This document shows positions 1 to 46,654 of a stretch of DNA of 46,654 nucleotides, piece by piece. The translations under genes were made by a program, and so were the position numbers. The stretch is from a virus: IMG/VR virus record IMGVR_UViG_3300024059_000004, positions 1 to 46,654 of that record; one strand, 5' to 3'. The first letter of the stretch is position 1. Each line of letters begins with the position of its first letter. The notes beneath the pieces were generated by a model that saw nothing but the letters and a program-made list of their open reading frames with translations, was not told the DNA's origin and did not search any database.

Positions 1-14
1 GGGAATAGTTCCAT
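1..14 (-). CDS. start of an unidentified gene (partial)
   Basis: A minus-strand ATG at 14 is preceded by a good ribosome binding site (AGGA, 8 bases away) and reads MELF before the window ends. It follows the AAA+ ATPase gene on the same strand. In MoxR-type modules a von Willebrand factor A or similar partner often follows, but nothing of the product can be seen here. Confidence 0.4.
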
Positions 15-65
15 GTCGTTGTTCCTGAGTCGTTAAGAATAAGTGTTGCCACATCCTTGTGGCGG

Positions 66-81
66 GAGCAGCAGTGCGCTA
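66..81 (-). repeat. 16-base leader motif, copy 1
   Basis: GAGCAGCAGTGCGCTA (plus-strand reading) occurs identically at 66-81, 1170-1185 and 2347-2362. Each copy lies upstream of a minus-strand gene start. This one lies about 50 bases before the ATG at 14 and overlaps the stop codon of the ATPase gene. It may be a promoter element, a protein-binding site or an RNA leader signal. Confidence 0.6.
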
Positions 82-1152
82 GGCGCTGAATGTAGCGGTA
101 ACGAGCGCGGTATTCGAGGCAACCCATTGGCCTAACACACGTGAGGTAACCAATGCGCCACCGGACTTCATTATCATTGCGTTAGCAGCAGTGGCGTGCA
201 TTTCAGCTCGCAAGCGCATCACATAGGTGAACAGCTCATCGATGTTGTCGTTAGTAGCGTGATAGATACACATGTGAATCGCTGCGAGCTGAGCATCTAA
301 GCGGGTCTCAGCTGGCACCTTGGCACCTTGAGGATTCGCCATGATTTCCTCGTAGGTAGGTAACTCGTCAGCAGTCGCAATGTAACCAATCAGGTCAGCG
401 CAAGCGGCATCGCCAATGTAACCAGCGATCATTGCTTGTGTCACCGTGTCAGTAGCAAGTGGCTCATTTTCACCTTGAAAATGGAAGTCGTGAGCATACT
501 CAAGTGAGCGTGGTGATATCACTTGCTGGTCAGGGTCTTTAGGCGCTTCAAGTGGAAATACTGTCAAAGGGCGAGCGTGAATGAAAGCCACATACAGGGG
601 GTGCATGTTGCGATTCACCATGTAGTTAGATAGTGATTCAACGTCAGGCTCAACGTCAAGAATCAGAGCACGATTCGCAGCGTGAGCCAGCAAGCGTTGA
701 GCACCGGCACGATCTTTCACGCGGTTACCCGAGCCCCATACTACCCAGCCCTCAGGTAAATACCATTCGCCAATGTGTTCTTCAGACATAAGCGGAGCGG
801 TCGCTTTGATCACATCGTGTTGAGCTGCGAGTATTTCATCCAGAAACAAAATGCCTGAGGTAAAACCTTTGGCAATCATCGCCTCAATTTGCGACAACCA
901 TGCAGGTTTTGAGTATACGGATGTGACACCACCGTCTTCGGTCTTCTGAGGTATCAGAAAGCCTCGCATGTCAGGCGCATCTACTGAGGTTAAATTCTCA
1001 ATAACAAGCCCGAGCCCCATGCGTTCACAATACTGAATGACCAGCTGGGTTTTGCTAATTCCCGGCCGTCCTCGCAGTATGAACGGGTGACCTGAATTGA
1101 ATTGGCGTGTCAGTACATTGTCAGTCAATTGAGATAAGAACATAGTCGGCAT
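79..1152 (-). CDS. MoxR-type AAA+ ATPase
   Basis: This 357-residue protein is an AAA+ ATPase of the MoxR/CbbQ kind. A Walker A motif GRPGISKT is at residues 28-35, Walker B LFLDE at 102-106, and a sensor-1 asparagine at N143 (WGSGNR). MoxR ATPases usually work as chaperones that remodel or activate a partner, commonly a von Willebrand factor A protein encoded beside them. Here the upstream neighbour is a DUF3150-like protein and a further gene starts just downstream. The start is supported by CTGGAGA upstream on the minus strand. Walker A carries S-K-T as the final residues, within normal variation. The target in the phage cycle is unknown. The family call is firm; the function is inference. 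Confidence 0.85.
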   Translation of the reverse strand: MPTMFLSQLTDNVLTRQFNSGHPFILRGRPGISKTQLVIQYCERMGLGLVIENLTSVDAPDMRGFLIPQKTEDGGVTSVYSKPAWLSQIEAMIAKGFTSGILFLDEILAAQHDVIKATAPLMSEEHIGEWYLPEGWVVWGSGNRVKDRAGAQRLLAHAANRALILDVEPDVESLSNYMVNRNMHPLYVAFIHARPLTVFPLEAPKDPDQQVISPRSLEYAHDFHFQGENEPLATDTVTQAMIAGYIGDAACADLIGYIATADELPTYEEIMANPQGAKVPAETRLDAQLAAIHMCIYHATNDNIDELFTYVMRLRAEMHATAANAMIMKSGGALVTSRVLGQWVASNTALVTATFSA

Positions 1153-1169
1153 TCTCCAGTCGTGTTACA

Positions 1170-1185
1170 GAGCAGCAGTGCGCTA
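1170..1185 (-). repeat. 16-base leader motif, copy 2
   Basis: Identical to the copies at 66-81 and 2347-2362. It lies 18 to 33 bases upstream of the ATPase start codon on the minus strand, just ahead of the ribosome binding site, so it would be in the 5' leader or the core promoter. Confidence 0.6.
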
Positions 1186-1202
1186 CTCCGGTGATTAGGT
1201 GA

Positions 1203-1333
1203 TGCTAGGCATCTATGGGCACACTGATATAGGTAGGTATGGCAATACCATCGTTCCCTTGTTGCCACAAAGCGAGCATGTGCCCGTCAATGCGCCCATA
1301 GATGCCCAGCTGAGTGAGTTACCCCACCCAGCT
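1203..1333 (-). other. structured intergenic region with 13-bp inverted repeat
   Basis: The gap between the DUF3150-like gene and the ATPase gene holds a perfect 13-bp inverted repeat, GGCATCTATGGGC at 1208-1220 and its complement at 1294-1306. Nested smaller stems (1240-1245 with 1262-1267) lie inside, and a competing pairing of 1217-1223 with 1279-1285 is possible. A further imperfect stem is at 1308-1333. No U-tract follows the main stem, so it is not a plain terminator. It could be a processed leader, a regulatory RNA fold or an intercistronic stabiliser. Confidence 0.5.
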
Positions 1334-1343
1334 AGGCTTGTGG

Positions 1344-2318
1344 TTAGAACAATACTTCGTTCACAGCATCGTCAACATTCACTACTGGTGGCTTGCTCAA
1401 GGTCTTGATCACCTTGTCAGCCTTGGCAGCAATCTCACGCTTCACCTTAGGCGTGGCTTTCTTGACTTGCTTGATGCTCACCTTAGACAGAGCATCGATG
1501 TCAGCCTTCAGGCCAAGCAAACGCTTGTCTTTCGCCAATGATGCTGAGTCGATAAGACCAACAATAGGCTTCAGGTTTTCGGTGAGTGAGTCAAACATGC
1601 GAGTACCTTCACCATCAGCAGACTTGTGCAGCTGAGTGCTCAGTGTAGTCACAGCTTCAAGTACACGTTCCTGCAGTGCACCCATCATGTTATCGACAAC
1701 TTTCTGCTGCTTTGTGACCATACGCTTTGCAAGTGCTTGAGCCAGCGGTGCCGGTACATTCATTTTGCCGAACCCGCTAACAGTAGGCACAGGGACTAGC
1801 TCGAGGTTGACCGTAAACAACCCAGCCATATCAGCTTCGCTTGGGTAGGCCGTGATATCACCGAGTTTGCCAAGATTTACCAGAGCTTGACGACGACGAT
1901 CAGCGTATACCTTCAGGAAAGTCTTGAGAGTGCGATTGAAATCCGATTGCATTTCACCCAATTCCTTCAGCAGCTTGATCGATGCTGTGGTAGATACAAT
2001 GCGCGGTCCTTTCAAATCCTTGGAGTCGCTACTCCATGGCAGTGAGTTTTCGTACAGATGGGTACGGATAGCGTTCAGTGATTTGTTCACAGCATCCAGT
2101 TCCTCAGATGCGCCCACCAGCAGCTTTTTACTTGCTGATGTAGAGCCCTCGACAGCACCATGCTGTTCAGCCATTTTCGCGGCCAGTTCCTTGTCTTGCT
2201 TGCTCGCAGTCCAGCGGCCAATCTTCACGGTCGCCAGCATGTAGGAAGCGCCCAGCGTTTCGTTCAGTTCAGCAGCTACAGCTGCGGCAGTGGTATCAAC
2301 TTTATCGGTCTTATTCAT
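1344..2318 (-). CDS. DUF3150-like partner of the MoxR ATPase
   Basis: This soluble, mostly helical protein of about 324 residues resembles DUF3150 proteins, which are found beside MoxR-type ATPases in phages and mobile elements. I recognise the family from overall character and context (N-terminal LNETLGASYMLATVKIGRW, then long amphipathic helices), so the call is moderate. The C-terminal third is rich in lysine (residues around 270-310) and may bind nucleic acid or a partner. I chose the ATG at 2318 because a weak GAGA lies 9 bases before it; the ATG at 2333 in the same frame would add five residues. It is transcribed before the ATPase with a structured 190-base gap between them. Confidence 0.6.
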   Translation of the reverse strand: MNKTDKVDTTAAAVAAELNETLGASYMLATVKIGRWTASKQDKELAAKMAEQHGAVEGSTSASKKLLVGASEELDAVNKSLNAIRTHLYENSLPWSSDSKDLKGPRIVSTTASIKLLKELGEMQSDFNRTLKTFLKVYADRRRQALVNLGKLGDITAYPSEADMAGLFTVNLELVPVPTVSGFGKMNVPAPLAQALAKRMVTKQQKVVDNMMGALQERVLEAVTTLSTQLHKSADGEGTRMFDSLTENLKPIVGLIDSASLAKDKRLLGLKADIDALSKVSIKQVKKATPKVKREIAAKADKVIKTLSKPPVVNVDDAVNEVLF

Positions 2319-2346
2319 AATCAATAGTCTCATTCAGGTTAAGGGA

Positions 2347-2362
2347 GAGCAGCAGTGCGCTA
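2347..2362 (-). repeat. 16-base leader motif, copy 3
   Basis: Third identical copy (see 66-81). It lies 29 to 44 bases upstream of the chosen start at 2318 and follows the small gene ending at 2393. Confidence 0.6.
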
Positions 2363-2392
2363 CTCGTTTACTGCGGTGGTGAATTGTCGGAG

Positions 2393-2584
2393 CTACGCAC
2401 TCCGGTCAAGGGATGTGCTACCCGTGTGATTGATAAGCTCATACCCGAGTAATTGCAACACGTTCAAGTGCTCGCGAGTAAAAGTCTTGGTGCCAGTCAA
2501 TCGGCTCAGTAAAATGCTACGTTCACACGTTGGGTAGTATAACGTGTTGCCGTAGACTTGTTTTCGCTCGATGTATAGATTCAT
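2393..2584 (-). CDS. small protein, unknown (63 aa)
   Basis: The product has no recognised domain. It is neutral to basic, with no membrane segment. The ATG at 2584 overlaps the stop of the upstream 71-residue gene (ATGA type), which suggests coupled translation and supports it as a real gene of the leftward operon. Confidence 0.6.
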   Translation of the reverse strand: MNLYIERKQVYGNTLYYPTCERSILLSRLTGTKTFTREHLNVLQLLGYELINHTGSTSLDRSA

Positions 2585-2796
2585 ATTCTACGTCCTAATG
2601 CCTTGCTATGACCACGCAAAATGGCATTGTATACAGTGACAGGAATTGACCGAATGACTTGGTCATAAGGCACAGCACCTTTTGCGTAGCAGATAGACTG
2701 AGCTATCCGCTTTGCCATGGTATTTTTACCTTGTGCTATAGCGTGTCCTCGCTCGTGTGCTAGTAACTTGATCAATAGTTCTCGATCCATAGCCAT
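2581..2796 (-). CDS. small basic protein, unknown (71 aa)
   Basis: A short, basic, helical protein with no recognised family. A strong ribosome binding site (GGAGG, 8 bases upstream) fixes the start at 2796. It contains HERGH near residue 14, which resembles the HExxH zinc-peptidase pattern, but the protein is far too short and lacks other support, so I read this as chance. It sits three bases after the upstream gene and overlaps the downstream one. Confidence 0.65.
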   Translation of the reverse strand: MAMDRELLIKLLAHERGHAIAQGKNTMAKRIAQSICYAKGAVPYDQVIRSIPVTVYNAILRGHSKALGRRI

Positions 2797-2799
2797 AAC

Positions 2800-3009
2800 T
2801 TAATCCTCCATCAGAGTAGATTTGAAATCAGTCAGCATCATCTGTACATCAGACGTTGCAATCCAATCCTTACGTGATCCATCAAGATCAATGCCGGTGA
2901 ATTTAGGTGATGCTATGTGCTCCATAGCAAGGTGTATACGTTCCTGAACTTGAGCGTTCACTTCCTTGGCGCGAGCCAATTCAGCTTCGAGTCGCTTGAT
3001 GTAATTCAT
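2800..3009 (-). CDS. small coiled-coil protein (69 aa)
   Basis: The start at 3009 (MNYIKRLEAEL) is chosen over an earlier in-frame ATG because GGAGG lies directly before it and because it overlaps the stop of the upstream gene as ATGA. Residues 3-30 are a probable coiled coil. No family is recognised. Many phages carry such short coiled-coil proteins among early genes, usually of unknown role. Confidence 0.65.
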   Translation of the reverse strand: MNYIKRLEAELARAKEVNAQVQERIHLAMEHIASPKFTGIDLDGSRKDWIATSDVQMMLTDFKSTLMED

Positions 3010-3182
3010 TCGCCCTCCTTCGGAGTCAGTGTCAATTCGATACCAGCTTCCCATAACATAGCATCAGCAACTTTCAAGCTACGCTCGCCAAAGAATGTTG
3101 ATACCTGTTCCTCACGTGCCAGCTTGGCATCGTGTTCCGCTTGCTGTGCCTGATAAAAATCAAGTGCTTTAAGTGCAGTCAT
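3006..3182 (-). CDS. small protein, unknown (58 aa)
   Basis: An open frame MTALKALDFYQAQQAEHDAK... of 58 residues, ending as GEGE-like PKEGE then TGA. It is preceded by GGAGAG, and its stop overlaps the next start (ATGA), so it fits the operon exactly. The N-terminal half is helical and rich in Gln and Ala. No family is recognised. Confidence 0.65.
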   Translation of the reverse strand: MTALKALDFYQAQQAEHDAKLAREEQVSTFFGERSLKVADAMLWEAGIELTLTPKEGE

Positions 3183-3184
3183 AA

Positions 3185-3385
3185 TTACTCTCCGAGGTAG
3201 GGGATTGAGTCAATGTCTTCGCAATAGCCACCAGATACAGCGTGGCTTTCCAGATCAATGCTTATACAAGTGGCAAGGCAGTAGTGATCCTTGATCTTTT
3301 CAATAGCAGTTGTGAATGTATCTGACATGATGCGAAAAGTATGTTCGTCTTCGCGGCTGGTAAAGTAAGCGATAAAAGTTCTCAT
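3185..3385 (-). CDS. small protein, unknown (66 aa)
   Basis: The product MRTFIAYFTSREDEHTF... is acidic, with a likely beta-alpha-beta start and two cysteines in the middle. The ATG at 3385 has GAGGT seven bases upstream. It is separated by two bases from the 58-residue gene downstream. No family is recognised; membership in the leftward operon is the main support. Confidence 0.6.
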   Translation of the reverse strand: MRTFIAYFTSREDEHTFRIMSDTFTTAIEKIKDHYCLATCISIDLESHAVSGGYCEDIDSIPYLGE

Positions 3386-3402
3386 TTAATACCTCATGCG
3401 GT

Positions 3403-3446
3403 TGGTGATATTAATAAGCACTCGAGAGTACCTATTAATATCACCA
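3403..3446. repeat. 14-bp inverted repeat in intergenic gap
   Basis: TGGTGATATTAATA at 3403-3416 is followed by its exact complement at 3433-3446, with a 16-base centre containing CTCGAG. It lies between two small minus-strand genes. No T-run follows on either strand, so an operator, an RNase III-type processing hairpin or part of an origin is more likely than a terminator. A second small hairpin, CCGCT/AGCGG, is at 3455-3468. Confidence 0.55.
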
Positions 3447-3540
3447 CCATTTATCCGCTCGTCAGCGGTGGTGGTGTCATTCGCGCCGGTTTTATCCGGT
3501 CATAAACATAATGCTGTCCTCATGTTAGGTGATGGTAGGA

Positions 3541-3732
3541 TTATGCTACTTGAGCGAGGATAGACTTCACGCGGTTGATGTGAAAGTCATAGGTGAGACT
3601 CGAGTTAGTGACACGTACATACTGAGAATGCTTTTTATTCACAAACTTCACGTTTGCATTCTTGTTAGCTTTGATCACTTTGCCATCTTCAGTGATAGTC
3701 AGGTCGCGTTTGATGATTGATTTTAAGCGCAT
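3541..3732 (-). CDS. small basic protein, unknown (63 aa)
   Basis: A lysine-rich protein (MRLKSIIKRDLTITEDGKVIK...) with alternating beta-type residues. No family is recognised. GGAG lies 8 bases before the ATG, and the extended -10 promoter at 3764-3772 lies just upstream, so this is probably the first gene of a leftward transcript. Its basic nature and first position would suit a nucleic-acid-binding early protein; that is inference. Confidence 0.65.
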   Translation of the reverse strand: MRLKSIIKRDLTITEDGKVIKANKNANVKFVNKKHSQYVRVTNSSLTYDFHINRVKSILAQVA

Positions 3733-3760
3733 AGTAAAGCTCCATTGTTGTCGTGATTGA

Positions 3761-3779
3761 GTGAGTATAACATACTCAC
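3761..3779 (-). promoter_or_regulatory. extended -10 promoter overlapped by a palindromic operator
   Basis: On the minus strand TGTTATACT (3764-3772) matches an extended -10 box, TGnTATAmT. It is embedded in a perfect palindrome GTGAGTAT-aac-ATACTCAC (3761-3779). The start of transcription would be near 3757, 25 bases before the 63-residue gene. A palindrome across the -10 box is a classic repressor site. Confidence 0.5.
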
Positions 3780-3786
3780 ATTGGGG

Positions 3787-3964
3787 TTAATACCTTAATG
3801 TCATGTGCTAAACATATAAGCTCCGAGATTTGGAGCAATTTTGTGCACAGAACACAGAACACATATTCTCTTAGTGTCTTATAAAATCGTATGGTATTAA
3901 GGTTATTAAGGACATTATCATATTTAATGCGGCTTCTAGCTGCCACTTAACGTCCTTAATACCA
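3787..3964. repeat. iteron-like TATTAAGG repeats in AT-rich DNA
   Basis: TATTAAGG occurs exactly at 3895-3902 and 3904-3911, inverted at 3954-3961, and with one mismatch inverted at 3793-3800. The outer copies form an 11-bp perfect inverted repeat (3892-3902 with 3954-3964). The DNA between genes here (3733-4002) is AT-rich and no gene fits. An origin of replication or a multi-site operator is possible. Confidence 0.45.
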
Positions 3965-4002
3965 CACATACATACACCAAGCGGTGCATAATCACGCTAT
4001 AA

Positions 4003-4254
4003 TTACGCGTAACCTGCCAGCTTCATTCGTGCTTTCGGTGATAAGAACTCGTCACCACCAGTCATAATGAAGTCTGAACGCTTGGTTTTAACCTTGTGCC
4101 TAGCTTGCTCAGTTCTGATCTGACCACTAAGTGATCTAGACACCTTGCTGAATCGCTGCTGCTGAGTCGTTGACAACAAGTCTTCAGGTTGTGTAATCCC
4201 GTGCTTATTGTCTTCAATGCCATTAACTAACCACGTAGTTTTGCGGTATCTCAT
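4003..4254 (-). CDS. small basic protein, unknown (83 aa)
   Basis: A basic protein (MRYRKTTWLVNGIEDNKHG...) with many Gln, Ser, Lys and Arg residues and no membrane segment. GGAG lies 9 bases before the ATG. It is the gene nearest the divergent control region on the leftward side and is followed by the repeat-bearing gap. No family is recognised. Confidence 0.6.
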   Translation of the reverse strand: MRYRKTTWLVNGIEDNKHGITQPEDLLSTTQQQRFSKVSRSLSGQIRTEQARHKVKTKRSDFIMTGGDEFLSPKARMKLAGYA

Positions 4255-4282
4255 AACACATACTCCAGTTGATATTGAGCTG

Positions 4283-4310
4283 TCGATACAAAGTCATAGT
4301 GACATGTCAA
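4283..4310 (-). promoter_or_regulatory. possible leftward promoter with palindrome
   Basis: On the minus strand TTGACA (4305-4310) is followed after 16 bases by TATCGA (4283-4288). The -35 box is perfect, the -10 box is weak. The palindrome TGACATGTCA (4300-4309) covers the -35 box. It would drive the 83-residue gene starting at 4254. Confidence 0.35.
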
Positions 4311-4637
4311 TATAAACTGGCAGACCACCATTGATCTGCCCATCGTTTCCTGCTCATTTGATGTTGTTCTTTAGCATCCCGCACCATTCCTGAGTTACCG
4401 TTTAACACCTAGACCGATTCAGATATTCCTACGGAATGACAAGGGTCGGGCTCAGTTCAAGCTTGCTTACTAAAGCATCGCATGATTTCTTGATTTGCTC
4501 TCAGGAACCGAAGCCGCTGGATGCTTGAACCCACTGTATACAGAGGTCTTCAGGATAAGAGCCTGACTTCGCCGCAGTCCGTAGCAGCTAGGGGATTCAG
4601 TTGGGAAGCTATCGAATCCTCACCTATACGGTCGTAA

Positions 4638-4678
4638 CCCCCCACCCCGAGTGGACGGTGGCGCGCGCCCGTGGGGGG
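4638..4678. terminator. strong GC-rich hairpin
   Basis: CCCCCCAC at 4638-4645 pairs perfectly with GTGGGGGG at 4671-4678. Inside it is a 10-bp palindrome, GGCGCGCGCC (4660-4669). On the plus strand only GGTTT follows, so as an intrinsic terminator it is imperfect. It could insulate the promoter at 4770 from upstream transcription or be a protein-binding or packaging signal. Confidence 0.45.
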
Positions 4679-4769
4679 TGGTTTATCCCAATCACGCAGA
4701 ATTATTGTCAAAAATTGACTTTACACTTTCGCTACTCACCACAAAAAATAAAAAAGTTTAAAAAATAAC

Positions 4770-4797
4770 TTGACATCAAATCTACACTCCCTATACT
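4770..4797 (+). promoter_or_regulatory. sigma-70 promoter of the rightward gene block
   Basis: TTGACA at 4770-4775, a 16-base spacer, and TATACT at 4792-4797, directly after an A-rich tract (4741-4768) that could act as an UP element. Transcription would start near 4804, 30 bases before the first rightward gene. A related string TTGAC..TACACT..ACTCACCAC lies upstream at 4715-4742 but lacks promoter spacing. Confidence 0.7.
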
Positions 4798-4833
4798 CAG
4801 CACCACTGACTAACCAAACCACGAGACCGAAGC

Positions 4834-5133
4834 ATGATTACTCCCGACTATAAGCAAGATGAAATCCGCGCCCTCTGGCAGAAAACTTTGGACCTGCACG
4901 CGAACATGAAGCTGGGTGACAAAATCACTCATCCTATGCGTGAGGAAATGGCGCAGCTCAGCGTCAGGCTGTTCCAGCTGGGTACGGACATCGGAGCGTG
5001 CCGAATCTATGTGCCTGAGTTCAAGCCTGACATCACGCAACCAATTCCAGTCCCTACTGCGGAGAGTCTTGAGCCACAACCTGCGGAGCACATCCATGTG
5101 TTCCCAACCACCAACCCAAACGGTGACCTCTGA
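4834..5133 (+). CDS. small protein, unknown (99 aa)
   Basis: This is the first gene after the rightward promoter. Residues 5-55 are helical (DYKQDEIRALWQKTLDLHANM), and the rest is proline-rich. No family is recognised. The stop overlaps the next start (TGATG), so translation is probably coupled to the zinc-finger-like gene. Confidence 0.65.
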   Translation: MITPDYKQDEIRALWQKTLDLHANMKLGDKITHPMREEMAQLSVRLFQLGTDIGACRIYVPEFKPDITQPIPVPTAESLEPQPAEHIHVFPTTNPNGDL

Positions 5134-5333
5134 TGAAGGTATCCAGAGCACTGCGAGAAAACGCGGGTTCATGCAGCTTCTGTTTCAGAGGCAAGAGCGT
5201 GAACCACAAAACCGTATGGCCTTACAAAGAGGTATGGGTAGTTACCTCAGAAGTCAGAAACGGGAGCCCGACCATTCGGTTCTGTGATCAGTGCCGCGAC
5301 CAATTTGTACAACAAGCAACCGGCGACCAGTGA
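5133..5333 (+). CDS. small zinc-ribbon-like protein (66 aa)
   Basis: The product has two CxxC pairs, CSFC near residue 14 and CDQC near residue 52, with a beta-rich stretch between them. This is the usual layout of a four-cysteine zinc ribbon. Such phage proteins commonly bind nucleic acid or host transcription factors, but nothing here shows which. It overlaps its neighbours by single bases on both sides (TGATG). Confidence 0.65.
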   Translation: MKVSRALRENAGSCSFCFRGKSVNHKTVWPYKEVWVVTSEVRNGSPTIRFCDQCRDQFVQQATGDQ

Positions 5334-5542
5334 TGGACTTCGACAGGCGCAAGATGCAAGACGCTCTGACGGATGGGTTTTTAACCTATGTGGTTCAGAG
5401 CACTTACCCCACTGTCTACGATTATTTGACTGCGGAGAAGCATGACCAGTATCGCAATGACCCATTAATACACCGTAAGGTGCAGGTGCTGGTGTCAGGG
5501 ACGATGCAAATTATTGAACAAAACCTAGAGGATTTAAAATGA
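5333..5542 (+). CDS. small protein, unknown (69 aa)
   Basis: The product MDFDRRKMQDALTDGFLTYV... is helical, with no recognised family. The start at 5333 overlaps the upstream stop (TGATG). The stop overlaps the start of the ribbon-helix-helix gene (ATGA), which fits a coupled operon. Confidence 0.6.
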   Translation: MDFDRRKMQDALTDGFLTYVVQSTYPTVYDYLTAEKHDQYRNDPLIHRKVQVLVSGTMQIIEQNLEDLK

Positions 5543-5715
5543 GTAGCCCAACCAACCACGACAAGACCAGAGTCAACGTCTTCCTCCCCAACAAACTGCT
5601 GAAGGCATGTAAGACACTTGCCAAGCTTAGGGCGACTAGCTACTCTGAAATTATCCGTCAGGCGACCGCATCATATGTTGTCGCGGAACTGAAGAAGGAG
5701 CGTGACAACAAATGA
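5539..5715 (+). CDS. ribbon-helix-helix DNA-binding protein (58 aa)
   Basis: The layout is a beta strand TRVNVFLPNKLL (residues 10-21), then a first helix KACKTLAKLRA and a second helix SYSEIIRQATASYV. This is the Arc/MetJ/CopG ribbon-helix-helix fold, which binds palindromic operators as a dimer of dimers. It begins at an ATGA overlap and ends at another. Palindromes over phage promoters at 3761-3779 and 4300-4309 are plausible targets, though this is inference. Confidence 0.7.
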   Translation: MSSPTNHDKTRVNVFLPNKLLKACKTLAKLRATSYSEIIRQATASYVVAELKKERDNK

Positions 5716-6197
5716 CACTCCCGGTGACCACACCTACCAGCACACTGGACCTGCCCAAGATGGCAGCTCTGGCAGCTGAGCTCGGTGCCGAATTGCTGCC
5801 GGTGGGGGAAATCCTGAAACGCTTTGACTTGGAGGCTGGACAATTACGCCACCTCCTGAAAAACGACGCGCAGTTCCGGATGATGATCAAGGATTTCAAG
5901 CGCGAGTGGAATTCACCCATGTCGGCAAAGGACCGCATCAAGCTGAAGGCGCTTCTAATGGTGGAGGACAACTTGATGGAGTTGCATCGCATCTTCAATC
6001 AAGCGGACATCAACCCGACCGCCCGGATGGATGCGTTCAAGATGATGACTGAGCTTTCAGACGCGAAGCCGAAGAAGGAAGCACCGGACAGCGCGAAATT
6101 TAGCCTGACCCTGAATCTGGGGGCGCACAGAACGGAGCCATTTGAGATATCCGCTGAAGCGCAAACCTACCTCGAAGCGGGTGACAAGAATGAGTAA
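5712..6197 (+). CDS. probable terminase small subunit
   Basis: A 161-residue protein with an N-terminal helix-turn-helix-like region (about residues 33-60, VGEILKRFDLEAGQLRHLL), a long central helical part suited to oligomerisation (70-115), and an acidic tail. This arrangement is that of small terminase proteins, which bind the packaging site and load the large terminase. It lies about 4.4 kb before the large subunit, farther than usual, with unrelated small genes between. Another small DNA-binding role cannot be excluded. Confidence 0.5.
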   Translation: MTLPVTTPTSTLDLPKMAALAAELGAELLPVGEILKRFDLEAGQLRHLLKNDAQFRMMIKDFKREWNSPMSAKDRIKLKALLMVEDNLMELHRIFNQADINPTARMDAFKMMTELSDAKPKKEAPDSAKFSLTLNLGAHRTEPFEISAEAQTYLEAGDKNE

Positions 6198-6372
6198 CCA
6201 GATAATGGAAAACCGTTTCGTGAGGCGCGAGCGCCAAGAGCCTGTACGAGGAAAGCAGGATACCTATCAGACCATCCCGGTAAAAATCCTGCAACAGCGT
6301 CTGAAGAACGGTGCCTATGCTCAGTGGGGCGAGTGGCATGATGTGCCTACGGTGGAGCCTGAGGATGAGTGA
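6190..6372 (+). CDS. small protein, unknown (60 aa)
   Basis: A basic protein of 60 residues (MSNQIMENRFVRRERQEP...). It may also start at 6205 (MENRF). It overlaps the upstream gene by 8 bases and the downstream one by an ATGAGTGA junction. No family is recognised. Confidence 0.55.
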   Translation: MSNQIMENRFVRRERQEPVRGKQDTYQTIPVKILQQRLKNGAYAQWGEWHDVPTVEPEDE

Positions 6373-6610
6373 CTTATACAGATTCGACGTTGATTATATT
6401 GACGAGGAACGAGGCAGCAAGCGCATAGAGTGTGAAGATGGCGATTATGTTCTGGCAGAAGACGCACTCAAGCTACAAGCAGAGGTGGATCGGTATGACA
6501 AACGCATGGTTAAAGCCTTAAACATTCTGTCAGACGAGATACGAACAGTGAATGCACCAACATATTTATGGAACGCAATTCATGCGCTGAAGGGGAGCGT
6601 CGATGAGTGA
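6365..6610 (+). CDS. small protein, unknown (81 aa)
   Basis: An acidic protein (MSDLYRFDVDYIDEERGSK...) with a beta-rich N-terminus and helical C-terminal half. The start at 6365 overlaps the upstream stop, and GAGG lies just before it. No family is recognised. Confidence 0.6.
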   Translation: MSDLYRFDVDYIDEERGSKRIECEDGDYVLAEDALKLQAEVDRYDKRMVKALNILSDEIRTVNAPTYLWNAIHALKGSVDE

Positions 6611-6785
6611 CGACACACCTAATCAGCAACTTCTGGTACTACAGATAGTCACAGTCCTGTCACTCATTATACTCTTTGTTTGGCTAGGCCATCTAGTTGC
6701 CTTAACCAAAGTTGAGATCGGAGGTGTTCGTAAACTGAACCCTGAGTATTTTGAAACTTATAATCAATGCGGAGAGCAACCATGA
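6603..6785 (+). CDS. single-span membrane protein, unknown (60 aa)
   Basis: One strong membrane segment at about residues 10-33 (LLVLQIVTVLSLIILFVWLGHL...), with a short polar N-terminus and a basic-then-polar C-terminus. The start overlaps the previous gene by 8 bases. Such small phage membrane proteins may influence superinfection or lysis; there is no direct evidence here. Confidence 0.6.
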   Translation: MSDDTPNQQLLVLQIVTVLSLIILFVWLGHLVALTKVEIGGVRKLNPEYFETYNQCGEQP

Positions 6786-7063
6786 GTGATGTAATGACAA
6801 CCACTCTTGGAGAATACCAAGCAAAAGTGGATGCACTGCAAGCCGAGGTTGAAGAATTAAAGGCCGATGATAAACGACTTCGCGGACACCTTGCTGCGGA
6901 ACGGAAACTAGCAAAGCAAACCATTAAGGATTTGAGGGCCGGGGTGGCTCGGTTGGAGCAAATGATTAACCGTGCCAATATGTTGCTGCAAGACGGTTAT
7001 GTTAATGCAGCTATGCGAGCACTTGATCCACCAACAACGGGGAGCGACGATGAGCTACGGTAA
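6782..7063 (+). CDS. coiled-coil protein, unknown (93 aa)
   Basis: Residues 10-75 form a long heptad-rich helix (YQAKVDALQAEVEELKADDK...). It starts with an ATGA overlap on the membrane protein gene. It shares character with the next gene, which also has an AEVE(E/R)L heptad stretch. No family is recognised. Confidence 0.65.
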   Translation: MSDVMTTTLGEYQAKVDALQAEVEELKADDKRLRGHLAAERKLAKQTIKDLRAGVARLEQMINRANMLLQDGYVNAAMRALDPPTTGSDDELR

Positions 7064-7265
7064 AGACCACGTATACAAAGTCCAGCGTGATGAGGCGCGA
7101 GCTGAGGTGGAGCGGTTGAAGCGATACGAATGCAGTTGGACTGAGTGCGGAGCGCAGAAGAAAAACAGGGAGCTACAGGCCGAGGTAGAACGGTTGAGAA
7201 CTGAACTAACAAAATATCATCAGCTTAAATCCGAATTAGATGATGCGGAGAGCAACGATGTATAA
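7050..7265 (+). CDS. coiled-coil protein, unknown (71 aa)
   Basis: Two heptad stretches (EARAEVERLKRYE and NRELQAEVERLRTEL) flank a short Cys-containing turn (CSWTEC). Its similarity to the preceding coiled-coil gene may reflect duplication or merely composition. The start at 7050 is preceded by GGGGAG. The stop overlaps the next start by 8 bases. Confidence 0.6.
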   Translation: MSYGKDHVYKVQRDEARAEVERLKRYECSWTECGAQKKNRELQAEVERLRTELTKYHQLKSELDDAESNDV

Positions 7266-7359
7266 ATGGATTATAGGACTTGTTGTTATAGGCATACTGA
7301 TGTGGCTCGCAGCAGAGTACGAGTATGTGCCTAAAGTTTATGGGGTCCCATTCCTATGA
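7258..7359 (+). CDS. 33-residue membrane protein
   Basis: A 33-residue open frame: MYKWIIGLVVIGILMWLAAE then a polar tail ending GVPFL. One membrane span at residues 3-19. A GCGGAGAG ribosome binding site precedes it and its stop overlaps the next ATG (ATGA). The position and signals support translation despite the length. Confidence 0.55.
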   Translation: MYKWIIGLVVIGILMWLAAEYEYVPKVYGVPFL

Positions 7360-7886
7360 AGAACATGGGGTCATCACCGACCACCTATGCGCGTAGGCTG
7401 AAGCGATACTACGAGGACATGATGGCTGGCTTAGAATATGAGGCCAACCCACCATGCGGCGATTGTATCGCGTGTTGCAGCAGTGGATTCGACATTAGTT
7501 TTACTCCGCACGCGGACGAAGGGCGTGAGTATTTATTTGTGAATGGTGTACTCCCCAAAACCCAAGATGGAGTATGTGCCCACCTGATTGATGGCAAGTG
7601 TGTTGTGTACGACGACCGCCCGGCAATATGTCGCCGGTACGATTGTCGAACTCTGGCTTTTGGTGGGGTAACCTCGAAGTACCCATTGGTCGCGGAAGCA
7701 GCTGCACAGTGGGATGTCGAAGGGTCTGTCAAAACAAATGCTGACCGAAAGGTGCTGGCTCTGATCCCGGTTGAGGCCAAGGGCATGGTGATGCGCGGTG
7801 ACCATATTAGGGACAGATTGCAACTGGTGGGCTTAACCAACCGAGCTATTGTCGTGGCAGGATTGAAAGTGGAGGACAAGCGGTGA
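7356..7886 (+). CDS. YkgJ-family cysteine-cluster protein
   Basis: The protein carries the CxxCxxCC cluster of the YkgJ/UPF0153 family: CGDCIACC near residues 29-36, then CAHLIDGKCVVYDDRPAICR and RYDC at about 72-97. The family is widespread in bacteria and is thought to bind a metal or an Fe-S cluster; its reaction is unsettled. Length (176 aa) is normal. It is unusual in a phage early block. It is coupled to its neighbours by ATGA upstream and GTGA downstream. Confidence 0.8.
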   Translation: MKNMGSSPTTYARRLKRYYEDMMAGLEYEANPPCGDCIACCSSGFDISFTPHADEGREYLFVNGVLPKTQDGVCAHLIDGKCVVYDDRPAICRRYDCRTLAFGGVTSKYPLVAEAAAQWDVEGSVKTNADRKVLALIPVEAKGMVMRGDHIRDRLQLVGLTNRAIVVAGLKVEDKR

Positions 7887-8152
7887 GCAAGCAGATGGCG
7901 AGGAAAAGTTTCTTCCCTGAAATCTGGTCGAAGCTGGTACTCGAAGATTTCGCGAAGGATGGAATCATGGGAGATTTCGTCAAGCCTGAATCAGTGGGAC
8001 CAGACTGGCCACAGTACGCCGGGATAAAAAAGAACATTCAGGAGTATCATAGTGACGCGCAAGCGAAAGCCGTTGCTGACAAAATTGATGATCACATAAT
8101 GGATGCGATTTCTTACGGACTATCGGTGGTGCACATTCATGCTAAGTCCTGA
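7883..8152 (+). CDS. small protein, unknown (89 aa)
   Basis: The start is GTG at 7883, overlapping the upstream stop as GTGA; an ATG at 7895 is an alternative. The product is helical and charged, with no membrane segment. No family is recognised. Confidence 0.55.
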   Translation: MSKQMARKSFFPEIWSKLVLEDFAKDGIMGDFVKPESVGPDWPQYAGIKKNIQEYHSDAQAKAVADKIDDHIMDAISYGLSVVHIHAKS

Positions 8153-8324
8153 GTATAGAGGTGTGGAGGCGAACGAGAAATATAAGTCTCTGGAGGTGCA
8201 AGCTGCGCGTAAGCTAAATAGCATTCCTGAGTTTCGTCGTGACAAACCTGATGAGTATTTTACTAGAAAGGACATGGCTGAGATTGCTGAAATCCATACT
8301 CGAATGAAACTGGTGCAATTTTGA
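8139..8324 (+). CDS. small protein, unknown (61 aa)
   Basis: The product MLSPEYRGVEANEKYKSLEV... is charged and helical. It overlaps the preceding gene by 14 bases. No family is recognised and no clear ribosome binding site is present, so it may depend on upstream translation. Confidence 0.5.
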   Translation: MLSPEYRGVEANEKYKSLEVQAARKLNSIPEFRRDKPDEYFTRKDMAEIAEIHTRMKLVQF

Positions 8325-8371
8325 ATCAGTGGTATCCTGTACGGCACTGGATTTTTAGTGTGGTGTACGAA

Positions 8372-8914
8372 ATGAGATATTTACTATTGTTTTTACTATT
8401 GCTTCCGTTTACTTCAGAAGCCGATTGTGGGCATGGCAACAACCCATGTGTTGAGCCAATCCCCGGCCCCCAAGGACCACAAGGTGAGCAGGGTATCCAA
8501 GGGGAACAAGGACCGAAAGGTGACAAAGGTGATACCGGAATGAAGGGGATGACTGGCTCTGTGGGTGCTGACGGACGTTCAGTGGCTGGCCCTAAGGGTG
8601 ATCCCGGTGTCGCGGGAGTTGATGGTATTGATGGTAAGGATTACCTGAACTCGGACACGCTTTCAGATGATGAAATTTCTGAGCTATTCGCGGGGGCAAC
8701 TGCGATGGCAGGTTTGGATTTTGATAGTACGACTACCAAGACCCAAGTTGGTCTTGCGGTTGGGTACTACGATGGCGAAGACAGTTTGGCTATTGGTATC
8801 GCCAGAGTCTGGGATTCGGAGCGAATGGGTGATGTACTGTTCTCGATCAAGACAACTGTCGATGAACTTAATGGTCACCGGCCTATAGTCGGTGCAGCGA
8901 TCTGGAAATTTTGA
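8372..8914 (+). CDS. secreted collagen-like protein
   Basis: The ATG at 8372 starts a signal peptide (MRYLLLFLLLLPFTSEA, likely cut before DCGHG). An in-frame TTG at 8321 overlapping the upstream stop is an alternative start. After a short Cys-containing segment comes a collagen-like Gly-X-Y stretch of about 20 triplets (GPQGPQGEQGIQGEQGPKG...), which forms trimers. A C-terminal globular domain of about 85 residues follows, with a repeated TTKTQVGLAVGYYDGE-like beta pattern reminiscent of YadA/Hia-type trimer anchors. Phage collagen-like proteins are usually fibre parts, but a signal peptide means export from the host cell. A role at the infected cell surface is inference. Confidence 0.75.
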   Translation: MRYLLLFLLLLPFTSEADCGHGNNPCVEPIPGPQGPQGEQGIQGEQGPKGDKGDTGMKGMTGSVGADGRSVAGPKGDPGVAGVDGIDGKDYLNSDTLSDDEISELFAGATAMAGLDFDSTTTKTQVGLAVGYYDGEDSLAIGIARVWDSERMGDVLFSIKTTVDELNGHRPIVGAAIWKF

Positions 8915-8915
8915 T

Positions 8916-9491
8916 ATGAGTAATCAAACTGAGTACGACGAGGAAATCACTGAGGAAGTGGTGTTAAGCCGGTGGGATAAAATCAAACAGTGGATTGAGA
9001 TTGTCGTGGCTACTAAGAAAGTTGCCATGCTGATCTGGTCACTGGTCTTCGCAACTGGTACAGCAGTGGTGGTCGGTGAAGCTACTGACACCAAACCCAT
9101 TCGAGAGGCAGCTGTCGCTATGGGCTTACTTAATGAAAAGGTGCCACTGAACCCCAGCGCTGAACCCTATATTGATGAACTGCTCGCGCTGCAAGCCGAT
9201 GTGTTTATGCTTCAGGATGAAATCAAATCCCATACCCATAAGATAACATGGGAAGGACACACCCACGATTTAGCGGAGCACGAGCATGATCACGAGCATC
9301 CCGCACAGGACCTTAGTCACAAGCACGTAGCACCAGTTCCTGTATTAGTCGCGCACGAGCATGACCCTGTAACTCACGAGCATAGGCTACCGGCGCACGA
9401 ACACGAGGGTGAGAACATCAGCGCGGCTGAGCTCGCAGGACAGCTGGCCATCGATGACGCGGTACTCAAGCATATAAAATATGACCACTGA
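8916..9491 (+). CDS. membrane-anchored His-x-His repeat protein
   Basis: A 191-residue protein: acidic N-terminus, one membrane span at about residues 37-55 (KVAMLIWSLVFATGTAVVVG), a helical spacer, then a region with eight H-x-H motifs (HTH, HTH, HEHDHEH, HKH, HEH, HEH, HEH), 16 histidines in about 70 residues. Strings of HxH bind iron along the axis of trimeric phage fibre tips such as T4 gp37; they can also simply bind metals. It starts one base after the collagen-like gene's stop and overlaps the collar-domain gene. Function is unknown; metal binding is likely. Confidence 0.7.
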   Translation: MSNQTEYDEEITEEVVLSRWDKIKQWIEIVVATKKVAMLIWSLVFATGTAVVVGEATDTKPIREAAVAMGLLNEKVPLNPSAEPYIDELLALQADVFMLQDEIKSHTHKITWEGHTHDLAEHEHDHEHPAQDLSHKHVAPVPVLVAHEHDPVTHEHRLPAHEHEGENISAAELAGQLAIDDAVLKHIKYDH

Positions 9492-9768
9492 GAAACCCGA
9501 ATACCAAGGACTAGAACCTATCCTACTCCCTGCGGATGGTCGCACACTGAGTCGTTATGATTGGCCTCGTTGTTACGAAAAAATTGGTGGGGCGGTATGG
9601 GAAGATGGCGTTCGGTTTTCACTACCAATTCGCGGTCCTGAAACCATGCGGGACCCAGCTTCATTTGCGAACATCAAGCGTGAATGTTTTGTCAATGTGC
9701 GTTTAGGCACGTACTTTACTCAGGCAACCAAGATCGACGAACTAGACGAATTACTACGGATACGTTAA
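9481..9768 (+). CDS. stand-alone phage tail-collar domain protein
   Basis: The 95-residue product matches the phage tail collar domain core: ILLPADGRTLSRYDWPRCY, IGGAVWEDG and RFSLPIRG follow the family pattern of 'PCDGR-LSR-YP-L---IG--yG-G-T-FNLPDLRG'. The domain normally sits near the C-terminus of long tail fibres; here it is a whole protein. It overlaps the HxH gene by 11 bases and the sulfotransferase gene by one base (TAATG). Confidence 0.75.
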   Translation: MTTEKPEYQGLEPILLPADGRTLSRYDWPRCYEKIGGAVWEDGVRFSLPIRGPETMRDPASFANIKRECFVNVRLGTYFTQATKIDELDELLRIR

Positions 9769-10601
9769 TGACGAAACAAATACATTTTATCGCGGGGCTA
9801 CCCCGCTCTGGCTCCACACTTCTCTGCAACATACTTAATCAAAATCCAGATTTTCATGCTACTTCTACCTCAGGGATTCTTGATGTTATTTTAGCAATAC
9901 GCAACCAGTGGGAAAATTTAGTTACTTTCAAAGCATCACCCAATAAAGCAGGTAAGGCTGCGGTGCTTAATGGTATGCTGCATAATTATGTGAGTGTCAT
10001 TGATAGGCCAATTGTGTTTGATAAGTCTCGAGGATGGCCAGCCCACATTGCATTAGCGGATGTGATCCTTGACCAGCCAGCTAAAATAATTGTGCCAGTT
10101 AGGAAGATCACTGACATCCTATCTTCGTTTGAAGGACTCTATAGGAGGAATGCTCACGACTGGCAATTCCCCCAAGAAAAAAATCACTTTAACGAGTGGC
10201 AAACGGTAGAGGGGCGAGCGGATATATGGATGCGAAATGACCAGCCAGTAGGGTCGGCATTTAATGTGATTCGTGATGCCATTTCTCGTGGGTATGCAGA
10301 CCGACTACACTTCATTGAGTTTGAATCTTTGGTGTCTAACCCGAAACAAACTTTGCAAGCTATGTACAGCTTTTTAGGATTGAAGTATTACACCCATAAT
10401 TTTAATCGTGTTGAGCAGGTAACCCATGAGAATGATGACTTGCATGGCATACCGGGGCTACATGTTATCCGTAGTAAGGTAGAGGCTCCACCACAATATG
10501 GGTCTACATTAATCGGAGAGCACGTGTACCGCAAATTTGATAATGCTGAGTTCTGGAGACCAAAAGAAGTAGCTACTGGACCACTGAGAGTGCAGCTCTA
10601 G
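9768..10601 (+). CDS. sulfotransferase family protein
   Basis: The 277-residue protein begins KQIHFIAGLPRSGSTLLCNIL, the 5'-phosphosulfate-binding loop of PAPS-dependent sulfotransferases (residues 10-18). A 3'-phosphate-binding stretch IVPVRKITDILSSFEGLY follows near residue 105, and the C-terminal FESLVSNPKQTL..YSFLGL is typical of the family. These enzymes move sulfate from PAPS to hydroxyl or amine groups of sugars, lipids or proteins. The substrate is not visible. A phage copy beside surface-type proteins and the terminase could modify virion glycans or host envelope sugars. Start by TAATG overlap. The local AT content is somewhat higher than its neighbours, hinting at acquisition. Confidence 0.85.
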   Translation: MTKQIHFIAGLPRSGSTLLCNILNQNPDFHATSTSGILDVILAIRNQWENLVTFKASPNKAGKAAVLNGMLHNYVSVIDRPIVFDKSRGWPAHIALADVILDQPAKIIVPVRKITDILSSFEGLYRRNAHDWQFPQEKNHFNEWQTVEGRADIWMRNDQPVGSAFNVIRDAISRGYADRLHFIEFESLVSNPKQTLQAMYSFLGLKYYTHNFNRVEQVTHENDDLHGIPGLHVIRSKVEAPPQYGSTLIGEHVYRKFDNAEFWRPKEVATGPLRVQL

Positions 10602-12004
10602 TGTCTCAAGACATAGCCCGGGTCTACAACGCTACTCCGACACTCGCGGAGTTCCACGCGTCTGACGCGCCGTTTCGTCTGGTTCGAGGTCCAGTAGGGT
10701 CAGGGAAGTCCGTGGCACTCGGTGCCATCGAAGTGGTGCGTAGAGCATCCGAGACTCCCCCAAGTCAGGATGGGGTGAGGCGATCACGCTGTGTCGTAGT
10801 GCGGAATACTTTACAACAACTGAAGTCAACTTGTCTGGTAACCATGCAGGAATGGATACGGCCAATTTCAGTGTGGAAAGTTTCGGAAGCGACATTGTTT
10901 ATTGCTTTCACTCCTGCTGATGGCATTCCAGTATCGTGCGAAGTTTTAATGCTACCTCTGGACACACCGGAAAACCAACAAAGATTATTGTCTCTCGAGC
11001 TGACGTTTGCTTGGGTATCGGAGTTCCGCGAAATCCCTTTAGAGATATTACAGGCCGTTTTTTCGCGATGTGGTCGCTATCCTTCGCGTGCGAACGTGAA
11101 AGATTATTGGTATGGCCTTTTCGGGGAAACGAACTCATTTTCCGAGGATAGCGATTACTATGACTTTTTGGAAGTGGAGAGACCGAACAATGTGGATTAT
11201 TTCGTACAGCCGGGGGCGTTTGAAGAAGGCGCGGAGAATAGAGAAAACCTACCACCGAGGTACTATGAGGACTTGCTGGAAGCGAACTCACCGGCTTGGT
11301 GTGAACAATACATCCACAATAAAATTACCCCGTCACTATCAGGCCAAGCGGTCTTTGCAAAGTCGTTCAACCCCGAGTTCCATATTCGTGAACGCCTGTT
11401 TGCAGATTACGGGAGGCCAATCGTCTTGGGGTGCGATACAGGCAGGAACCCTGCGCTCGTTGCGGGGCAGATTGACGCGCGTGGGCGGCTCCTTGTTCTG
11501 GGTTCAGTATGGGCAGAAAACATGGGCATCGAAAAATTTATCGCGACCACGGCCCGTCCGTTTCTGTTGGAGAATTTCCAAGGAGGAAAGTTCTTTATCT
11601 CTATGGACCCAGCAGGGAGGCAGCGATCACAGATAGGTGAGGAATCTGTGAAGATGGCCGTTGAACGATTAGGCTTTTCTGTTATATTGGCCCCTACCAA
11701 CGATATTACTCCAAGGCTCAGAGCAGTTGAGCGATACTTGGGGCTGCAGATCGATGGGGGAGGTGGTCTGTTAATTGATAGGCGGTTAAACAATGATCTA
11801 CTCTTGGCACTACAAAGAGACTATCGCTACCCTCGCGACAAGAAGGGCGTGCTTGCTGAAAAGCCTGACAAAGGTCACCCAGAGTCCGATTTGGCAGATG
11901 GGCTGCAATACCTTTGTTTATCAGCAGCGTCGAATGTGCTGGCGCGAGCGATGACTCCTGTGATCACCGTAGCACCACCACCACCCACAGCGGCATGGAC
12001 TTAG
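10601..12004 (+). CDS. terL: terminase large subunit
   Basis: The packaging motor and nuclease. The ATPase domain shows Walker A GPVGSGKS (residues 30-37) and a Walker B-like LTFAWVSE with the acidic E141. The RNase H-like nuclease domain shows the first aspartate D279 (LGCDTGRNPA), D336 (SMDPAG) and the last acidic cluster SDLADG near 429-434. Length (467 aa) is normal. The start is GTG sharing one base with the sulfotransferase stop (TAGTG). The probable small subunit is 4.4 kb upstream. Confidence 0.93.
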   Translation: MSQDIARVYNATPTLAEFHASDAPFRLVRGPVGSGKSVALGAIEVVRRASETPPSQDGVRRSRCVVVRNTLQQLKSTCLVTMQEWIRPISVWKVSEATLFIAFTPADGIPVSCEVLMLPLDTPENQQRLLSLELTFAWVSEFREIPLEILQAVFSRCGRYPSRANVKDYWYGLFGETNSFSEDSDYYDFLEVERPNNVDYFVQPGAFEEGAENRENLPPRYYEDLLEANSPAWCEQYIHNKITPSLSGQAVFAKSFNPEFHIRERLFADYGRPIVLGCDTGRNPALVAGQIDARGRLLVLGSVWAENMGIEKFIATTARPFLLENFQGGKFFISMDPAGRQRSQIGEESVKMAVERLGFSVILAPTNDITPRLRAVERYLGLQIDGGGGLLIDRRLNNDLLLALQRDYRYPRDKKGVLAEKPDKGHPESDLADGLQYLCLSAASNVLARAMTPVITVAPPPPTAAWT

Positions 12005-12006
12005 TG

Positions 12007-12035
12007 TTGACAAGCACTCAGCATCAACTTATTCT
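12007..12035 (+). promoter_or_regulatory. sigma-70 promoter before the portal gene
   Basis: TTGACA at 12007-12012, a 17-base spacer, and TATTCT at 12030-12035, in the 58-base gap between the large terminase and portal genes. It would raise expression of the portal-capsid block. Confidence 0.55.
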
Positions 12036-12062
12036 TTAGCAAACCTACCTTAGGATTTGTCT

Positions 12063-14216
12063 ATGCCTTCAGGCATCACAACACAAGCGGATGTCCGAAA
12101 TCTGTCGCTAGGCGGCGGTAATCCAGCGCGGCCCCCTCAAGATCGTAACACTGTCGGCATACCCTCTCCGGTAAAAGATACCGCAGGGACGCACGGTATG
12201 TTGCGTGTCATCTCCAATGGTGAGATGCAAAACGCTGAAATGGCCGAGCAGGAAGCGATACGCGCGGAAGCGCAGCAAGCTGATGAATACAAGAAGCAAG
12301 GCATTGCAGGACATATTAGGACCATGTTTTACCAGTTCAGGTCTGACCGCGAGACACGTGGTATATCAGATCGACTTGTGGAATCTCTTAGGGCATACCG
12401 AGGTGAGTACACCCCGCAAAAGAAAGCATCTATCACGCAGTTCGGGGGCAGTGAGGTTTATGCCAAGCTCACCCAAGTAAAGTGCCGTGGCGCTACTTCG
12501 ATGCTTCGAGATATTTATCTTGCCGGTGACCGGCCATGGTTCATCGAACCTACTCCTGACCCCGTACTACCAGAAGACGTTACCAAGTCTGTTCTGGAGC
12601 TCGTAACATCAGAGGTTCAAAAACTTCAAGATGCTGGTGAACCAGTCGATCACAACACGGTTACTGATCGAATAAAGCAACTCACAGGCAGTGCGCGAAA
12701 AGCGGCACTGAAGGAAGCGAAGAAAGACGCTGATCAAGCTACGCGATATCTTGACGACATGCTGGTGGAAGGTCACTTCTACGACAAGCTGACCGAGTTC
12801 CTACACAACATAGCGATATTCCCGTTTGCATTTATGAAGGGACCAGTTGTGCGTATGGCTACCGATGTCAGATGGGAAAACGGCGCAGCAGTTGTAAAAG
12901 ACATTCCAAAAATGTACTGGACCGCTCCATCCCCATTCGACATTTACTGGAGCAGCCAAGTTGATTACTTCGAGAATTCCCCAATTATTGAGCACCTTAG
13001 ACTCCAGCGTTCAGACCTTAATAATCTCTTGGGTGTCCCGGGATATGACGACGATGCCATCCGAATGGCATTGGATGAATACGGGCAAGGTGGCCTTTCT
13101 GATTGGCTCGACTATACCGATACCGAAAAAGCCCATTTGGAATTGCGTCAAGATCCACACATCAATCATTCAGACGAAATAGACACTCTGGAGTGGCACG
13201 GAAATATTCAAGGCAAGATGCTGCTGGACTATGGATACAACAAAGAAGAAATCCCTGACCCGGACAAAGACTATTTCTGCACAGCATGGCTGGTCGGTTA
13301 TCACATCATCAAGGTTCAGATCGACCCTAACCCGCGCAAACGCCATCCCTACTACAAGTCATCATTCGAGAAAATCCCCGGTGCTATAGTTGGTAACGGT
13401 GTGCCCGAAATTATGTCGGACGTACAGGATGTCGCGAATGCTTCATTGCGGGCTCTGGTGAATAACTTGAGTATCGCGTCAGGACCGCAGGTCGTGATTA
13501 ACGACGACCGCGTGTCACCAAACACAAACACGGATGATCTATACCCGTGGAAGCGTTGGCACACACTGACCGATCCTATGGGTTCATCAGAGCCAGCAAT
13601 TACTTTTTTCCAACCTGATTCACGTTCAGCTGAACTGCTTAATGTCTACGGGCAAATGAGTATTCTTGCTGACGAGATATCAGCAATACCTCGTTATATG
13701 ACCGGCTCAGCAGGAGGGCAAGGTCCTGCTGGTCGTACAGCGTCAGGATTAAGTATGCTGATGGAAAACGCAGGTAAAGTCATGCAGTCGGTTGCAGCGA
13801 ATATCGATGCTGATATATTTACCCCATTGCTACAACGACTTTATGATACGGTGTTACTGACAGATGATTCAGGCAGACTGCAGGGTGATGAAAATATTAG
13901 AGTCCGTGGTGTTACATTCGCGAATAAACGTGAGACTGAACGAGCCCGGATACTTGAATTTCTTCAACTTACGGCAAATCCCATGGACTCTCAGATTGTG
14001 GGTATGGAAGGTCGTGCAGAGCTGCTGCGTGAGACTGCTGATAGGATTGGATTGGATTACGCTAACATTGTACCAGACGCAGATGCTATGGCCGGTATGG
14101 CCGCTCAGCAGCCACCGCCCGGGACTCAAGAAGAAAAGCCCGGGTCCGGTGAAGCTGGCGCGGTTGACGAAGGCATGAAAGGTGCACAACGAGGCCCGGG
14201 AGGGCAAGCAGTATGA
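12063..14216 (+). CDS. portal protein
   Basis: At 717 residues this is within the range for podovirus portals. The order (after the large terminase, before scaffold and capsid) and the sequence fit: a central VPEIMSDVQDVANASLRALVNNLSIASGPQ stretch, then ADEISAIPRYMTG and a helical PAGRTASGLSMLMENAGK region, are typical of portal cores. The portal forms the dodecameric ring for DNA entry. The ATG at 12063 has AGGA seven bases upstream; a TTG at 12057 is less likely. The C-terminus is Pro/Gly-rich and disordered. Confidence 0.88.
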   Translation: MPSGITTQADVRNLSLGGGNPARPPQDRNTVGIPSPVKDTAGTHGMLRVISNGEMQNAEMAEQEAIRAEAQQADEYKKQGIAGHIRTMFYQFRSDRETRGISDRLVESLRAYRGEYTPQKKASITQFGGSEVYAKLTQVKCRGATSMLRDIYLAGDRPWFIEPTPDPVLPEDVTKSVLELVTSEVQKLQDAGEPVDHNTVTDRIKQLTGSARKAALKEAKKDADQATRYLDDMLVEGHFYDKLTEFLHNIAIFPFAFMKGPVVRMATDVRWENGAAVVKDIPKMYWTAPSPFDIYWSSQVDYFENSPIIEHLRLQRSDLNNLLGVPGYDDDAIRMALDEYGQGGLSDWLDYTDTEKAHLELRQDPHINHSDEIDTLEWHGNIQGKMLLDYGYNKEEIPDPDKDYFCTAWLVGYHIIKVQIDPNPRKRHPYYKSSFEKIPGAIVGNGVPEIMSDVQDVANASLRALVNNLSIASGPQVVINDDRVSPNTNTDDLYPWKRWHTLTDPMGSSEPAITFFQPDSRSAELLNVYGQMSILADEISAIPRYMTGSAGGQGPAGRTASGLSMLMENAGKVMQSVAANIDADIFTPLLQRLYDTVLLTDDSGRLQGDENIRVRGVTFANKRETERARILEFLQLTANPMDSQIVGMEGRAELLRETADRIGLDYANIVPDADAMAGMAAQQPPPGTQEEKPGSGEAGAVDEGMKGAQRGPGGQAV

Positions 14217-14503
14217 CCAACTTTAATCCGTATACCGGAAACAAACGTGTTGGCGGTCCCAAGAAAAAGGGCAAGCCATCAGTCAAAAAAATGCCTTACC
14301 CTAATAAAGGCAAAGGCCGCAAGCTGAAAATGTCCGAGGGCGGCGAGGTCAAAGAAGACAAAAGCTATTGGGACCAAGGCGTGGACGCGATCAAGGATTA
14401 TGTTGGTATCGGTGCTGGCCTTCGCGGTAAGCAAATTGACAAACAAGTGCAGGATGCTGTCGATGGCGTTCCAGCCAAAAAGCCAAAGAAAGAAGCGAAC
14501 TAA
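14213..14503 (+). CDS. small basic protein, unknown (96 aa)
   Basis: Residues 1-45 are strongly basic (KRVGGPKKKGKPSVKK), then MSEGGEV, a motif common in small phage virion proteins. The C-terminal half is mixed helical. It overlaps the portal stop by four bases and the next start by one. A minor head or DNA-contacting protein is possible. Confidence 0.65.
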   Translation: MTNFNPYTGNKRVGGPKKKGKPSVKKMPYPNKGKGRKLKMSEGGEVKEDKSYWDQGVDAIKDYVGIGAGLRGKQIDKQVQDAVDGVPAKKPKKEAN

Positions 14504-14655
14504 TGGCTCGCAGATCACAAGAACGCCAACGCGCACGCAATGGTGTTGACTCGTCAGGTTGGGATGGTAAGCCGTATAACCGCCCAACCCCGGTTACTCA
14601 TTTAGGTATCACCGTCACCTTTGGTGGTGTCGTCGTCACCTACGATCACACATAG
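14503..14655 (+). CDS. 50-residue protein, unknown
   Basis: An open frame MARRSQERQRARNGVDSSGW..., basic at the start and beta-rich at the end (HLGITVTFGGVVVTYDH). It starts by TAATG overlap and lies 12 bases before the next gene. No family is recognised; the overlap favours a real gene. Confidence 0.5.
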   Translation: MARRSQERQRARNGVDSSGWDGKPYNRPTPVTHLGITVTFGGVVVTYDHT

Positions 14656-14667
14656 AGGAAAATAGTA

Positions 14668-15327
14668 ATGACTGAATTAGCGGTAATCTTAGCGAGTGGA
14701 GACATAGCGCTAATAAATGTAGGCCCCAACAAAGTTGTTGACGAAGGTACGTTACCAGTACTTATGGATGATGGTTCGATACCAGCGTTTCGCCAAGGTG
14801 TTCATCCTGTTGTTGATGAAAGCACTCTGGTTTCGCTTTTAGGTCTTGGTGTTATTCCTAACATCAAGTTTGATAACAGTCAGGCTCTGAGTGAGTCGAA
14901 CATAGCAAGTGTAATGCTGTTCAATTTCCTCAAGAAAACCAATATTACTAATCCCGGGTGGGTTGATGTTGCCACTACTTATCCTGCTGTTGTAGGAGCA
15001 CCGGCCCCTGACCAAGTTGAAATGCGAATGCAGGATGTCTCTCCAGCTGGGACGTACATAGTATCGATCAGTGCTTTGTTCAATCTGAACGAGGATAAAG
15101 AATCGGCGCTAGGAAGGTTCAGCGATGACGGTGGTGCCACATGGCTGGACTTCTCTCGGGAACCCAAGGATAGGGATGATGCTATAACCCTTGCGTATAA
15201 TTTCCCGTATGTACACGCGGTGACTGGCCCATTCAATTTTGTGTGGCAGATGGCGCGTGAAGATAACGGGGAAATGGGCACCTTGAATGTCATTACTACG
15301 AATATGTGGTTCGAGCGAAAAACCTAG
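14668..15327 (+). CDS. probable virion protein, unknown (219 aa)
   Basis: The N-terminal half contains repeating units of the type VVDEGTLPVLMDDGSIPAF / VVDESTLVSLLGLGVIP. The C-terminal half is beta-rich (GTYIVSISALFNLNED... FSDDGGATWLDF), resembling a jelly-roll-like decoration domain. AGGA precedes the ATG by 9 bases. Its place between portal and scaffold fits a head decoration or minor capsid protein. Confidence 0.6.
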   Translation: MTELAVILASGDIALINVGPNKVVDEGTLPVLMDDGSIPAFRQGVHPVVDESTLVSLLGLGVIPNIKFDNSQALSESNIASVMLFNFLKKTNITNPGWVDVATTYPAVVGAPAPDQVEMRMQDVSPAGTYIVSISALFNLNEDKESALGRFSDDGGATWLDFSREPKDRDDAITLAYNFPYVHAVTGPFNFVWQMAREDNGEMGTLNVITTNMWFERKT

Positions 15328-15336
15328 TGATGTCAC

Positions 15337-15377
15337 GTACTCAGCAACAGTTTGCATTTGTTTGCGTTGCTGGGTAC
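15337..15377 (+). other. 12-bp intergenic hairpin
   Basis: GTACTCAGCAAC (15337-15348) pairs with GTTGCTGGGTAC (15366-15377) with one G-T pair and a 17-base loop. No T-run follows, so it is likely an mRNA processing or stability element before the small head genes. A smaller stem GCCT-AAT-AGGC is at about 15382-15392. Confidence 0.5.
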
Positions 15378-15420
15378 TATCGCCTAATAGGCACAAACCT
15401 AATCAACGGAGAAATCCAAA

Positions 15421-15693
15421 ATGAAAGAAGCTAACCGCATCAATCCTGCCATCGTCAGTATTACTGGCACGCCTCTCAATCTGTCGAAAGGCGAGACCAC
15501 GCGGAAAGTTTCTGTGTCTGGCCCGTCTGCTGATCTCGGTGCTGGCCCGTTCAACCCCCGCGCTGGTTCGAACACCAACGGTAACTATATGACGCAGGGC
15601 GTGTCGAACGCTTATGGGTCTGGTGCCAACATGAACAAGAAGGGTGCCCGTCCTTTTCTGGGTCGCTCGCAGTCTGCTGGCGAAAGCCGCTAA
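15421..15693 (+). CDS. small probable virion protein (90 aa)
   Basis: A Gly/Asn/Ser-rich, mostly disordered basic protein. CGGAGA lies 10 bases before the ATG. Short, disordered proteins between portal and scaffold are common in podovirus head regions, but I recognise no family. Confidence 0.6.
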   Translation: MKEANRINPAIVSITGTPLNLSKGETTRKVSVSGPSADLGAGPFNPRAGSNTNGNYMTQGVSNAYGSGANMNKKGARPFLGRSQSAGESR

Positions 15694-15706
15694 GAGGGCC
15701 ACGACC

Positions 15707-15943
15707 ATGGCATACGAAACTTACCCGAAAAAGCCCAGCGCCGGTAAAGCCGGTAAAAAGTCTGGCTGGAAAGATGGCTTCGGGGATTCCTACCCTGACA
15801 AGAAGCCCACCAAGGAAGACGACCACAACAAGGTAGTCTGCAACTTACAGACTTGTGGTGGTGGTTCCCCGGCTGCGAAAACCTACCCCAAGCATAAGGG
15901 CTACAGTGGTATGTTCCCCGCGCTTCAGGGCCTTCCTCGCTAA
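15707..15943 (+). CDS. small lysine-rich protein (78 aa)
   Basis: The ATG at 15707 starts MAYETYPKKPSAGKAGKKSG. It is rich in Lys, Gly and Pro, with two cysteines in the middle (VVCNLQTCGGG). GAGGG lies upstream. No family is recognised. A disordered virion-associated protein is likely. Confidence 0.55.
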   Translation: MAYETYPKKPSAGKAGKKSGWKDGFGDSYPDKKPTKEDDHNKVVCNLQTCGGGSPAAKTYPKHKGYSGMFPALQGLPR

Positions 15944-15953
15944 GGAGACTGGC

Positions 15954-16193
15954 ATGTATCAGTTTGAAAAAGCAGGTAAAACAGGCAAAGCCCCGGGTGC
16001 TAAAGTCATTAATGGCATGAAGTTGTCAGACCAACGAGACACGGGGTTTTACGACAACCAAAATCTGATTGGCGATGCGGATAGAACCCGCATGAATGAT
16101 TACTCAAAGGGTAATACTTCGGCTAGATCACGCCAACCAGACTCGATGGATTTAAGTTATCCGATTACAAGATATCGTAGTCGTCGGCCATAA
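15954..16193 (+). CDS. small basic protein, unknown (79 aa)
   Basis: The ATG at 15954 has AAGGAG nine bases upstream. The product is Gly/Lys-rich at the start and Arg-rich at the end (ITRYRSRRP), without a predicted fold. It belongs to the same series of short head-region genes. Confidence 0.55.
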   Translation: MYQFEKAGKTGKAPGAKVINGMKLSDQRDTGFYDNQNLIGDADRTRMNDYSKGNTSARSRQPDSMDLSYPITRYRSRRP

Positions 16194-16196
16194 GCT

Positions 16197-16436
16197 TTGA
16201 AGCTTACGGTCAAGCAAGCGGAGGCAGCGTTGCGCCTTCGGGGGAATCAGGATTTTCTTGATATCCTCGAAGCCATCAATATCTACCGCGCAGAAGCGAT
16301 TGAATTTACTTTGTACGGACCAAAAGAAGCGTCCGATATAAATAGAGGCATCGCACGCGGCGCTACCGAAGTATTACGCGGACTCGGTAAAGCTGGTGAT
16401 ATAGTGAAAGGCGCGTCAGGACAGAAACATGGGTAA
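16197..16436 (+). CDS. small helical protein, unknown (79 aa)
   Basis: A TTG start at 16197 (MKLTVKQAEAALRLRGNQDF) is the only early start in this frame, without a clear ribosome binding site. The product is helical, and its stop overlaps the scaffold gene by eight bases. It could help link small head proteins to the scaffold; unproven. Confidence 0.55.
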   Translation: MKLTVKQAEAALRLRGNQDFLDILEAINIYRAEAIEFTLYGPKEASDINRGIARGATEVLRGLGKAGDIVKGASGQKHG

Positions 16437-17490
16437 GGCATTACCAAAGCAGGTTCAGGATCAAATCGACGAAGCTGACCGCATAGCGGCAGAAATCGAA
16501 GCAGGTCAAGAAACACCAGAACTGCAAGTTGTTGGTGACGAGACAGCACCAGTCGATGAACCTGCCACAGCACCGGACAAGAATTTGTCCTTCGAGGCTG
16601 ACCAGCCCGAAACTGATGAGGTGCTTGTTGCTGACCCCGCAGAACCAGTTGAGCCGACGGAAATACCCGAGGCTGACAATTGGGAGCATAAGTACAAAAC
16701 CCTGCAAGGGATGTATAACCGAGAGAAGCAGAATGTTGTTGACCTCTCAGGACGAGTAGGCCAGCTAGAAGGTTTACTCGCAGGTTTGCAGACAGCGCGA
16801 GAAAACGCCGCGCCCGAATCTACTGTTGAGGCCGCAGCAGCAAGCACCTTGACAGAAGACGAGATTAAGGACTATGGTCCAGAATTAATCGACGTTATGA
16901 AGCGTGCCGCAGTTGAAGCGGTACAGGGTGAATTAACCGCCTTACGCAATGAGAACGCTGACCTGAAGGCCACAGTAGGCCATGTCGGTCAGACTCAAGC
17001 GAAAACGGATAAGGAGAAATTATATGCAGGTCTAGCTGATAAAGTCCCGAACTGGAAGCAGGTTAACACTCATCCTGACTTTCTTTTGTGGCTTGACCAA
17101 GAAGACGTGTACGCGGGATTACCGCGAGGCCAGATGCTAACAAGAGCATTTGGGGCGAATGACACCGCAAGGGTCGTTCAATTTTTTAAAGGCTTTTTGA
17201 GTGAGAACGCAGCTTTACAACCCGCAGCAGAGACAGACACACCTCAGGTGGAGGTTCCAAAACCTACCCCTATGGTGGACTTGGCTTCGCTAGCATCACC
17301 GGGATCAGGTTCTGGTGGTGGGGCTGACAATATCAACGAGACTGGTCGTTTATGGAGAGAATCAGAAATTGGTTCTTTCTACGAGGATGCCCGAAAGGGT
17401 AGCTTCAAAGGTCGCAAAGAGGAATACGATGCGACTGAACGTGAAATCCAGAATGCCATGAACCAAGGCAGAATCTTGGTCGGGCAGTAA
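16429..17490 (+). CDS. capsid scaffolding protein
   Basis: A 353-residue, acidic, helical protein immediately before the capsid gene. It shows a coiled coil at about residues 80-130 (NWEHKYKTLQGMYNREKQNVVDL), a second helical stretch near 155-200, Pro/Ala/Glu-rich linkers, and a conserved-looking basic C-terminal part (SFKGRKEEYDATEREIQNAMNQG). Composition, size and position fit a podovirus scaffold that guides shell assembly and then leaves. Overlap with the upstream gene suggests coupling. Confidence 0.8.
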   Translation: MGKALPKQVQDQIDEADRIAAEIEAGQETPELQVVGDETAPVDEPATAPDKNLSFEADQPETDEVLVADPAEPVEPTEIPEADNWEHKYKTLQGMYNREKQNVVDLSGRVGQLEGLLAGLQTARENAAPESTVEAAAASTLTEDEIKDYGPELIDVMKRAAVEAVQGELTALRNENADLKATVGHVGQTQAKTDKEKLYAGLADKVPNWKQVNTHPDFLLWLDQEDVYAGLPRGQMLTRAFGANDTARVVQFFKGFLSENAALQPAAETDTPQVEVPKPTPMVDLASLASPGSGSGGGADNINETGRLWRESEIGSFYEDARKGSFKGRKEEYDATEREIQNAMNQGRILVGQ

Positions 17491-17511
17491 AATTAACTAG
17501 GAGATATTGTT

Positions 17512-18501
17512 ATGTATCCAGTAAGCGCAACCCCTTATCCCGGTGGAACTGGCCAAGTAGCCGCCCCCGCGTATTCGGGAATTTTTATCCCGGCCCTATG
17601 GTCTGGAAAGCTCATCGAGAAGTTCTACGATGCCACGGTCCTCGCTGCTATCGCGAATACCGATTACGCTGGTGAGATTGCGAATCAGGGCGATACCGTC
17701 CATATCCGCACCAAGCCAACTCTGACCATTAACGATTATGAAGCCGATCAAGACATCGACGTTGAGCGCCCCAGCTCAAACCTCGTTGACCTGCTGATCG
17801 ACAAAGGTAAGTACTTTGCCGCTATCGTCGATGACGTTATGGAGACTCAGGCTGACCTGAATCTTCTGGGTATGTGGTCTGACGATGCTTCCGAGCAGAT
17901 GAAGATCGCAATTGATACTGACGTGCTGGGCAACATCGCAGCTGACGTTATCATCAACTACCCGAATGGCACCGCTGGTAACTCCGGTAACCAAGGTCTG
18001 ACTGCTGGTCGGATTTCTGCCAACCTCGTACTCGGCATTGCCGGTGCGCCGGTTGTCGTTGTTCCGAAAGGTGGCGACAATCTTGCGACTTTTGACATTG
18101 TTGATGTCTTACTTCGCATGGGCCAAGTCCTCGATGAGGCTAACATCCCCGAACAGGGACGTTGGTTGATTCTCCCGGCATGGGCCGCTACGATGATCAA
18201 GTCAAGTGAACTGCGTGACGCATCTCTTACTGGTGACGGTATGACCATGCTTCGCAACGGTCGTCTTGGCATGATTGACCGCTTCACGCTTTATGCGTCT
18301 AACCTGTTGCCGGTATCTGGTGTCGAAACCACGATTTTCGCCGGTCACAGTCATGGTCTGACGTTTGCCAGCCAGCTGACCAAGATGGAAACTATTCGTG
18401 CAGAACGCACGTTTGGTACTATCATGCGTGGTCTGCAGGTATATGGTTACAAGGTCACTGATGGTACTGCCATCGTCGCTCTTGTCGCTACCAAAGGCTA
18501 A
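17512..18501 (+). CDS. major capsid protein
   Basis: A 329-residue protein with HK97/P22-type coat features: an N-terminal segment FIPALWSGKLIEKFYDATVL, a spine-helix and P-domain region (VDDVMETQADLNLLGMWSDDASEQMKIAID), and the late RWLILPAWAATMIKSSELRD with FAGHSHGLTFA. It follows the scaffold, has the strong ribosome binding site AGGAGA and high-expression codon choice, and is followed by a strong terminator. Confidence 0.9.
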   Translation: MYPVSATPYPGGTGQVAAPAYSGIFIPALWSGKLIEKFYDATVLAAIANTDYAGEIANQGDTVHIRTKPTLTINDYEADQDIDVERPSSNLVDLLIDKGKYFAAIVDDVMETQADLNLLGMWSDDASEQMKIAIDTDVLGNIAADVIINYPNGTAGNSGNQGLTAGRISANLVLGIAGAPVVVVPKGGDNLATFDIVDVLLRMGQVLDEANIPEQGRWLILPAWAATMIKSSELRDASLTGDGMTMLRNGRLGMIDRFTLYASNLLPVSGVETTIFAGHSHGLTFASQLTKMETIRAERTFGTIMRGLQVYGYKVTDGTAIVALVATKG

Positions 18502-18517
18502 GTAGTTGAAGTAATCT

Positions 18518-18552
18518 AGGGGTGGGGCTATTATGGTCCCACCTCTTTTTTT
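18518..18552 (+). terminator. rho-independent terminator after the capsid gene
   Basis: An 11-bp stem (18518-18528 with 18536-18546, two G-T pairs) closes a 7-base loop and runs straight into seven T residues (18546-18552). It lies 17 bases after the capsid stop codon. Since tail genes follow without an evident promoter, read-through is expected. Confidence 0.85.
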
Positions 18553-18564
18553 ACGAGAGAGATA

Positions 18565-18831
18565 ATGGCTAAACGAAAAGTGCTACGGCATAAGACGACA
18601 GGTGCAATTTTTGGGTGGAACGCTGCTATGGCAAAAAACCCGAAGGTTGAAGAAGTCATGCTGGATTTGGATAAGCCAGAATCCAAGCCTGACAGTACCC
18701 CTGCCGCTCCAGCTAAAAAAGCTGTGAAGAAAAAAGCTGCCAAAGCCCCAACGACACCACTGGTCGCAGATTCTGCTGAAGAACTCGACGAGCTGCTTGC
18801 GGGGATTGAAACGGATGGCGAAGACGGTTGA
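18565..18831 (+). CDS. small protein with AKKA-rich linker (88 aa)
   Basis: The N-terminal part (KRKVLRHKTTGAIFGWNAAMAKNP) resembles small phage head proteins. The middle is a histone-H1-like run of Ala, Lys and Pro (PAKKAVKKKAAKAP), and the end is acidic (EELDELLAGIETDGEDG). GAGAGA precedes the ATG. Its place after the capsid gene suggests a head or connector accessory. The function is unknown. Confidence 0.6.
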   Translation: MAKRKVLRHKTTGAIFGWNAAMAKNPKVEEVMLDLDKPESKPDSTPAAPAKKAVKKKAAKAPTTPLVADSAEELDELLAGIETDGEDG

Positions 18832-19183
18832 AAAAATACTGAGTGATGCTCGGTATATTCTGCAAGATACGGTAGTCCCTTACCGGAACTCTGACCATGA
18901 ATTGCTGACCGCGCTCAATAGCGGTCTTTATGAATTGAAAAGGCTACGCCCAGACGCGTGGCTTTCTTACTTAGGTGTTGGTGTAGAACTTCCCCAATAC
19001 GCGGATACCCCGCTAGACCTAGCAATGGTCATCCCGATAAACCCCACGTTTTACCAAAGCCTGATTTATTTTGTGTCTGGTTATGCTGAGCTCAAAGACG
19101 ATGAGTACACAGTTGACTCACGTGCGGCTTTGCTGCTGAGGGCGTTTGGTAACAACAACACACAACCCGGGAGTATCGGCTAA
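18815..19183 (+). CDS. head-tail adaptor-like protein
   Basis: The 122-residue protein starts MAKTVEKILSDARYILQDTV and continues with YRNSDHELLTALNSGLYELKRLRPDAW. This helical pattern is that of phage adaptor proteins (DUF6682-like) that dock on the portal. The start at 18815 has GGGGA upstream and overlaps the previous gene by 17 bases. The stop overlaps the next start. Confidence 0.65.
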   Translation: MAKTVEKILSDARYILQDTVVPYRNSDHELLTALNSGLYELKRLRPDAWLSYLGVGVELPQYADTPLDLAMVIPINPTFYQSLIYFVSGYAELKDDEYTVDSRAALLLRAFGNNNTQPGSIG

Positions 19184-19845
19184 TGAGCACCAAGCTAGAA
19201 GACTTCCTCCCTGAGATTATGACCCGCCTCCCCGGCATAACTGATGAACTGGCTATGCAGGAAATATTTGCAGCAGTGCGCCAGCTTTGCGAGGATGGCC
19301 GTGCATGGACAGAGCTGTTTGGACCTATGAGCAGCAAGGCGAACAACCCGACCATTTATTTAGACCCCTTGTTTCAAGGTGCTCGCGTTGGGTATGTTCA
19401 CCGCTGTACTTTTCAGGGCAACTCAAATGTCCGAAAAATATTATACCCAGCGCCTGAGTATCCTCTATATGACCAGTTTGCTATAGAGCCGCGTGCCTTC
19501 CTTATGGTGGGGCCGGGAACGGTCGAGTTATCGCCTACCCCGAACAGGGATTGGTCTAAGCGGTATTTATTTGATCTATCGGTTATCCCTACTGAATCAA
19601 CCTGTAAGCTCCCTGACCTCTTTAGAACGCACTGGCGGGACGCTGTTATCGATGGGACCTGTGCACGGTGTATGTCGATGATATCCAAGCCATGGACCAA
19701 CCAGCAGCAAGCAATCATACATGGGCGATCCTTCCGCAATCATATTAAGCGGTGTAGAGCAATAACCTCTGCTAAGTTTTCTCCACAAGCTGCATGGTCA
19801 TTTCCTGATTTTGCACGGCAGCGTGTTGGTGAGGGGTTCATATAA
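19183..19845 (+). CDS. connector/gatekeeper-like tail protein
   Basis: A 220-residue protein beginning with a helical region (DFLPEIMTRLPGITDELAMQEIFAAVRQLCED), followed by a beta-rich core and a helical end. In podoviruses a protein of this size between the adaptor and the nozzle forms the upper tail ring (T7 gp11-like gatekeeper). I infer this from order and architecture; no diagnostic motif is visible. Confidence 0.6.
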   Translation: MSTKLEDFLPEIMTRLPGITDELAMQEIFAAVRQLCEDGRAWTELFGPMSSKANNPTIYLDPLFQGARVGYVHRCTFQGNSNVRKILYPAPEYPLYDQFAIEPRAFLMVGPGTVELSPTPNRDWSKRYLFDLSVIPTESTCKLPDLFRTHWRDAVIDGTCARCMSMISKPWTNQQQAIIHGRSFRNHIKRCRAITSAKFSPQAAWSFPDFARQRVGEGFI

Positions 19846-19848
19846 ACC

Positions 19849-20058
19849 ATGAGTATTGCGTCGAAACCAATTGCAGGGTGCTCGCCAATTGCAGCAGGTG
19901 AATGTGATTTGGCTCCGACTGGAGCCACTGAAATCGGGGAGTGCATCCTCGTTCCAGCGCACGACAATTATACTTGCGTTCCCGGGTTTTACGACTGCTC
20001 AACTGTCGTACTTCCCGGATTCCAAAAATGTAGCAAGGAGCCGCGACAATGCTGCTAG
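19849..20058 (+). CDS. small cysteine-rich protein (69 aa)
   Basis: Eight cysteines in 69 residues (AGCSP, GECD, GECI, YTCV, YDCS, QKCS, QCC). The ATG lies three bases after the upstream stop with GAGGGG before it; a +1-shifted frame (19856-20062) is open too but has lower gene-like quality. Disulfides or a metal site are possible. It overlaps the start of the following connector gene. No family is recognised. Confidence 0.55.
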   Translation: MSIASKPIAGCSPIAAGECDLAPTGATEIGECILVPAHDNYTCVPGFYDCSTVVLPGFQKCSKEPRQCC

Positions 20059-20342
20059 ATAGATTCAGAGTCCAACCAGCCGAAGTGCGGAAGTTTACTG
20101 TTGATTATTCGTTACGGTTGCCAGACCCAAATATGTTATTAGCAATTTCCAGCATTGCTATTGATGTCGTGACAGTACCTGCTTTTGACGTGACAGGTGA
20201 ACTGACTATCGATGCGAAGAAAATTGTATTGACGACCCAAGGTGGTCTCGATGCTAATGACTACCAAGCTGATATCACGGTGACAACAACTGAAGGCCAA
20301 ACATGGCAAGATGAAATCATTTTTATCTGCGAGGAAATATAA
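20049..20342 (+). CDS. beta-rich structural protein, unknown (97 aa)
   Basis: An all-beta protein (EVRKFTVDYSLRLPDPNMLLAISSIAIDVVT... ADITVTTTEGQTWQDEIIFI) with the look of an Ig-like or fibre-base domain often found in tail regions of marine podoviruses. AAGGAG precedes the ATG. Overlaps of one base join it to the next gene. Confidence 0.6.
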   Translation: MLLDRFRVQPAEVRKFTVDYSLRLPDPNMLLAISSIAIDVVTVPAFDVTGELTIDAKKIVLTTQGGLDANDYQADITVTTTEGQTWQDEIIFICEEI

Positions 20343-20662
20343 TGGAAGTTCTATTCAACAATTTTGCTTCTGGGACCTTGCTATTTGATATCTTGGGTAG
20401 TGACACTAGTATCGAGTTGGATGTTGGGGAAGGCCAGTTTTTCCCTACACCCATAGTTGGTGCTGAGTACTGTATATTAGTGATTGAAGATATTTCCGGA
20501 ATAAAGGAGATCGTGCACATGGTAGAGCGTATCGGGGATATTCTAACCTGTACGCGTGGGGAAGAAGGCACGATTGCACAGGCTTATGAAAAGGGTTCAA
20601 GAATTGAACTCAGGGCCACGGCGGGATTTTTCAGTGAATTTGTAGACGCAGGGACTTACTAA
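20342..20662 (+). CDS. tail-associated protein, paralogue A (106 aa)
   Basis: This protein and the next share a layout: FNNFASGTLLFDI / LVIEDISGIKEIVHMVERIGDILTCTRGEEGT-AQAYEKGSRIELR here, against FANQGQSFLALPL / LVVEDLDVTKFEVVKVTGAAGNTLTVVRGQDGS-KAFDAGSRVENR in the next. They are tandem paralogues of a small beta domain, probably part of the fibre attachment ring. Start by TAATG overlap. Confidence 0.65.
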   Translation: MEVLFNNFASGTLLFDILGSDTSIELDVGEGQFFPTPIVGAEYCILVIEDISGIKEIVHMVERIGDILTCTRGEEGTIAQAYEKGSRIELRATAGFFSEFVDAGTY

Positions 20663-21045
20663 TGGGCCATCCAATTCAGTTCGCTAACCAAGGGCAAAGT
20701 TTTCTAGCGCTGCCGCTAACAGCAGGAGCTCTGGGTATTGTGGTTCTCGACGCATCGACATTCCCAACGATAAATTCACCAGACGAATTTTACTTTCTGG
20801 TTGTTGAAGATTTGGATGTAACAAAATTTGAAGTGGTCAAGGTAACGGGCGCTGCTGGTAACACCTTAACCGTAGTGCGTGGGCAGGATGGTTCTACGCC
20901 GAAAGCTTTTGATGCTGGTTCCCGGGTAGAAAACCGAATTAACAAAGGCGCTTTGGATGAATTTCGGCAAGGCTCAAATATTGACGGTGGTAGCGCTTCA
21001 AGTGTTTACCTTGACCCTCAGCAGATTGACGGAGGATCAGCGTAA
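20662..21045 (+). CDS. tail-associated protein, paralogue B (127 aa)
   Basis: The paralogue of the preceding gene, with an extra C-terminal tail ending QQIDGGSA. A copy of the last codons reappears before the second fibre gene (see findings). It overlaps the first fibre gene by one base. Confidence 0.65.
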   Translation: MGHPIQFANQGQSFLALPLTAGALGIVVLDASTFPTINSPDEFYFLVVEDLDVTKFEVVKVTGAAGNTLTVVRGQDGSTPKAFDAGSRVENRINKGALDEFRQGSNIDGGSASSVYLDPQQIDGGSA

Positions 21046-23018
21046 TGCCTTCCATTATACAACTTAGACGAGACACAGCCGCAAACTGGACATCGGTCAA
21101 CCCGATACTCGCAGATGGTGAGCAAGGGTATGAAAAAGATACTGGATTACAGAAAATAGGTGATGGTCTCAGCTTGTGGACATTACTGCCCTATTTTTCC
21201 AGCGGTGCTGGCGGCATCGACGCTGTTGTTGACGACTTAACACCACAGCTGGGTGGCAATCTTGACATCAATGGGTCTGCGATATTTTCTGTAAGTGATA
21301 GCGAAAACACCAACGACATCAATATCCTCGCTGGCTCCACAAATTATAACAATGACGAGACACAAGCTAGTGGGATTAACCTAGTAGGTGGTGATCATTT
21401 AGCTAGTGCCGGGGAAGCAGGTAGAGCTGGTGGTATTAGGCTGACTGGTGGTGCTATGCCTGATTCAGTCGGTTCGACCGTAACTGGATACGGTGGCGAG
21501 GTTGTTTTAACTGGCGGTAATGTACCCGAAGCAGCGGAGGCTTGGGGTGGACGTATTATTCTACGCGGTGGCGACTCCTATTCCGCATCTGGTAGGTCTA
21601 ATGGTGGGCGAGTTCATCTCAAAGGTGGCGAAGCATTTGATTTTCCCGGTGACGTTTGGCTTGAGCCGGGCGGTGCCTACGGTGACCAAAATCCTGACGG
21701 TATGGTAGTCATACGATCCAATGTTTATGTTGGAGGGCTTGGCACTTACGGCGGTCAGGAAATGACCACAGTTCTGGCATTTGAGGGGCTGCAAAGCAAC
21801 ACTACATTGGGCCTCAATAGCGAACGAATTAAAGATAATTTCGTTGGTATAAGAGCTCCAGACGCTGTGAATACGGAGTATCTGATTACACTCCCAGCGG
21901 ATGCACCTACCGGCCCCGGCGAAGTCTTGACCACGGATACTTTCTCTGGTGGATCAAGAAATCTGGTCTGGGCTGTTCCCGGTGGCGGTGGCGGTGGCGT
22001 AAACAACCCAATGACTGAAAATTTGGTAACTGGTGGTTACGCTATTACTGGTGCTGATGGTCCCGTAGGACAAACCGTAAGTATCAATGCTGGCGCTTCA
22101 TCAACTCCCGGCGCTTATGGTGGTCGTGTTGATATCATGGGCGGCGATTCAGTTTACAGTGGCGGTGGTGTCAACCTCGTCGGTGGTAATACTACTGGAG
22201 CGTTTAACGGTGGTAATATTGCTTTGTATGGCGGTAGCCCACTTGGAACAATAGGGGTGGGTGGCAGGATATCTTTCAGAGCTGGTGACGGTGGCTCAGT
22301 TTCTGGTGATGGTGGTGACATTTTGTTAGAGCCCGGTGGTGCACAGCCGGGATCATCAAAAGGCGGTATTCTGATACCTGACCAAGTTGAAGCCCCACTT
22401 GTCACTACTAACAAAATGTATAACGCTGGTGGCAATCTGTATTGGGACGGAGTCGCACTCAATGGGCAAAGTGGCGGGTCAATTACTGGTCAATATAAGT
22501 TTGAGACCAGCACAGCAATCGCCCCCGGCGCGGGTAAGATACGGTTTAATAATGCGGTCTTAGCATCAGTCACTGAGCTGTTTATTTCACAGACTACTGA
22601 TGATGGGTTCGATGCGCTAAATTTTCTGAACGGACTAGCTTCTGGCAACCAAATTTATATTCAGGACCCCACTGATGCCGCAGATTTTGCTGTCTGGGAA
22701 GTATCAGGCGCGGTAACTGACGAGGGTTCATGGTTCCGAGTCCCAGCAACATTGTTGAATGGTGGCGACCCAATAGGCAACGGAAATAAGATATCGACAA
22801 CATTCTTGTACACCTCAGCCATCACTGCTAGCGCACCATTAACGGCTACCACAGCTGAGCTAACTGATATCACCAATGCAGTTAATACTAATGCGAATAA
22901 GGTAGCTGGGTTGATGGTGTGGAACACGACAACTACTGCACCAGTTTGGGCGTTAGATGATACTGATGGCGGTATTTGGTTAGATGCTACAGGTACATTG
23001 GCGCATATACCGGCTTAA
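21045..23018 (+). CDS. tail fibre 1 (glycine-rich, Mtd-like N-terminus)
   Basis: A 657-residue fibre. Residues 3-50 (IIQLRRDTAANWTSVNPILADGE then IGDGLSLWTLLPYF) match the N-terminal domain of major-tropism-determinant-type receptor-binding proteins, which attaches the fibre. A module AVVDDLTPQLGGNLDINGS follows, then many repeats of GG-x-I-x-L-x-GG spaced 20-26 residues, as in a trimeric beta-helix. A GGGGGG hinge is near residue 314, and a C-terminal region without Gly repeats (after about 475) probably binds the receptor. Strong GGAGGA ribosome binding site. Confidence 0.8.
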   Translation: MPSIIQLRRDTAANWTSVNPILADGEQGYEKDTGLQKIGDGLSLWTLLPYFSSGAGGIDAVVDDLTPQLGGNLDINGSAIFSVSDSENTNDINILAGSTNYNNDETQASGINLVGGDHLASAGEAGRAGGIRLTGGAMPDSVGSTVTGYGGEVVLTGGNVPEAAEAWGGRIILRGGDSYSASGRSNGGRVHLKGGEAFDFPGDVWLEPGGAYGDQNPDGMVVIRSNVYVGGLGTYGGQEMTTVLAFEGLQSNTTLGLNSERIKDNFVGIRAPDAVNTEYLITLPADAPTGPGEVLTTDTFSGGSRNLVWAVPGGGGGGVNNPMTENLVTGGYAITGADGPVGQTVSINAGASSTPGAYGGRVDIMGGDSVYSGGGVNLVGGNTTGAFNGGNIALYGGSPLGTIGVGGRISFRAGDGGSVSGDGGDILLEPGGAQPGSSKGGILIPDQVEAPLVTTNKMYNAGGNLYWDGVALNGQSGGSITGQYKFETSTAIAPGAGKIRFNNAVLASVTELFISQTTDDGFDALNFLNGLASGNQIYIQDPTDAADFAVWEVSGAVTDEGSWFRVPATLLNGGDPIGNGNKISTTFLYTSAITASAPLTATTAELTDITNAVNTNANKVAGLMVWNTTTTAPVWALDDTDGGIWLDATGTLAHIPA

Positions 23019-24431
23019 CGATGAATCAGGACGGAGGATCAGCTTAATGGCTGACATCATACAGACAAGACGAGACACAGCCGCAAACTGGACGTTAGCG
23101 AACCCGATACTAGCGGATGGTGAAAAAGGTTGGGAGCGCGACACTGGTAAAGAGAAAATCGGTGATGGTGTTAGCTTGTGGTCCCTACTGCCTTATTTTG
23201 GCGGCGGTGGTGGTGGCGGTTTAGCCGCTGTTGTTGACGACTTAACACCACAGCTTGGCGGTGCATTGGATGTTAATGGGCAGCTTATATCAGCAGTGCC
23301 CGGTATTGGTAATGACATCAACTTAGTCACTTTCGCTGATAGCCCTGCGGGGTCAACAGGCGGCATAAATATTGTCGTTGGCGATGCTCAAGGTAACACC
23401 AATTCCTTGATAGCAGGACAAGACGAAACAGATTACGTTTTTAATTTTAATGATGGTTCCTCATACGTTGTTGGTGATGTAATCACCCTCACAGATGGGT
23501 CTACAGTAACGGTCGATGCCGTATCAGGCGGTTCAGTAACAGAGTTTACTGTTACTACTTCTGGTGGCACTTTTGTGGTGACTGAACCACGAACTAATTT
23601 GTTTCAAGCCAGTACGACTGGCAGTGGTCAGTTCTTCGCTTTAGAGCCGCGCCCAAGCAATGTAAATACGACTAATTGGGATGGTGGTTCTGTAGCCATT
23701 AAAGCTGGCGGTGCTTCTGGTCAAGGTGATCGCGGTGGCATATCGATTCTCGCTGGTGATGGTGGCGCTAGTGGCGGCGAAATACTCATCAAAAGTGGTG
23801 ACAGTGACGCGTTAGGCGGTGGTAATGGTGGCTACGCTGGCACACTAGAGATAGCGGTAGGGACAAGTTTTGGTGCATCTGGTCAAGACATGCTCATTCG
23901 CGGCGGTAACACTGACTACCAAGGTGGCGATGCTTTTGGTGGACAAGTAATCATTCGTGGCGGTGCCTCATACGCCAGCACAGGTAACCCCGCTAATAGC
24001 TACGGTGGAAATGTAAGGCTTGAAGCTGGGCCGGGTCAGTACGCTGGATATCCTGCTGTTGAAGACGGTGGTGATGTAAGAATATACGCTGGTGATGGTA
24101 CGCAAGTTGGTGGTGATATTTTATTGCAGGTCGGTGACGACACCACTAATGGATCAAACCCCGGCACGGTCGAGCTACGTGGACCGAATGGTATGCCCAC
24201 AGCCCCTATTTTTGAGTTCACTGAAGCTAGGGCAAATGGTTCTGAAAAGGTAGGTATCCGTGCTTCCGCGCAAATGGACGGTGGTGAATCCTACATCCTA
24301 ACGCTTCCCCCAACGAACTCAACAGGAGTACAAGTACTCACTAACGATGGTACTGGTATTTTGAGTTGGGAAGATGGTGGTGGTGGTGGTGGTGGCATCA
24401 GCGCTGTTGTTGAGGACTTGACACCACAGCT
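21222..24431 (+). repeat. dispersed 29-base repeat in fibre genes
   Basis: A 29-base string coding AVVDDLTPQL occurs exactly at 21222-21250 and 23227-23255 and with two mismatches at 24403-24431. A second shared block is 21066-21091 and 23068-23093 (26 bases). These could allow recombination between the fibres. Confidence 0.75.
23030..23046 (+). other. fossil 3' end of the upstream paralogue
   Basis: GACGGAGGATCAGC at 23030-23043 repeats 21028-21041 exactly. In frame with CAG it encodes QDGGSA then TAA, the same C-terminus as the 127-residue protein upstream of fibre 1 (QIDGGSA). It also supplies the GGAGGA ribosome binding site for fibre 2. It is best read as the remnant of a tandem duplication. 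Confidence 0.65.
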
Positions 24432-24825
24432 TGGTGGCCCATTGGATGTCAATGGCCAGCAAATTATTTCGGTCCCGGGTGCGGCGATCAATATAATTTC
24501 CCAGACGACTAATTATTATGGTGGTGATATAAACATACTGTCTGGCCCCACCTCAACCTACAACCCTCCCCAGATAAACATAGCTGCCGGTGATGGCGCG
24601 TACTACGGTGGTAAGGTAATCCTAACTGCCGGTGACTCACCAAGCGGTTACTATGGTGGGGATATAGAGTTGAGGCCCGGTACTTGCAACTACGGAACCA
24701 GAACGGGTGCTGTGCTTATAGCTAATAACGGTGCTACTGGTAACCCGGTAGGTGGCTTAACAGACAAGCTATATAACATTGGGGGTGCGTTATACTGGAA
24801 TGGCACTCTGATAGGGCCAGCTTAA
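23047..24825 (+). CDS. tail fibre 2 (paralogue of fibre 1)
   Basis: A 592-residue fibre whose first 45 residues (IIQTRRDTAANWTLANPILADGE then IGDGVSLWSLLPYF) nearly repeat those of fibre 1. It has two copies of the LTPQLGG(A/P)LDVNGQ module, at about residues 60 and 455, each after a run of seven glycines. A beta-rich insertion lies near 125-205, and the rest is GG-x-I-x-L-x-GG repeats. The start at 23047 is chosen for its ribosome binding site at 23033-23038 and homology. Unlike fibre 1, it ends shortly after its last repeats (ALYWNGTLIGPA), so it lacks the long non-repetitive tip. Confidence 0.78.
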   Translation: MADIIQTRRDTAANWTLANPILADGEKGWERDTGKEKIGDGVSLWSLLPYFGGGGGGGLAAVVDDLTPQLGGALDVNGQLISAVPGIGNDINLVTFADSPAGSTGGINIVVGDAQGNTNSLIAGQDETDYVFNFNDGSSYVVGDVITLTDGSTVTVDAVSGGSVTEFTVTTSGGTFVVTEPRTNLFQASTTGSGQFFALEPRPSNVNTTNWDGGSVAIKAGGASGQGDRGGISILAGDGGASGGEILIKSGDSDALGGGNGGYAGTLEIAVGTSFGASGQDMLIRGGNTDYQGGDAFGGQVIIRGGASYASTGNPANSYGGNVRLEAGPGQYAGYPAVEDGGDVRIYAGDGTQVGGDILLQVGDDTTNGSNPGTVELRGPNGMPTAPIFEFTEARANGSEKVGIRASAQMDGGESYILTLPPTNSTGVQVLTNDGTGILSWEDGGGGGGGISAVVEDLTPQLGGPLDVNGQQIISVPGAAINIISQTTNYYGGDINILSGPTSTYNPPQINIAAGDGAYYGGKVILTAGDSPSGYYGGDIELRPGTCNYGTRTGAVLIANNGATGNPVGGLTDKLYNIGGALYWNGTLIGPA

Positions 24826-24856
24826 TTAGCGGTAGATACCGCACGGAGAAACAAGC

Positions 24857-26002
24857 ATGACAGTTCGACAGAAAATTCTGCGGAGTTCAGCACCTTTAGC
24901 TCGACCGACTTCGGGTGTTAGGAGCCCCGGCGAGCTATATACAAACTTCGCAGACGGGCAGCTAGGTGTCATCGATGCAAATCAGGAGCCGATAGACCTT
25001 ATTGGTGTTCGGTATTTCTCCGCGCTGACAGAGTACTTCCTCAACGATGTAGTTGTTAATCCATTTGATAATGTACTGTATCAGTGTCTCGTTGCAAATG
25101 GTCCCGGCCCGTTCAATGCTCCTGACTGGACAACAACAGCTGACTCATTTGAAAAGCGGTTGTTGGGCTATTCTGTTGAAGGTCTGCATGATGAATACAT
25201 TGGTGATATTGACCTTATTCTGGTGAACAGTTTGTATACTGTGAACGATGCAACCATTGTCGGAGCACCAGCTACGTTTTCTGGTATTGGGTTCTTAGAG
25301 ACCACCATGTGGAGCGCTGCCACGAGAGGTAAGCAAACGCTAACAGCCTTGACCAATGACGATGCCAAGTCCAAGTTCACTCGTGTCCTTACAGGCGGCT
25401 TGTGGCAACCTTGGGAGGCTGAGGCTAGTGGTTCAGCATTGGGGTCAGTCGTTGAACTCCCCGGCTTAATATCAGTACCAGCGGGGCTTGGTCTTGTTGC
25501 AGCCGCAGGACAAACTTTGCTCAGAGCGGATTACCCTACTTTCTGGGATTACCTACAGGCAAACGCTGGGCTAATAACTGATGCTACGTGGTTAGCAGCA
25601 GCTAACGGTGGTGCCAATGGTGTAGGTTATTACTCATCTGGCGATGGTATCACCGATTTCAGAATGGTGGACCTCAGAGGGGAATTCCGGAGGGGCGTAA
25701 ATAATGGTGCTGGCGGTTCGGGTAGCCGCGATCCGAACAGAAGTAATAATTCACTCGATTGGCAAGATGGCATTAATAAAGCTCACAGCCATGGCACTAC
25801 TGAATCCGATCACACTCACCCATTTACAGCAGCTCAGTGGATAGGCGGGTACACTGATAACGGTGGGTCACCTGACCAGCGTAGTGTTTCAAGCGTTACG
25901 AATACGCAGGGTGCTAAGACAAATTTGAGTATAAATAACGATGGTGGTTCAGAAGCTCGGCCCAGAAACATACCTACTTTGGTTGCTATTCAGGTAGCCT
26001 AG
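24857..26002 (+). CDS. tail fibre with collar domain
   Basis: A 381-residue protein. The N-terminal half carries a pattern (YTNFADGQLGVIDANQEPIDLIGVRYFS) common in phage fibre bases. Residues 205-290 form a phage tail-collar domain (AAGQTLLRADYPTFWDYL... FRMVDLRGEFRRG). The C-terminus has HxH motifs (HSHG, HTHP) and the typical ending SEARPRNIPTLVAI. Such proteins end side or tip fibres. CGGAGA lies 9 bases upstream. Confidence 0.82.
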   Translation: MTVRQKILRSSAPLARPTSGVRSPGELYTNFADGQLGVIDANQEPIDLIGVRYFSALTEYFLNDVVVNPFDNVLYQCLVANGPGPFNAPDWTTTADSFEKRLLGYSVEGLHDEYIGDIDLILVNSLYTVNDATIVGAPATFSGIGFLETTMWSAATRGKQTLTALTNDDAKSKFTRVLTGGLWQPWEAEASGSALGSVVELPGLISVPAGLGLVAAAGQTLLRADYPTFWDYLQANAGLITDATWLAAANGGANGVGYYSSGDGITDFRMVDLRGEFRRGVNNGAGGSGSRDPNRSNNSLDWQDGINKAHSHGTTESDHTHPFTAAQWIGGYTDNGGSPDQRSVSSVTNTQGAKTNLSINNDGGSEARPRNIPTLVAIQVA

Positions 26003-26035
26003 TCTTGTGGAGAAGTGCAATGAAAAAGGAAAGAA

Positions 26036-26332
26036 ATGCCCGATGTTGAGCTGGAAAAAATAACTGGTAAAAAGGTGACAATAGGAACACTTTTAGCATT
26101 AGTTTTAGGGAGCGGCGGGTATATATCTGTGGCGGGTAACCCTGTGTATGGTCTACTTGATGATAGGTATGTCACTATTGCCGCGCAAAACGTAGAGCTT
26201 CAGTTTAACATTGAGGATGAACTAGCACAGATTCAGAGGCACATCGACAACGGTTCGGTGACTAACGACGAGTTAATACGGAAGGCCGTATTAGAAGAAC
26301 GACTAAAAAGGTTGGAGGTTAGTAATCAATGA
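26036..26332 (+). CDS. small membrane protein of the lysis cassette (98 aa)
   Basis: One membrane span near residues 15-32 (VTIGTLLALVLGSGGYISVAG), then a coiled-coil-like C-terminal helix (LQFNIEDELAQIQRHI... LRKAVLEERLKRLEV). The ribosome binding site is AAGGAAAG. It overlaps the M15 peptidase gene by four bases. The shape fits an inner-membrane spanin-like or holin-accessory protein; sequence alone does not decide. Confidence 0.55.
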   Translation: MPDVELEKITGKKVTIGTLLALVLGSGGYISVAGNPVYGLLDDRYVTIAAQNVELQFNIEDELAQIQRHIDNGSVTNDELIRKAVLEERLKRLEVSNQ

Positions 26333-26643
26333 AACTAAGTCGCAAGCAAAGAGATTTTACAGCAGCCCTGACGAAGTTGTTGGTATGGGCTCACAAGCAA
26401 GGTTACGAGTTCAGCCTTGGTGACGCGTGGGCAAAAACTGGACATATCGACGGTAGCTATCATTACCAGAGACTAGCGATTGACTTGAACCTATTCATCG
26501 ACGACAAGTACCAGACTACCACCAAAGCTCATCAACCTATCGGTGAAAAATGGGAGCAGCTTGGCGGCACTTGGGGTGGACGCTTCCGCAACAAGGATGG
26601 CAACCATTACAGCTGGGGCGAGTCGCGGGGAAAGTCAAAGTGA
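26329..26643 (+). CDS. M15-family peptidase endolysin
   Basis: A 104-residue peptidase that probably cleaves peptidoglycan cross-link peptides. The zinc-binding set of the M15/VanY group is visible: H45 and D52 in SYHYQRLAIDLNL, and H93 in DGNHYSW after WGGRF. This is the compact phage version (GEKWEQLGGTWGGRF). No signal peptide, so a holin is needed. It overlaps its neighbours by ATGA and GTGA. Confidence 0.88.
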   Translation: MKLSRKQRDFTAALTKLLVWAHKQGYEFSLGDAWAKTGHIDGSYHYQRLAIDLNLFIDDKYQTTTKAHQPIGEKWEQLGGTWGGRFRNKDGNHYSWGESRGKSK

Positions 26644-27215
26644 GTTCGCTTTGGGACATCGTCAAGACTGTTGGCGCGAACGTCATCAGTAATTCGGTCC
26701 CGGGTGGCGCTATCCTCCTTGCAGGGATCAACGCCTTGTTGCCTGAAGATAAGCAGCTGCCAGCAGACGCTACAGGCCAACAGGCCCAAGACGCTATAAG
26801 CGCACTGCCTCCCGAGCAGAGGGCAGCGGTCATGGAGAAGAAATTCGATGTGCAGCTGGCGCAGATAAACCAGAGTGGTGAGACCTTACGAACAATGCTG
26901 GTTCAGGACGCAGTCAACCCACAGTCAACCCGCCCGAAGATTGCCTACCAAGGCTTTCAAGTCGTCGCTGCCATATCCCTGATCATCGTAGCCACGTGGG
27001 CTTACGCTGTCATCACAGAGAACGCTGATATGGTGGAGAAGATTCAGACAGGCTGGCCGTTTGTAGCAGCGATAGTCCTTCCCTTTGTGGGCTGGATCAA
27101 TTCCTATTTTGGTAAGCTTGTAGTCGAGCAGCGGCAGAAACTCGATGCTGCTACGGGCCGAACAGCACCACACGGTATAGCTGGGTTACTATCAGGATTG
27201 GTGGGTAAGAAATGA
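26640..27215 (+). CDS. holin-like membrane protein
   Basis: The GTG at 26640 overlaps the endolysin stop (GTGA); upstream in-frame codons lie inside the endolysin gene. The 191-residue product has an N-terminal SVPGGAILLAGINALL segment, a soluble helical stretch, then two strong membrane spans (FQVVAAISLIIVATWAYAV and WPFVAAIVLPFVGWINSYF). The sequence, with STRPKIAYQ before the first span, resembles the GTA/phage 3TM holin group. It would make the membrane holes that release the endolysin. Confidence 0.7.
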   Translation: MSSLWDIVKTVGANVISNSVPGGAILLAGINALLPEDKQLPADATGQQAQDAISALPPEQRAAVMEKKFDVQLAQINQSGETLRTMLVQDAVNPQSTRPKIAYQGFQVVAAISLIIVATWAYAVITENADMVEKIQTGWPFVAAIVLPFVGWINSYFGKLVVEQRQKLDAATGRTAPHGIAGLLSGLVGKK

Positions 27216-29050
27216 CAGGCGCACGCGTTAGAATCGAAGATTTCAAGGGACAAATACCCAAGCGCAGTGATCGCTTAATAGGTAACTCCCAAGGTCAGAT
27301 TGCACGAAACATTCGGCTCACATCAGGCTCAATTGAAGGTATGCGTGATTGGGGATTGCTGTACAACTTCAACGACCCATTCATCCAAAAAGCCTACCGC
27401 TTACCGGACCCACAGTCTGCCCAGCAAGAGCTTTGGGTAGGCTTTACTAGCCCTTTGGTCAACCTGTATCCGGGGCCACTACTGAACGATGTGTATGATC
27501 GTTACTATAAGTTTGGCGATGGTAGGCCGCAATACAACACGCTGGAGCGGCTACGCAATGGTGAGCCTTATTACTGGCTTGGCGTACCTTCGCCAGTGCT
27601 TCCCGGCACGCTCAGTGCTGCTGGTGGTACGGCACTGGACGAGGAACGGTTCTACGTCTATACGCTGGTGTCTGAATTCCAAGAAGAAGGTCAGCCTTCA
27701 ATACCTGTTTCTGCCATAGGCAAAGAAGATGGTGCATGGACTCTGGCTAACATGGACACCTCAGTGCCAAATCCGGATGAGCAACCGATCCTATACAAAA
27801 ATATTTATCGGACAGTAGCAGGGTTCACAACGGCAGAGTTCTTTTTTGTCGCGCAAATACCGATAGATAGTGCCTTTTACGTGGACTCAGCACCTTCAGA
27901 TGAAATCGCCCGTAGCAGCATACTGGAGTCCACAGATTGGGCTCCACCACCTTTGGGCCTCGATAACGCTGTCGTCATGCCCAATGGTTTCTTTCTGGCG
28001 TGGGAAGGTAGAAACATTCATTTCAGTGAAACTTACCGCCCCCATGCGTGGCCAGCAGCTTACGATTTGAGTACTCAGTATGATGTTATCGGCGCTGGTG
28101 TGTTTGGTCAGTCAGCGGGTATTGTAACTGCGGGTCATCCATATTTTGCAACAGGCACTAATCCGGAAAGTACGACACTCACAAAGCACAATAGTGCTGA
28201 GCCGGGACTATCACCATTGTCTATCGTATCACTTTCATATGGAGTGCTTTACGCCAGCCAAAATGGTTTATCTCTGCTCAACGAGAAAGGTGTTATACCG
28301 GCGACTCAGGACATCATCACGAAAGACGAATGGCTAAATCTTTATAGCCCCGGCACGTTAAAAGCAGCGCAGTATGAAGATCAATGGCTGGGCTTCTATA
28401 CGGAAAACAAAGGCATTTCGATCAACCCGGGTGACGAGCAGGAATCATTTATCGAGTTTGATTCATTCAATCGCGTGGACATGATTCAGACTGATGAACG
28501 CACTGGTGAGGTATATGTCATTCGATCAGGGGCGATATATCTTTGGGATGATTCAAATCGTGACCGAGTGGCCTACCAATGGAAGTCCAAAGAATTTTAT
28601 TTTCAGAAGCCTTGTAACTTGGGTGCCGCAGTTATTGATATGTGCTCCATAGCTGATGTGATAAAAGATATTGAGGGCGTGACAATAGCGGCTCGCGAAT
28701 ATAATACTGAGCGCATAAAGACTAGACTCAACCCCATTGGGTCAAGTGCAATGGGTAGTTCCTACGTGCAGGATTTGCCAGCACCTTTCGATTTGGTGCC
28801 GCAGAACAGGCTTGCTATAGGCGGGTCACCATTGATCGATCTCGCGCAGATATTCAAGAGAAATGCTGATGTAACTTTCACAGTCTGGGCCGATGATAGG
28901 ATCGTGTATTCACAACAGGTCAGAGATAAGAAAATGATTAAGCTACCTGCTGGGTTTAAGAACGATATCTGGACCTTTGAAGTAAGGGGTCGGCGTAGAA
29001 TTTATTCAATAACAGTTGCCGAAACAGGCAAAGGATTAGCTGATGTCTAG
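27212..29050 (+). CDS. tail nozzle/stabilisation-like protein
   Basis: A 612-residue, beta-rich protein with the pattern of podovirus tail tube or stabilisation proteins: N-terminal DFKGQIPKRSDRLIGNSQGQIARNIRLTSGSIEGM, a propeller-like middle (VMPNGFFLAWEGRNIHFSE, SYGVLYASQNGLSLLNEKG), and a C-terminal TVWADDRIVYSQQVRD domain. This corresponds in place to T7 gp12-like nozzle or P22 gp10-like proteins. Start ATGA with the holin-like gene. Assignment rests on size, fold character and order. Confidence 0.65.
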   Translation: MTGARVRIEDFKGQIPKRSDRLIGNSQGQIARNIRLTSGSIEGMRDWGLLYNFNDPFIQKAYRLPDPQSAQQELWVGFTSPLVNLYPGPLLNDVYDRYYKFGDGRPQYNTLERLRNGEPYYWLGVPSPVLPGTLSAAGGTALDEERFYVYTLVSEFQEEGQPSIPVSAIGKEDGAWTLANMDTSVPNPDEQPILYKNIYRTVAGFTTAEFFFVAQIPIDSAFYVDSAPSDEIARSSILESTDWAPPPLGLDNAVVMPNGFFLAWEGRNIHFSETYRPHAWPAAYDLSTQYDVIGAGVFGQSAGIVTAGHPYFATGTNPESTTLTKHNSAEPGLSPLSIVSLSYGVLYASQNGLSLLNEKGVIPATQDIITKDEWLNLYSPGTLKAAQYEDQWLGFYTENKGISINPGDEQESFIEFDSFNRVDMIQTDERTGEVYVIRSGAIYLWDDSNRDRVAYQWKSKEFYFQKPCNLGAAVIDMCSIADVIKDIEGVTIAAREYNTERIKTRLNPIGSSAMGSSYVQDLPAPFDLVPQNRLAIGGSPLIDLAQIFKRNADVTFTVWADDRIVYSQQVRDKKMIKLPAGFKNDIWTFEVRGRRRIYSITVAETGKGLADV

Positions 29051-29315
29051 TGTACCTATTCTAAGAGGTATATTTGGTAAGCGGAGGTGGCCGGGGATAC
29101 CCCAGCCAGAGTCTTCGGTCGAGTCTATCAATTCCTCAGTGCTTGCGTTAAGTGAACGATCACGCGTGCAGGGTAGGGAGAAGGGAGACATACTGGATAG
29201 TTATAGCACCGTACAGGACCTAATCAATATCGGTGTTGTTGATGTCTCAGGAAGAACACTAGAGCAGCGAGTTGCTGATCTTGAAAGGCGGTTACGCATG
29301 GCGGGAATCCCCTAA
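29043..29315 (+). CDS. small protein, unknown (90 aa)
   Basis: An N-terminal basic part (GIFGKRRWPGIPQ) and a C-terminal helix (TLEQRVADLERRLRMAG) suited to trimerisation. It overlaps the nozzle-like gene by 8 bases and the next by one. A small tail assembly protein is likely. Confidence 0.6.
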   Translation: MSSVPILRGIFGKRRWPGIPQPESSVESINSSVLALSERSRVQGREKGDILDSYSTVQDLINIGVVDVSGRTLEQRVADLERRLRMAGIP

Positions 29316-29752
29316 TGCTTATTGTCGAACCCCAAGGTGTTATCAAGCACTGGCTCTGCGATCAAATAGGGTACATCCCTACGGCAGAGTTCATTTGTAT
29401 TGGGCAGTTCGATGAAAAGAAACAAGATTTAATTGGGGCCATTGGGTATGACGGATGGTCCAAGAATATGGTGGAAATGCACAGCGCCGGGGTCCCGGGC
29501 AGCTACTGGCTGACTAAGGAGTTTCTGTTCAAATGCTTCCACTTCCCTTTTATTGTACATGGTCGTGAGATCGTGACATCAAGGGTATCTACAGGCAATC
29601 CTGTAGCTGTGAAAATGAATTTACAGGCGGGGTTTACCGAGCAGTGTCGAATAAAAGGCGGTGCTGATGACGGGGATTTGATAATATTTACCATGTATCG
29701 GGCCGAATGTAAGTGGCTTCGCATGGGAAAACTGTACAAAGAGGCAGCGTAA
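29315..29752 (+). CDS. GNAT-fold protein in internal virion cluster
   Basis: The 145-residue protein has the strand-helix pattern of GNAT acetyltransferases: IGAIGYDGWSKNMVEMHSAG, then a helix region TKEFLFKCFHFPF, then SRVSTGNPVAVKMNLQAGFTEQCRIKG, the part that in active enzymes carries acyl-CoA-binding residues and the 'GF' turn. Proteins of this shape occupy the T7 gp13-like position in many podoviruses. Whether it acetylates anything is not visible. Confidence 0.65.
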   Translation: MLIVEPQGVIKHWLCDQIGYIPTAEFICIGQFDEKKQDLIGAIGYDGWSKNMVEMHSAGVPGSYWLTKEFLFKCFHFPFIVHGREIVTSRVSTGNPVAVKMNLQAGFTEQCRIKGGADDGDLIIFTMYRAECKWLRMGKLYKEAA

Positions 29753-31179
29753 TGGGAAAGAAATCCACACCTTCGGGCACTAGCGATGCACTAAAAGGCT
29801 TTGACGAGATTGGTGAAATCTCGAAGGCCCAGCTTGAATCGCAGTATGGGATGGCCGATGAGCGTCAACAATATGACCAAGAACAATGGCGGCAAAACAG
29901 GGACCGGCTTTCTGGTATTGATGACTCAATGCTGGGTTACTCGGAGGACTCAATACGCCGCGCTGGTGAGGATCGAGCTAGGTACGAGGAACTTTACCAA
30001 CCCATTGAGGAACAGTATCTTGATAAGGTTAAGAATTTTGACACAGCGGAAAGACGGACTTCCGAAGCCGCCGCCGCACAGACGGAAGTTGCCGCACAAT
30101 CCGAAGCTGCACGCCAGAGTGCCCTTCGCCGGTTAGAGTCGTATGGCGTTGACCCCTCTCAGACAAGGAATGCAGCCCTTGATGTAGGTGTTCGCATGGA
30201 GGAAGCAAAAGCTAAAGCTGGTGCTGCCACTGATGCACGCCGAAGTGTAGAGCAGACAGGCATGGCGCTTGAGCAAGGGACCATAGATCAAGGTCGCGGT
30301 CTTGATGCGATGGGGAAAAGTAACTTTGCAGCTGGAGCTAGTGCTATCCCCACGTATGGGCAAGACGCTGGCGATATGTATGGGCAAGGTAACGCCGCGT
30401 TAGATGCGTGGGGCAGCGCCATAGGCTCCAAAGCTGAGACTTCAGCAGCGAATCAGTCTAACAAAAACCAAGCGGGTGGTGATATGTTGGGTTCTGCCGC
30501 AATGATCGGTGCCGCAGCTATTCCATTTATGGCTGAAGGTGGCGAGATTGAAGGCCCGGGTGGTCCGACTGATGACGCTATTGATGCCAAGCTATCTGAC
30601 GGTGAATTCGTGATTCCAGCTGATGTTGTTAAGCGCAAAGGAACAGAGTTTTTCGACAAGATGATCGTGAAAGTGCAGCAAGAACTTGCTGAGCGTGAGC
30701 AAACTGCACAGGTTACCGACGAAGCTTTAGGTATACCACCTCCTGAGGCCGTAGCACCAGATATGGGCATGTATAAAGGTGGCGAAGTAATGGGTTTTGC
30801 TCAAGGCGGTTGGGTAGATATTGAGCAACCTGCTAAGCGTTCAGGTATGCTTAAAGGAGCGGCAAGTATCGCCAGCGGTCTTGACAAGCTTCGTGCTAAC
30901 CAAGTAGAAGCGGAGCCGGTTGTAACACCAGTCGTGACAGCACCAGCACCAGCACCAGCGATGAGGGCTCGCCCTAACGCGCGGTATATTCCTACACCCG
31001 TATATGATGGTCCAAGTTTCGCAGCTGGTGGTGAGGTCTCAGCCATACCAACTAATCCAGATATCAGGGCTGGCTACCAAATGACCAGAGACCCGAGTGC
31101 TCACGCTTATGCAGGACCAGAAACTAAGTGGCCAGCGGATAAATACCCGCCGCCACCTAATGCAGTAGGAGCAAATTGA
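29752..31179 (+). CDS. internal virion protein (gp14-like)
   Basis: A 475-residue protein. The first 150 residues are Gln/Ala/Glu-rich helices (QYGMADERQQYDQEQWRQN). The middle contains AEGGEIEGPGGPTDDAIDAKLSDGEFVIPADVV, a module found in many phage inner or tail proteins, and further GGEV motifs follow. By order it is the first of three ejection proteins. TAATG overlap sets the start. Confidence 0.7.
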   Translation: MGKKSTPSGTSDALKGFDEIGEISKAQLESQYGMADERQQYDQEQWRQNRDRLSGIDDSMLGYSEDSIRRAGEDRARYEELYQPIEEQYLDKVKNFDTAERRTSEAAAAQTEVAAQSEAARQSALRRLESYGVDPSQTRNAALDVGVRMEEAKAKAGAATDARRSVEQTGMALEQGTIDQGRGLDAMGKSNFAAGASAIPTYGQDAGDMYGQGNAALDAWGSAIGSKAETSAANQSNKNQAGGDMLGSAAMIGAAAIPFMAEGGEIEGPGGPTDDAIDAKLSDGEFVIPADVVKRKGTEFFDKMIVKVQQELAEREQTAQVTDEALGIPPPEAVAPDMGMYKGGEVMGFAQGGWVDIEQPAKRSGMLKGAASIASGLDKLRANQVEAEPVVTPVVTAPAPAPAMRARPNARYIPTPVYDGPSFAAGGEVSAIPTNPDIRAGYQMTRDPSAHAYAGPETKWPADKYPPPPNAVGAN

Positions 31180-31180
31180 A

Positions 31181-32731
31181 ATGGCTAAATGGGTAAGTGC
31201 TGATGCACTGAGAGTCCAAGATTTAGGGCTCACTAATGCTGTCAATCAGGGCATTGCAGGGTACAGATTCGGGCAAGAGCAAAAAGGCATTCGAGACCAA
31301 GAAGAACTTGGTTCTATGATGGCAGCTATTCCTGAAGCTGAGCAGACAACACAAATGGTTGCTTCAGAGCAAAGCAACATGCTCGCAGACCAGACTGCTG
31401 ACTTTGCTGATGAGCCGGTAATAGCAAACCCCCACCAAGTAACTGCTATTCCTGAATCTGAGGCTGCGGTGCAGCAAATGGGCAAGCGGAAGAAAACCAC
31501 TACCAGTAAAGATTGGAAGTCTTGGGAAGAAGGTATTCGAAAAAAAGCCGGGGCTATGGGACCCAAAGCACTTGCAGATGCTAACGCTCACATATCCACC
31601 ACAAAGCAGGGTTCGTTGCGTGAGAACGCAGCTACTGCTATGGCAGCTATGAGGGCGGGTGACCTCAGGACCGCTAAGGATGCCCTACAGGAAGCGTACA
31701 CTAGCTTCCCTGATGGTAACCGTGCGGAGATTGAAGAAGTTGGCGGGAAACTCGTTGCAAATATCTACAACGAGGATACTGGGCAACTCGTAGAAAGTAA
31801 GCCTATTGGCCCACAAGATATGGCTGACATCGTCAGGATATCTGAGGACCCTGTCGCATACGCTGACGCTGTTCGTCAAGCGGAACTCGACGCAGTCGCA
31901 GTCGCAGAAGATCGTACCCGTTTTGATATCACTGAAGGTCGCCTATCAACACAAGTCAGTAACGATATGACCCTTGGTGAGCGCCGGTTGAAGATGCAGG
32001 AAGGCCAAGCGGCTATTGACGCGGTCAGGTCTGGCGTACAGAACGAGGAATCTCGTCAGAAGATGGCGCAAATCGTAAGCAACATGGAGGAACTGGTTAA
32101 AGCTTCAAAGCGTGCTGACGATATGACTGAAGCGGATATTAACAAGGCTGAGTCTTCTATTGAGAAAACAAAAGCGGATATGGAAATCGACGCTGCTAAG
32201 CTGAAACTCGAGCAGATTGCCTATATTGGTGATGGTGCTAGCCGTAATCTGAAGCGGCAAAAAATCGACGCTGAAATTAAGGAGCTTGAAGCTAAAGCCG
32301 CATACTACGCAGGTGGTGGTACTAAGGCAGCTGGCAAGACCTATTTTGCCAAGCGTAACGATTTGTTGCAGAGGATGAACACTGCTGCTAAGAGTATGGA
32401 GGCTGCAGATGAAGCTATGGCTTCAGAAAACAAACGCGCAGAGTTTGCTAAGAGTAAGGGTAAGCCATACACAATCAACCCAACTGTTGAAAAAGCTTAC
32501 CAGCGTGAGCAAGAGCGATACAAACTTATCACTGATATGTGGACTAGCCTTGAACAGCAATATGAACCAAAGGATGGACCAGAAGTTGTATCACCAGCTT
32601 CAGCGATACCAGCCCCGGGCACCCCAGCTGCTACCCCATCGACTGCTGGTCCTGCAATCGGAGCAACAGCGACCAACCCGACCACGGGGGAAGTAGTAGA
32701 GTGGGATGGTACTAACTGGATTCCCATGTAA
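31181..32731 (+). CDS. internal virion protein (gp15-like)
   Basis: A 516-residue, strongly helical protein (long Ala/Glu/Lys helices at about residues 230-400, Pro/Ala-rich linker near 470, then a short C-terminal GATATNPTTGEVVEWDGTNWIPM). The C-terminal NPTTGEVVEWDGTNW element is common at the end of phage internal proteins. It overlaps the giant gene by one base. Confidence 0.7.
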   Translation: MAKWVSADALRVQDLGLTNAVNQGIAGYRFGQEQKGIRDQEELGSMMAAIPEAEQTTQMVASEQSNMLADQTADFADEPVIANPHQVTAIPESEAAVQQMGKRKKTTTSKDWKSWEEGIRKKAGAMGPKALADANAHISTTKQGSLRENAATAMAAMRAGDLRTAKDALQEAYTSFPDGNRAEIEEVGGKLVANIYNEDTGQLVESKPIGPQDMADIVRISEDPVAYADAVRQAELDAVAVAEDRTRFDITEGRLSTQVSNDMTLGERRLKMQEGQAAIDAVRSGVQNEESRQKMAQIVSNMEELVKASKRADDMTEADINKAESSIEKTKADMEIDAAKLKLEQIAYIGDGASRNLKRQKIDAEIKELEAKAAYYAGGGTKAAGKTYFAKRNDLLQRMNTAAKSMEAADEAMASENKRAEFAKSKGKPYTINPTVEKAYQREQERYKLITDMWTSLEQQYEPKDGPEVVSPASAIPAPGTPAATPSTAGPAIGATATNPTTGEVVEWDGTNWIPM

Positions 32732-35700
32732 TGGCGGCTCAACTTCCAGCCGGTTTCGTACTCGATGAGAGCGAGGAACAAACTGCGGGTGCGCTTCCCC
32801 CGGGTTTTCAGCTGGATGCCCCTAAACCACCACCTTTATTAGCTAGGGATGAGTCCGTAACATCAGGTATCCCTGAGAAGACCACTTCTGAAAATATTGG
32901 TACTTTGGTCGATAAAGGCAATATCAAAAACGCACAGGCAGTTGGCGGCTTGGCGATGGCCGCTGCAGACGCTGGTACTGGTGAGTACGACTGGTCACTG
33001 ATGGGTGACGAAACCCACTATCCAGTTTGGTCAGTACAAGGTGCGCTTGATCTTGTTGGTGACGTTACCAAAAAAATTGGTGGTGACATCGTAGGACTAG
33101 GTGTCGATGCTGCGGATATGGTTATCGATGGTGATGTTCGCGCTTCATTGCAAGAGACTGGCAAGCTGTTGCAGGAAGGCGGCAACTTAATGCTGAACGA
33201 CCCTAAAAACCAGATCGACGCAGAGGGGTTTGAAGGGTATCTATACGAAGTTGGTGAAGGCTTGTATGGTATGGCTGGCCCACTGGCGGTGGGTGCGCTC
33301 ACTGGTGGTGTTGGTATGTTCGGCGCACTCGCCGCGCAAGTAGGTGGTGCCAAATATGGCGAAGTGATGGAGAAGACCGGCGGCGATCACGTTAAAGCAT
33401 CAAATGCTGCCTTATTTGCAGTCGCTGCTGAAGCACTTCCTGAAATGATCCCAATGAATGCTGCCCTTAGAAAGGGTGGTGGTGGCGAAGCATTTTCACG
33501 CATCATTGAAACCACGTTAGGTGAAGGTGCACAAGAGTGGCTGACCAGTATTCTTGAGCAGACTTACGATGCTAATCAGCTAGAAAATATGTCGCTAAAG
33601 GACGCTATTCTTGGTGTCGATTTATCTGAGGCTAATCACTCATTTCTTGTTGGCTTGGGTGTCGGTACTGGCTTGGGTACTCCCGGTGCTATCGCGGACC
33701 TCGCTGCTGAAAAAGAAGCAATCGCTAGTGGAATAGATAAGACAAAAGCTACTTTCAGCGACATGGCTGATAAGATTCTTGAAGGGACTGGTCTTGGTAA
33801 AAAGCCAGAGCCTGAAAACTATGTTGATGACTTCTCAGCACCAGCTGAGCAAGACAGTGTCGATATGGACTTGGACCTCAACGAGTATGTCGTAGCAGAC
33901 ATGAAAGCTGCTGACGAGGCCGCAGCATTAGTCCCTGACGGGGCTGTTGTGCCTGAGGCTCCAGAGACCATTGAGCGCCAACTTGAAGTCATGCGCGACC
34001 CAGCGGCAGAGCGCAAGGCAGTATATCTGCCTGAGGGGCAAGCAGTACCCGATCTTCCTGAAGGTGAAAGAGCTATGGCTCTTGGCGATGGAAGCACCTT
34101 AGTGTTTCCTGAATCTGCTGAAAGCATACAGATAGTAACTGACCTGTACGAGGCCATACAGAATGGCGATGAAGCAGCTAAACAAGCAGTTATCGCTAGT
34201 GCCACTGGTATTGGTGGTCAGGGTAAGACTCCCGGCGCTCCCGCAGTTGTAGTAACGGACCCTGATGGTACGGTCGTACAGTCAGCGGTCGCTGATCCTG
34301 CTGGTGAGGTCTTGGCAGCTGCTGAAGCCGTAGCCGCACCCCGTGGTGCTGAGGTCTCAGTAGAAGACCCACAGGCTGTTGTTGCTGACCGGGGAATACC
34401 TACTGATTTAGAAGCCGGTTTAGAAACTGCGCCTGTGACAGATTTAGAGGCCGGTTTGGAAACTGCGCCTGTGACAGATTTGGAAGCTGGCCTCAATGAA
34501 ACACTTGAGTATGGCCAGCCGCAGACTCTTGGTACACAACAAGCTATTGATGCTGTTCAGTTAGGTCTTACAAACCATCAAGCGGCTATTGATGCGTATG
34601 CTGGCGAGCCCGGGCGTAAGCCTAGAGGCAATGAAGAACAGCTCATGGCTGCGGATTCAGTGTGGGTGACCATGGCGAATAACGTGATACCTCAGCTTGA
34701 ACAGGAAGGCTATGACGTTACTCAGCTAAAAGCGATATTGCAAAAAGCGGCAGGGAATAAACCAGCCACTATGGGCACCGCTAAAATGCGCGGTAATGCG
34801 CCTATCGCTGGCCGAAGGAGTAACCCGGGTGGTAGAGGTCGTCGGTCACCTACTGGTGGGTGGGGTCCTGTACTGGATACGTTCTACAAGGGCATGAGTG
34901 CGGAAGTTAATCGCTTAATAAATGAAGGTCCTACCGGCATACCGAAAGTAGTCGCACCGCTAGCCAAGAAAGCAGCAGCAGTTACTAAGGCTCGTCGCGC
35001 GAAAGCTGCACCTGTTGCTGAGCCCGTAACACCTATTGCTGAGCCCGTAACACCTGTTGCTGAGCCCGTAACACCTACCCCTGAGTATGAAGGTGTTGCT
35101 GAGGAAGCTTCAGCTGAGCCAGTCACTGAAGAAGAAAAGGAAATTCTCGATACTGAGGCTAAGCTCACAACAGAAGAAGCAGAGGCCCGTGGGACGGACG
35201 TAGCAGGTAAAGGGGTAGCTGATATAGAAGTCAGTAAAAAATACGCAAAAAGCCAACGTAGCAGCCCTGAGGAAGAAGCGGCCATCCTTGCTGAGCGTGC
35301 GGAAAAAGAAGAAAAAAATATCAGTGATAAGTTGATCGCTAAGCAACGTAAAAAAGTAGAGTCGGAAGCTGCCGCTGCCAAGCAAGCGGAGGAAATTACC
35401 GCTGCCGCTGAAGCCGCTGCAAAAGCCAAGCCAGTCATCAAAGTAAAAAAGAAGCCTCGCAAACGAGCAGAGACCGCCGATGCTAAGAAGGCCAGACTAA
35501 CGGCCAAGATGGAAGCTGAATCAAAAGCATTCGCAGCTGAAATGAAAGGTGGCGGTCGCCGCAAAAAGGCCCCTGCCCCAATGGGTAAAGAAAGCTTAGG
35601 CATAACCACGCCAGCTGCTGAAGCTAAGCCTACAACATGGGTCGAGGAACAAGCGACAAGGCGCATACCAGATACAGGCAAGCCAGCGAAGAAGACGCTC

Positions 35701-38700
35701 AGTGATATTGACATCGTAGCAGTAGGTATGAAGGGTGGTGCTGAAGTCGTAGCACAATCTGTTGCCAACTCCACGCAAACGGGTGACATCGCTACTCTCA
35801 GCATGAAGGCTGGGGATGCTGTCGTGTCACCGGCTAATAATAAAGGCTACATGAAAGGAAACATGAAGGCCGCTGGCAAGAATATCGATGGTGCTTATGT
35901 CGATATGTTTGGTGACCAAATCCAAGACCGTGTACAGGCTAAGATGCAAGCTTTGTATGATGGGGATATGCCTCTGGGTGAGGCGTTTGTAATACGCACC
36001 TATCCAGAAGGTACGCCGATACCCGTGGGTAAGCCGGGTTGGCTGGTAGTTTCTCCGACAGTGACTTATCAAGAATCAGGTATGCCCCCAAAAGCTACGC
36101 CAGATTTAGCGGGTAAGGCAATGACCAATGTCCTGAAGGCCGTAGGTGATGCTGGTATTGATCGCGTGTTTATGCCAGCTATGGGCATGGGCTCGACGGT
36201 CGGTGCTAAAAACATGCAGAACGATTTCCGTAAGGAATTCCAGAATGCCTATGATGTGGCCGACGAGTATCTTGATGCTAACGCTAACCCGTCTACGAAC
36301 CAGACTTCAGAGCTGAGTGAAGAAGACACCGCTTTCCTCGCTGATCTAGCTGGTGGCACGGTGCTGGAAGATAAGTCACCCAACAAGAAAGTTGCTGACT
36401 ACGAGCGTGTTGTTGCTGAGCTTGAAGCTGACATGCAGAAGCTTAACAAGCAGCACTTCGACGAGACCGGGGAACGCCTTGTCTATCTGGTGCATGGTGG
36501 CTCCAAAGTGAACGCTGCAGCTCTGGCTATGGACCCACGCCTGAAGATGACCCGCTATGGTATACGGGGGGTTTATGCTACGCCCTCGAATGCGAAGTCT
36601 GCTGCTGAGTTCGCAGTGACAAAGAAAGGCCCTGATGGTGTTGGCTTAGCAACATGGGTTATGACCGAGTCAGAATATGCACGGCAACAGCGACTAGGCA
36701 ACATTGTCTTGGGCACGATGGATATCATCAACCCGAAGACAGGTGATATTAAGTCTGTCCCTGAGGTCGTAATATCAGAGGTTGCTTTGGCTTATGTTGA
36801 GGACTCACGGGCATACATGGACTCAGCGCCAGAAGCACAAGCTAAGTCACTGGCGGGTAATCCTGAAGCCAAAAATATTATGTTTGGCCGGGAAATAGCC
36901 GCAGGGTATTTGGACGAAGTTTATGACGAGCGCGGCACTGTGCGAGCCAACGATATCCTAGATATTATTGATGCTGAACTGGCCGAAGGTGATCCCTATA
37001 AAACTCTGATCCAGAGAATGCGGGACGTAGGCGTGGCCAAAATAATGACCATGCGTGCTACTCCGGAGCAAATGGGCAGAGTTGCCAAACCTACGACTAA
37101 CGGTGCATTCGTCAATGGGCTCAGTGGTGAGCCTAAGATCATGTTGAACGATAGCATTATGGGTGACGGGTTTAGCGTTAAGGTATTCATGCACGAAATG
37201 ATTCACGCCATGACAAGCGAGGCACTGCGTACAAACAACGCTACGGCCTTAAAGCTTGAAGCCTTACGCAAGCGCGTGATTAAAGAGTTAGAACGTGAGG
37301 GAGGCAAATACGCAGCGCAGGACTATGGCTTTACAAATGTTGATGAGTTCGTTGCAGAAGCGATGACTAACCCAAGCTTTCAACGTGCACTAGCCGGTGT
37401 AAATGTTGGTAAGGGTGAGACCTTGTGGACAAAGTTCGTAGACATCGTGGCCAACATGCTTGGGGTTCCAGTCGAATCCAAGTCTGCTCTTGCTGAGGCG
37501 TTGACACTAAGCAACAACCTGTTTATGAGCCCAACTGAAATAGCTCAAACCCGAGCAGAAAACGCAGCACCCTACATTGTGCCCCGGCAAGCTGTGACTC
37601 AGCGACCTCTGAGCCAGATACCTGATATCAATGAGTACAATCCTACCGAGGAAGAACTGATGGCTCAGATGCTGGGCGATGGATCACTGCGTGTTCTTCA
37701 GCATCAGAGTGTTCGCGATACCGTGCAAGGCATGGGCGATATTATAAATAGAAAAGTGGATGCAAAAGAATTTGCTAAGGATGCTGCTAATTCGTTTACA
37801 GTACGGTTGAACCTCAGCACGATGGATCAGGTCATCCGAAATCATTCGCATAGGTTTGTTAAAAACGGTAAGAATTTACTGAAAAATCTCCAGACTATTC
37901 ATCGAAAGAAGACACAGATTGCACGCGACTTGCAGCAAAAAGCTGGCGCTATCGATAAGCTCTGGAAAGAAATGGAGAAGTTCAAGGGCGGGTATAAAAT
38001 GACCGAGCAGCTGGGTAAGCTGATGCGGGATTCTACTTTGAATAATATCCACCCTGATGCCGCGTTCTACAGTATGAAGAACAAGCACCTCTGGTTTAAG
38101 AAAAGCCCAGCTACTATCAAGCGTAATCAGGAAAGGCACACTGCCGCGCAAGCTGAGTTCAATAAGCTTACTGGCCGAGCTAAGAGTATTTTTCGTCAGG
38201 TCCGGGAGTTCTATAAGGACCAGCGTGTTGAAATGCGTAAGGCCACCATCGAGAAAATAGCCAAGGCCAATAAGCTCGATGGTCAGCTGTCAGCTGCGGA
38301 CATGGTAACCATACTCAACGCAAAAGAACCTGCTGATATTGCGGACGTAGATTTTACCCCAATGGCTGATATGGCTGATGGTGTTAAGCAGTCATTAGAA
38401 ACAGTGTTGTTCTCCACTTCGGTCGAGGGTCCATACTTCCCACTTCGTCGATTTGGTGACGTTGCTGTTGATGCAGAAAGGATAACTACCTCACTGGCTC
38501 ACCCAGACCGAAAGTCAGCATATGCGGCGGCAAAGGCTCTGCGTGCTGAGCATCCGCTAGATAAAATAAAGTCCCGCAAAATTGATGGGTCATGGGTTGT
38601 CGAGCGTTCAGAGAGAATTTACGAAACATTCGAAACTGAGCGTGCAGCTAGAAAACGTGTGCACCAGCTGAACAGTGGTCCTAACCCGTTCAAGATGCGC

Positions 38701-40668
38701 GGACAAGATGGTCCTGTCGAGTCTACTTTACAGCAACCGTCTAATCATGTTGAGGGGTCAGGAGCAGGGGCCTTATTGCAAAAAGCCAAGGGCAAGCTTG
38801 ACGAAAACAGCCAAGAGTTCAAGGCTTTGGAAACTGCGTTCACTGAAATGTTGTTGGCTAACTCTCTCCGTAAAGCGGAGCTGAAGCGTAACCGTGTTAA
38901 GGGCGCGTCGATCAACATGCGCCGGGGATTCGCTGAGCGTGCTTTTGCTGGGTCATGGGCGCTGGCTGATTTGAAAACATCGTTTGATCAAGCTGAAGCT
39001 ATGTCAGAACTTGATAAGTTCGCTCGCACAGAAGCCAAGGATAAAATAAAAGCCGGTAAGATAGTAAAAACTTTGAATCAACGCTGGAACAAAGAGCTGT
39101 CTGAGCGCAAAACATCCAAGTGGGACGCAGTAATGTCCAAGCTGGGATTCACGTGGTTCTTGATGTCACCGTCTTACACACTGATCAACATGACTCAACC
39201 TATGTTAGTGGCTCAGCCATACCTCATAGGCAAGTATGGGGTCAAAGGTGCTGGTGCTTTGTTCAAAGCGTACAATGGTGTCACTCAGGTAGCAGTCAAA
39301 GAACTGTGGAAAACTAAAGCTGGTTGGCAGAGTGGGCCTGAAAATATGCTGGACCTTGTAGTCGCTGAGTATAAGGGCACACCTACCGGCGACATGATCC
39401 AAACGCTAGCTGACCAAGGCATTATCGATGCTACATTTATGCAGGAACTCTATGAGGCCAGCCAAGGGAAAAGTGATAGGGGTGTCGGTGCCAAGGTCGT
39501 GAACAAGACTATGGATATTGCGCGGACCATGCCTCAGATTGCTGAGGTCGTAAACCGTGTTGTTGTCGCCAAGGCAGCGTATGAGCTGGAGATTAAGCAA
39601 GGGGCAACTCACGAACAGGCAGTCGAAGGTGCTGGTGAAGCCATTTTACAAACTCAGTTTGATTACTCCGACCAAAATAAGCCACCGCTATTTAAAGGAT
39701 TCCCCGGGGTCAAGTCCGTGATGATGTTCAAAATGTATGGGCAGGGGATGTATGCTTTGTTCGCCTCGAATATTGTTAAGACTTTCAAAGGCGGTACTCC
39801 AGAGTTAAGGGCTGAAGGCATCAAGACAGTATCATTACTTCTCGCGAGCCACACTGCTGCCGCTGGTACGCTGGGCGGTTTGATGTTGGAGCCAATCAGG
39901 GCGCTGCTTTGGGCGCTCAGCCAGCTGCTTGAAGAAGATGACGAGGAATGGGATGTCGATGCTACTATCGAGATATTCTTGAAAGACACGCTGGGTGATG
40001 GGTTTTGGGGTGAAGCTGCTACCAGAGGTTTATTCTCAGCTGCAGATATAGGTGGTGGTGAGCGCGTAGCACTATCAAGCGCCTTGTTGATGCCCCCCAA
40101 CGATACAAAGGATGTTCGCGCGGCTTGGATCGAGCTGCTGCTAAAGCTTGGCGGTCCCGTGGTTGGTGCTACGGTCTCAATAGCAGATGGTATACAGCAG
40201 ATCAAGAATGGTGACTATGTGAAGGGCACTGAGAAAATAGTACCTAAAGGATTCAGGGACATGATGCGCGGCGGTTACCGATATCCAACTGAAGGCCCAA
40301 CGGGCTATGGTGGTGAACAACTCCCTGTTGACTTGGGTGCTGGGGATATGATTTCACAATTTTTTGGTGTTACGCCAGCAGCGATGACTAAATATTACGC
40401 TGGTGCCGGGGCATTGAAAAAGCACCAGACACAAATAGAAACCAAGCGTAAGTCGCTTATCCACGAGTGGAGCCGGTCTGACAATCCTGTCGAGTTTGAA
40501 ATGGAGCACGTGATGCCATTCAACATGCGTCACGATCCTAAGTGGGAAGTCACTGAGGAAAATCTCAAGAATAAGCTCGAGGGTAGAGAGGACAAGCAAG
40601 ACCTGTTAATGTTTGGTGATGATGACTTCTCAATGGAAGAAATGGAACTGCAAAGGTTGATACCATAA
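32731..40668 (+). CDS. giant polyvalent ejection protein: macro, ART-like, HExxH peptidase, PLxRFG
   Basis: A 2645-residue protein in the T7 gp16 position. N-terminal LPxGFxLD motifs are followed by a hydrophobic region (180-300), then low-complexity Ala/Glu/Pro linkers with repeats (about 555-600, 760-785). A macro domain covers about 1000-1185 (SPANNKGYM 1033-1041, PAMGMG 1149-1154). An ADP-ribosyltransferase-like segment follows (H1255 in LVHGGS, Y1282 in RGVYATPS, E1345/E1350). A zinc peptidase site HEMIH is at 1488-1492 with E1543 as third ligand. PLRRFG at 1904-1909 marks the PLxRFG family. The C-terminal 500 residues have amphipathic or membrane-like helices. Domains are probably delivered with the DNA to act on the host; macro and peptidase calls are firm, ART moderate. 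Confidence 0.85.
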   Translation: MAAQLPAGFVLDESEEQTAGALPPGFQLDAPKPPPLLARDESVTSGIPEKTTSENIGTLVDKGNIKNAQAVGGLAMAAADAGTGEYDWSLMGDETHYPVWSVQGALDLVGDVTKKIGGDIVGLGVDAADMVIDGDVRASLQETGKLLQEGGNLMLNDPKNQIDAEGFEGYLYEVGEGLYGMAGPLAVGALTGGVGMFGALAAQVGGAKYGEVMEKTGGDHVKASNAALFAVAAEALPEMIPMNAALRKGGGGEAFSRIIETTLGEGAQEWLTSILEQTYDANQLENMSLKDAILGVDLSEANHSFLVGLGVGTGLGTPGAIADLAAEKEAIASGIDKTKATFSDMADKILEGTGLGKKPEPENYVDDFSAPAEQDSVDMDLDLNEYVVADMKAADEAAALVPDGAVVPEAPETIERQLEVMRDPAAERKAVYLPEGQAVPDLPEGERAMALGDGSTLVFPESAESIQIVTDLYEAIQNGDEAAKQAVIASATGIGGQGKTPGAPAVVVTDPDGTVVQSAVADPAGEVLAAAEAVAAPRGAEVSVEDPQAVVADRGIPTDLEAGLETAPVTDLEAGLETAPVTDLEAGLNETLEYGQPQTLGTQQAIDAVQLGLTNHQAAIDAYAGEPGRKPRGNEEQLMAADSVWVTMANNVIPQLEQEGYDVTQLKAILQKAAGNKPATMGTAKMRGNAPIAGRRSNPGGRGRRSPTGGWGPVLDTFYKGMSAEVNRLINEGPTGIPKVVAPLAKKAAAVTKARRAKAAPVAEPVTPIAEPVTPVAEPVTPTPEYEGVAEEASAEPVTEEEKEILDTEAKLTTEEAEARGTDVAGKGVADIEVSKKYAKSQRSSPEEEAAILAERAEKEEKNISDKLIAKQRKKVESEAAAAKQAEEITAAAEAAAKAKPVIKVKKKPRKRAETADAKKARLTAKMEAESKAFAAEMKGGGRRKKAPAPMGKESLGITTPAAEAKPTTWVEEQATRRIPDTGKPAKKTLSDIDIVAVGMKGGAEVVAQSVANSTQTGDIATLSMKAGDAVVSPANNKGYMKGNMKAAGKNIDGAYVDMFGDQIQDRVQAKMQALYDGDMPLGEAFVIRTYPEGTPIPVGKPGWLVVSPTVTYQESGMPPKATPDLAGKAMTNVLKAVGDAGIDRVFMPAMGMGSTVGAKNMQNDFRKEFQNAYDVADEYLDANANPSTNQTSELSEEDTAFLADLAGGTVLEDKSPNKKVADYERVVAELEADMQKLNKQHFDETGERLVYLVHGGSKVNAAALAMDPRLKMTRYGIRGVYATPSNAKSAAEFAVTKKGPDGVGLATWVMTESEYARQQRLGNIVLGTMDIINPKTGDIKSVPEVVISEVALAYVEDSRAYMDSAPEAQAKSLAGNPEAKNIMFGREIAAGYLDEVYDERGTVRANDILDIIDAELAEGDPYKTLIQRMRDVGVAKIMTMRATPEQMGRVAKPTTNGAFVNGLSGEPKIMLNDSIMGDGFSVKVFMHEMIHAMTSEALRTNNATALKLEALRKRVIKELEREGGKYAAQDYGFTNVDEFVAEAMTNPSFQRALAGVNVGKGETLWTKFVDIVANMLGVPVESKSALAEALTLSNNLFMSPTEIAQTRAENAAPYIVPRQAVTQRPLSQIPDINEYNPTEEELMAQMLGDGSLRVLQHQSVRDTVQGMGDIINRKVDAKEFAKDAANSFTVRLNLSTMDQVIRNHSHRFVKNGKNLLKNLQTIHRKKTQIARDLQQKAGAIDKLWKEMEKFKGGYKMTEQLGKLMRDSTLNNIHPDAAFYSMKNKHLWFKKSPATIKRNQERHTAAQAEFNKLTGRAKSIFRQVREFYKDQRVEMRKATIEKIAKANKLDGQLSAADMVTILNAKEPADIADVDFTPMADMADGVKQSLETVLFSTSVEGPYFPLRRFGDVAVDAERITTSLAHPDRKSAYAAAKALRAEHPLDKIKSRKIDGSWVVERSERIYETFETERAARKRVHQLNSGPNPFKMRGQDGPVESTLQQPSNHVEGSGAGALLQKAKGKLDENSQEFKALETAFTEMLLANSLRKAELKRNRVKGASINMRRGFAERAFAGSWALADLKTSFDQAEAMSELDKFARTEAKDKIKAGKIVKTLNQRWNKELSERKTSKWDAVMSKLGFTWFLMSPSYTLINMTQPMLVAQPYLIGKYGVKGAGALFKAYNGVTQVAVKELWKTKAGWQSGPENMLDLVVAEYKGTPTGDMIQTLADQGIIDATFMQELYEASQGKSDRGVGAKVVNKTMDIARTMPQIAEVVNRVVVAKAAYELEIKQGATHEQAVEGAGEAILQTQFDYSDQNKPPLFKGFPGVKSVMMFKMYGQGMYALFASNIVKTFKGGTPELRAEGIKTVSLLLASHTAAAGTLGGLMLEPIRALLWALSQLLEEDDEEWDVDATIEIFLKDTLGDGFWGEAATRGLFSAADIGGGERVALSSALLMPPNDTKDVRAAWIELLLKLGGPVVGATVSIADGIQQIKNGDYVKGTEKIVPKGFRDMMRGGYRYPTEGPTGYGGEQLPVDLGAGDMISQFFGVTPAAMTKYYAGAGALKKHQTQIETKRKSLIHEWSRSDNPVEFEMEHVMPFNMRHDPKWEVTEENLKNKLEGREDKQDLLMFGDDDFSMEEMELQRLIP
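34405..34494 (+). repeat. 36-base in-frame tandem repeat
   Basis: Two full copies (34405-34440, 34441-34476) and a partial third encode DLEAGLETAPVT units in the linker of the giant protein. Confidence 0.85.
35014..35076 (+). repeat. 21-base in-frame tandem repeat
   Basis: Three copies of (G/A)TTGCTGAGCCCGTAACACC-T encode (V/I)AEPVTP units in the linker preceding the macro domain. Such repeats change linker length by slippage. Confidence 0.85.
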
Positions 40669-41003
40669 TGGCTAAAATGAAAGCAGGAGTTAGATCACCG
40701 ACCGCACACCGAACTAAGGAGCAAGCGTCTGCTCAGTGGGCTGGTAGGTCTGATGCTTCCAAGGCAAAAAACAAAGTATGGAAAAAGGCGCGGCGGGTGA
40801 TGGAAAAGAAAGGCGCTGTAACCAAAGGTGATGGGAAGGACGTAGGTCACAAGACTCCGCTTTCAAAGGGTGGCTCAAATTCGGAGTCGAACCTACAGGT
40901 CCAGAGCCAAGCCAGCAACCGGGGTCATGGTATGTCTCCCGGTGGGACAAAAAAAGGGACGACGATCCAAAAGGCGAAGAAGTATCGGAACCCATATACC
41001 TAG
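40668..41003 (+). CDS. HNH-endonuclease-like protein
   Basis: The 111-residue basic protein contains VGHKTPLSKGGSNSESNLQ followed by SQASNRGHG, matching the second half of HNH nucleases (H, then N-L, then N-R). The zinc-binding cysteines of many HNH proteins are absent. Small HNH proteins assist packaging or DNA cleavage in many phages. It is the last gene of the rightward block and shares its stop region (CTAG) with the convergent primase gene. Confidence 0.7.
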   Translation: MAKMKAGVRSPTAHRTKEQASAQWAGRSDASKAKNKVWKKARRVMEKKGAVTKGDGKDVGHKTPLSKGGSNSESNLQVQSQASNRGHGMSPGGTKKGTTIQKAKKYRNPYT

Positions 41004-43723
41004 TCGGCTAGGTCGCCAAACGCCTTCTTGAATGATTGGTTGGTCAGTGGAAAGTCTAAGCATTGTTGCCGACCACCACCTAAATCCGTGCCAGCATCAA
41101 TCGATGAGCGTACCCGCTTCATACCCTGATCTGTCAGGTCTTTCATAACATGCGTCACAGTGGCTCCATATTGCCCGTAGAGCCATTGTTCAAAATCTCG
41201 CTGAACGACACGGATAATCTTGTCGGTCACAGCGATGCGGACGCTAGGGGGGTTCTTGATGGCATTTCGCATGATCTTATAGGTCCGCTTACCCTTCATA
41301 GGCATTAGATCGGATTTTATAGTGAAGTCTTTGAACTCATGGATGAATCGAGCAACCATTGATACTGAGTGGTCCAGAGGCTTTTCGTACTTAGTCTTCT
41401 TCACAGTCCGCATTTCATGGAACTGTTCTACCAAATAGGTCTTTAGCTCGGGCACATTGAATTTGCAAATCCCTATCTTGTTGGCCAGAAAGGCTCCAGC
41501 TAACAGGGTGGACATTGTGGTTAGCCAGAAGCGTTCATCTGAAGTTGTCTTCAGCGCTTTAGCTAGCCCCTGCTCAATCTTGTTCACAAGGTCTTTAGCT
41601 GAAGCCTCATTCTGAGCTAGCCACGCGGCGTACTCAGCGCCAGCACACCCATAGTTCTTGCTGGCTTTTGAATAGAAGTGTCTAGCGGTGGCATCATCCA
41701 TCGATTCATCTTTTATCGGGACAGCATAGATTTCGTAGACACGAGCCATACCTGCGTCAGAGCTGCCGCCTACCTGCTCGATGTGGTCCCGCATTGCTTC
41801 ATTGGATGCTACGGTTAGCATCAGCTCCCACTTCCCTACCGCGCGCTCCTGAATACTGCTGGTAAGGCGTTGCTTCTCAATACCCTGCGCGATCCGGAAA
41901 ATAGTCTTGATGAATTTCTGGACCTCGTCTTTTTCCCTGACCTCGTCCCAATAGGCAGGGAGGTGAGTTAGGGTGCCTAGCCGGTGAGCTACAGCGTTGT
42001 CTGTCGCGTCTACCGCAAGCATACCGCCCTGAGGATTCCCCCAGACCGCCTGTGCTACTCGCATGGCTGTACTCTTGCCTGTGCCGGTGTCACGGCTAAC
42101 TACGCTTAGAATCGCGCCTACGGAGCCTGTGAAGGTCACCAGTGGTGATGCAAACGCAGCAGCAAGGATGCACCAGACCGCGTGCCTCGGTTGACTCAGT
42201 ATGTGATTGGCGCACTGCTGCCATGGCCCTATGTCACCATGTGGTGAAAAGGTATCGTGGAAATTCTGATCTTTGATAAAAGCTGGGGTGTCTGAGCCAT
42301 CCTTGTTGTAGATTTTTCCACCATAATGAAACCCGTCTTTAGTCCAGCCAAGGCTTGATACCATGGGGTGCGATTTCTTTTGTTCCTCAAGTTCTTTTGT
42401 CCATGCGTTCATTAGACGAGTCAGCTCCTGTATATGGGGTTGGTTCATTGTCCGGTTATATTTTGCCAGTAGAGTGTTCGTCGTGCGGGGGTCACCAAAT
42501 TGGGTCATATCTGTATTGATTGTCTTATCACCCATATTAAACTTCACGTAGGTCGCGACACCAAAGTCGCACGCTATGCTCACGTTACCTACGCGCCATG
42601 GTATTACCTGCTCCCATTCATCGTCATCCGAATTGTATCGCTCTACACCGTAGGTGCCATCGCGCCATGGGTACGGGAGTAAACTCTTTTGTCCATACGC
42701 CAAAGCAATAGGCGAGTTGATGTTGCCATAGTAAGGACAGGTCTGGCAGACGTTTGAATTTTTGGCAAAGGTGGAGCACAAATAAGGACCATTGTCTGAC
42801 TTGGTCCTGAGACCTTCAGCATACTTCTTGTCAACTTTGTTTGGATCATAGTCCGGATGCTGGTCGCTTATTTTGTGGATATAATCTATACCATCGTCAG
42901 TGTAGACAAGGGTCTTGATAAGTCCTCTCCACAAAGGCTCAAGGTGGTGCTGGCCTCCAGTGGCTACGGCCTCCCCAAACAAAGGGCATTGATCGATCAT
43001 ATCCTGAGTTTTACTTGGCTTGCTGGATTGTAGACCACCCCATAATTCAGAATTCATATCAGGGTTTGCCTGATTGATGGGTACGACATTGGATGGTTTA
43101 TGGGTAGGGGCTGTGTCTTTAAATGGTTGGAATACTTTCTTGAACGACTCGAAATCAAATAGCTTCCCCTCAATGACGATTTTGCAGGGTAGTGGATGAT
43201 CTGGGTTTTTCTGGTTCAGTGTCTCAGGAGCGCGGAGTATTCGCGCAGCGTCCTTGGTGCTAGTTGGGTCAATCTTCAAATTGGTTGTTGAGCACGCTGC
43301 CTCAATTGCGCGTGACCATTCTTCCCATGTACCCTTGGTTACTTCGTCTTTGATTACCCAATACAAGTGATACCCGTTGCCCGAATCTACGACTATCGAT
43401 GGTCTCGGTAATCCAGCAACCAGAGCCTCTTTTATGGCTTGGGTAGCCAGCGCCTTGGAGTCGTATTCTTTCCCCGGCTTACAATCAATATCAACATACC
43501 AGCATCGTTTGGTGGTGCAGTCTCCCTGTGTACGCTTCCCTCTAAACGCGCCGGTAGCGAAAAAAGCATTATGGTGTCGTGCTTTGATCTGCCGCAGTGA
43601 GTCAACAGATGCCTCAATGGTTTCGTGATTGAATTGTCTGACAATACCTTGGTTGGTTATTTGGACAGTATAATAATTACCCTGTGTCGGCAGGACAGTT
43701 CGTAAAAAGTCGGTCAGTTGCAT
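41000..43723 (-). CDS. primase-polymerase/helicase fusion
   Basis: A 907-residue replication protein. Residues 70-180 are an archaeo-eukaryotic primase-type domain: D78 and D80 in YVDIDC, H119 in SGNGYHLYW, then DPTSTKDAARILRAPETLN. A Cys cluster follows near residue 325 (CSTFAKNSNVCQTC), which may bind zinc. The C-terminal half is a DUF927/superfamily-3-like helicase with Walker A DTGTGKST (545-552) and Walker B AYWDEVRE near 590. It would prime and unwind phage DNA. It follows the SSB-like gene after a terminator-like hairpin. Confidence 0.85.
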   Translation of the reverse strand: MQLTDFLRTVLPTQGNYYTVQITNQGIVRQFNHETIEASVDSLRQIKARHHNAFFATGAFRGKRTQGDCTTKRCWYVDIDCKPGKEYDSKALATQAIKEALVAGLPRPSIVVDSGNGYHLYWVIKDEVTKGTWEEWSRAIEAACSTTNLKIDPTSTKDAARILRAPETLNQKNPDHPLPCKIVIEGKLFDFESFKKVFQPFKDTAPTHKPSNVVPINQANPDMNSELWGGLQSSKPSKTQDMIDQCPLFGEAVATGGQHHLEPLWRGLIKTLVYTDDGIDYIHKISDQHPDYDPNKVDKKYAEGLRTKSDNGPYLCSTFAKNSNVCQTCPYYGNINSPIALAYGQKSLLPYPWRDGTYGVERYNSDDDEWEQVIPWRVGNVSIACDFGVATYVKFNMGDKTINTDMTQFGDPRTTNTLLAKYNRTMNQPHIQELTRLMNAWTKELEEQKKSHPMVSSLGWTKDGFHYGGKIYNKDGSDTPAFIKDQNFHDTFSPHGDIGPWQQCANHILSQPRHAVWCILAAAFASPLVTFTGSVGAILSVVSRDTGTGKSTAMRVAQAVWGNPQGGMLAVDATDNAVAHRLGTLTHLPAYWDEVREKDEVQKFIKTIFRIAQGIEKQRLTSSIQERAVGKWELMLTVASNEAMRDHIEQVGGSSDAGMARVYEIYAVPIKDESMDDATARHFYSKASKNYGCAGAEYAAWLAQNEASAKDLVNKIEQGLAKALKTTSDERFWLTTMSTLLAGAFLANKIGICKFNVPELKTYLVEQFHEMRTVKKTKYEKPLDHSVSMVARFIHEFKDFTIKSDLMPMKGKRTYKIMRNAIKNPPSVRIAVTDKIIRVVQRDFEQWLYGQYGATVTHVMKDLTDQGMKRVRSSIDAGTDLGGGRQQCLDFPLTNQSFKKAFGDLAD

Positions 43724-43740
43724 AGCAGTCTCTTATTGTA

Positions 43741-43810
43741 AAAGAAGGCGGTGCCTCACTCCCACGTGCTGCTCTTGGGTCTAGCCAGAACAGGGGGAAG
43801 CAAGGCACCG
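43741..43810 (-). terminator. terminator-like hairpin between SSB-like and primase genes
   Basis: CGGTGCCT (43749-43756) is complementary to AGGCACCG (43803-43810), with more pairing inside (TCCC/GGGA). On the minus strand the stem is followed by TTCTTTT (about 43741-43747). It lies 20 bases after the SSB-like gene and would reduce transcription of the primase gene. Confidence 0.5.
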
Positions 43811-43829
43811 GCCCATCAGCATAGGCTTA

Positions 43830-44807
43830 TTACCCGAGACTGTCCAGATCGGCCAAAAGATCATCAAGACTGGATTCTTCTTCGGAATCTTCCTCAACTT
43901 CTTCAACTGACTCGACTGGCTTTGCAGCAGCTTTCTTCGTGGCTGCTTTCTTTGTAGCTGCCTTTTTCTTAGGCGGTTCTGCAACTTCTTCCTCAGCAAT
44001 TTCGACTTCGTCCTCAAAGTCCAGTGATACTGCGGCCTGAGGCTCGGGCTTTGGTTCAACAGCAGCAGCAGCCGGTGCTGCGTGCTCAGCAGCAACTTCA
44101 AGGATTGCCTGAACCTGTGGGCTCCGACTCACTTCAGCCACTTCCATGAGTTGTTCCTCGGTCAGAGGACGAGTAGGCCGAAAGGTCAGCTTGGGGAAGC
44201 TGGCATCAAGATCAAAACCCATTTTTGTCCCGACTGCGTTATAGGGGAAACCCTTACCCGCCATCCCCTTGCCATACAGCGCGAGGTCAGCCAGTGAAGC
44301 AGCAGGGACACGCAACAGCATGGCACCGTCATACTTCTTGTTCAGGATGTCACCCAGAGGGACGACTGCGATACGGCGGTTATCGCCACAAGCTTTTGTC
44401 TTCTTGCCAGCCGGGGTAATCTTGCTGCCCCACACATTCTGAGGACAAGTGGCGCAGGTATTTGACTGCGGTGTTCCTGAACCAGCATCGGGCGTAATAC
44501 CATCGACGGACCAGCAGTCAGGGGCCTCAGCATCGCCTTCAGCATAAGCCTCAGCATAGAAGATTTTGCTTACATTGCGTGAGGCTTTGACGATGACACA
44601 TTCCAGTGATGCTACTGGCTCACCATCAGCGGTCACTACCGGCTCAGTTTCACCACCTTTGGATATGCGCCAGCGACTGCCACGAATAGAGACCACGGCA
44701 AAGCCAGCTTGGATACCATCGTACAAGTCACCGGCAAGGTCGTCGGTGTTGAATACATCCGCAATCTCTGCGGGTAAATTGTTTCTAATGTTGGCTAGAT
44801 CGCCCAT
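43830..44807 (-). CDS. single-stranded DNA-binding-like protein
   Basis: A 325-residue protein: a beta-rich N-terminal region with a Cys set (CATCPQNVWGS... ACGDNRR, about residues 116-145) and VVPLGDILNKKYDGAMLLRVPAASLADLALYGKGM. An acidic and Lys/Ala linker (KKKAATKKAATKKAAAK) and a strongly acidic tail ending SLDDLLADLDSLG follow. An acidic tip is typical of SSB proteins, which use it to recruit replication partners. The neighbours are a primase/helicase and a SNF2 helicase, in keeping with replication. The identity is inferred. Confidence 0.6.
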   Translation of the reverse strand: MGDLANIRNNLPAEIADVFNTDDLAGDLYDGIQAGFAVVSIRGSRWRISKGGETEPVVTADGEPVASLECVIVKASRNVSKIFYAEAYAEGDAEAPDCWSVDGITPDAGSGTPQSNTCATCPQNVWGSKITPAGKKTKACGDNRRIAVVPLGDILNKKYDGAMLLRVPAASLADLALYGKGMAGKGFPYNAVGTKMGFDLDASFPKLTFRPTRPLTEEQLMEVAEVSRSPQVQAILEVAAEHAAPAAAAVEPKPEPQAAVSLDFEDEVEIAEEEVAEPPKKKAATKKAATKKAAAKPVESVEEVEEDSEEESSLDDLLADLDSLG

Positions 44808-44821
44808 AGGTTATTGCTCCG

Positions 44822-45019
44822 TTAGTTTCCAGTATTTTTCTTGGGTGCGGCTTTCTTAGTCGCGGCTTTCTTCGGCGCTGGGGGTTTTGCCCTAAGTGCT
44901 TGTTCGTTCCGGACCTTCGAGGTTATGTCCACCATTGCCGGGGCTTCTTCGCCCGATAGTTGGACACGGTTTAAAAAAGCTAGCAGGTTGTTCAGGTTTG
45001 CATCGGTAAGTTGTATCAT
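44822..45019 (-). CDS. small protein with AKKA tail (65 aa)
   Basis: A helical start (MIQLTDANLNNLLAFLNRVQL) and a basic tail PKKAATKKAAPKKNTG, which resembles the linker of the next protein. It overlaps the upstream 128-residue gene by four bases. No family is recognised. Confidence 0.6.
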   Translation of the reverse strand: MIQLTDANLNNLLAFLNRVQLSGEEAPAMVDITSKVRNEQALRAKPPAPKKAATKKAAPKKNTGN

Positions 45020-45402
45020 TTTTTGAACCTCGCGAAGGTCTCTGATGTGATGACGACCCCCGGGGGGAGCTCGCCGGTTGATTCCCTGAACTGGTCAACA
45101 GCCTCGGGAGTAAGTTTCATCTGCATCATGTCAATCAAGTCATTATCCAGAATGAATGGGCGCAGCAACTTCCAGTCGTCGATCTTGGGACGAACAGTTG
45201 TGCTCTGGTACGTTGTACCTGCTGCAGTCTTCATGTTTTGAACACCCGCTTTCTGCAGTTCAGCAAGCACGAGGTTTTCAATCTTGGTCATTGCCTCGTT
45301 GTAAGGTGCGAGAATGAGTTTGTGCTCATCCGTAAGCACTTTCTTTTTGTCGCGTAGTTCAATGAACTTAGCTACGGCTCGCTCAATTACTTGGTCGGTC
45401 AT
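45016..45402 (-). CDS. conserved phage protein, unknown (128 aa)
   Basis: The helical start (VIERAVAKFIELRDKKKVLTDEHK), KTAAGTTYQSTTVRPKIDDWKLLRPFIL and the ending TGELPPGVVI match a family of small conserved proteins found in many tailed phages near replication genes. Their function is unsettled. It overlaps both neighbours by four bases. Confidence 0.65.
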   Translation of the reverse strand: MTDQVIERAVAKFIELRDKKKVLTDEHKLILAPYNEAMTKIENLVLAELQKAGVQNMKTAAGTTYQSTTVRPKIDDWKLLRPFILDNDLIDMMQMKLTPEAVDQFRESTGELPPGVVITSETFARFKK

Positions 45403-45701
45403 AGCAGCATATCCCCTGTTTCATATTTACGAGCTATATCGTCATCCCATGGCAGGGGTTCAGGTTCATCGTGGAATACGATGCGGGTCCCATATTCAGG
45501 GTGACCGTGTACCAGCATGGCAGTCTTGAAGCTGTCCCACACAGAGGTGGACTTGCAAGCGGTAAGCCAGCGAATGGCACAAGAGCCATCGGTGAAAATG
45601 ATGCCTTCGTATTGGGCTTCACCTTCGGGGTTTTTTTGGTTTGAGTTGTGAGTAGCATGGTGCGTATCCATGTCGTCACGGTATGCGGTAAATCGTTTCA
45701 T
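45399..45701 (-). CDS. small protein, unknown (100 aa)
   Basis: The product has a polar, His- and Asp-rich start, then GIIFTDGSCAIRWLTA and a region with SVWDSFKTAMLVHGHPEYGTRIVF. No family is recognised. It is first after the leftward promoter at 45736-45763. Confidence 0.6.
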   Translation of the reverse strand: MKRFTAYRDDMDTHHATHNSNQKNPEGEAQYEGIIFTDGSCAIRWLTACKSTSVWDSFKTAMLVHGHPEYGTRIVFHDEPEPLPWDDDIARKYETGDMLL

Positions 45702-45735
45702 TGTCAGTCTCTCTGGTTATATCTCAGTCGCAATA

Positions 45736-45763
45736 ACTATACACTAATTTAGAGTATTGTCAA
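45736..45763 (-). promoter_or_regulatory. leftward sigma-70 promoter
   Basis: On the minus strand TTGACA (45758-45763) is followed after 16 bases by TATAGT (45736-45741). The -35 box overlaps the stop codon of the SNF2 gene. It would drive the 100-aa gene through the primase gene. Confidence 0.65.
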
Positions 45764-46654
45764 AGCCCCATTTCATCCCTGAACATTGTGAGCAAGTCGC
45801 TCTGCATGTTCCCACGTTTTTCTAATGTATTGTAAATGCGTTTTTCTATAGGTGTTGCCTGTAAATGTATAATATGTGTGTGGTGTTTCTGGCCCGGGCG
45901 ACGAATTCTAGCTGATGCCTGTTCATAAATCTCTAAATTCGGTAGCGGTGAATACCACACGATAATATTTGCTGCTGTGAGCGTGAGGCCATGAGCCATA
46001 CACTGAGGGTGAGCCGCTAACACTTTGATGTTGGCCGTGTGCTGGAAGTTATAAAATATCCGGTCCCGGTTTGACTTGTTGACATCACCTGATACGTGGT
46101 CCGTATCGTAATCAGTTTCGAGCTGGGCTTGCAGTAGTTCTACTGACCGCTTGAATGGTGTAAACACAATGACTTTCCGGTCAGTACCGTTGATGATTTC
46201 ACGTAGCTCGTTGATTCTAGGTGCGTGCGGTATCGCTGCAATAACCCCGTCTTTACCGTAAGCAAACCCGGCACCGATCTGCAGCAGCTTGCTGGTTTGT
46301 ACACCAGCGTTCATGGCGGTGATTTGGCCTTCTTCCATCTGTAAGAAATATTCTTCCTTCATTTGTTTGTAAGCTAATTTCTGTTCTTTGGTGAGCTCGA
46401 CTTCACGCGTTGACAGTGTAATCGGCGGGATGTCCGTGCAGTCATCTAGCTTGTATCGCACAGCTGGCTTTAAGGCAGCAAACGCGGTTTCTTTTGAGTC
46501 GGGTCGCGGTATCCATTTGAAAGGCGTGATTTGCGTCATCGTTTCATTCTTAAACGTCTTGAAGTATTTCGGTACTAGCTTGGGTGTTAGCAGCTTGCTT
46601 TGACCATACACGTCAGTCGGGTCCTTAGGCATTGGGCCACCTGTCATGCCCCAC
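45760..46654 (-). CDS. SNF2-type helicase (5' end missing)
   Basis: About 298 residues of the C-terminal part of a SNF2-like ATPase are visible. They begin at motif III (MTGGPMPKDPTDVYGQ); the open frame continues past the window edge as WG, so Walker A and B are not visible. Motif IV-like KVIVFTPFKRSVELLQAQL, then motif V AHGLTLTAANIIVWYSP and motif VI QASARIRRPGQ are clear. Such phage enzymes translocate on DNA and probably help replication. Confidence 0.88.
   Translation of the reverse strand, partial: WGMTGGPMPKDPTDVYGQSKLLTPKLVPKYFKTFKNETMTQITPFKWIPRPDSKETAFAALKPAVRYKLDDCTDIPPITLSTREVELTKEQKLAYKQMKEEYFLQMEEGQITAMNAGVQTSKLLQIGAGFAYGKDGVIAAIPHAPRINELREIINGTDRKVIVFTPFKRSVELLQAQLETDYDTDHVSGDVNKSNRDRIFYNFQHTANIKVLAAHPQCMAHGLTLTAANIIVWYSPLPNLEIYEQASARIRRPGQKHHTHIIHLQATPIEKRIYNTLEKRGNMQSDLLTMFRDEMGL

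Follow-up and report, generated by a model that had tools for sequence, protein, structure and literature searches.

Gene context of the giant protein

The window analysed here is the whole stretch of 46,654 nucleotides of the viral record IMGVR_UViG_3300024059_000004, and the three large genes and the protein domains described below lie on its plus strand. Its gene content comprises a terminase, a head-tail adaptor (phrog_332), a major head protein, an internal virion protein and an acyltransferase, followed by three large genes. The first two of these are virion genes encoding proteins of 488 and 516 aa (29713..32731), and the first of them matches a virion structural PHROG; the third, a single ORF (32731..40668), encodes a giant polyvalent ejection-type protein of 2645 aa. 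The three genes form a T7-like ejection-type set in which the giant gene comes last. The same gene order was found in Rhizobium phage TM29 and Agrobacterium phage ph08, and from the zincin onward the giant protein of TM29 aligns with that of the window, up to the end, at 29%.

The giant protein matched the NCBIfam PLxRFG (tail-700) family and the DarB-like phrog_10089 (1.7e-43). A zincin-like metallopeptidase (37006..37530), with HEMIH at residue 1488 and DEFVAEA downstream, is colinear with its relatives and matches phrog_37402 and phrog_2206. An LPD39 domain occupies residues 1728-1853 (37912..38289; Pfam PF18858, 47.3 bits), and the PLxRFG region itself lies at 38851..40599 (NCBIfam NF032893, 7.3e-86). 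In a related contig, L145, the giant protein possesses an SLT lytic transglycosylase domain near its N terminus, and gp16 of phage T7 likewise has a transglycosylase domain. Judged by these homologies, the carrier is a polyvalent PLxRFG/DarB-like protein with zincin, LPD39 and PLxRFG regions, encoded by a gene of the virion module. From gene position and homology we infer, soundly in our view, a short-tailed phage whose giant protein would be ejected with the DNA; the preliminary description of this locus had also taken the carrier for an ejection-type protein, and both the position of the gene and its polyvalent relatives support this. A scan of viral contigs for close relatives of the window protein yielded one identical contig, which was left out as non-independent. 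An alignment of the C-terminal region (n=9 sequences) was too divergent to serve as a search query.

A macro domain within the giant protein

Residues 990-1186 of the giant protein (35698..36288) were confirmed to form a macro domain with the macro alpha/beta fold. The preliminary description had placed such a domain at about residues 1000-1185 and named four motifs, all of which were found in frame: GDAVVSPANNKGYM at residue 1028 (nt 35812), DGAYVDMFG at 1053 (35887), LVVSPTVTYQ at 1105 (36043) and PAMGMG at 1149 (36175). All four lie within nt 35812-36192, inside the interval that had been assigned to the domain. The Pfam Macro profile PF01661 scored 27.2 bits on a fragment, above its cut-off of 22, and a further score of 26.4 bits was also above the cut-off, while on the whole 2645-aa protein the score was 21.3 bits, just below it. 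In addition, the macro segment matched phrog_2613 (8.5e-20) and PHROG 14717, which is named as a tail protein (4.5e-11). With a profile of six phage homologues from which the window was excluded, the real segment scored 65 bits and the best of 2,000 shuffles 9.8. A sequence search of the PDB with the window macro domain alone returned nothing relevant, and relatives appeared only with the family profile.

The AlphaFold2 model, built from 17 alignment rows, showed a pLDDT of about 80-96 across most of the macro domain. The top PDB match of this model in Foldseek was the macrodomain 5fud (1.8e-5, probability 1.00), and the macro matches at this E value and weaker, all with a probability of 1.00, included macrodomains of Oceanobacillus, E. 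coli YmdB and human MacroD2; among viral models, macro proteins were the sole matches. Structure prediction, which the preliminary description had proposed as a check, thus recovered macrodomains. Taken together, the motif, profile, shuffle, AlphaFold2 and Foldseek results illustrate that the macro observation is real and not a product of chance.

The same description had named the loss of the ADP-ribose pocket residues as a point against the domain, and these residues are largely kept. Loop 1, GDAVVSPANNKGYM..NIDG (35812..35895), retains N1036, G1039, M1041, G1043 and D1053, and loop 2, PAMGMGSTVGA (residues 1149-1159; 36175..36210), retains its G-x-G, with G1152 conserved. Between G1043 and D1053, however, seven residues are inserted. 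In a comparison of 16 aligned sequences covering loop 1 (the window and 15 relatives), this insertion was present only in the window and absent from all 15 relatives; the spacing from the asparagine to the aspartate of the loop is 10 in the relatives and 17 in the window. Given the retained pocket residues on the one hand and the loop-1 insertion on the other, we predict that activity of the window copy is likely, though not certain.

Subtype and relatives of the macro domain

The assignment to a 'SPAN' subtype in the preliminary description was also upheld, as the motifs VSPANSxGxMDGGID and P-x-G-x-G together characterise a real and mostly stand-alone family of phage proteins. Most of the SPAN macro genes that we found were stand-alone, and many were located in enterobacterial prophages and tail regions. 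When the PDB was searched with the family profile, which is dominated by these stand-alone phage homologues, the best relative was yeast YMR087W of the Macro2 type (1njr, 1txz and 1ty8), with 1.1e-18 for 1njr and 3.5e-13 for the next match. YMR087W has a SPxNSYG..GGGFD loop in common with the SPAN family. It is, however, a cellular stand-alone protein, and the window (VVSPT) lacks an equivalent of the catalytic histidine that directly precedes V-P-T in YMR087W (IIHVPT).

YMR087W is described as the sole Macro2 enzyme that has been studied; it converts ADP-ribose-1''-phosphate and shows no de-MARylating activity (PMC6397177). Phage macro domains have been argued to meet mainly soluble ADP-ribose derivatives and to be deployed early (Iyer et al. 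2022, PMC9503650). Because the studied enzyme acts on a soluble derivative and lacks de-MARylating activity, the window macro domain is at least as likely to act on soluble ADP-ribose derivatives, or on what a putative neighbouring ART makes, as on host ADP-ribosylation. Of the functional reading first proposed, the macro fold, the SPAN subtype, the largely kept pocket and the carrier all stand, while counteraction of host ADP-ribosylation is a possible role.

An ART-like domain behind the macro domain

Directly behind the macro domain lies an ART-like domain that the preliminary description had overlooked. It covers approximately residues 1240-1375 (36448..36855), with H1255 (VHGG), Y1282 (GVYATP) and E1345 (PEVV), and it is homologous to clearer copies in related proteins of two other phage contigs, L099 and L181. 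In these two proteins, the macro domain is followed by LYHGT or LFHGT, GVYAAP or GIYATP, and ITEYFFDP, and then by the zincin HELVH; this succession of segments is the H-Y-E order of ADP-ribosyltransferases. H1255, Y1282 and E1345 are matched across the three proteins, E1345 of the window being aligned by a hand-placed gap.

A profile of the ART-like segment was run against 177,635 PDB sequences, and the best match was one H-Y-E ART, aligned on the H and Y motifs with an E value of 0.14-0.18. A fixed H-Y pattern, which was written with L099 known and which the window copy itself does not fit, matched only L099 and two Pfam-verified ART-PolyVal proteins in 663,000 residues and none of 19,100 shuffles. 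Profile-profile scores to two known ART-PolyVal domains fell in approximately the top 1% of 500 random controls, and the score to a third ART-like sequence was lower. Furthermore, phage L110 carries a Pfam-verified ART-PolyVal domain in the equivalent slot before the zincin. The Pfam ART-PolyVal profile (PF18760) did not match the window, L099 or L181 even at an E value of 10, although it does match L107 and L110, and membership of the window domain in that family was therefore rejected. The predicted model of the ART-like domain was poor (pLDDT 58) and gave no significant match in Foldseek; several PARP catalytic domains were listed at non-significant scores and were not used as proof. Weak matches to DUF7336, PASTA and Sde182 in these segments were judged to be due to chance. 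The ART profile found no match in 398 genomes of one phylum, a search that was run without a positive control and so carries little weight. Overall, the residue pattern and profile scores suggest that residues 1240-1375 of the window probably adopt an ART fold. With this neighbour, the locus no longer reads as an eraser acting alone against host defence, but probably as a pair of writer and eraser.

Co-occurrence and constraint in related proteins

Approximately 80 polyvalent loci were scanned with profiles of the macro domain and of the segment downstream of it. Apart from the window and its duplicates, L099 was the only locus matched by both the macro and the ART-like profile, the macro profile also matching its own stand-alone family; L181 was found in a further search starting from L099. 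Because both profiles match only the same proteins, the macro and ART-like domains appear to come and go together. The order macro domain, ART-like domain, zincin and C-terminal region is found in the window, L099 and L181, at 26-35% identity to the window. The alignment of L181 with the window spans residues 1029-2580 at 26% identity, reaching from the macro domain almost to the C terminus, and in an end-to-end alignment the macro domains were 35% and the ART-like domains 28% identical. In this region L099 and L181 share 64% identity, so that together with the window they represent two lineages rather than three. When 55 sister proteins were scanned with Pfam in their N-terminal parts, a macro domain was found in at least one (L099), InPase in at least four and ART-PolyVal in at least one, and neither the macro nor the ART-like domain was detected in the other 54 scanned proteins; these counts are lower bounds because about 24 of the sequences end at a contig end.

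Between L099 and L181, dN was 0.06 for the 3' half of the macro domain, 0.27 for the ART-like domain and 0.55 for the linker, while dS was at or close to saturation. In this comparison selection acts on both domains, and strongly on the macro domain.

Possible roles of the two domains

The explanation that we favour, at a probability of roughly 0.45, is that the adjacent Macro2-type macrodomain and ART-like domain constitute an NAD/ADP-ribose module within a polyvalent protein that a short-tailed phage would eject. Its direct support comes from the macro fold with its key pocket residues, the domain family of the carrier, the position of the gene and the joint presence of both domains in separate lineages. 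Beyond this we infer ejection, an ART fold, catalysis, the substrates and a product shared by both domains, in the following scenario: the giant protein would enter the cell together with the DNA and may be cleaved into pieces by its zincin; the ART-like domain would use NAD to modify a host target or to make an ADP-ribose product; and the macro domain would hydrolyse an adduct or derivative of ADP-ribose, and in this way reset or limit what the ART has made or else remove an ADP-ribose signal made by the host. NAD-using domains fused to Macro in one polypeptide of jumbo phages have been proposed to act as toggles (PMC7824862). That the window encodes a fused ART writer and macro eraser in one ejected polypeptide, making a self-limiting or self-resetting host modification and freed by its own zincin at entry, seems to us less likely than not. 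Weak ART matches, the lack of protein de-ADP-ribosylation by the studied Macro2 enzyme, the loop-1 insertion, the restriction of the combination to three proteins in two lineages and the dependence of the ejection claim on gene position and homology were all counted against a pair.

A close rival, possible but less probable, is that the macro domain counters host defence as an enzyme in its own right. On entry it would destroy soluble signals or toxins derived from NAD, for example ADP-ribose-1''-phosphate or variants of cyclic ADP-ribose, while its neighbour would have another target or not be an ART. The activity of YMR087W, the best PDB relative (PMC6397177), the argument of Iyer et al. (PMC9503650) for early deployment against soluble derivatives, and the stand-alone state of most SPAN macro genes all accord with this. 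In the window, however, the macro domain is part of a larger protein, and among the polyvalent proteins such a domain was found only alongside an ART-like domain; because of this co-occurrence, we place the pair of domains slightly ahead.

Adjacency and co-occurrence, together with the greater constraint on the 3' half of the macro domain than on the ART-like domain, would also suit an antidote that shields the producing cell from the packaged ART-like domain before lysis, as DarG does for DarT. We nevertheless consider such a role improbable: no de-ADP-ribosylation is reported for Macro2, DarG and DarT are encoded by separate genes, and the macro domains of DarG belong to another clade. Least probable of all is that the macro domain is a relic or a binder without catalysis, which would anchor the protein, or pieces of it, to targets that are ADP-ribosylated or contain nucleotides. 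The loop-1 insertion and the changed positions N1037, K1038, N1051 and T1112 of the window copy could be read in this way, but N1036, D1053 and loop 2 are kept, and L099 and L181 show strong purifying selection.

Comparison with known systems

Polyvalent proteins and stand-alone phage macro proteins are already known, as are ARTs in polyvalent proteins (PMC5512222; PMC9503650), and a survey from 2022 called phage macro domains typically stand-alone (PMC9503650). In the main text of the 2017 survey of polyvalent proteins, a text search found no mention of a macro domain, and a search of an open-licence literature collection found no paper linking a macro domain with an ejection protein. With a macro domain beside a probable ART in a protein that is probably ejected, one could test directly whether phages carry an ADP-ribose eraser of their own within the virion, and whether such a macro domain faces host defence or an enzyme of the phage itself.

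The polyvalent DarB-like PLxRFG proteins of TM29, ph08 and Skulduggery (gp28) have the C-terminal half and the gene position in common with the window protein, and TM29 the zincin as well. Their N-terminal cargoes, however, are different, such as InPase in TM29 and ART-PolyVal in L110, and a macro domain has not been reported in these sister proteins. The stand-alone SPAN macro proteins (Salmonella phage SEN5 gp19, Gifsy-1, Noxifer gp265 and Microcystis phage Mae-JY35; phrog_2613) share the motifs of the window copy at 23-31% identity, but they are encoded by separate small genes, often among tail genes, whereas the window copy forms part of a giant protein and carries the loop-1 insertion. 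Alt of phage T4 is an injected ART acting at entry (PMC5512222), as we propose for the window, although it lacks a macro domain and belongs to a different ART clade. Finally, the DarTG toxin-antitoxin system combines an ART and a macro domain as writer and eraser, as suggested here. It consists of two genes, serves host defence and targets DNA; the window, by contrast, is not a two-gene toxin/antitoxin of this type, and its two domains lie in a single ORF that probably gives rise to an injected polypeptide.

Gene surroundings of the giant polyvalent protein

The terminase large subunit gene of the window immediately adjoins a sulfotransferase gene at 9684-10598 (+), whose product matched Pfam Sulfotransfer_3 (1.2e-16). 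The protein encoded at 8321-8914 (+) carries collagen repeats and a weak YadA-anchor match, and is possibly a small fibre. Within the linker region of the giant ejection-type protein, we noted by eye short in-frame repeats of TDLEAGLETAPV and AEPVTP, lying at approximately 34400-34560 and 35030-35090. The stop of the giant gene is overlapped by a small HNH-like gene (40668-41003, +).

Related arrangements in other viral loci

In the compared viral locus L018, a stand-alone SPAN macro gene (8962-9474) was found near a larger ORF (11090-14101) that contains the ART-like motif LYHGS and gave no match to Pfam ART-PolyVal. These two genes perhaps represent a two-gene form of the macro/ART-like pairing in the window. 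Sister polyvalent proteins carry other cargoes ahead of the zincin: two tandem ART-PolyVal domains were found in this position in IMGVR_UViG_3300046648_000108 (L110, ~8200-9745), and the protein of Rhizobium phage TM29 (L011, 5641-12627) has, on the upstream side of its zincin, a domain matching inorganic pyrophosphatase (6.3e-48), in roughly the same place as the macro and ART-like domains of the window.
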